The notes below the pieces were generated by a model. That model was not told the DNA's origin, did not search any database, and worked only from the letters and a program-made list of their open reading frames with translations. Shown piece after piece: positions 1 to 34,837 of a stretch of DNA of 34,837 nucleotides. The DNA lies in the NCBI GenBank assembly GCA_007125075.1, contig SLDX01000116.1, forward strand, positions 1 to 34,837. The letters run 5' to 3'. Position numbers and translations under genes: made by a program. The first letter of the stretch is position 1; every line of letters begins with the position of its first letter. Source of the stretch: Desulfonatronospira sp. (lineage in GTDB: Bacteria; Desulfobacterota; Desulfovibrionia; Desulfovibrionales; Desulfonatronovibrionaceae).

Positions 1-1680
1 AGGGCGGGCATGATCCGCAGGCTGACCTCGGGCATTTATACCTACCTGCCTGCAGGATGGCGATCGCTGCACAAGATTTCCGAAATAATCCGCGGGGAAA
101 TGAACCGGTATCACGGCATTGAATTACGCATGCCCGCGGTTCAGCCCGGCGATCTGTGGAAGGAGACCGGGAGGTGGAACGCATATGGCAGGGAGCTTTT
201 GCGCTTTCGGGACAGACACGATCGCGACTACTGCCTCGGCCCGACCCATGAGGAAGTGATCACCGATCTGATTCGCCGGGAAGTAAGCTCCTACCGCCAG
301 CTGCCCCTTAATCTTTATCAGATCCAGACCAAGTTCAGGGATGAAATAAGACCCAGATTCGGACTGATGCGCGGCCGGGAATTCATCATGAAGGACGCCT
401 ATTCCTTTGACCGCGATGATGCCGGCGCCGCCCAGAGTTATGAATTGATGCACAAGGCTTACGTAAGCATCTTTGAAAAGCTGGGTCTCAGGTTCAGAGA
501 TGTAGAAGCTGACACCGGAGCCATCGGCGGAAGCATTTCTCACGAATTCATGGTCCTGGCCGAAACCGGAGAGGACGTCATCGCCACCTGCACCAAGTGC
601 ACGTATGCCGCCAATCTGGAAAAGGCCGAGGTCCGGTGCGAAGGCCCGGACTGCCAGGAAAATCAGCACCATCCAGAACAAGTTCCCACCCCGGGAATGC
701 ATACCGTAGCTCAGGTGGCAAAATATCTTAAAGTGCCGGAAAGCAGGGTGATCAAGACCCTTTTGTACGAAGCAGACGGCAAGTCAGCAGCCGCACTGGT
801 AAGGGGAGACCGGGAGCTGAATGAAGTCAAGCTTAAGAATGTGCTGGGGGCGGACACTCTGGAAATGGCCGGGCAGAAACAGGTTGAGGAATGGACCGGA
901 GCAGGGCCTGGCTTTGCCGGGCCGGTAGGTCTTAAAGTGGATAAAATGGTAGCTGATCTGGAGCTGCGACTGCAGACAGGGTGGATTACCGGCGCCAATG
1001 CAGACGATGCTCATCTCAAGCACGTGGATCTGCGCAGGGATGCCAAGGTGGACGCTTACCATGACCTGCGCAGCATTACCTCAGAGGATCCCTGTCCCAG
1101 ATGTTCGGCAAATATCCGCCTGACCAAAGGGATTGAAGTGGGGCACATCTTCAGACTGGGAACCAAATACAGTCAGGTCATGAAGGCGGGATACCTGGAC
1201 GAGCAGGGTGTTGAAAAGCCGATGGTCATGGGCTGCTACGGAATCGGGGTAAGCAGGGTCCTGGCGGCCTGCATTGAACAGAATCACGATCAGAACGGGA
1301 TTATCTTCACTCCGGCAGTAGCTCCGTTTGAAACGGCAATAATTACTATAAACCCCAAAGACGATAAGGTTCTAAATCATGCCAGGGCGCTTTATGAAGA
1401 GCTTCTGGCCCAAAATGTTGACGTTATCCTTGATGACCGCGATGAACGTCCAGGATTCAAATTCAAGGACTGTGACCTGATCGGCTTTCCTCTTCAGATA
1501 GTGGTCGGAGCCAAGGGCCTGAACAGGGGGGTGCTGGAAATCAAGGAACGCCATTCAGGGCAAAAGCACGAAATTCCTCTGGAAAATTTTCTGGAAAACT
1601 TTCAGACTGTCCGGAAAAAGGTACGCGAACACTTCGGATTGCAGGCCAGGACATATGCCACGCGTATTCAAGGTTCATGA
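1..1680 (+). CDS. proS: Prolyl-tRNA synthetase, 5' partial
   Basis: This class II aminoacyl-tRNA synthetase charges tRNA-Pro with proline in the cytoplasm. The reading frame is open from base 1 (Arg-Ala-Gly before the first ATG at 10). Bacterial ProRS normally has about 20-30 residues before this GMIRRL-type segment, so the true start lies upstream of the window and the ATG at 10 is internal. About 559 residues are visible. They include the motif 1/2 region ([39 protein letters not shown]), a central YbaK-like editing insertion of roughly 230-380, motif 3 ([14 protein letters not shown]) and the anticodon-binding domain at the C-terminus. The large insertion marks the bacterial-type enzyme. 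The 3' end overlaps xseA by 26 bp, which suggests cotranscription. Identification is secure. Confidence 0.97.
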
Positions 1681-3130
1681 ACTGACCAACTCCATCAGGG
1701 AAATGGTGGAAATGCACTTTCCCTTTGTCTGGGTGCAGGGTCAGGTGTCCAATCTGAGCAGACCCGGATCAGGTCATGTCTATTTTACTCTCAAGGATGA
1801 ACAGGCAGGTCTGCAGGCGGTGTGGTTCAAAAATGTGCAGGGCATAAGCCGCAGGCCGAATCAGAAGAATCCGGCAGACAGCCTGCAGAACGGCCAGAAC
1901 GTCGTCTGTGCCGGAAGGATAGGAGTATATCCGCCCAGAGGTACCTATCAGCTGATTGTTGAACTGCTCCAGGAACAGGGACCAGGGGAACTGTTTCTCT
2001 GTTTTGAAGCCTTAAAGGCCAGGCTCAAGGAACAGGGCTTCTTTGATCCCGGCCGCAAAAAAGCAATACCCTGCAATCCGGACAGCGTGGGGGTGATAAC
2101 CGCGGTCAATGGTGCAGCCCTGCAGGACTTCCTGCGCGTTTCCGAAGAGATGGGCCTGGGTGCTCGGATCATAGTCTACCCCAGTCTGGTCCAGGGAGAA
2201 ACAGCCCCGGCTGAACTGGCCAGGGCCATAGCCTGTGCCTGTGCTCATGACCTGGCGCAGGTTCTGGTGATTATGCGCGGAGGAGGGTCCCTGGAGGATC
2301 TGTGGGCCTTTAACAGCGAGGAAGTGGCCAGGGCCGTGTTTAATTCCCATATACCGATCATCACCGGCATAGGTCATGAGGTGGACACGACCATTGCCGA
2401 TCTGACCGCCGATTTTCGCGCAGCCACTCCCAGCCATGTGCCTCAGCATCTTTGGGGGCACAGAAAAGATCTGTTCATTCGTGTGGATGAGCAGGAAATC
2501 TATCTGCTTCAAGCCTATCAAAGGTTTCTGCAGGCCAGAAAGGATTATCTGGTCCACACAAACAAAGCCCTGTCCTGGCTCAGTCCGGGCAGGCAGCTGC
2601 AGCGGCGCGAAGATCTTATTGCCTCCCTGGAGCGGTCTTTGCGCAGGGAAAGCCGTGACTTTCTGGACAGGTACTCAAGATCTGTTGACGAAATGGAAGA
2701 AAGGATTAAAATCAGGCTTGGCCCGGATTACTGGGATATAAGAGAACAGTATGTTGAATATCTGCAGGAGCAGATTCTGAGCAGAGCCCGTTCTTTCTGG
2801 GAAGACAGACTGAACAGGTTTTATTCCATGCAGGAAAAGCTGAAGGCCCTTGATCCATATGCTCCCATCAGGCGCGGCTACAGCCTGGTGACCATAGAAC
2901 ACAGCCGGAAATATCTGCGCAGCGTCAGTGACGTAAGCTCAGGCGACGATGTAAGCATTACTGTTCTGGACGGCAAGGTGGATGCCAGGGTCAGAGGACA
3001 GAGGACAGAGGACAGAGGACAGAGGACAGAGAACAGAGAACAGAGGACAGAGGACCACGCTAAAAGCGTGGCAGGCTCAGACAGAGGGCAGGGGACCACG
3101 CCTTCGGCGTGGCAGGCAGATGACAGATGA
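1655..3130 (+). CDS. xseA: Exodeoxyribonuclease VII large subunit with repeat-derived tail
   Basis: This is the large subunit of ExoVII, which degrades single-stranded DNA to oligonucleotides in repair. Visible parts are the N-terminal OB fold ([27 protein letters not shown]), the catalytic core ([55 protein letters not shown]), a long helical region and the C-terminal RRGYSLV strand. The ATG overlaps the end of proS with a weak AGGA site. The product is 491 residues, longer than the usual 400-460. From about residue 446 it is encoded by 7-bp tandem repeats and two hairpin repeats, giving an Arg/Gln/Glu-rich heptad tail (RGQRTED type). The tail is unlikely to be functional and probably arose when repeats invaded the original stop region. 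No xseB is found immediately downstream. Confidence 0.95.
2992..3054 (+). repeat. 7-bp tandem repeat (CAGAGGA) inside xseA
   Basis: Nine consecutive 7-bp units are present, seven CAGAGGA and two CAGAGAA. Because three units make 21 bp, the encoded protein repeats every seven residues ([21 protein letters not shown]). The array lies inside the xseA frame, just before the two hairpin repeats. Confidence 0.95.
3046..3087 (+). repeat. 42-bp dispersed hairpin repeat, copy 1
   Basis: This 42-bp segment is present identically, on the other strand, at 27305-27346. Its core is the perfect hairpin CCACGCTAAAAGCGTGG at 3055-3071. A related hairpin, CCACGCCTTCGGCGTGG, follows at 3096-3112. In this copy both hairpins are translated as part of the xseA tail. 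Confidence 0.9.
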
Positions 3131-3133
3131 AGG

Positions 3134-3182
3134 CAGAAGACAGAAGGCAGAAGGCAGAAGGCAGAAGGCAGAAGGCAGAAGA
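3134..3182 (+). repeat. 7-bp tandem repeat (CAGAAGG) downstream of xseA
   Basis: Seven 7-bp units follow the xseA stop codon: CAGAAGA, then CAGAAGG units, with the last one slightly diverged. It is the same repeat style as the array inside xseA. It fills most of the 143-bp gap before uvrB, where I see no convincing promoter. Confidence 0.9.
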
Positions 3183-3273
3183 AGGACAAGGGCTAAAACA
3201 TAGACAGAAGCACGGATAGAAGGCACACTAAATTTATAGAGATGCCAAGTTATTGTAGAAAAATAAATTGATC

Positions 3274-5265
3274 ATGGATAAATTTAAACTCACAAGCGAG
3301 TATACACTTAAAGGGGATCAGGTGCAGGCTGTGGACATGCTGTACACCAGCGTGCAGCAGGGTGTTCCACATCAGGTATTGCTCGGTGTAACCGGGTCAG
3401 GCAAGACTTTCACCATGGCCAACGTCATAGCCAGGAGCAATCGCCCCGCCCTTGTCATGGCTCCGAACAAGACCCTGGCAGCGCAGCTGTATAATGAATT
3501 CAAGCTGCTTTTCCCGGCCAATGCCGTGGAATACTTTGTCAGCTATTATGATTATTATCAGCCGGAGGCTTATCTGCCCCGTACGGATACTTATATTGAG
3601 AAGGATTCATCCATCAACGAGGATATCGACAAGCTGAGGCACTCCGCCACTCATGCTCTGCTCACCCGCAGGGACGTGGTCATCGTGGCCTCGGTGTCCT
3701 GCATTTACGGTCTGGGTTCACCCGAATATTACGCCCAGATGATTATACCCCTGGAACAGGGTCAGGTAATGGATATGGACAAGCTGATGACCAGGCTGGT
3801 GGAGATTCATTACCAGAGAAACGATTATGATTTTCACCGGGGCACTTTCCGGGTGCGCGGGGATGTGCTGGAGATCATTCCGGCTTACCGTATGGAGCAG
3901 GCACTGCGCATCGAGTTTTTCGGAGATACCATTGAATCCCTTTATGAAACAGATCCACTTACCGGGGAGATAAAGAGCAGGCTGGCCAAGACAGTCATTT
4001 ACCCCGGAAGCCATTATGTTTCCGATCAGGACAATCTGCACCGGGCCATGGGCGACATAAGAGAGGAATTAAGGCACAGGCTGGTCTGGTTCAAGGAGCG
4101 GAACATGCTCGTGGAGGCTCAGAGACTGGAGCAAAGGACCCAGCTGGATCTGGAGATGATCCAGGAAATGGGCTACTGCAACGGGATTGAGAATTATTCC
4201 CGGCATCTTGACGGACGCAGGCAGGGTCAGCCGCCTGCCTGTCTCCTTGATTATTTTCCTGAAGATTTCCTCATGTTCATAGACGAATCGCACATCACCG
4301 TCCCGCAAATAGGGGGGATGTACAAAGGAGACATATCCAGGAAGAAGACCCTGGTTGAATTCGGCTTCAGGCTGCCTTCGGCCCTGGACAACCGCCCCTT
4401 GAGCTTTGATGAATTCCAGGAAAGAATGGGCCAGAGCATATATGTTTCAGCCACACCCGGCCCATGGGAAATGGATATGTCCCAGGGAATCGTTGTCGAG
4501 CAGATCATTCGTCCCACCGGGCTGGTTGACCCGGAGGTAGAGGTCAGAGCCACACACGTGCAGATGGATGATCTTTTGAATGAGTGTCTGAAGCGGCAGG
4601 AACAGGACGAAAGGGTCCTGGTGACCACCCTGACCAAGAGAATGGCCGAGGATCTGACCGATTACCTGCAGGAGCGGGGCATAAAGAGCAAATACCTGCA
4701 TTCGGATATCGATACCCTGGAACGGGTGGCGATTATTCAGGCCCTGCGTTCAGGTGAATTTTACGTCCTGGTGGGGATCAATCTTTTAAGGGAGGGTCTG
4801 GATATACCCGAAGTCTCCCTGGTGGCTATTCTCGATGCGGACAAGGAGGGCTTCCTGCGCTCCACAAGGTCTTTGATCCAGACCTTCGGCCGGGCAGCGC
4901 GAAATGTACATGCCAGAGTGATCATGTACGCGGACCGGGTGACGGATTCCATGAACCGGGCCATCCAGGAAACAGAGCGCAGAAGAAACAGACAGAAAGA
5001 ATTCAATATGGAACACGGCATAGTCCCGGCTACTATTGTAAAGGCTGGAGCGAATACTTTGTATGAAATGCACAATCAGCCCCTGCAGGGGATCACCGCT
5101 GCTGCTGAGGACACATCAAGATATGATGGTGATCCTGAGAAGATGGAACAGGAAATCAGGAAGCTGGAACGGGAAATGCGCAGGCTGGCCCAGGAACTTG
5201 AATTTGAGGAGGCGGCCCGGGTCAGGGACAGAATCCAGGGAATCAAGAACGCTCTTTTGGTTTAA
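3274..5265 (+). CDS. uvrB: Excinuclease ABC subunit B
   Basis: UvrB is the damage-verification helicase-like subunit of nucleotide excision repair. It is loaded by UvrA and recruits UvrC. The 663-residue product is close to the family length of about 670. Visible features are Walker A (GVTGSGKT, about 38-45), the DNA-clamping beta-hairpin region ([10 protein letters not shown]), the helicase motif around [17 protein letters not shown], the C-terminal helicase motifs ([26 protein letters not shown]) and the C-terminal UVR motif ([13 protein letters not shown]), which contacts UvrC. I chose the ATG at 3274. A TTG six bases upstream is in frame but no better supported, and the ribosome site is weak in both cases. 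Confidence 0.97.
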
Positions 5266-5279
5266 AACCTGAATTCGTG

Positions 5280-5346
5280 TCCCCCACTTACTTTCCGGCT
5301 GCTTAAGTCTTGAGTGTGAATAGAAATTTCAAAAGTAAATGCTGGA
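5280..5346. repeat. 67-bp inverted-repeat element, copy 1 (degenerate)
   Basis: This segment is 67 bp long and closely matches another 67-bp segment at 20871-20937, including the core around CCGGCTGCTT and GAATAGAAATTTCAAAAGTA. The terminal arms TCCCCCACTTACTTT and AAAGTAAATGCTGGA are imperfect here but perfect in the other copy. Both copies are preceded by AAAACCTGAATTC. It lies in the 175-bp gap between uvrB and nadD and looks like a REP/MITE-type non-coding element. Confidence 0.85.
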
Positions 5347-5440
5347 CGCTCATTCGGCCAAATCCCGGAACCTGCAGGAACAACAAACCATGACTTCACG
5401 GATTCAGGTATAAGAAGTACAAAGCACAGACGGCAATAAG

Positions 5441-6106
5441 ATGACAGAAGGCAGAAACAAAAAACGCGCAGGCCTTTTTGGCGGAAGTTTCAATCCGGTT
5501 CATGTCGGACACCTGCGTCTGTGTCTTGAGATGCTGGAACAGGCCGGAATGGACCAGGTACAGCTGGTGCCTGCCCATGTTCCTCCGCATAAGGAGGCTG
5601 AGCATGTACTTGCTTTTGATCTTCGCCGGGCCATGCTGGAAGATTCCATTAAGGGCATGAGCGGGCTGGACATCAACTGCATGGAAAGAGACAGGCCTGG
5701 ACCATCATATACTTATGACACTCTGAAACTGTATTCAAGACAGCATCCTGATCACGAACTTTTTTTCATTCTCGGTTACCCGGACCTGCTCACTCTTCCC
5801 AAATGGTACCGGGGCATGGAGCTGGCCTTTATAAGCAATCTGCTGGTTGTCGGCAGGGAGGGTAATCAAGAGGATTTTGCCAGGATGGCTGCTGATTTCT
5901 GGAAGGCCAGGCAACTGGACGAACACCACTGGCAGGTGGAAGAGGGCAGGCAGGTTCAGTACTTTACCATCCCGCGCCTGGATATCAGCTCATCCATGAT
6001 CCGGGCCAGATGGCTGGCCCGGAAAAGCGTAGACTGGCTTATACCAGTCGCTGTACACAGATATCTTGATGCATATTCTGATCAGATAAGAGCGGTCTGG
6101 GAATAG
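5441..6106 (+). CDS. nadD: Nicotinate-nucleotide adenylyltransferase
   Basis: NadD transfers AMP from ATP to nicotinate mononucleotide, making deamido-NAD in the NAD biosynthesis pathway. The 221-residue product has the nucleotidyltransferase signature GGSFNPVHVGHLRL near the N-terminus, the VPAHVPPHK segment, FFILGYPDLLTLPKWYRG in the middle and the C-terminal ISSSMIRAR motif. The usual NadD has FILGADAL-like residues where this one has FILGYPDL, a mild variation. No good ribosome site precedes the ATG. The first codons (ATGACAGAAGGCAGAAAC) resemble the heptamer repeats seen downstream of xseA, so the extreme N-terminus may be repeat-derived. The gene faces the minus-strand GAK-like cluster. 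Confidence 0.93.
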   Translation: MTEGRNKKRAGLFGGSFNPVHVGHLRLCLEMLEQAGMDQVQLVPAHVPPHKEAEHVLAFDLRRAMLEDSIKGMSGLDINCMERDRPGPSYTYDTLKLYSRQHPDHELFFILGYPDLLTLPKWYRGMELAFISNLLVVGREGNQEDFARMAADFWKARQLDEHHWQVEEGRQVQYFTIPRLDISSSMIRARWLARKSVDWLIPVAVHRYLDAYSDQIRAVWE

Positions 6107-6153
6107 AATCGATTGATTGCTCCAGCCGGCATCCAGCCGGCGGCTTATACGCC

Positions 6154-6354
6154 TCATGTACCCCCGTATCCTATGCTTACCTTGCCTCCGTCGATGATCA
6201 CCGGGACCTTGCGCTTGCCTCCGGAAAAATCAAGCATTTTCTGCAGCTCTTCAGGCTGTTCCAGGACATCTATATACTGATGATCTTTAAAGGCCTCCCG
6301 GGCCTTCTGAGTGTAAGGTCATCCGCTTTTTCCGTAAATGATCGGTCTGGACAT
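6154..6354 (-). CDS. Glutaredoxin-like selenoprotein (UXX-star type), TGA = Sec
   Basis: The ATG at 6354 has a good ribosome site (AAAGGAGATGCC). The frame has TGA at codon 12 (6321-6319), then stays open for 54 codons to a second TGA at 6156-6154, giving 66 residues. The product reads MSRPIIYGKSG-U-PYT, then a short helix-rich region, KVPVIIDGG and a GYGGT end. This is a thioredoxin-fold, glutaredoxin-like protein: Sec stands where the first Cys of CPYC would be, and a cis-Pro follows the VPV strand. It matches my recollection of the NCBIfam UXX-star (seleno)protein family. A SECIS-like hairpin follows the TGA. The gene starts 25 bp after the second amphi-Trp gene on the same strand, so it is probably the last gene of that operon. 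A likely role is thiol or selenol redox chemistry, substrate unknown. Standard gene finders would miss or truncate it. Confidence 0.85.
6290..6318 (-). promoter_or_regulatory. Bacterial SECIS-like hairpin after Sec codon
   Basis: On the minus strand, 12 nt after the TGA, the sequence AAGGCC-CGGGA-GGCCTT forms a perfect 6-bp stem with a 5-nt G-rich loop. The loop begins about 19 nt downstream of the TGA. Bacterial SECIS elements lie directly 3' of the Sec codon, with apical-loop guanines read by SelB, so spacing and loop fit. The hairpin is seen directly; SelB binding is inferred. Confidence 0.7.
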
Positions 6355-6379
6355 GGCATCTCCTTTGGATAATCTGTTT

Positions 6380-6829
6380 TTATGGCTCTTCCTTACGGGG
6401 GGTTTCCCGAAACTTTACCTTTTCAGCAGCTTCATCTTCGATTTCTTCAGGTTTTTCTTCTCCGGCAGTTATGGCCGGGCCGGAAGAAGCCAGAGATTTT
6501 TGTTCATAATTCTCAATTGCAGGTTCTGATTCTTTTTCAGATGCTTGTCCGGCTGCTTGAGCAGTGCCGGAAATAATCAAAGATTCGGTTTCAATATCGG
6601 CTTCCAGGCCTTCCTTCCAGCTGATTTCAATCTCCATCTTTTCTTTATTTTCCTTTGAGCCTGCTTTGATTTCCATTTTTGCGCGGGGTAAAGGGGTGAG
6701 CATTATCTGCTCTTCTCCATGCCGGATCATGATGCTCCCTTCTTTAAGAGCAGAAAGCAGATTTTCAAGACTGGCAATGATGTCTTCGTTTTCCATGACT
6801 CCTTTAAACTTCAGTTCATTCTTGTCCAT
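6380..6829 (-). CDS. Amphi-Trp domain protein with acidic C-terminal tail
   Basis: The ATG at 6829 is chosen because TTAGGAGGACAAT precedes it; an upstream ATG at 6871 in the same frame has no such site. The 149-residue product has two parts. Residues about 5-75 form an amphi-Trp-type domain: an amphipathic helix (ENEDIIASLENLLSALKEGS), an MIRHGEEQIMLTPLP strand pair and an EIEISWKEG end with the conserved Trp. The rest is a low-complexity Glu/Ala/Lys tail. Amphi-Trp domains are small, uncharacterised and often sit beside GAK-system genes. It follows the CofD-like gene by 43 bp. The function is unknown; a small adaptor or carrier role is a guess. Confidence 0.8.
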   Translation of the reverse strand: MDKNELKFKGVMENEDIIASLENLLSALKEGSIMIRHGEEQIMLTPLPRAKMEIKAGSKENKEKMEIEISWKEGLEADIETESLIISGTAQAAGQASEKESEPAIENYEQKSLASSGPAITAGEEKPEEIEDEAAEKVKFRETPRKEEP

Positions 6830-6872
6830 TATTGTCCTCCTAAGATTTCTCTGAATTAAATTTATAAACATT

Positions 6873-8087
6873 TCATATCATAGACAACAGCCTCTCGATG
6901 AGAAAATTTTCATCCAGATACATGTTTTTTTCCGAGCCGGCCAATGGAGCTTCAATGACCTGAATGCCCATGCCTTCAATGGCCCTGACATCCACACCGC
7001 CCTGATAAATATCCTTTTGTCGATCAATCAGGACAAAATTGAGCAGCTTGTGAACCGGAGTCTTTTCTTCGGCGCTGCGTTTAAGATAGTATAAAAGTAT
7101 TTCCACTCTCCCGGACAGTGAAGTGCCCATTTGTTCCGGATCGTACATTGTATTGGGAATAAAGATTTTCGGGCAGTCATTTTCCGCAATGGCCGCTCCT
7201 ACGCCGCGGGGAAGAAGGTTGGCTATCAGACTGGTGTAGAAGCTGCCCATGGGATAGCAGATCAGTTCTGCTTCATATATGAGCCTGCTGACTTTGCTCT
7301 TAATCCTAGGATGCAAAGGGGCAGGTTTTTCCAGGCTGCCGCTCAGATATAATCTCTGCACCCTTGAATCAATGGGTGGATACTCCTTGCCCGTAAGGGC
7401 ATGCTGTCCCGGGATGATACTCCCGTCTTCCAGGTGTGCGATCAGGTTCAGGGACCTGTTCATGATCGGTCTTACGGTTCCCCTGACTTCGGCCAGCTTG
7501 GAGAACAGAAAGATGACCGGATCTATATGGCGATTGTGGTGGAAATAGCCGGCTGTCAGGATCAGGTTGCCGATGCTGGCTCCGCGCAGATCAAAGTCAT
7601 GGGGCATTTTTTGAATAAAAGCGGAAAGATACCCCTGAACAATAGTGCGCATGGGTTCGAGAATGCCGCGCACCAGCGGATGTCGGCCTTCGGACATCCG
7701 GGTCAGTGTGCTCCTTAGCTTGTGGTTGTGGCTGTCTTTGGGGAGCCTGTGAACGAAAAGCGAATATATTTCCGGGTTGCCCTTGACGCTTTGATCTGCA
7801 AGAGCCATCAATCTGCTGCGCATATCTCCCACTGCCGGCATATGAAACGCATTGCGCAGTTTTGCCGAACTTCCCCCGGAGTCAAACGGTGTAACCAGAT
7901 GAATGGAATTGTGGGTATAGCGGACAAGAGCCCGGCTGAGGGGATTAAGCGCAGTGCCTCCGCTGAAAAAAAGGATTCTGGGGCCGAACTCCGGAGCTTT
8001 TTTATATCTGGTCAGCTTGACCGGATCAGGAATATTTACCGAACGGGAAATATTGACCTTATGCATGCCGGAAAAGCCGCTGTCCAT
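6873..8087 (-). CDS. GAK-system CofD-like protein
   Basis: The 404-residue protein has a phosphotransferase-like Rossmann region: FFSGGTALNPLSRALVRYTH at about 40-59, then TPFDSGGSSAKLR and MPAVGDMRSRLMALAD. Similar motifs occur in CofD (2-phospho-L-lactate transferase) and YvcK/GlmR, which bind nucleotide-linked ligands. The later segments GNLILTAGYFHHNR and YPMGSFYTSLIANLLPRGVG also fit that family. The strong SGGT and DSGGSS signatures match what I know of the NCBIfam GAK-system CofD-like family. The chemical reaction is unknown. The start overlaps the ATP-grasp stop by 29 bp at 8087. A second ATG at 8066 would give an 8-bp overlap; neither has a strong ribosome site. Translational coupling is likely. 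Confidence 0.88.
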   Translation of the reverse strand: MDSGFSGMHKVNISRSVNIPDPVKLTRYKKAPEFGPRILFFSGGTALNPLSRALVRYTHNSIHLVTPFDSGGSSAKLRNAFHMPAVGDMRSRLMALADQSVKGNPEIYSLFVHRLPKDSHNHKLRSTLTRMSEGRHPLVRGILEPMRTIVQGYLSAFIQKMPHDFDLRGASIGNLILTAGYFHHNRHIDPVIFLFSKLAEVRGTVRPIMNRSLNLIAHLEDGSIIPGQHALTGKEYPPIDSRVQRLYLSGSLEKPAPLHPRIKSKVSRLIYEAELICYPMGSFYTSLIANLLPRGVGAAIAENDCPKIFIPNTMYDPEQMGTSLSGRVEILLYYLKRSAEEKTPVHKLLNFVLIDRQKDIYQGGVDVRAIEGMGIQVIEAPLAGSEKNMYLDENFLIERLLSMI

Positions 8088-8997
8088 AGTTTTTTAGATC
8101 CGCTTCACCATTTATGTGTTTTAGAATATAATCCGCATACAAAGCCGCAGCGTTTATGCCCCGGCTTTCATAGAGACCCCTGAATCCTCCGAAGGCTGAA
8201 ACTTCAAATACCATCGGGCCTTGATCGGTTTCCACCACATCCACACAGGTGAAATCAAGGTTAAACAGAGCCTGGGCCTTTCCGGCCAGATCTATGATTT
8301 CTTTATCCGGCTCGCAGCGTTCATATCTGCCGCCGCTGGAAGTCGACGTGCTCCACGAATGGCCCTTGCGCCTGGCATAGGTGCCGATATAGTTTCCTCC
8401 CAGAAAAGCCAGCCCCAGGTCGCGTCCGGGAATTGTGAGCATCTTCTGGATGTAAATGGTGGTGTTTCCTGAAGCCTGAAACCCGGCTACACTTTCGCGG
8501 CAACTTTTTCCGTACTCCACCACGCGCATGCCTCTGGCCTTGGTCGAGAAAAGGGGTTTGAGCACAGCTCTGCCGAACCTTTCTACGGCCTGAACCGCCA
8601 GATCCACATCTTCAGTAATCACTGTGGGAGGCATGGGAATGCCGCCTATCTGCAGATTCACGGTGCAGCTCAACCTGTTCAGGGCCTGCATGATCATTTC
8701 CGGCCTGGAAAATACAGGCTTATTCAGAGCGCAAAAAAACCGAAGTATTTCCAGGCGATTGTACATGTCTGGAGAATAATCAGGACCGATTTTTTTGATC
8801 ATTAATCCGTCAAGTCCAGCCAGATCAAGATCTTTGTAAAACAAAGTCCTGCTGCCAAGATCAAAAACCGTTGAAGACAGGTCCACTATGCATCTGAAAC
8901 CTGTTCTTTCTTCCATGGCGTCAGCCATGATTTCAGTCGACCAGCTACCGGGATTGCCGATAACAGCGATTTTTTTGGCGTATTTTCCGGTTGTCAT
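8059..8997 (-). CDS. GAK-system ATP-grasp enzyme
   Basis: This 312-residue protein resembles RimK-type ATP-grasp ligases. It has an N-terminal preATP-grasp part, a lysine-containing segment (RAVLKPLFSTKARGMRVV), a central strand set (TIYIQKMLTIPGRDLGLAFLGG) and a C-terminal metal/ATP-binding stretch (CVDVVETDQGPMVFEVSAFGGFRGL). Such enzymes usually join a carboxylate to an amine through an acyl phosphate. The substrate here is not known. The serine/threonine-rich WSTSTSSGGRYERCE sits where RimK-like enzymes often have a mobile loop. It overlaps the CofD-like gene and follows the PhoU-APH gene after a 126-bp AT-rich gap in which I see no clear gene. Confidence 0.85.
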   Translation of the reverse strand: MTTGKYAKKIAVIGNPGSWSTEIMADAMEERTGFRCIVDLSSTVFDLGSRTLFYKDLDLAGLDGLMIKKIGPDYSPDMYNRLEILRFFCALNKPVFSRPEMIMQALNRLSCTVNLQIGGIPMPPTVITEDVDLAVQAVERFGRAVLKPLFSTKARGMRVVEYGKSCRESVAGFQASGNTTIYIQKMLTIPGRDLGLAFLGGNYIGTYARRKGHSWSTSTSSGGRYERCEPDKEIIDLAGKAQALFNLDFTCVDVVETDQGPMVFEVSAFGGFRGLYESRGINAAALYADYILKHINGEADLKNYGQRLFRHA

Positions 8998-9123
8998 AGG
9001 TTCTTCAAAAAGAATAATTATTCATGGTCATTCTTCAGGCGTTCTTGAGTACATAAAATTGAACTGTTATTATAAAATTCTGGATGTGTGTAAGTATAAT
9101 CAATAATTACTAAAGCCAAACCG

Positions 9124-10770
9124 TCAAAATCTGGAGTATTTAAAGACATCTCCTGGTATGGAAAAATCCTTCCAGGGCAGGTTCTGGTGGGAAATGAGCT
9201 TCTCAGCCAGATACAGGGCTCTCTGGTACATGCTAAGTGCAAAATCCCGGTTCAGCTCAAACCTTGTGGATGTAAAAAAAGAGCGTATCAAACCCAGTGC
9301 CAGGCGGGCATCATAGGTTATATCTCCGCTTTCAGCCGCGAATTGCCGGGTGAAGGAATAGAATTCCTGATTCAGGTGATTAATCGCCTGACGTACTCCG
9401 GCATCAAAGAGAGGCTTGCGGTAATTGGAAACCAGAAATACGGCGACATCCTGTACGTAATCGCCGTAACAGGACCTGTGCAGATCGACAAAATAGACCT
9501 GCTGCTCTTTCTGGTTGTAGATGATGTTGTTGGTATTCAAGTCTCCGTGGATAAATACGCTGAAGGAAGCTCCAAGACCGTTTTCCAGCTCGGAGAGGAT
9601 CTTGATGACATGGTTCAAAGAAGGAGTAGTAAAAGAACCGATCCTTACTTCGGAAAAGTTGAATTCAGGATGAATCATCAACACATCATCGATGCGCTGT
9701 ACAAGCTGAGAGATGAATCCGGCGTTGACCGGAGTATTCTTGATGGTCTCGTCCCAGACCAGGGACAGGGTTTCTTTGAGCAGAAACAAGGCATTTTCCA
9801 TGGTTTCCCTGTGCTGGGAAATCACTGTCTCCTGCAGTGAGCAGCCCTGGAGAAACTCGAGAAGCATGGAGGCGTTATCACCGCTTTGATTGTAGCTGTA
9901 GATTTTAGGTACAAGGCTTGGAAAAATTTTTCTCCAGGCTTCAATATTCTCCTTTTCTCTGAAAATCTTCCTGGATTTACCTTCCTTGAACAGAACCGCT
10001 CTACCGCTTCTTTCCGCTGGATCCATGATTTTGCCTATCCTGCATCCGGACCTGGTTTCCCAGATGGATTCGAAGCCCACATCCTGGATGGCAATATTGT
10101 TGTTGATGGAATCCAGGCTTTCAACCAGGGCCTGATATTGATGGACCTTCAGCTTTTCCCCGAACACCGAAAAAATTATGGCTTCCCCGATATTTAAAAG
10201 AGAATCGCCCATTCTTTCCAGGTAGCGAAAAATGAACAGGCAGGTAATCAGATCGCGCTTGTCGGCTGCGGAATCCATTTCTTCAATGATCTTATCGAAG
10301 CTGCGTTTGTACAGCTTATCCACCATGAATTCAGCTCTGCATATGCTCAGAGCATGGTTCAGATCTTTGTTGAACAGGCCCGGAACCACCTCTTCCAGGG
10401 CATTGGATATCTGTTCGAAAAAAGGGGGGTAGTTGTAGGCGTGCAGAAAATCGATCCGGGAAAGATAGCCCAGCTGAGCCACGATATTCACGGAAAAGTC
10501 GCTTATTCGTTCCAGATTGGTGCTGATTATGTTTACGGCCCGGATGAAATCAACCTTTTCCTTGGTCAGGTTGCTCTGCCCGTGGATTCTGGAAAAGCAC
10601 AGGTTTTCAAGAATCGATTTATAGTTGTCAATGCGGTCGTCTCTTAATTTGACTTTGTCCACCAGATCAGGAAGAGGATCATGGATGATTTTCAAGGTGT
10701 CTTCAAGCTGTCTGCTTACTTCGAGGACCATGAAACGAATTTTTTCTTCCAGATCATGAAAATAAGGCAT
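9124..10770 (-). CDS. PhoU-like domain fused to APH-type kinase
   Basis: The 548-residue protein appears to be a fusion. Residues about 1-220 are helical and look PhoU-like, with repeated motifs such as VNIISTNLERISDFSVNIV and FIFRYLERMGDSLLNIGEA, matching the E/DR..D...N pattern that binds metal in PhoU. Residues about 235-500 resemble an aminoglycoside/choline-type phosphotransferase: the catalytic loop HGDLNTNN (His408, Asp410, Asn415) and the metal-binding VDLHR (Asp429), followed by GDYVQDVAVFL. It therefore probably phosphorylates a small molecule or protein, possibly in response to a metal or phosphate state. A ribosome site AAGGAAAAATAA precedes the ATG. It lies between an amphi-Trp gene and the ATP-grasp gene. 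The substrate is unknown. Confidence 0.82.
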   Translation of the reverse strand: MPYFHDLEEKIRFMVLEVSRQLEDTLKIIHDPLPDLVDKVKLRDDRIDNYKSILENLCFSRIHGQSNLTKEKVDFIRAVNIISTNLERISDFSVNIVAQLGYLSRIDFLHAYNYPPFFEQISNALEEVVPGLFNKDLNHALSICRAEFMVDKLYKRSFDKIIEEMDSAADKRDLITCLFIFRYLERMGDSLLNIGEAIIFSVFGEKLKVHQYQALVESLDSINNNIAIQDVGFESIWETRSGCRIGKIMDPAERSGRAVLFKEGKSRKIFREKENIEAWRKIFPSLVPKIYSYNQSGDNASMLLEFLQGCSLQETVISQHRETMENALFLLKETLSLVWDETIKNTPVNAGFISQLVQRIDDVLMIHPEFNFSEVRIGSFTTPSLNHVIKILSELENGLGASFSVFIHGDLNTNNIIYNQKEQQVYFVDLHRSCYGDYVQDVAVFLVSNYRKPLFDAGVRQAINHLNQEFYSFTRQFAAESGDITYDARLALGLIRSFFTSTRFELNRDFALSMYQRALYLAEKLISHQNLPWKDFSIPGDVFKYSRF

Positions 10771-10826
10771 TTATTTTTCCTTGTCCGCATTCAACCATGA
10801 TCTCCGGTAATGAAGTACTGTCCGGG

Positions 10827-11057
10827 TCAATCCTGGTCCGTCCATCTGAAATTAATGCTGAGCTGAATTTCTTCGTCCTTTTTCCGGGCTTTGATGGAAA
10901 GCTGAATCAAACCTCCAGGCTCCAAAATCAGGGTCTCATCCTGATGGGACAGACTGATCCTGCCATCCTGAAAACCGTCTTTAAGCGCCTCCAGGTATTT
11001 GCAGATGGTTTGTCTGTCCTGAAGAGATTCCATTGAGAATTTTTTTTCTTTGGTCAT
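10827..11057 (-). CDS. Short amphi-Trp domain protein
   Basis: This 76-residue protein is an amphi-Trp domain alone. It begins MTKEKKFSMESLQDRQTICK, continues through an amphipathic helix (YLEALKDGFQDG), a strand pair and a final QLSINFRWTDQD with the characteristic Trp. I chose the ATG at 11057. The longer frame to 11114 starts with TTG and would add a 19-residue N-terminus that does not look conserved. The ribosome site is weak. It is a diverged paralogue of the protein at 6380-6829 and sits in the same cluster. Confidence 0.8.
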   Translation of the reverse strand: MTKEKKFSMESLQDRQTICKYLEALKDGFQDGRISLSHQDETLILEPGGLIQLSIKARKKDEEIQLSINFRWTDQD

Positions 11058-11128
11058 TTTTAGTCCACGTGATGGAAAATCATTAGAATTTACCCAGGCT
11101 GCCAAACCAATCAACAGGTGTTTCAGTT

Positions 11129-12319
11129 CTATTGAAGCCTGGCCCGGTATTCTTCCAATACTTTCCAGCGGTCAAAATTGCCCACGATCAAAGCCTTTTT
11201 GATGGTCAGCTCGTTCCAGGCAGGCTGAACCCCGATTTCCCGGTAATATTTGGTCGCATCGATTTGAGTCGGATCCTTTATCTTTTCCCCCATATGCGTG
11301 TCATCACCCATGAAAACCAGCAAAGGCCTTTGAGATTTACTGCGCGATCTGTTCTGGCGGTGGATGACGTTGATCAGAAATTCGGTATATTCCTGAGATT
11401 GAGGATTCCACACTTCATAGCCGTCGATATCGTAGTCGCAAAGCAGGATCGGCCAGAACTGTTCCGGATGAGGAACAACGATGCCCGCACCAATGCTTCT
11501 TGCTTCTTCAATAACCTCCGATGTCCGGTAGAAGTAGTCCAGGCTGAAGTTGGCCTTGACGATTTTTTTCACCGCTTTGAGAAATACCTGTACCCGATTG
11601 ATGAAATACACCGGGTAGAATTGTTTCTGCTGGTCCACAAAATCGCGGAGCAGCTTGTTTTTAAAAAAGTCCCTGGAGATAGTATCCTCTTTTTCTCGCA
11701 CAAGACGATACAATTTGTGCGTCTGGATCCTGGCGAACTGAATTTCTTTTTCTCCTACCCCGGTTTCTTCTGCCGCCAGCTGCAGATAATCTTCCCATTT
11801 TGGGTCCACGAGCGTTTCCAGAAGTTCGAAAAACTGACTGGAGCGGTATTCAAAGGTATGGGCAAGCATGGATTTAAGAATATCCCCCTTGCCCGAAACA
11901 TCACTTTTAAAGTGCAGAAGGAGCTGTACCTTGCGCTTGAATCCCCTGGAGTAGCAGTCCACCTCCACTCCATGGTATAGGCCGTCGTAGGTCATAAGCT
12001 GGTTGTGCTGGGTGGGTATGATCAGTTCTTTTTCTTTGAAAGGAAAGGTGTTTTCAATACGTTTCCTGATCAGTTCCATGGGTATGTATTCAGGATGCCA
12101 GTGAACAGCTAAAACTGTTTTATGTTCCGGAAATGCCTGGACAGGATTTATTATTCTGTTGAGTTCTTCCGGAGTGAGCTGGACGCAGGTGATATCCGAA
12201 AATATCCTGTAGTCCGTTTCAGTAATGTCCTGAACTAATGCTTCAGGTTCAAGAACCTGGTCTTTGGTCCTGGAGGCGGACAGTTCAGTGTCTGGTGCCG
12301 ATTTTTGAATTTTGTGCAT
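11129..12319 (-). CDS. PHP-like histidine-rich protein of the GAK-type cluster
   Basis: I do not recognise a named family. The 396-residue protein contains several metal-ligand-like motifs in a plausible PHP-phosphoesterase order: LAVHWHPEYIP near the N-terminus, IPTQHNQLMTYDGLYHGVEVD, IGAGIVVPHPEQFWPI, CDYDIDGYEVWNPQ and FMGDDTHMGEK. Such spaced His, Asp and Glu clusters occur in PHP-type metallohydrolases and in AMP/polyphosphate-cleaving relatives. The domain assignment is inferred from motif order alone. The ATG at 12319 has no good ribosome site. A sigma-70-like promoter lies so close that the transcript might be nearly leaderless. It is the first gene of the minus-strand cluster. Confidence 0.6.
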   Translation of the reverse strand: MHKIQKSAPDTELSASRTKDQVLEPEALVQDITETDYRIFSDITCVQLTPEELNRIINPVQAFPEHKTVLAVHWHPEYIPMELIRKRIENTFPFKEKELIIPTQHNQLMTYDGLYHGVEVDCYSRGFKRKVQLLLHFKSDVSGKGDILKSMLAHTFEYRSSQFFELLETLVDPKWEDYLQLAAEETGVGEKEIQFARIQTHKLYRLVREKEDTISRDFFKNKLLRDFVDQQKQFYPVYFINRVQVFLKAVKKIVKANFSLDYFYRTSEVIEEARSIGAGIVVPHPEQFWPILLCDYDIDGYEVWNPQSQEYTEFLINVIHRQNRSRSKSQRPLLVFMGDDTHMGEKIKDPTQIDATKYYREIGVQPAWNELTIKKALIVGNFDRWKVLEEYRARLQ

Positions 12320-12327
12320 TAAAAAAA

Positions 12328-12355
12328 CTTATATGATTGTGCAGGAACTTTGCAA
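12328..12355 (-). promoter_or_regulatory. Candidate sigma-70 promoter of the GAK-type cluster
   Basis: On the minus strand TTGCAA (12355-12350) and TATAAG (12333-12328) are separated by 16 bp. They match 4/6 and 5/6 of the consensus. Transcription would start near 12321, only about two bases before the annotated ATG at 12319. It lies in the 73-bp gap between the uspA-like gene and the PHP-like gene. Confidence 0.4.
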
Positions 12356-12392
12356 CACCTAACATTCCGGATTCAGGGTTTGTGCATCTTAT

Positions 12393-12872
12393 TTAATTGC
12401 CGCGTCCTTTACTAATGCAGACGATCTGCGGATCAAATTCAGCCCTGACCACCAGAACCGAGCATTCGGCAAAGCGGACCACTCTTGAGGCATTGGAGCC
12501 GATGAAATATTCGCTTAAGGTCATGCGGTGCGCGGGCATGACGATCAAGTCCACCCCGAACTGTTTTGCTGTCTTCAGGATCCTGCGGTAGACCGTTCCC
12601 TGGGCCACAATGTGCTGAATATCGATATCGTCGGGTATGTCTTTGGTCACCTGCTCATGGAGCAGTCTTTCCGCTTCCTCCACAATGCGGTTGCCGGCAT
12701 CCGGTGGAAGGTAATGTCCGACAATGGGCATGCCCACATCAGGTACAACGGTCAGAATATGCAGCCTGGCATCACAGAAGCGGCAGAGCTCGACAGCCTT
12801 GTTCAGGGCCAGATTGCGCAGGCGTTCGTCTTCTTCCTGCAGATCCACAGGCACCAGAATGCGCGTGTACAT
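12393..12872 (-). CDS. Universal stress protein (UspA family)
   Basis: A 159-residue single UspA domain. It starts MYTRILVPVDL, has an HIVAQGTVYRRILKTAKQ segment, then VDLIVMPAHR and SNASRVVRFAECSVLVVRAE, which correspond to the ATP-binding half with the G-x9-G-S/T-like loop here altered to IGSNASRVV. It starts 6 bp after the TRAP permease stop. Its ribosome site (AAAGGAGGATAACAACCC) spans that stop codon, so the two are coupled. Usp genes often accompany TRAP transporters (for example teaD with teaABC), where they may tune transport. The role is inferred from context. Confidence 0.9.
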   Translation of the reverse strand: MYTRILVPVDLQEEDERLRNLALNKAVELCRFCDARLHILTVVPDVGMPIVGHYLPPDAGNRIVEEAERLLHEQVTKDIPDDIDIQHIVAQGTVYRRILKTAKQFGVDLIVMPAHRMTLSEYFIGSNASRVVRFAECSVLVVRAEFDPQIVCISKGRGN

Positions 12873-12878
12873 GGGTTG

Positions 12879-15110
12879 TTATCCTCCTTTATCCACGGTT
12901 TTCATGTAAGCCAGCCTTTTTTTGAGCATGATTTTCTGAAAGATGTATAGAGCAAAGAACATGCATACTCCAAGTATCTGCATGCCCAGACGGTCAAAAG
13001 GCATGTAGGCTTCAAACACGCCCGGCCTGAAAGCAGTGGAGCAGGCCAGCAGCAGGTACAGCCTTTCATACCATCTGCACTTCACGACCAGCCAGCCCTG
13101 CAGGGCCGAAGCAAAGGCGAACATGGCGATCAGTCCTGAAAAGAAGACCCAGACTATGCGCACGGGATCGTCCATCCAGATGATTCCTCCGGCCGCGGTT
13201 ACGCCGGCGATCATGAGCAGCTCAGTGTTGAACAGAAAGATAAAGGGCAGAATTATGGTCCGCAGGCTGTAGTAGAAGGCCTGCACTCCGGTTTTTATGG
13301 GATCGGACCTGGCTATGGCCGCACCGGCATAAGAAGCAAGTCCCACCGGCGGAGTGACGTCAGCCAGGATGCCGAAATAGAAGACAAAAAGATGTACAGC
13401 GATAATGGGAAAGATAATGCCCATGTCCGCGCCAAGGGTTATGATTACCGGAGCAGTCAGAGTAGCCATGATGATGTAGTTGGCTGTAGTGGGCATGCCC
13501 ATGCCCAGAATCAGGCTGGTCATGGCCGTAAAAACCAGCATGAGAGCCATATTGCCCATGGACAGAACATCGATGATGTTTACGAACCGGCCGACCAGGC
13601 CGGTGATGGTCACCACCCCGACTATGATCCCTGCTGTGGCGGTGGCAATTCCGACTGAAATCATGTTCCTGGCGCCCATGATCAGCCCGTTCCAGACATC
13701 TCTGAAGCCGTCCACAAAAGCGCCGCCGACAAAACGCTTGAGGTTGAGATTCGGATCCAGAGTACCCGTCCTGCGGTGATATCCAAGCGAAAGAAAAGCG
13801 ATAATCGGGCGCTGCATTAGCATGAGCACAATAAGACTCTGGACCGCGTACAGGGCGGAAGCAACAGGGGAGCGTCTGAGAATTACCAGATAAATAATCA
13901 GTACCGCCAGAGGTATCAAAAAATGAAGCCCCCTGAGAAAGGTCTTCCAGAATTTTGGGAGATCCTCTCGGGCAATGGCTTTAACCCCCATTTTCAGGGA
14001 TTCAAGATGCACTACATAAAGAAGGGCAAGATAGGCGATCACTGCCGGGAAAAGTGCGGCCCTGACCACGTCCAGATAGGGAATGCCTATTATCTCAGCC
14101 ATGATGAAGGCTGCCGCACCCATTATGGGCGGCATGATCTGACCGTTTGTGGAAGCTGCGACTTCAACAGCGCCGGCCTTATGACCGGGAAAGCCCACCT
14201 TTTTCATCAGAGGTATGGTGAAAGTCCCGGTGGTTACGGTATTGGCAATGGAGGAACCGGAGACCATGCCGGTCATCCCTGAAGCCAGAACCGCTGCCTT
14301 GGCCGGTCCGCCCCTGAAAGTACCCAGGGCGGAAAAAGCGATGTCGATAAAATATTTTCCTCCTCCGGCTCTTTCCAGAAGGGCTCCGAAAAGGACGAAT
14401 AAAAATACGAAAGATACGGATACTCCGAGTGGGACGCCGAAAATACCCGTGGTGGTCAGATACATGTCGCTGATGACGAAATCCATGGGCAAGCCTCTGA
14501 AGCGCAGGATTTCCGGCAGATAAGGCCCAACGAAGTTATAAATCAGAAAAATTGTGGCCAGAATGGCCAGGGCGGGTCCCAGAGCCCTTCTGGCGGCTTC
14601 GAGCAGTAAAATTATGAGGATGGTTCCCAGGATGATGTCCGTGGTATTGGGCATGCCCTGACGAAATATGAGGTTTTCGTAATCCCACCAGATATAAAGT
14701 GCCGCGGTCATGCCCAGGGCGGCGAACAGCCAATCATAAAAGGGTATGGTTTTTCTGATGGATTTACGGGCGAAAGCAGGGATTATCTTCTGGGTCCAGC
14801 TGACCCACATTGGTTTGGAGTGCTGTTTGTAGGCCGGATAAGCCAAAAATGCCAGACCTAAGGCAAAAGCGAGGTGCCAGGCCCTGGCTACGTGAGCATT
14901 TATGGGATCATGGGCGATATACAGCTGAAATCCGGACCAGACCACACAAAGAAGTATGATGATGTTTCTGGCAATAAAGCTTTTCGGGTCTCTGGCCCCG
15001 GCTTCGACCATGACCACCAGGTCTTTTGCCGCTTCCTTGGTCTGGCGTTTTTTTTCAGTTGATTTCTGTACTTCCGGGTCAACAGCTGGTTTTCCGGACT
15101 CATCGCTCAT
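12879..15110 (-). CDS. TRAP transporter fused permease (TAXI type)
   Basis: A 743-residue membrane protein in which the small (DctQ-like) and large (DctM-like) TRAP permease subunits are fused, as usual with TAXI binding proteins. A charged cytoplasmic N-terminus of about 45 residues precedes many hydrophobic segments. Typical DctM motifs are GSSIANTVTTGTFTIPLMK, NGQIMPPIMGAAAFIMAE, LGMGMPTTANYIIMATLTAP and VTPPVGLASYAGAAIA. It imports an organic acid or amino-acid-like solute using a Na+ or H+ gradient; the substrate cannot be read from sequence. AGGAAACCCAG precedes the ATG. It is followed by uspA and preceded by the binding-protein gene on the same strand. Confidence 0.93.
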   Translation of the reverse strand: MSDESGKPAVDPEVQKSTEKKRQTKEAAKDLVVMVEAGARDPKSFIARNIIILLCVVWSGFQLYIAHDPINAHVARAWHLAFALGLAFLAYPAYKQHSKPMWVSWTQKIIPAFARKSIRKTIPFYDWLFAALGMTAALYIWWDYENLIFRQGMPNTTDIILGTILIILLLEAARRALGPALAILATIFLIYNFVGPYLPEILRFRGLPMDFVISDMYLTTTGIFGVPLGVSVSFVFLFVLFGALLERAGGGKYFIDIAFSALGTFRGGPAKAAVLASGMTGMVSGSSIANTVTTGTFTIPLMKKVGFPGHKAGAVEVAASTNGQIMPPIMGAAAFIMAEIIGIPYLDVVRAALFPAVIAYLALLYVVHLESLKMGVKAIAREDLPKFWKTFLRGLHFLIPLAVLIIYLVILRRSPVASALYAVQSLIVLMLMQRPIIAFLSLGYHRRTGTLDPNLNLKRFVGGAFVDGFRDVWNGLIMGARNMISVGIATATAGIIVGVVTITGLVGRFVNIIDVLSMGNMALMLVFTAMTSLILGMGMPTTANYIIMATLTAPVIITLGADMGIIFPIIAVHLFVFYFGILADVTPPVGLASYAGAAIARSDPIKTGVQAFYYSLRTIILPFIFLFNTELLMIAGVTAAGGIIWMDDPVRIVWVFFSGLIAMFAFASALQGWLVVKCRWYERLYLLLACSTAFRPGVFEAYMPFDRLGMQILGVCMFFALYIFQKIMLKKRLAYMKTVDKGG

Positions 15111-15240
15111 CTGGGTTTCCTGTTTACTGTTGGATGTTTACATAAATTCAGCAGGAACAGCTGGCGCCGGAATCGGCAGGATGAAAAAAACAGGTTTGCC
15201 GGGTGTGGTTGCTTTTGAATTCTTCTACAAAACGGATCTT

Positions 15241-15340
15241 GACAGTCAAAAGTTCAAAGCTGAAAGCTCAAAGTAAAGACAAAAAAATCATGACAGTCAA
15301 AAGTTTAAAGCCGAGCTAAAGGTGAAGACAAAAAAATCAA
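15241..15340. repeat. Imperfect tandem repeat, two copies of about 50 bp
   Basis: Two adjacent copies begin GACAGTCAAAAGTT at 15241 and 15292 and end with GACAAAAAAATCA. The central parts differ by substitutions and small indels. The repeat sits in the 395-bp gap between the TAXI binding-protein and permease genes. Apart from this repeat and the terminator at 15465-15493, I see no gene in that gap. Confidence 0.8.
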
Positions 15341-15464
15341 TAGTTTAAAACCATTATTGCAACGGACATTCAGCCTCTTGCAGATACTCAATAAATACAA
15401 TGTGTTGTTAATGTATTTCCAGAGAACTTTTAATTGTCAAGAAACGGATCTAAAATATAAAAAA

Positions 15465-15493
15465 CCGGAGCGGAATAGTAGAACCCGCTCCGG
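15465..15493 (-). terminator. Rho-independent terminator after TAXI gene
   Basis: CCGGAGCGG and CCGCTCCGG form a perfect 9-bp stem with an 11-nt loop. Read on the minus strand, it is followed at once by TTTTTTATATTTT. It begins 12 bp after the binding-protein stop codon. It would end or attenuate transcripts before the permease gene, allowing more binding protein than permease. Confidence 0.88.
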
Positions 15494-15505
15494 CTATTGA
15501 TCAAT

Positions 15506-16465
15506 CTACATCCAGCCCTGTTCCTTGTAATACCTTTCAGCTCCGGGATGCAGGGGAGCGGAAAGACCCTGGAGCATTTCCTCAACCTGAAGGTTGCGGA
15601 AAGCGGCGTGGGAGTTTCTCAGTTCATCAAGGTTTTCAAAGACAGTCTTTACCAGGTCATAAACAACCTGCTCATCCACTTTCTCATCGCTGACCACGGT
15701 GGCGGTAACCGCGTAAGTTTCAATGTCTTCGTCCACACCGCGGTAGGTCCCGGCGGGAATGGTGGTCATGATGTAGTAAGGTCTCTCTTCGACCATTTCC
15801 TTGATTCCGGGTGAATTGATGTGCGCCATGCGGATATCCACAGAGGTTGCCGGTTCTTCAATGGCCGCGCTGGGATTGCCGATGGTGTAGAAAAATGCGT
15901 CGATGTTGCGGTCAACCAGGGCTCTGGCTGCTTCATGATGCTCCAGGCCTTCGGCGCGGAAATCATTGCCGGGTTCCAGTCCATAAATGCGCAGCACGTC
16001 CGTGGCGTTGCCGCGTTGTCCGGATCCGGGATTGCCGATGTTCACTCTTTTGCCCTTGATGTCTTCCACTTTTTCAATGCCGGTGTCTGCGCGGGCGACG
16101 AGCATGACGGTCTCAGGATGCATGCTGAACAGGCTGCGCAGACTTTTGATCGGCTTTCCTTCCCATTCAGCCGCGCCGTTGTAGGCCTGCCAGTTGCGGT
16201 CGGACTGGGCGACGCCGAAGTCAAAAGCGCCTCTTTCCAGAGCATTGATGTTGAAAACTGATCCGCCGGTGGGACGGCCGATGAAATTGTAGTTGTCTCC
16301 TTCATACTTGTTCATGATGTTGCTTATCTGCAGAGCCACCTGATAATAAACCCCGACAATGGATGCGCCCCCGAAAAGTACGTCCTGCTTGGCCTGGGTC
16401 TGGGGAGCGGAAAGAGTAAGGCCCAGTACCAGGGCCGCAAGCATAAAAATCCTTTTTCCAAACAT
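15506..16465 (-). CDS. TAXI-family TRAP solute-binding protein
   Basis: This 319-residue periplasmic protein captures substrate for the TRAP permease encoded downstream. The ATG at 16465 is chosen for its AATCAGGAGGTTCACT ribosome site. An upstream ATG at 16519 lacks one and would bury the signal peptide. The signal peptide MFGKRIFMLAALVLGLTLSA ends near QTQA-KQ. TAXI features are FGGASIVGVYYQVALQISN, GRPTGGSVFNINAL, FDFGVAQSD, VNIGNPGSGQRGNATDVL and a central AFFYTIGNPSAAIEE. A TTGACA box at 16545-16540 could belong to its promoter, though its -10 is poor. Confidence 0.95.
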   Translation of the reverse strand: MFGKRIFMLAALVLGLTLSAPQTQAKQDVLFGGASIVGVYYQVALQISNIMNKYEGDNYNFIGRPTGGSVFNINALERGAFDFGVAQSDRNWQAYNGAAEWEGKPIKSLRSLFSMHPETVMLVARADTGIEKVEDIKGKRVNIGNPGSGQRGNATDVLRIYGLEPGNDFRAEGLEHHEAARALVDRNIDAFFYTIGNPSAAIEEPATSVDIRMAHINSPGIKEMVEERPYYIMTTIPAGTYRGVDEDIETYAVTATVVSDEKVDEQVVYDLVKTVFENLDELRNSHAAFRNLQVEEMLQGLSAPLHPGAERYYKEQGWM

Positions 16466-16597
16466 AGTGAACCTCCTGATTAAATTGATGATAAGAGACA
16501 AAAGAATATTTGCGAACAATGCCCCAGTTTATGCACCTCTGTCAATAAGAGCCGTCTGTTTTTTAGAAGCATTAAGAAATCAGGGTCTGTAAGCCGT

Positions 16598-18031
16598 TCA
16601 TCCTGTTGCCGGAATGTGCAGTATCCAGGTGGCAATGCTGAAGTAGATGATTATCCCCCCGACATCCGCGATGGAGGTTATCAGGGGTACGCTGGCCGTG
16701 GCCGGATCCACCTTCAGCTTGGCCAGAAGAAAGGGCAGCAGGCAGCCGACCAGGCTCCCGAAAAGAACAACAATGGTCATGGTCAGGCCAACGACCACAG
16801 CCACTTCCGGACCGCCTCTCAACACGCCGACCATTGAAACTGCCAAAGCCATGCCCAAACCCAGGGTCAGGGCAATGCCCACTTCCTTGCCCAGCAGGTA
16901 TATCCAGTCCGAAGCCTTGACATCTCCGGTGGCCAGGGCTCGGACCATGAGTGTCGAGGACTGGGATCCCGCGTTTCCTGCGCTGGCGATCAAAAGGGGG
17001 AGAAAGAAGACCAGGGCCACCACAGCTTCAATGGTGCTTTCGTAAAAGGCTATGCCTGCTCCGGAGAGCAGATTGACGAAGACAAGAGCCAGAAGCCAGG
17101 GCAGACGTTTCTGAATGATCAGCCAGGAACTGGTTTCCCGAAAATTGACTCCCACCAGACTTTCACCGCGTCCGGATATGGATCCCATGCGGTGAAAATC
17201 TTCGGTGGCTTCTTCCTCAATTATGTCATGCACATCATCAAAAGTGACAATGCCTACCAGCTTTTCATCACCGTTGATGATGGGCATGGCAATGAGATCG
17301 TATTTGGCCATGATCGATGCCACTTCTTCGGCCCTGTCCCCGGCGCGGGCAAAAATGGGCTGATCATTCATGATCTGGGATACCAGGGACCTGGGCGAAG
17401 CCACAAGCAGTTCCCTCAAGGACAGGACTCCTACAAGTCTGCGCTGCTCATTAATGACGTAACACTGATAAATTGTTTCTTTGTCCGGAGCTTCGGTCCT
17501 TAACTTCTCCAGCGCGGCCCTGGCAGTTATCGAAGGAGAGAGGGAGGCATAGTCGGAAGTCATAACCGCCCCGGCAGTGCCTTCGGGATAAGAGGAAAGC
17601 TTGCGGATATCTTCGCGCTCAGCCTGAGCCAGCGCGGGCAGGATTTCTTCCTGCTCTTCAGGAGAGAGCTGGTTGAAGAGGTCGGCCCGTTCGTCGTGGG
17701 ACATGGCCCCGATTATTTTGGCCAGCTGGCTGCGCCCCAGTGCCGAGGCCATTTGAGTTTCAAAATGAGGGGAGAGATAATTGAATATCCGGGCCTGGTT
17801 TTCAATATCCAGCAGAGTAATGAATTCACAGGCCCGCTCAGGTGTAAAAAATTCAAGAACCTGGGCTGAATCAGCCGGATGAATTGAAGAAAAAAAGTCC
17901 CGCAGAGTATCGCGATCACCGGCGCTTAACAGGCTGTCAAGCTTATCAGCAAGCTCTTTGCGGGTTTTTTCATCCCCGGACAGGACATTGTCCAGGAAAT
18001 CTTTGGATTCTAAGAGGTTTTCTTTGGTCAT
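16598..18031 (-). CDS. mgtE: Magnesium transporter MgtE
   Basis: A 477-residue inner-membrane Mg2+ channel. It has the N-terminal superhelical MgtE_N domain (about 30-140, with FFSSIHPADSAQVLEFF and MSHDERADLFNQL), two CBS domains (about 145-270: YPEGTAGAVMTSDYASLSP, IMNDQPIFARAGDRAEEVA), a linker helix and about five membrane segments. The pore signature ASAGNAGSQSSTLMVRALA and late SIADVGGIIIYFSIAT are clear. The cytosolic domains close the pore when Mg2+ is high. GGTTAGGAGGCGGATC precedes the ATG, but this ribosome site is folded into a stem (18031-18078), so translation is likely regulated. Confidence 0.96.
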   Translation of the reverse strand: MTKENLLESKDFLDNVLSGDEKTRKELADKLDSLLSAGDRDTLRDFFSSIHPADSAQVLEFFTPERACEFITLLDIENQARIFNYLSPHFETQMASALGRSQLAKIIGAMSHDERADLFNQLSPEEQEEILPALAQAEREDIRKLSSYPEGTAGAVMTSDYASLSPSITARAALEKLRTEAPDKETIYQCYVINEQRRLVGVLSLRELLVASPRSLVSQIMNDQPIFARAGDRAEEVASIMAKYDLIAMPIINGDEKLVGIVTFDDVHDIIEEEATEDFHRMGSISGRGESLVGVNFRETSSWLIIQKRLPWLLALVFVNLLSGAGIAFYESTIEAVVALVFFLPLLIASAGNAGSQSSTLMVRALATGDVKASDWIYLLGKEVGIALTLGLGMALAVSMVGVLRGGPEVAVVVGLTMTIVVLFGSLVGCLLPFLLAKLKVDPATASVPLITSIADVGGIIIYFSIATWILHIPATG

Positions 18032-18078
18032 GATCCGCCTCCTAACCGGCCGCTATAGGTACGGCCAAAGGCGGATCA
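18031..18078 (-). promoter_or_regulatory. Hairpin sequestering the mgtE ribosome site and start
   Basis: TGATCCGCCT (mRNA 5' arm, 18078-18069) is perfectly complementary to AGGCGGATCA (18040-18031). The 3' arm contains half of the AGGAGG ribosome site and the A of the mgtE ATG. An inner 5-bp stem GGCCG/CGGCC (18066-18062 with 18052-18048) caps it. Such a fold would block initiation unless an upstream element or factor opens it. The pairing is seen; regulation is inferred. Confidence 0.65.
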
Positions 18079-18313
18079 ATGTTAATCAGGCAGAAACAGG
18101 TCCGTCTTTGCGACCGTCCCAGCGGGCGGAATATAATGATGGCAGGACTTTAAGTCCTGGATTAAAGCAAATTGATTGTTGACTACTACTCGGAAGGTCC
18201 ATTTTTTTTCGTGGTGACCTCGCTAAGAGTGTTTCAGTTAAAGTTGTCTGTTTTAGTTGATTATTTACCAGCACAACCATTAACTGATAAATGAGGTTTT
18301 CGGGTTTTGTCAA
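18079..18313 (-). promoter_or_regulatory. Structured mgtE leader with candidate promoter
   Basis: The 327-bp gap upstream of mgtE has no convincing gene. On the minus strand a perfect TTGACA lies at 18313-18308, with TATCAG or TTATCA about 17-18 bp downstream as a poor -10. The resulting leader of about 250 nt contains a hairpin-forming AGGTCACCA...TGGACCT near 18216-18191, the palindrome CAGGACTTTAAGTCCTG (18143-18159) and a GC-rich block around 18099-18125. A Mg2+-sensing riboswitch would make sense before mgtE, but I cannot match the M-box consensus. Confidence 0.4.
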
Positions 18314-18358
18314 TGCTGAAATTATTTTTTTCAAAAAAGATTCTAAAACAATAATCGT

Positions 18359-18775
18359 TTATTCCCCGATAACCTTGATCAGTGCCCGTTTTTTTCTTCT
18401 TCCGTCAAACTCTCCATAGAAAATCTGTTCCCAGGGCCCGAAGTCAAGTTTACCGCCGGTTACAGCCACCACAACTTCCCGGCCCATGATCTGGCGCTTC
18501 ATGTGCGCGTCAGCGTTATCCTCGCCCACATTGTGCCTGTAACCGGATACCGGTTCATGGGGAGCAAGTTTTTCCAGCCAGATCTTGTAATCATGGTGCA
18601 GGCCTGATTCATCATCATTGATGAATACACTGGCTGTGATATGCATGGCGTTGACCAGCACCAGTCCTTCCCTGATTCCGCTTTGATCCACGGCCTTCTG
18701 TACTTTTCCGGTAATGTTTTTAAAACCCATTCTGGCCGGAATGTTCATCCACAATTCCTGGCGAAAGCTCTTCAT
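18359..18775 (-). CDS. YjbQ/UPF0047 family protein
   Basis: The 138-residue protein matches the YjbQ (UPF0047) family of small trimeric proteins. Signature parts are [65 protein letters not shown] and the RALIKVIGE end. Conserved His, Glu and Asp residues (HxTAS, EDNADAH) suggest a metal-bound site. Some members show weak thiamine phosphate synthase activity, but the physiological role is unsettled. A clear AAAGGAGGCAGCAC precedes the ATG. It is transcribed toward mgtE but is separated from it by the leader region. Confidence 0.92.
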
Positions 18776-18983
18776 GTGCTGCCTCCTTTTGCGTTAATAC
18801 TTTTTTTAACGGTTTGCGCAAACCAATGATTGAGCAGTCTGGACAGATCAATGCTATGGGTTATGTTTTCAATAATCTGCCTTGCTTAAGGTCATTAACC
18901 ATTTTCTGCATCAGGTGCAATTAAAGCATGGCTGCAAAAAATTTCTTCACGATTCAGGTTATACATATTTAAAGGAGGTAACG

Positions 18984-19733
18984 GTGTCCAGGGCAGGGGT
19001 GTTTGAAGAGCAGGGCATGCGCGGCAGGATGGAAGACGCTCATGTGATGCTTTTAAATCTTTATCAGCATGGAGATATATTCTGCGGGGTGTATGATGGT
19101 CATTCCGGCAGCTACGCTGCATCATATACGGCTGAAGTCCTGCATTTGCGCTTTGCCGGGTACTTAAGCAAGGGGCATGATCCAAAGCAGGCGTTTATAT
19201 ATGCATACAGGAAAGTTTCACAGGAGTTGAGCACAGAAACGTCCGGAACAACAGCGGCCACAGTTTATCTGTTCGAAAGAAATCTGACAGCGGCCAATGC
19301 AGGAGACTGCCGGGCGATCATCGTGAGCAGCGAAGGAGTGCGGCAGCTTACCAGGGATCACAGGGTAGAAGATACTGAAGAAAGGAGAAGGATTATTGCT
19401 CATGGGGGGATTATCAGGGGTTCATACGTGATGCGGGACATGTCCGGGCTGATGCCCACCCGCTCTTTAGGTGACGCCTTTTTTGAGCCTGCGGGGGTCA
19501 CTTCTGAACCATATGTGAATTCAGTGAATGTGCAAAAAGACGACCTTTGGCTTGTTTGCGCAAGCGACGGCCTGTTCGATGTTATGAACAACCATGAAGT
19601 GGCAGCTGTGGTTAGGAAAGCAGATGAAGCCCAGGCTGCTGCAGACGTTCTGGGCAGGGAGGCTCTGGAGCATAGGGCTGGTACGGACAATCTGACGGCA
19701 GTCGTTGTTGATCTGTCCCGGTCGCAGGGCTAG
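18984..19733 (+). CDS. PP2C-type serine/threonine protein phosphatase
   Basis: The GTG at 18984 is chosen because TTTAAAGGAGGTAACG lies just before it; the ATG at 18882 in the same frame has no such site and would add 34 poorly fitting residues. The 249-residue product is a metal-dependent phosphatase of the PP2C (PPM) family. Motifs occur in order: RGRMEDAH, FCGVYDGHSG, ANAGDCRAI, TRDHRVED, TRSLGDAF, VCASDGLFDVM and GTDNLTAVVVDL, covering the metal-binding aspartates. It removes phosphate from Ser/Thr of proteins. A partner kinase is not adjacent. It converges with the gene at 19806-20774. Confidence 0.94.
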   Translation: MSRAGVFEEQGMRGRMEDAHVMLLNLYQHGDIFCGVYDGHSGSYAASYTAEVLHLRFAGYLSKGHDPKQAFIYAYRKVSQELSTETSGTTAATVYLFERNLTAANAGDCRAIIVSSEGVRQLTRDHRVEDTEERRRIIAHGGIIRGSYVMRDMSGLMPTRSLGDAFFEPAGVTSEPYVNSVNVQKDDLWLVCASDGLFDVMNNHEVAAVVRKADEAQAAADVLGREALEHRAGTDNLTAVVVDLSRSQG

Positions 19734-19805
19734 AGTTATTTTGCCCGGCAGTTTTGTCTTCATGTTTTTTTAAAAATGGCGTTCAACCCTGTCAGAAAAA
19801 AAAGG

Positions 19806-20774
19806 TTACTGCCTAACGCTTTTCAGCCAGGATTGCACCTGCTTTCCGGCATCTTCAGTTCCAAGGCCTCTTATTATTTCATACAGGCTGGCACACTGGT
19901 TATAATCCAGGCTGTTGGCCAGATATACAGCCTGAATCTCATCCCTGGCGTGAGGGAGATTTCCGGGTTCTTCCTGGAATTCATCCTTGTGCACCACCTT
20001 ATTGTAGATAAGACTCCGGGCGGCGAGCAGGTCGGCCTTTAAACCTTCATAGTCGGGTCTGCAGGTGTAAAGCAGGGTCAGAACATCTCCTGGACCAAGA
20101 AGCTGGCGCCTGCCGATTTTGCTGCGGAAATATTCCTCAAGACTGTAGAAAATTTCAAACTTTGCAGAAGAAGGTACATTTTCGGACAGTTCTCTGAGCA
20201 AAGCGAAATGAATATAACCTGCTTCTACATACAGGCTTGGGCATGTTTTAAATAAATCTTTCAGTTCGCCTGCGCGCATGACATCCCTCAGGCGCCCCTT
20301 TTGCGCGTCCGCCCGGGCGAAGTTCTTAACAGAATTCACCACTTCCAAGAAATCAGGAGCTGAACTGGAAGCCTTATAAAAATCAAGCAGCCTGGAGGTC
20401 CAGATTCTTTCGCAATCATATACTTTTCTGGCGATTGTTCCTTCCTTGATTTCCTGTGGAGTCCCGCCTGCAGCAAAGTATTCATGAATGCCGATCAGCT
20501 CGTGAAGAAAAGGCTCAACCTGATAAATGGTCTTGTCTTGAGAATGTAGTTCCTGCAAGGTCCTGCACTGTTCTCTGGCAAATTTTGGAAAGCCGAAATC
20601 AGTGAGCAGGAGGTAGCTGTCAATAGCCATTTCCCCGCCCAGCATTTCATTGAACCCGGGGGTATGGGGCTCTTCCAGGACAATGCACTGGTATTGCCGC
20701 ATCCTCGCACGGACAAAGGGGATGGTCTCCAGGCGATATGAGGTGAAGCCGAGACAGACGCGGGAAACAGACAT
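19806..20774 (-). CDS. Unrecognised 322-residue protein
   Basis: I do not recognise this family with confidence. The product is soluble, with no signal peptide or membrane segment. It has an N-terminal block (SVSRVCLGFTSYRLET), then LEEPHTPGFNEMLGGEMAID, TDFGFPKFAREQCRTL and IYQVEPFLHELIGIHEYF, and a helical C-terminal half. The EEPH-to-QVEPF spacing loosely recalls the TraB/ChaN/EreA-type fold with Glu-His metal ligands, but this is a weak guess. GGGAG lies upstream of the ATG. The 67-bp inverted-repeat element lies between this gene and the upstream addA-like gene. Confidence 0.75.
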   Translation of the reverse strand: MSVSRVCLGFTSYRLETIPFVRARMRQYQCIVLEEPHTPGFNEMLGGEMAIDSYLLLTDFGFPKFAREQCRTLQELHSQDKTIYQVEPFLHELIGIHEYFAAGGTPQEIKEGTIARKVYDCERIWTSRLLDFYKASSSAPDFLEVVNSVKNFARADAQKGRLRDVMRAGELKDLFKTCPSLYVEAGYIHFALLRELSENVPSSAKFEIFYSLEEYFRSKIGRRQLLGPGDVLTLLYTCRPDYEGLKADLLAARSLIYNKVVHKDEFQEEPGNLPHARDEIQAVYLANSLDYNQCASLYEIIRGLGTEDAGKQVQSWLKSVRQ

Positions 20775-20870
20775 ACACAGCTCCCGGGTTTTGATGTTTT
20801 ATATCTTTATTTATGCCCGGTTTGTCCGCATTGCAAATTAAAAACCTGAATTCCGTAACAGGTTTCGTTA

Positions 20871-20937
20871 TCCCGCACTTACTTTCCGGCTGCTTCAGTC
20901 TTGAGAGTGAATAGAAATTTCAAAAGTAAGTGCGGGA
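20871..20937. repeat. 67-bp inverted-repeat element, copy 2 (intact)
   Basis: Perfect 15-bp terminal inverted repeats, TCCCGCACTTACTTT (20871-20885) and AAAGTAAGTGCGGGA (20923-20937), flank a 37-bp core that is almost the same as in the copy at 5280-5346. The whole element could fold into one hairpin. It codes for nothing and lies in the 219-bp gap between the 322-residue gene and the addA-like gene. Confidence 0.88.
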
Positions 20938-20993
20938 CGGCCGCAAAAACTCATTCCAAGTCAGACTAAATCAAAATCCCGGTTGTGCCTGAA

Positions 20994-23900
20994 CTAACAT
21001 TCTACAGACCATTCCCTCCAGCCGGAAAGAAGAGGGAAATACAGTCCAAGGCGTATCGGTCTTGCATCAACGGCCTGCATGAGCCGTGCATACATTTCCA
21101 TGCGCTCCTGATAGCGGATTATTTCCCGGTCCAGAAAAGCATGGATATCTGTTCCCTGGTGCCGGCTGGTCTTGTAGTCTATTATCCAGCGCACCCCGGA
21201 TTCATCCACGAAGGTCCGGTCCATTACCACTGAAACAATCCTGCCGTGTACAGAGCCGCTTATGGCATATTCGTTCCTGGCTTCCCTCTGCGGTCCGAGG
21301 ATCCATTGCCCGGTTCTGTCCTTGAGGATGTTCTCCAGTGACTCGATCACCAGTTCTGATCCATTTTCAGCATCGCCGGGTGCAAGACCAGACTCCACAA
21401 GCTGGCGGACAAAAACCTGGCGCAGTCCGCGCACTCTTGAAACATTCCATGCTTCAGCTCCCTGCTGGGCCATAATCATAAGCCAGCGGTGCACGCAGAT
21501 GCCGACGCAGCGCACCAGTTCACCTGCCCAGTCGAACGCGATATCTTCCTGACTGGAATTTAAATCCCTGAGTTTGCCGGAGCCAAACCCCAGGGGCAAA
21601 TCAGGAGGACTCCAGTCGGATTTCAGCCTATACAGGGTCTGTGCTGATGGAAAAGATGCGTTGAGCTTGCCTGTTTCCGGGCAATGCGAATTTTTTTCTT
21701 CACCCGCTTTTTCAAATTCATCCCTGACCGCAGGCCATAAAGCGGACAGCAAAGTTCCAGACGCTGGAGAACGAACATTTCCCCGGGCATCAACGCCGGT
21801 ATGCCCCATGATGTGCAGACGTTTTCTGGCCCTGGTTGCGGCAACGTAAAGAAGCCGTCCGTCCTCGTTCCGGCTTTTGCGCCTGCTCAAACGCCGGATA
21901 TAGGCATATACAGGATCAGTGTCCTCTCCTACGGCTGTAACCGGGGCCATCAACAGATCGTTCAATCCTCCCGGAACTGAACGTTCCATCCAGATCAGGA
22001 GCTGATGATCTTCGGAACCTGAACCGCGTCCAAGACCGGGCATTATGACGGTGTCGAATTCCAGTCCCTTGGCCCGGTGCATGGTCATTATCTGAAGGCG
22101 GTGTTCTTTGCTTGTGTCCGGTTGGGCAAAAAGCTTGGCCACAGCCTTGTCCAGCTCGTCCACCAGCTCATGGGGAGCGGGTTCAAACCGGTTTTGCAGC
22201 AGCTTAAAAAAAACTTCAGCATCCGCACGATCATTCGGGGACTGCAGACAATCCGGACCTCCCAGGGCATGCCAGCAGGCTTCCACCTGTCTGCGCAGAC
22301 CGGCCCGGTCTTTCTGCTCCAGTACGTTTCGCAGTACAGGGCCTATCCGGCTGAGCACTTTTTTCCCCTGGCTGCTGAGAACGGCAATGACCTCGTCATC
22401 CAGGATTCTGCTTGAAATTGAAGCTTTCTTGTCTTTGTTCCTGATTTTTACCAGGTCGGCAAGCTCAAGTCCGCACCATGGTGCACGAAGTACCGCCAGC
22501 CAGGCCAGGTCATGACCGGGATGACGAAGGGCCTTGGCCAGAGAGCACAGATCCTGGATCACGGGCCGAGCAGTCAACGGATCAATTTCAACAGCCTGAA
22601 AGCTGATTCCGCTGCGGTGAAGCGCAGGCAAAACCGCTTTCAGGTGAGATCGGTTGCGGACAAGAACAGCAATTGTTTCTTGCGGATAATCCTCTTCGAC
22701 CTGACGAATGATGAAAACCACTTTTGAGGCTTCGAGTTCATAGTCCGGGTCGAAAAACGGGTGAATGCGTACGGATATTGAATCTTCGATCTCATTAAAG
22801 GCCCTGCTCGGAGAGTAGGGAATGCTCCCTGTTAAAGGATCTTCCCTGGAAGGCAGGACAGCGGGAAAGGCTTTGTTGACCCAGTTTACAATCCCGGCCC
22901 GGGACCGAAAGTTTAGAGTCAAGGTCAGGCGTTTCAGGGGAATGTATCCCAGACCGGTCTTTGCAGCCTGCAGAAAAAGGCCCACTTCGGCTTCCCTGAA
23001 CCCGTATATCGACTGCATGGGATCGCCAACCGCGAAAAAAGTACGCCCGTCACCGGACATCCATCCCGCGCTCAGAGCTCTAAGAAGCAGGAACTGGGAA
23101 ATGCTGGTATCCTGAAACTCATCCATGAGCAGGTGCCGGATGCTGTTGTCCAGAATCAGGGCCAGATCCGTCGGTTCGCTTTCTGAACCCAGGGCCAGCA
23201 GAGATCTGGATGTGATTTCCACAAAATCCACTTCCTTTCTGTCCTGAAACACCAGCTGCAAATGAGCTTCAGCCAGCCGCAGGACATCAAAAAGGGCTTC
23301 CAGCACCTTCCACTGCTCTTCAGTATAGCCGGGCTCGGGCAAAAAGCGCAAATCATGCAGTTTATCCGCAAGGCCTGGTATTTGAGACAAAGAATGCATA
23401 CAGGTTGAAAACCTCTCCTTCATGGCCTGGCACAGATTCTTGAGTTCCTTGTCCCTGCTCTTGCCTGGAGCTGGAAACCCCAGGTTCTTGTCCGTCTTTA
23501 ACCGGAAGCGGCCTTCCAGAGTCAGGCAGAACCAGGCAAGATCACGCCATAAATGATGATCTCCGGCAGCACATCCGGGCATTTCTCCTGCCTGAACACA
23601 CGCCTCCAGGCTGGACAGTCTGTTGGTCTCGCAAAGATTTGATGCCCCGTATGCCGCAAGTTCAAGAAGGGCGGCTGCATCGTCTTCCGGGATCAGATCC
23701 CGTACTTCGCGCAAAGACTCCTCCACCGCCCGGCTTAGAGCCTGTTCAAGATGTGTTCTCTGCAGCCTTTTGCTGCCCGGATCAGCAAGATGTCGAAGCC
23801 ACTGTTCACGCTTCGGCAGCATAGCGGATATCAGGCGGCAGACTTTATCATGGTCATTGTCCAGATGGTGTAGAAGGGTTTTTAGTGAGACAGACCATGC

Positions 23901-24410
23901 AGAGTTTTTCCGGCTGTCTTTCTCCAGTTCCTCCAGGGTGGACCGGGCAGCCCGCATGTACAGTCTGTGGGGTTCTTCACAGATGCAGCTCTTAAAGCCC
24001 ATCCTGGAGAGCAGGGGCATGCGGGAGACAAGTCCTGAACATAGAGAATCAATGGTCTGGATGCGCAGCCTGGAAGGCGAAGATTCCAGTTCCCAGCCCA
24101 GTATGCGGCTTCTGTCCAGAACCTGCTCAGCAAGGGCAAGTGTGGTTCTTTCGTGTTCAGTTTCCGCCTGCCAGCCTTGAGCGGCCAGCCGCAGTGCGGA
24201 CATGATCCTGGCCTGCATTTCTCCGGCGGCCTTGCGGGTAAAAGTTATGGCCAATACCTCCTCAGGCGCGTCTACTGAAGCCAGAAGGGCAAGCATGCGC
24301 CGGATCAGCAGTTCCGTCTTGCCGGATCCTGCCGGAGCCTGAACAATAAAGGATAGATTCGGGTTCAGGGCGGCAGCTCTTTGTTCAGCATCCGCGATCC
24401 GTAAAGGCAT
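20994..24410 (-). CDS. UvrD-type helicase/exonuclease, AddA-like
   Basis: A 1138-residue superfamily 1 helicase with a C-terminal RecB-type nuclease, acting on DNA double-strand ends. Helicase motifs are: Walker A VQAPAGSGKTELLIRRM (I), AITFTRKAAGEM (Ia), LLMDEFQDTS (II), FFAVGDPMQSIYGFREAE (III), LTLNFRS (IV), IMTMHRAKGLEFDTVIMPGL (V) and LLYVAATRARKRLHIMG (VI). The nuclease part has SVVMDRTF and RWIIDYKTS (PD-(D/E)XK). TTCCAAGGAGAATAA precedes the ATG. It starts 26 bp after the nuclease gene upstream, so the two make an AddAB-like pair for recombination-coupled end resection. Confidence 0.9.
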   Translation of the reverse strand: MPLRIADAEQRAAALNPNLSFIVQAPAGSGKTELLIRRMLALLASVDAPEEVLAITFTRKAAGEMQARIMSALRLAAQGWQAETEHERTTLALAEQVLDRSRILGWELESSPSRLRIQTIDSLCSGLVSRMPLLSRMGFKSCICEEPHRLYMRAARSTLEELEKDSRKNSAWSVSLKTLLHHLDNDHDKVCRLISAMLPKREQWLRHLADPGSKRLQRTHLEQALSRAVEESLREVRDLIPEDDAAALLELAAYGASNLCETNRLSSLEACVQAGEMPGCAAGDHHLWRDLAWFCLTLEGRFRLKTDKNLGFPAPGKSRDKELKNLCQAMKERFSTCMHSLSQIPGLADKLHDLRFLPEPGYTEEQWKVLEALFDVLRLAEAHLQLVFQDRKEVDFVEITSRSLLALGSESEPTDLALILDNSIRHLLMDEFQDTSISQFLLLRALSAGWMSGDGRTFFAVGDPMQSIYGFREAEVGLFLQAAKTGLGYIPLKRLTLTLNFRSRAGIVNWVNKAFPAVLPSREDPLTGSIPYSPSRAFNEIEDSISVRIHPFFDPDYELEASKVVFIIRQVEEDYPQETIAVLVRNRSHLKAVLPALHRSGISFQAVEIDPLTARPVIQDLCSLAKALRHPGHDLAWLAVLRAPWCGLELADLVKIRNKDKKASISSRILDDEVIAVLSSQGKKVLSRIGPVLRNVLEQKDRAGLRRQVEACWHALGGPDCLQSPNDRADAEVFFKLLQNRFEPAPHELVDELDKAVAKLFAQPDTSKEHRLQIMTMHRAKGLEFDTVIMPGLGRGSGSEDHQLLIWMERSVPGGLNDLLMAPVTAVGEDTDPVYAYIRRLSRRKSRNEDGRLLYVAATRARKRLHIMGHTGVDARGNVRSPASGTLLSALWPAVRDEFEKAGEEKNSHCPETGKLNASFPSAQTLYRLKSDWSPPDLPLGFGSGKLRDLNSSQEDIAFDWAGELVRCVGICVHRWLMIMAQQGAEAWNVSRVRGLRQVFVRQLVESGLAPGDAENGSELVIESLENILKDRTGQWILGPQREARNEYAISGSVHGRIVSVVMDRTFVDESGVRWIIDYKTSRHQGTDIHAFLDREIIRYQERMEMYARLMQAVDARPIRLGLYFPLLSGWREWSVEC

Positions 24411-24436
24411 TTATTCTCCTTGGAATAATTTATTTT

Positions 24437-27139
24437 TTAAAAATTATTGAATGCATTCAATTCAAACCAGCGGCACAGAGGACCAAGGTCACATGTCCTG
24501 CAGGTCTGAGGGCTTACAGGATCAACCCTGGCGAATCCCTGTATGTATTCCCCGGCCAGATTTTCCAGGGACCTGTTCCAGGCCTCAAGCAGATTTTCCC
24601 AGGAATCATAATCCCGGGACAGCCTGTTTTCGTCAAATCCCTTGACTCCAGGCATTACGTCACTGTGGCGTCCAAGTCCGGCGAAACTGCACTGACCTTT
24701 CCGGACCAGGCCAAAATATACTCCGGCTACGGATTCGGGACAAAAAAGAGAATAAATGGGCAACTGGGGTTCTCCCGGGCGGTCTTTGAACCATTCGGAA
24801 ACGGAAGGCTGACCGGTTTTATAGTCAATGATCACCAGTTCTCCGTTCTCCAGCCTGTCCAGTCTGTCCGCAACCACATTCAGGCTTAGTCCGTTAATTT
24901 CGGCCTTGATGGGCTTTTCCAGTGCGTACACCTGAAAAGGTGCGCGGCCGGCTTCAAGTTCAAGCCATTCATGCAGAAGATTTTGCACTCTTTCCATTTC
25001 CAGGGCACTGAACTCAGGGGTCATGCTCAATTTTTTTTGAGCCTGCATGCTCTTCACCGCTTGACCGGCGGCATCTTGTATCCTGCTGCTCAGTTCATCA
25101 GTGGAAAGAGCCAGCAGAAAAGCCTGGTCCGGACAGCTTCTCCAGAAATGTTCCAGGGCGAAGTGGATGATAGTTCCTCTTTCCAGCGTTCCCAGTCCAG
25201 GCACTGGCTCCTCCAGGCTCCGGGCTCCGAGGCGATGGCGGGCAAAGGCCTGAAATGGACAGAGTGCCTGAGATTTCAGAAGGCCTGAGCCGCCAATTAC
25301 CCAGCCGGCTTCAGGCAGGATTGGTCCCTGCTCATCGTGAAAGGATGTCAGATTTTCCTGCAAAGGTCTGTTCAGCCAGGGATCAGGGTAAGGGGGCAGG
25401 TTCAGATCGTCTTCATTTATGATTGGGATGTCCAGAATCAGGGGGCTGGGAAGCAGTTCCCGGTCTTCTTCTCTCTGGGGATGGCTGAGAATTACTTCCT
25501 CAGCGCTTTGCAGCAATGTGTCAAGGATTTTTCGCGCGTGTGCCAGCTCCTGTTCTGGTCCTGAGCGAGGCATGTTCAGCCCGCGCTGCAGAGCTGCAGG
25601 CAGAAAAGGGCTGGGATCAGGATAAGGCGGCCAGATCTGATCGGTAAGACCCATGATCCAGAGGCGGTCAAATTTCTCGCCCTCAGCTTCGAGCATGCCC
25701 ATTACCCGTACCGGAACCTCGGAGCTTTCGGGCTGAAATACTGTGCTTTGTAAAATGTTTTTTAATCTGGCCCGGGCCTGATCAAGAGTAAGCTCGGGTT
25801 GAAGGCTGTCCAGGGTGCCCAGGCGCCTCAGGCATTCGTGCCAGGCTTTTATGGTCTGATATTCATGGCTTAGCAGGCTGCGCTCCCCTGGCCAGCCAAA
25901 GTCTTCGAGCAGAAGGTCAAAGGTTCTTGACCATGCACTGGGAGCCTGAGTTGAGGGCAGTCCGGAAAACTTGTCTCTGAAAGACTGCATGGAGGTTAAA
26001 AGCAAAGGGCAGTATCCGGGGCTGTCACTTTTGTTTTTCCCGGCAGTATAAAAAAGTCTGGTCCAGGCTGCCGCGTGCTCGCGTCTTTCGCGAAGAACAG
26101 CGTCAAATCTTCCCCTGGCGCCTGCTTCAGGCTTTGCCCCGTGCACAAAGGAAGAATTGAGCACGGCGCTTAGAGTTCGCGTATCCACGGGGTCATCGGC
26201 CAGTTCCAGGATATTCATTGCAGTAATGATCAACGGATATAAATCAAGCGGCTTTCCAAGGGTCAAGTCAAAAATCCTGTTCTGCACCGGAAGGGGGCTG
26301 GTCAGTGTATCCGGATGCAGTACCGCATCAAAAGTGTGTTCGATTTCCCCCCTGATCATTGAAAGATCGGGTACAACCACGCCTATGCTCTCCGCGGTCC
26401 GGTTTGTAAGATGTTTTCTGATCCACAGGGCAGCGCTTTTAATCTCCCGGCCGCGATCGAACATGGACACAGCTTTGGCAAGCCCGTTTTTTTCTTTCAG
26501 TTTCAAAGCATGTACTGCACATCCGTGCATGCTTAAAACATTGAGTATATGCTCCTGAACAGGACTTAATTGAGCAAATCCGGCCAGAATAAAAAGATCC
26601 GGACAGCTGATGATCCCTTTTTCCAGCAGATCGGCCACATATTCCGGCTGTCCGGCCTCTTCCAGCCAGTTGTTCGTGCTGATGCGTTCATCAAGGCTGC
26701 GGTTCCACTCCGTAAACGCTTCAATCTCAGGCGTGCTCCATAGAACCGGGTCATCATGGTGCATAAGCATCCATTGTCTGTACAGGATCCGGGCCTGCCT
26801 GGCCTGCCTTGCTGTTTCTTCCAGATGCAGAATGCCCCGGGCATGACCGGAAGTACGAATGATTTCCTCCCACAGGACAAGTTCCTGATCCATGGATATG
26901 CATAAAGGATGTATAATTTCAGGCTGTAGACAGGAGGCTTTTTCCAGGCAGGAGCTTATCCAGCCGGACCAAGGAAATATCTGTGGAGTCTCCCATACGG
27001 ACAGGTCCTTGGACTGCTGAAACTCGTTGAAGCGGTAATGCAGAGTACGGGACAGTCTGCGGTTTACCGTAACCAGTAACGCTTTTTGATCAAGAGCGGA
27101 AAAAACTTCGGGTTCGGGCAGATATTCAAGATCGGGCAT
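24437..27139 (-). CDS. PD-(D/E)XK nuclease, AddB-like partner
   Basis: The 900-residue protein resembles the nuclease partner (AddB-like, TIGR03623-type probable DNA repair protein) of a UvrD-type helicase. The N-terminal half has helicase-fold remnants but no Walker A. The C-terminal nuclease has GTIIHFALEHF, NVVADRLDRLENGELVIIDYKTGQPS and a cluster TCRTCDLGPLC. Together with a Cys in LLKSQALCPFQAF, these can hold a 4Fe-4S cluster, as in AddB. The gene has no convincing ribosome site at its ATG. It is cotranscribed with the AddA-like gene. Canonical AddB is around 1150 residues, so this shorter form is the alternative type. Confidence 0.85.
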   Translation of the reverse strand: MPDLEYLPEPEVFSALDQKALLVTVNRRLSRTLHYRFNEFQQSKDLSVWETPQIFPWSGWISSCLEKASCLQPEIIHPLCISMDQELVLWEEIIRTSGHARGILHLEETARQARQARILYRQWMLMHHDDPVLWSTPEIEAFTEWNRSLDERISTNNWLEEAGQPEYVADLLEKGIISCPDLFILAGFAQLSPVQEHILNVLSMHGCAVHALKLKEKNGLAKAVSMFDRGREIKSAALWIRKHLTNRTAESIGVVVPDLSMIRGEIEHTFDAVLHPDTLTSPLPVQNRIFDLTLGKPLDLYPLIITAMNILELADDPVDTRTLSAVLNSSFVHGAKPEAGARGRFDAVLRERREHAAAWTRLFYTAGKNKSDSPGYCPLLLTSMQSFRDKFSGLPSTQAPSAWSRTFDLLLEDFGWPGERSLLSHEYQTIKAWHECLRRLGTLDSLQPELTLDQARARLKNILQSTVFQPESSEVPVRVMGMLEAEGEKFDRLWIMGLTDQIWPPYPDPSPFLPAALQRGLNMPRSGPEQELAHARKILDTLLQSAEEVILSHPQREEDRELLPSPLILDIPIINEDDLNLPPYPDPWLNRPLQENLTSFHDEQGPILPEAGWVIGGSGLLKSQALCPFQAFARHRLGARSLEEPVPGLGTLERGTIIHFALEHFWRSCPDQAFLLALSTDELSSRIQDAAGQAVKSMQAQKKLSMTPEFSALEMERVQNLLHEWLELEAGRAPFQVYALEKPIKAEINGLSLNVVADRLDRLENGELVIIDYKTGQPSVSEWFKDRPGEPQLPIYSLFCPESVAGVYFGLVRKGQCSFAGLGRHSDVMPGVKGFDENRLSRDYDSWENLLEAWNRSLENLAGEYIQGFARVDPVSPQTCRTCDLGPLCRWFELNAFNNF

Positions 27140-27304
27140 GGGTCGAAGTGTATACCCAGATCTTTGCTATTTCAAGTAAACAAGATTTACCCGGCAAAAA
27201 GCCACAGTTCAGTGGGCGTGCTTACAGGAAATGATACGAATGAGGTTTCAGTCTGAATTTTTGCAGGAAATAAATTGTAGCGCATAACTCTTTGATTTTT
27301 CTGT

Positions 27305-27346
27305 CCTCTGTCTGAGCCTGCCACGCTTTTAGCGTGGTCCTCTGTC
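27305..27346 (-). repeat. 42-bp dispersed hairpin repeat, copy 2
   Basis: This is the reverse complement of 3046-3087 with no mismatch over 42 bp, including the hairpin CCACGCTTTTAGCGTGG at 27321-27337. It lies 20 bp after the DksA-BON stop in a 226-bp gene-free gap. The hairpin has no following T-run, so it is unlikely to be a normal terminator. Confidence 0.9.
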
Positions 27347-27365
27347 TTCTGTATGCGTGTTTGAG

Positions 27366-28100
27366 CTATTTCTCCTCATCATCACGCCACAGCAGATCTT
27401 CATCAATGGCTTCGTACTTATCGTAATCAATCCTGTCCAGTTCCCTGTCCAGTCCGGCAAGAGTGTCGATATTCAGATTGTCCTCGACTTTTTTCAGGGA
27501 AATAATATCCTGCAGAATGCCCATCAGGAGATTGTACTGCAGTTCGTTGGGCAATGACCCGTCGAGATAGATGATTCCGTCGGTGCAGGAAACAACCAGA
27601 TCGTCGGTTTCAATGTCCGGATCGGCATTGATCCGTTCGTGGATCAACTCCACCAGTTCACCATCGCTCAGTTTTAAAATATCATGCCTGGTTAAAGGTT
27701 CAAATGATGTAAACATCGGCTGATCGCTTCCCTGAAATTCTTCTTCAGGAATCTTTTCCCTTTCTTCCCTGTCTACGCACTTGCGGCATAAAGTCGTCCA
27801 GGGCAGGGCATGGAGTCTTTTTTCAGATATCTGTCTGCCGCAGGAATCGCATTGACCGTAATCTCCGGCGCGCATTTTTTCCAGGGCATGGTCAATAAGT
27901 CTTATTTCCTTGTGGGCATGATTCTCCTGTCTGTTCAGGTCCTGGTAAATATTTTCAAGCTGGGCTTTTTCTTCAAATTCAGATTCTGAAAAATTGATAT
28001 TCCGCAGTTCTTCTCTTATTCTCCGGCTTAACTCCATGGCTTCTTTGCGCCGGATAAAAAGTTTATTGTAAAGTTGAGCTCTGGAATGCTGTGAAAGCAT
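27366..28100 (-). CDS. DksA/TraR-type zinc finger fused to BON domain
   Basis: A 244-residue protein with an N-terminal coiled-coil (about 1-75), a zinc finger with four cysteines (CDSC at 84-87 and CRKC at 105-108) typical of DksA/TraR proteins, and a C-terminal BON-like domain (about 140-215, with DDLVVSCTDGIIYLDGSLPN and VEDNLNID). DksA-type proteins bind the RNA polymerase secondary channel and modulate promoters with ppGpp. BON domains usually bind membranes or ligands. The combination may link a signal to transcription. A strong TCTGAAGGAGGTAAAAA ribosome site precedes the ATG. Confidence 0.85.
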   Translation of the reverse strand: MLSQHSRAQLYNKLFIRRKEAMELSRRIREELRNINFSESEFEEKAQLENIYQDLNRQENHAHKEIRLIDHALEKMRAGDYGQCDSCGRQISEKRLHALPWTTLCRKCVDREEREKIPEEEFQGSDQPMFTSFEPLTRHDILKLSDGELVELIHERINADPDIETDDLVVSCTDGIIYLDGSLPNELQYNLLMGILQDIISLKKVEDNLNIDTLAGLDRELDRIDYDKYEAIDEDLLWRDDEEK

Positions 28101-28252
28101 TTTTTACCTCCTTCAGATCGAATCGGTCACTATTCTCCCGATGGCCGGCACCGGGTTGCGGCATTCTCCTGCAGTCAAGGCTGATCATAAGTATATATAG
28201 GGACAATCCGGTTCGGGTATCCGGTTTTGTTAATAATCCTGCTGCAATCTAA

Positions 28253-28280
28253 ACTTTATGATGCCAGAATATGTTGTCAA
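28253..28280 (-). promoter_or_regulatory. Candidate sigma-70 promoter for the zinc finger-BON gene
   Basis: A perfect TTGACA (28280-28275) and TAAAGT (28258-28253, 4/6 match) are 16 bp apart on the minus strand, about 150 bp before the gene start. The rest of the 427-bp gap 28101-28527 holds no gene I can support. It contains a short GC-rich stem around 28207-28223 and the ubiE terminator hairpin at its low-coordinate side. Confidence 0.35.
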
Positions 28281-28491
28281 ATCGGGCAACTGATTCATCT
28301 GTAAAATATTGCTCATCGGGTTTCTGGAACAGCCTGTCTTTGACTCACGCGGATCATCATTGTATTTTTTCTTGTCCCTGACCTTGGTCCCTGCAACTGC
28401 AAGAAGGATCGGGATGTAAGTGTTTCAGACAGAGAGAATAACTTTCTAACTCTTTGCTTTTACTGATTCCTGACGCCTGGCTCCTAGCCCC

Positions 28492-28523
28492 TTTGGCTGC
28501 AAAAAAGAATTTTTGCAGCCAAA
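28492..28523 (-). terminator. Terminator-like hairpin after ubiE
   Basis: TTTGGCTGCAAAAA and TTTTTGCAGCCAAA form a perfect 14-bp stem with the 4-nt loop AGAA (plus strand). It begins 4 bp after the ubiE stop. The U-rich part is within the stem and no T-run follows on the minus strand, so termination is plausible but not textbook. Confidence 0.6.
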
Positions 28524-28527
28524 TCTT

Positions 28528-29271
28528 TTAAGGCTTCTCCGCGTAAAAAAGAACCGCAAGCCCGTTGTTCAGCAGCACAAAGCCTGGATTCTTCATGCCC
28601 GCCGCGCTGAGCAGATCCAGCACTTTTTCCGGAGGAGGAAAGACCCGGATCGATTCGGCCAGATAATTAAACGGCTCTGATGTGCCGGTAATCATTTTTC
28701 CTGCTCTGGGGAGCACCTTGAAGGAATAATATCCGTATAGCCTTTTAAGCCATACGTTTTTGGGAATGGAAAATTCCATGGCCATAAATTTTCCTCCACT
28801 TTTCAGCACCCTGAAAATTTCTTCGAGACCATGTTCAAGAAAGACGAAATTGCGGATTCCGTAACCGACAACGACCGCGTCGAAGCTGTCATCGGAAAAA
28901 CCCATCTCTTCAGCATCGCCCTGAATCCATTCTATTGATTTGTGCAGACCGTGCCTGCAAGCCTTTTTCTGTCCGGCAAGCATCATTTGACGGCTTATGT
29001 CACAGGCTACAGTAATTCCCCCGGCGCCCACGCTCCTGGCTGCGGAAAGCGCGAAATCACCAGTGCCTGAACACAAATCCAGAGCTTTGTCTCCATGTTT
29101 CAGATTCAATATCTGCAAAGCGCGCCTGCGCCAGAAAAAGTGCAGCCCGAAACTCAAAAGGGTGTCCGCAAGATCATACCGGTCAGCAATGGCCTCAAAG
29201 TGGCTCAGAATCAAACCGCGTTTTTCCTCAGGGAGTACGTTTTGGTAACCGTAAGTAACTTTTTTGCGCAC
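28528..29271 (-). CDS. ubiE: UbiE/MenG-type methyltransferase
   Basis: A 247-residue SAM-dependent methyltransferase of the UbiE/COQ5/MenG family. It would methylate demethylmenaquinone (and, in aerobes, the ubiquinone precursor). In an anaerobe only the menaquinone role (menG) is expected. Motifs: FEAIADRYDLADTLLSFG, DLCSGTGDFALSAA (SAM site near 65-73), QGDAEEMGFSDDSFDAVVVGYGIRNF, and GGKFMAMEFS. GTG is chosen as start because GCAGGAGACGCCAG precedes it. It is third in the FAD oxidase-SDR-ubiE operon. Heptamer repeats occupy part of the 144-bp gap upstream of it. Confidence 0.93.
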   Translation of the reverse strand: MRKKVTYGYQNVLPEEKRGLILSHFEAIADRYDLADTLLSFGLHFFWRRRALQILNLKHGDKALDLCSGTGDFALSAARSVGAGGITVACDISRQMMLAGQKKACRHGLHKSIEWIQGDAEEMGFSDDSFDAVVVGYGIRNFVFLEHGLEEIFRVLKSGGKFMAMEFSIPKNVWLKRLYGYYSFKVLPRAGKMITGTSEPFNYLAESIRVFPPPEKVLDLLSAAGMKNPGFVLLNNGLAVLFYAEKP

Positions 29272-29370
29272 CTGGCGTCTCCTGCTTGCCCCGTCCGCTG
29301 CCCGCGCTGTGTTACAGCCTGAGGGAGTCCTCTGAATCGGAATCCCTGCCCGTTGACAACTGTCTCCCGA

Positions 29371-29412
29371 CTCCTGACTCCTGACCTCTGACTTCTGACC
29401 TCTGTCTTCTGT
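29371..29412. repeat. 7-bp tandem repeat between SDR gene and ubiE
   Basis: Six 7-bp units with the pattern CTCCTGA, CTCCTGA, CCTCTGA, CTTCTGA, CCTCTGT and CTTCTGT lie directly after the SDR stop codon. On the minus strand these read TCAGGAG/TCAGAGG/ACAGAAG, closely related to the CAGAGGA and CAGAAGG arrays around 3000. Confidence 0.88.
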
Positions 29413-29415
29413 CCC

Positions 29416-30594
29416 TCATCTTCGTCCCCAGTCCACCTCCTCTGCGTAGCGCATGCAGGTTGAGAAGACATCGTAAGTAAAATCCGGACACCGGATATTT
29501 TTTCCCGCCAGAAACCTTGAGGTCTTTGCATGCTCAAAAACCCGTGTGTCCCGCATATAGGAGCTGTAGACCCTGATATAATTTTCAAAGAGCAGTTCGA
29601 GGGCGTTTTTGGGTTTTTTATCAAATGTGTCTTTTCCGGCGATGCGAACTCCTGATAAGTGGAAGTATTGAGTGATATACTTCAGCAGTTGATGGATTTC
29701 CGTGTTTTCAGGATTTACGATGTGAAAAACACCCTCTGCTTTTTTTTCTTCGCCAATGGCCATGAATGCTTTGACAAAGTGGTCCACCGGTATGAGGTTC
29801 ACCCAGCTGGAACCAGTGCCGTTAATGCGTACAGGCAGATGCAGCGTGCCGTCCTCAAGAAGGCTGACACCCATTGCTTCAGCCTTGTTTCCTCTGTTTT
29901 CCAGTATGTCTTTGAGGTACAGTTTCTGAAAAAAGCGCAGGGTCTTGATCGGGTAATACAGAGCGTTGAAGAGCAGCGTCCTGCCGGTGGTCGAATCGCC
30001 GTAAACGATCGAAGGCCTGTAAATCAGAAGGACAACATTGCTCCGGGCGCATTTCTCAGCGGCGATATGTTCGCCCAGGAGTTTGGTTTCTTCATAGACA
30101 TTATTAAATCCAGCCGGGTGGACAAAATCTTCGCGGCACAAGCCCTTGTTCGAACCCGCCACATAGGCCGTACTGATCAGATGAAATTTCCGGGTGCTGC
30201 TTCTTTCAAGGATTTTGAACAGGTTTATCAAGCCCTGGACATTGGTTTGCTCCACCTGTTTTCGTCTGCGGGCGGAAAAAGAAGTGTCAGAAGCACAATG
30301 AACTGTTTCTTCAACCTGTCCGGCGAGAAGCTGCAGGCTTCCGGGTTCAAGATTAAGGCCGGGATGGACCAGATCTCCTTCAAGAACTGTCAGTTCCGTG
30401 CATTCGGACTTTTTCAGTCCAAACCAGTTCATCAGCTGCAGTACTCTGTTCTTAGCCGTTTGTCCGTTTTTGCTTCGGGCCAGTACAATGACCCTGTGTC
30501 CGGCGGACAAAAGATTTGCCGTTATGTGGCTTCCCAGAAATCCTGTGGCGCCTGTAACCAGGAAAGTCTTAGGACGATTTTGATTTTGAAGCAA
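29416..30594 (-). CDS. Extended SDR / fatty acyl reductase-like protein
   Basis: A 392-residue NAD(P)-dependent short-chain dehydrogenase of the extended, NAD_binding_4 (male-sterility-type) class. The Rossmann motif TGATGFLGS is at 14-22, the catalytic YxxxK at Tyr167-Lys171 (VYEETK), and VHCASDTSF and RPSIVYGDSTTGR also fit thioester or acyl reductases. Its likely role is reduction of an acyl thioester or sugar-like substrate; which one is unclear. A TTG at 30594 is the apparent start, with no ribosome site, so the start is uncertain. It sits 31 bp after the FAD oxidase gene and before ubiE. Confidence 0.85.
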   Translation of the reverse strand: MLQNQNRPKTFLVTGATGFLGSHITANLLSAGHRVIVLARSKNGQTAKNRVLQLMNWFGLKKSECTELTVLEGDLVHPGLNLEPGSLQLLAGQVEETVHCASDTSFSARRRKQVEQTNVQGLINLFKILERSSTRKFHLISTAYVAGSNKGLCREDFVHPAGFNNVYEETKLLGEHIAAEKCARSNVVLLIYRPSIVYGDSTTGRTLLFNALYYPIKTLRFFQKLYLKDILENRGNKAEAMGVSLLEDGTLHLPVRINGTGSSWVNLIPVDHFVKAFMAIGEEKKAEGVFHIVNPENTEIHQLLKYITQYFHLSGVRIAGKDTFDKKPKNALELLFENYIRVYSSYMRDTRVFEHAKTSRFLAGKNIRCPDFTYDVFSTCMRYAEEVDWGRR

Positions 30595-30625
30595 AGTATG
30601 TCCGAGTGAATGATTATTGTTTTCT

Positions 30626-32470
30626 TCAGATATACAAAAAAGCCTCTTTACGGGCGCATCCCTGGGAGAAGATGTATTTCAAGAGCTTTACTCCTTTTGT
30701 GGACGCGCTGATCTTGTCCAGATAAGGGTCGAATTCAGTCAAAGCCCTGCGAATCTTTTCTTTTTCTTCAGGATCCTGGTGGTCGATGTAGTAGTCGTAT
30801 TCAAGTATGGCACGCTTGCCCAAATCGATTGGAGTCAAAAACCCAAAGTCGTTTTCAATGCCCTGGGCGTCGGCAATCCTTTTCAGTTCCGCACAGATTT
30901 CCTTTATCACATCCATCCGGTTTAAAGGCACATAGATCAAAAAGGCGAACATATGCTTTTTCCTGGACATGCGGGCGCTGATAATTCTGAACATGTTCAG
31001 CCAGACCATGTCGGTCATTTCCGGTCTGGAATAAAGTTCAGTATAAAAATCCCTTAGATCTTCATCCACAGCTCTGGCCGCGGTTTCAGGGGAGGGATTT
31101 AGAACCGCGTCCAGCAGCGGTCGCATTTCAGGGCGCAAAATTGTCTCAAAGGGGGGGTTATCACCGTCCATACCGGAGATCAGCTCAATCCATTCAGTGT
31201 CAGCCATTCCGGGAAGGCCGAGCATGAACATCCGAAAAAGCTCCTGGTCAATTAACGGTTCGCGCAAAGATGATACAGCTTCCCTGTCAAACCGATCGCC
31301 GATCATAAACAGAGCGTATTTTATTCCCAGAGTATCGCCTAGACATGATCTGACCTTGTCCGCCAGATCAGCTGAAGGAGACATGAAAGTCGACAGATAA
31401 TGACCGCCAAGAATGCCCAAAGCCAAACCGATCCGTCTTTTATTCATTTCCGCGGCAAAATCGACAGCTTCTTCAAATCCGGAAAAGGGAACAATAAGTC
31501 CTTCTTCATCATTGGTTGTCGGATGCAGACGAACATGGGCCAGCGTGCAGATCCCGGGAGCGGTGCTCAATCGATTCTGGTAACAGAAGGAGTTGGGCGC
31601 GTCAGGTTCGTTAAGCCTGAAGATTTCTCCCTCATGGTCCACAAACTCCATATCTACAAAAGAGTCGGAGTTTACTCCATAGGTTGCGGCCCAGGTTGAG
31701 AAAAGCCCGGTACAGACTATGTTGCCGCAGACGGTGGCCGCGGGTTCCGCAGTATTGGCCCTCAGCCCGTATTTGACCGCCTCCCGCTGCAGCTCAAAAG
31801 ATGTTACCCCAGGCTCTACAAGAGCTGTCCAGTTTTCAGTGTCGATCTCAATCTTCTTCATCCTGTTCATATCTATTACAAGACCGTCGCTGAACACGAA
31901 GCCGAATACACTCCCCCCGTTGCCTCTCACAACATAGGGAATTTTCCTGGATCCGGCGAAACGTACCAGTTCTGAAACCTCATCCCGGCTTCCCGGCAGA
32001 GCCACATAGCCCGGCATGCGCAATTCAGCCAAAGGAAATGGGTCATTGGCATAAGCAACCAGAATGGCAGGATCATTCTCGGCCCACCTTGAACCGACTA
32101 TCATGCGAAGATTCTCAAGAATTTCATCGGATTCCACGTTTACAGGCTTTTTACCGCTGGAGATAAAATCCTGAACATGCTCTTTCAGGGCCTTCATAAC
32201 CTGCACAGGCCGCATGCCTGTCACAAAGTGACATTGAGTATCGCAGACAGCACACAGATCGCAGGAATTAACAATTTCCACCAATCCTTGAGTAATGGGG
32301 ATCAGGTCTTTGGCCAGTGCATCATAAATGTCCATTCGTCCCTGAGGAAAGTGACTTACAAAATGATTTTCCTTACCAGAACTGCAAATTCCTGTGTCCA
32401 GATAGTCGATCTTGCACATGGCGTAATGGCGGCATTGAGCGGCTGTTTTTCTTATCTTTTCAGAAAACAT
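30626..32470 (-). CDS. FAD-binding oxidase with N-terminal Fe-S motif
   Basis: The 614-residue protein has a GlcD-like FAD-binding (PCMH) domain: PGYVALPGSRDEVSELVRFA, VVRGNGGSVFGFVFSDGLVIDM, ALVEPGVTSFELQREAVKYG and GNIVCTGLFSTWAATYG. Before it come cysteines Cys13, Cys19 and Cys29 (AQCRHYAMCKIDYLDTGICS) and a CxxCxxCxxxC motif at 70-80 (CDLCAVCDTQC), which can carry an iron-sulfur cluster. It likely oxidises a hydroxy acid or related substrate and passes electrons to a partner. The substrate is unknown. AGGAGAAATA precedes the ATG. Confidence 0.85.
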   Translation of the reverse strand: MFSEKIRKTAAQCRHYAMCKIDYLDTGICSSGKENHFVSHFPQGRMDIYDALAKDLIPITQGLVEIVNSCDLCAVCDTQCHFVTGMRPVQVMKALKEHVQDFISSGKKPVNVESDEILENLRMIVGSRWAENDPAILVAYANDPFPLAELRMPGYVALPGSRDEVSELVRFAGSRKIPYVVRGNGGSVFGFVFSDGLVIDMNRMKKIEIDTENWTALVEPGVTSFELQREAVKYGLRANTAEPAATVCGNIVCTGLFSTWAATYGVNSDSFVDMEFVDHEGEIFRLNEPDAPNSFCYQNRLSTAPGICTLAHVRLHPTTNDEEGLIVPFSGFEEAVDFAAEMNKRRIGLALGILGGHYLSTFMSPSADLADKVRSCLGDTLGIKYALFMIGDRFDREAVSSLREPLIDQELFRMFMLGLPGMADTEWIELISGMDGDNPPFETILRPEMRPLLDAVLNPSPETAARAVDEDLRDFYTELYSRPEMTDMVWLNMFRIISARMSRKKHMFAFLIYVPLNRMDVIKEICAELKRIADAQGIENDFGFLTPIDLGKRAILEYDYYIDHQDPEEKEKIRRALTEFDPYLDKISASTKGVKLLKYIFSQGCARKEAFLYI

Positions 32471-32673
32471 TATTTCTCCTGCAGTAAATTTTTTTCTGAT
32501 TCCATAACTTCTTTATTTTTTTTAAACTGAATAATTTGAAGAAGTATAATTAACATGTAAAATCCAAAAACGCTGAAGGCAAATAATGGGTAGTGGTTAA
32601 ATGTTCAAATCAAACAGGCATGTTTTTTTATTTTTAGTTTTACCAATGCAGGTTGATCAGTTTTATTTTTGTG

Positions 32674-32690
32674 TGGCACAATAATTGCTT
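32674..32690 (+). promoter_or_regulatory. Sigma-54 promoter
   Basis: TGGCACAATAATTGCTT has the invariant GG (32675-32676) and GC (32687-32688) separated by exactly 10 bp, matching TGGCAC-N5-TTGCT. It lies 73 bp before the DUF4168-like gene start. Transcription would start near 32700. The rest of the 292-bp divergent gap 32471-32762 is AT-rich with no gene. Confidence 0.82.
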
Positions 32691-32762
32691 GTTAATATTA
32701 AGATTTTTTCAGTTATTTATATCGCCACACAACCAAAATACTCGCAAATCAAGGAGGTACTA

Positions 32763-33164
32763 ATGATTAAGCGATGTGGTAAAGTTTTTTTTGTTTTGTC
32801 TATAGTGTTCATTTTTGCAGCTGGTTTGAGCACAGCCTCTTTTGCGCAGCAGGAATACCAGCCGGAATACCAGCCGGAAATGATGCATCCGCCGGAGGTC
32901 GATGTAACTGAAGAGGAGCTGGATCAGGTAGCAGAGGCTTATCAAGAGGTTACTCAGATCAGGGAAAAATATCAGATGGAACTAAGGGATGTGACTGATC
33001 CTGGAGAGGCTATGGAACTTCAGCAGCAGGCCGAAAGAGAGATGATCGAGGCGGTTGAAGACAAAGGACTTGATGTCCAGACCTACAACCAGGTAATGGA
33101 AGCAGCTCAGGTAGACGAAGAGCTTAGAGAAAAGCTTTTGGAAAGACTTATTGAAATGAATTAA
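32763..33164 (+). CDS. Exported DUF4168-like protein
   Basis: The ATG at 32763 is chosen because AAGGAGGTACTA precedes it; a longer upstream frame starts in the sigma-54 promoter. The 133-residue product has a signal peptide (MIKRCGKVFFVLSIVFIFAA) cut near SFA-QQ, then a short repeat (EYQPEYQPE) and a helical domain with VTEEELDQVAEAYQEVTQIR, which looks like DUF4168. Periplasmic location and envelope-stress role are inferred. It precedes the lipoprotein-like gene by 21 bp. Confidence 0.82.
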   Translation: MIKRCGKVFFVLSIVFIFAAGLSTASFAQQEYQPEYQPEMMHPPEVDVTEEELDQVAEAYQEVTQIREKYQMELRDVTDPGEAMELQQQAEREMIEAVEDKGLDVQTYNQVMEAAQVDEELREKLLERLIEMN

Positions 33165-33185
33165 ACGAATAAGGAGGTCCTTGGT

Positions 33186-33425
33186 ATGTGGTTAAAAAGC
33201 ATTATACTTTCACTGATTTTCGCTCTCATGCTTTGCTTTTCGTTCGGGTGTGAAGCTGAAGTTGATGTGGATGATCCGGACAATCCCGGCAATCCCGGTA
33301 CACCACAGCCTGATGTCTATAACCATGAAGCAGACCCTGAAAACGGCGTCGAACCTCCGGAAGGATATCCTGAGGATGAAGATCCTGACCATGTGTTTCC
33401 GGAAGACCACGAAGAAGATGGTTAA
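33186..33425 (+). CDS. Small acidic exported or lipoprotein-like protein
   Basis: A 79-residue protein with an N-terminal hydrophobic segment ending MLCFSFGC, which is a non-ideal lipobox (Cys22), followed by a very acidic, proline-rich tail (DPDNPGNPGTPQPD, EDEDPDHVFPEDHEEDG). AATAAGGAGGTCCTTGGT precedes the ATG. No family is recognised. It is probably cotranscribed with the DUF4168-like gene from the sigma-54 promoter, and a strong terminator follows. Confidence 0.7.
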   Translation: MWLKSIILSLIFALMLCFSFGCEAEVDVDDPDNPGNPGTPQPDVYNHEADPENGVEPPEGYPEDEDPDHVFPEDHEEDG

Positions 33426-33493
33426 GGCTGCTTGAATAATTATATATTTTTATAATTGTAATTCGGCAATCTTTTTTCAAATTTAGTTTTATA

Positions 33494-33528
33494 ACGGGAT
33501 AAGGCTTCAGACCTTATCCCGTTTTTTT
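33494..33528 (+). terminator. Rho-independent terminator
   Basis: ACGGGATAAGG and CCTTATCCCGT form a perfect 11-bp stem with a 7-nt loop, and the T-run TTTTTTT follows. It ends the two-gene sigma-54 operon. Confidence 0.95.
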
Positions 33529-33823
33529 CTGAAAAAATTGATTAACCTGCGGATCGGATGTTCAAGACCCTTGTTTTTTGTTTTGAGACATTCGGGCTGA
33601 ATGTGTCAAAGACATGATAAGGATGAAAAAGGGCTTCAGACAGGGCTAGGATCAAAGCTTGCCGCGGAATAAAGAAATGAAATTCGAATATGGTTTTGTT
33701 TTTTATTTGCTTGTCCCAGTTTTTGTGACACGACACAAGGAAACAGTTTTTATTAATCATCAGGAAAAATTATTTCGATTGCCAAGGTCAAGTTATAAAT
33801 TAATAATTAAATTTTGTTTAATC
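33529..33823. other. AT-rich gap with no supported gene
   Basis: I see no gene here. A 70-codon plus-strand frame from 33659 and a minus-strand frame at 33542-33760 both lack a ribosome site and family resemblance. Confidence 0.5.
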
Positions 33824-33839
33824 TGGAATGCATTTTGCT
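33824..33839 (+). promoter_or_regulatory. Candidate sigma-54 promoter for the TraR/DksA gene
   Basis: TGGAATGCATTTTGCT keeps GG and GC 10 bp apart with TTGCT intact, but the CAC after TGG is replaced by AAT. It lies 87 bp before the gene at 33927. Weaker than the promoter at 32674. Confidence 0.4.
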
Positions 33840-33926
33840 CAATCATGTTATCAGGCAACCTGGTTTGCTGAAATCTGCGGCTGCAAGGATTCATCATGTA
33901 CCAACCTACATTATCGGAGAATAATT

Positions 33927-34328
33927 ATGGAAGGGAAATTTTTCAGAACAGAGTGCGGAAGTACAGGTGATCGAATGACTGATCAACAGATACAGTGTTT
34001 TAGAAGACATCTGGAAAAACAGCTGACGGAATCGATGATCATGTTCGGGCTGGTCAGCCGTTCTCTTACCCAGACATTGAGAGCCTGCTCAGATGAGCCC
34101 GCGGGTGAATCCTTTAATGAAGATATTGATCAATTGCTTGAACTGGCTGACAAGGAAAGAAATATGGTCGGAAAAATTCACCAGGCCATGAATCGAATCG
34201 ATCTGGGCAAATATGGAATATGCATTTCATGCAAGAGACAAATCTGCCTGCGTCATCTGGAGGTCTTTCCCACAGCCATATTCTGCAGTGAGTGCAGGCA
34301 GTTCATTGAGCAGAACAGAGACAACTGA
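33927..34328 (+). CDS. TraR/DksA-type zinc-finger protein
   Basis: The 133-residue product starts at ATG 33927 after TTATCGGAGAATAATT; the longer frame to 33828 lacks a site. A helical N-terminal region is followed by IDLGKYGICISCKRQICLRHLEVFPTAIFCSEC, with zinc ligands Cys99, Cys102, Cys120 and Cys123, as in TraR/DksA. It probably binds RNA polymerase and modulates transcription. It resembles the zinc-finger half of the BON fusion at 27366-28100 but lacks the BON domain. Confidence 0.85.
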   Translation: MEGKFFRTECGSTGDRMTDQQIQCFRRHLEKQLTESMIMFGLVSRSLTQTLRACSDEPAGESFNEDIDQLLELADKERNMVGKIHQAMNRIDLGKYGICISCKRQICLRHLEVFPTAIFCSECRQFIEQNRDN

Positions 34329-34398
34329 GCATGGCCATTGAATTAGAATATTTATAACTGATGGAATAAAAGTATAAATATTTTAGAGGTTTTATTGC

Positions 34399-34689
34399 AT
34401 GATATTATTTCGCAGAAGCGTTTGCAATTCTGAGTTAAATTCAAAAAATTTTGATTTTAACTGCAAGATATGTCCTGATTATGATTGCAGTTTGAAAACT
34501 GGAAATGGTTTTTTCAGATTAAAAATTACTTTAAAAGGATCTTCGGAAAATCCTCCATATCTGTCCAGGCTGTATTGCAGAAACAACAAGATCGGACGTT
34601 TCGTCATTAATCTGGATACCATAAGAAGTCAGAACATGATAACCATATCCGGAAAGGTAAATGTCAGATATGGGGATATTATCGAATAG
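34399..34689 (+). CDS. Small Cys-containing hypothetical protein
   Basis: A 96-residue product of unknown family. It has CKICPDYDC in the N-terminal part, then a beta-rich half with FRLKITLKGSS and MITISGKVNVRYGDI. A moderate site (TTTTAGAGGTTTTATTGC) precedes the ATG. It is 70 bp after the TraR/DksA gene. The stop is within the window, and the final 148 bases show no further gene. Confidence 0.5.
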   Translation: MILFRRSVCNSELNSKNFDFNCKICPDYDCSLKTGNGFFRLKITLKGSSENPPYLSRLYCRNNKIGRFVINLDTIRSQNMITISGKVNVRYGDIIE

Positions 34690-34837
34690 AATCATAAAAA
34701 TATCAGACATGTCGGTATAATCAACAGTGACGGATTGCTTTTGAAGCTGAATATGTTTTATTGCTGCGATCATTTTCAAAAGTCTTTAAAAAAATATCTT
34801 CAGACTAAAAATATGAAATACATAGAGGCATTCATAG

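Follow-up and report, generated by a model that had tools for sequence, protein, structure and literature searches.

A GAK gene cluster of Desulfonatronospira with two separable sub-modules, and the genomic linkage of GAK in relatives to high-affinity phosphate transport

A run of seven genes in a Desulfonatronospira-type MAG is a real GAK cluster, ordinary except that HprK_rel_B is unlinked or lost and XXXCH is lost. The GAK system most likely serves cytoplasmic phosphate homeostasis, a reading to which we give a probability of about 50%. The name GAK comes from NCBI, and we know of no biochemistry assigned to the system; literature searches of one library returned no papers on GAK, on amphi-Trp or on the combination of these families. 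The window, which is the whole stretch of 34,837 nucleotides analyzed here, is contig C28 of the genome under study (G000), a MAG of 97% completeness.

All seven products were found, encoded on the minus strand and separated by short gaps, as the earlier note had described, and the shared strand and spacing suggest that the genes are co-transcribed. In the order of transcription, the cluster encodes a PHP-like protein of 396 aa with a helical insert at about residues 146-256 (11129..12319), amphi-Trp protein 1 (10827..11057, likely ATG at 11057), a PhoU domain fused to an APH-type kinase of 548 aa (9124..10770), an ATP-grasp protein of 312 aa with a ligase fold (8059..8997), a CofD-like protein of 404 aa (6873..8087, with a later start near 8066 possible), amphi-Trp protein 2 (6380..6829, likely ATG at 6829) and a UXX-star selenoprotein (6145..6354). 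Scans of the locus for promoters and terminators gave only chance-level hits, and an Rfam search over it gave no match. A UspA-like gene (12872-12393) lies just upstream on the same strand, followed further upstream by a gene for a TRAP-type permease (15110-12879, same strand), both named from sequence; this pair (12393-15110) was retained near GAK in about six relatives' loci.

NCBIfam models identified the ATP-grasp protein as grasp_GAK (TIGR04356, 438 bits against a cut-off of 300) and the CofD-like protein as CofD_rel_GAK (TIGR04357, 555 bits against 340), both far over the GAK cut-offs, while the two small proteins matched amphi-Trp (TIGR04354) with 69 and 57 bits against 31. The proposal that the locus is of the GAK type was thus borne out. 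In Pfam, the PhoU-APH protein matched PF01895 (PhoU) and PF01636 (APH). Compared with the GAK system of NCBIfam (TIGR04354, TIGR04355, TIGR04356, TIGR04357 and TIGR04358), the locus shares the ATP-grasp protein, the CofD-like protein and two amphi-Trp proteins, but it has no linked HprK_rel_B (TIGR04355) and no linked XXXCH (TIGR04358). XXXCH was not found in the cluster, and only a short paralogue occurs elsewhere in the genome (G000:C87). Since the clusters of G014 and G022 likewise have no XXXCH, it was not treated as essential. The PHP and PhoU-APH proteins match no GAK-named model, yet they are regular members of GAK clusters.

DNA was fetched around 35 GAK loci of the order and some 30 others of the phylum, and profiles built from the proteins of the window served to label the neighboring genes. 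The usual order was (XXXCH), PHP, amphi-Trp, PhoU-APH, ATP-grasp, HprK_rel_B, CofD and amphi-Trp 2, and the whole or a large part of it was found in seven further families of Desulfobacterota (f18, f33, f37, f39, f44, f64 and f90). PHP, amphi-Trp, PhoU-APH and ATP-grasp also stand in this order in a Coatesbacteria MAG (L032), whose contig ends there. PhoU-APH precedes ATP-grasp in all but two of 36 loci of the order. Because the gene order is conserved over so many families, chance was ruled out. The earlier note had named lack of conservation as grounds for giving up its proposal, and the neighbors proved to be conserved in related genomes; its view of PHP and PhoU-APH as extra partners was overturned, both being standard cluster members in many families. 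The ATP-grasp protein of the window is 90% identical to that of another Desulfonatronospira record (L031). In an even sample of 394 genomes of the phylum, ATP-grasp_GAK was present in 23, and the PHP protein was found in 21 of these 23 versus 8 of the 371 others. Most members of the phylum are without GAK although they also need phosphate, which indicated that the system is accessory and weighs against a role in phosphate homeostasis.

The cluster consists of two separable sub-modules, PHP with amphi-Trp and PhoU-APH on one side, and ATP-grasp with HprK_rel_B, the CofD-like protein and amphi-Trp 2 on the other. In family f82 (L130-L133), PHP, amphi-Trp and PhoU-APH form a trio of their own, and ATP-grasp, HprK and CofD are missing. 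Genus g16 has the trio, together with XXXCH and a second HprK_rel_B, at a place apart from the ATP-grasp/HprK/CofD set, and in genus g12 a divergent CofD_rel_GAK alone remains. No further biosynthetic or redox enzymes were generally conserved with the cluster when the genes around the loci were clustered. Several side observations were also made. The f82 trios lie near genes resembling those for DnaX and YbaB. In g12 (L113-L119, L128), a gene for a PiT-family permease, whose cargo could be phosphate or sulfate, lies a few kb from the lone CofD_rel_GAK. Several loci have a PHP-GT4 fusion glycosyltransferase next to GAK (L035:4825-7287, L033, L037, L041-L043, L064 and L098), which is possibly a glycolipid synthase of relevance to lipid swapping at low phosphate. 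Its PHP domain was considered as a version of the GAK PHP protein and rejected, there being no profile similarity between the two.

The selenoprotein was real, its score for UXX-star family 1 (NF041114) being 110 bits where the cut-off is 72. The end at 6154 assigned to it earlier was wrong, since that TGA (6156-6154) is a second Sec codon after the first at 6321-6319, and the frame runs on to a TAA at about 6145. Both in-frame TGAs are kept in the congeners G002 and G005, two Sec residues occur in most family members of GAK genomes, and SelB is present in G000. In the SECIS test, folding after the two TGAs was no more stable than that of shuffled sequences, and Rfam gave no match. The family is already known and is catalogued as having UxxT and two Sec in each protein (PMC13188914), and the window protein is like it in score, UxxT and two Sec, with no notable difference. 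UXX-star scored over the cut-off in 15 of 33 GAK genomes, adjacent to GAK only in G000, G002 and G005, all of this genus. It was therefore rejected as a general GAK component, and the suggestion that it is a partner of the cluster was not supported; it is probably a neighbor and not a part of GAK.

The HprK-related kinase, noted earlier as expected but not seen, was missing not only from the cluster; no HprK_rel_B was found in the whole assembled genome. In the congeners G002 and G005 this gene lies 339 bp from pstA. In G000 the contig with phoB-phoR-phoU-pstB ends inside a truncated pstB (L139, G000:C26:1-12977), and pstC and pstA are missing from the assembly. The absence of HprK_rel_B is uncertain, because the site that it occupies beside pstA in the congeners is missing here. 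Loss of Pst had been suggested by the zero matches to PstA and was withdrawn, as pstB is truncated at a contig end. Real loss of HprK_rel_B also occurs in the genus, since G003 has pstCA and no HprK_rel_B was found in it. Overall, HprK_rel_B was present in 21 of the 23 ATP-grasp_GAK genomes and, at the threshold used, nowhere else in the 394-genome sample; the other ATP-grasp genome without it is G168, whose cluster stops after ATP-grasp (L136). That PhoU-APH has replaced HprK_rel_B in this genome, as its absence from the assembly might suggest, is very improbable, since the two kinases coexist in most clusters and the assembly breaks in pstB and has no pstA, the gene that the G002 and G005 copies adjoin. 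Nor are the two kinases mutually exclusive, as the earlier note had asked, with at least 17 loci carrying both.

The PHP-like product had no match in Pfam or NCBIfam, nor, by sequence, in the PDB. Its AlphaFold2 model (pLDDT 87) was searched with Foldseek, and the four best PDB matches were all PHP phosphoesterases (E 2e-5 to 2e-3, probability 1.00), namely RNase AM (9etk), BAD_1165 (3e0f/3o0f) and Cv1693 (2yb1). The residues invariant among 28-46 orthologues were H73xH75, E77, TQH105N, E119, H136, H284 and D340xH342. The GAK protein shares the fold and the metal-ligand pattern with RNase AM and Cv1693, whereas it has HxHxE in place of HxHx4D, a large helical insert and no detectable sequence match in the PDB. 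RNase AM works with three metals, by a mechanism that it shares with Cv1693 (PMC9410882). With the fold and the ligand pattern in place and one ligand position different, phosphoesterase activity is predicted from model and motifs, and the assignment of individual ligands is likewise a reading of motifs.

The catalytic signatures of the other enzymes were also intact. In PhoU-APH, K262, H408-G-D410-x-N412-xx-N415 and D429 were invariant (25-49 orthologues). Among 34-49 orthologues, the following were invariant or nearly so: the Walker A motif GxSGxGKST and NDR of HprK_rel_B; K147, K153, D253 and E265 of the ATP-grasp protein; and DSGGSSA and GSFyxS of the CofD-like protein. The ATP-grasp protein has LysX/RimK as its nearest solved relatives (3vpd/1uc8, about 3e-20) and MptN as its nearest characterised model (149 bits). 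ATP-grasp enzymes usually carry a metal-binding ExN. The GAK protein shares the ATP-grasp fold with RimK, LysX and MptN, but an invariant ExS (EVSAFGG) replaces this motif. The CofD-like protein matched PF01933, the CofD-family fold, and TIGR01826 with 120 bits. Its matches in NCBIfam are of the YvcK type and those of its PDB profile exclusively so (2ppv, 1e-33); YvcK/GlmR are its closest solved structures, and it is nearer to them than to CofD, the 2-phospho-L-lactate transferase. GlmR is an accessory UDP-GlcNAc uridyltransferase, the activity of which depends on D40, D41 and N198 (PMC10128056). Listeria GlmR has been tested at two neighboring Asp residues, and at the second of these positions the CofD-like protein has an invariant Ser by motif alignment (FDSGGSS); a uridyltransferase reaction was therefore not assumed.

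For amphi-Trp 1, the AlphaFold2 model (pLDDT 93) consists of one helix and four strands, and a fold search against the PDB gave no match. Among the amphi-Trp proteins, W71 is the sole invariant residue and K59 is nearly so, with no Ser or Thr common to all. The tail of amphi-Trp 2 is variable, charged and probably disordered, and a motif of the SSGPAI type recurs in it in several relatives. XXXCH (L049:4974-5687 and orthologues, alignment A3) appears to combine an amphi-Trp-like N-terminal half (hhalign 95%) and a cytochrome c'-like C-terminal helix (PDB cytochrome c', E 6e-5) in which the first haem Cys is lost while the C and H are invariant. A second XXXCH gene was seen about 6 kb from pst in G022 (G022:C1:578617-578886, L082), with the GAK cluster far off.

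PstC, PstA, PstB and PhoU were among the genes clustered around GAK loci, and their identity was confirmed by curated models. PstA/PstC were located in 41 genomes and one genome was taken per genus, giving 24 genera. A distance of at most 5 kb between a GAK component and pst was seen in 5 of the 24 genera versus 0.16 expected (P about 5e-7, uncorrected for ancestry), and one of at most 20 kb in 8 of them versus 0.45 expected (P about 7e-9, likewise uncorrected), where the P-values assume uniform gene placement and independent genera. The expectation was generous, as it allowed for all combinations of a GAK piece with a pst piece; a pair split between two contigs was scored as a miss. The closeness of GAK to pst is non-random. 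Sixteen of the 24 genera had no pst gene within 20 kb, and the cluster of the window and pst are on different contigs. All five copies of HprK_rel_B outside the main cluster were on the pst contig, at 339 bp from pstA (G002 and G005), 5.3 kb (G010), 18 kb (G020) and 30 kb (G007). In G005, a second GAK copy consists of a PHP-GT4 fusion, PhoU-APH, ATP-grasp and amphi-Trp, followed on the opposite strand by pstC, pstA and HprK_rel_B, with pstB and phoU further on, and in G207 a lone CofD_rel_GAK lies directly behind pstCAB-phoU. As a small informal control, UXX-star genes away from GAK showed no such closeness to PstA. A Pho box of the E. coli-type consensus was not enriched in 47 regions upstream of clusters, and CofD and PHP go unmentioned in a study of pooled D. 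alaskensis mutants under low phosphate. The linkage to pst points to phosphate physiology, a role that the earlier note had not put forward.

Under the phosphate-homeostasis reading, the cluster is best read as two halves, a phosphate-linked kinase and phosphoesterase and a ligase with a YvcK-like protein. The PhoU domain would tune the APH kinase to the status of phosphate transport, as PhoU does with PstB/PhoR. The kinase would phosphorylate a small metabolite or a carrier, and the PHP enzyme would strip the phosphate off again, so that the two form an opposed pair. The second sub-module, with its RimK-like ligase, HprK-like kinase and YvcK-like protein, may attach or control an amino-acid or nucleotide-derived group, and the amphi-Trp proteins may be acceptors or scaffolds, as their co-conservation suggests. 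The conserved active sites are compatible with the earlier idea of a putative tag or cofactor that is built, modified and removed. A more specific proposal, which we consider unlikely, is that GAK is an unrecognised form of phosphate signalling, where the PhoU-coupled kinase and the PHP phosphoesterase would control how much there is of a dedicated phosphorylated metabolite or carrier tag, and the ATP-grasp/CofD/HprK/amphi-Trp half would read or conjugate it.

Two other readings were weighed. CofD acts with CofE/CofF in F420 synthesis and MptN in that of tetrahydrosarcinapterin, and on these models GAK could be a pathway for a cofactor or small metabolite: the CofD-like protein would make a phosphodiester or nucleotide-linked intermediate, the MptN/RimK-like ligase would add an amino acid, and the product would contain or spare phosphate, this being the sole reason for the phosphate neighbors. 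The score to MptN among characterised models and the CofD-family fold both fit, and two kinases with a phosphoesterase suit a route through phospho-metabolites. However, the CofD-like protein is nearer to YvcK/GlmR than to CofD, the cluster brings with it no general set of biosynthetic or redox enzymes, and two to three copies of a small amphi-Trp protein suit a protein-centered system better, so we regard this pathway as possible but doubtful.

Such a protein-centered system could be one of protein modification, in which HprK_rel_B and the RimK-like ligase act on amphi-Trp and on XXXCH as well; phosphorylation of HPr/Crh by HprK and glutamylation of S6 by RimK are the comparisons. The two to three small proteins of the amphi-Trp type per cluster, including the amphi-Trp-like half of XXXCH, would be suitable targets, as would the charged tail of amphi-Trp 2 with its recurring motif, and the substrates of LysX and RimK are carrier proteins or the tails of proteins. 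But the invariant residue of amphi-Trp is a Trp, with a nearly invariant Lys and no conserved Ser or Thr, and the f82 trio exists without HprK or ligase, which makes this reading rather improbable.

Phosphate homeostasis remains the preferred reading. The present results add to GAK a fuller gene list, with the PhoU-kinase and the PHP phosphoesterase, the division into two sub-modules and the first statistical pointer to phosphate. Sulfate reducers in which glycolipids and ornithine lipids take the place of phospholipids when phosphate is low (PMC5193443) are natural hosts for testing GAK. With the gene list, the sub-modules and the link to high-affinity phosphate transport, GAK becomes testable.
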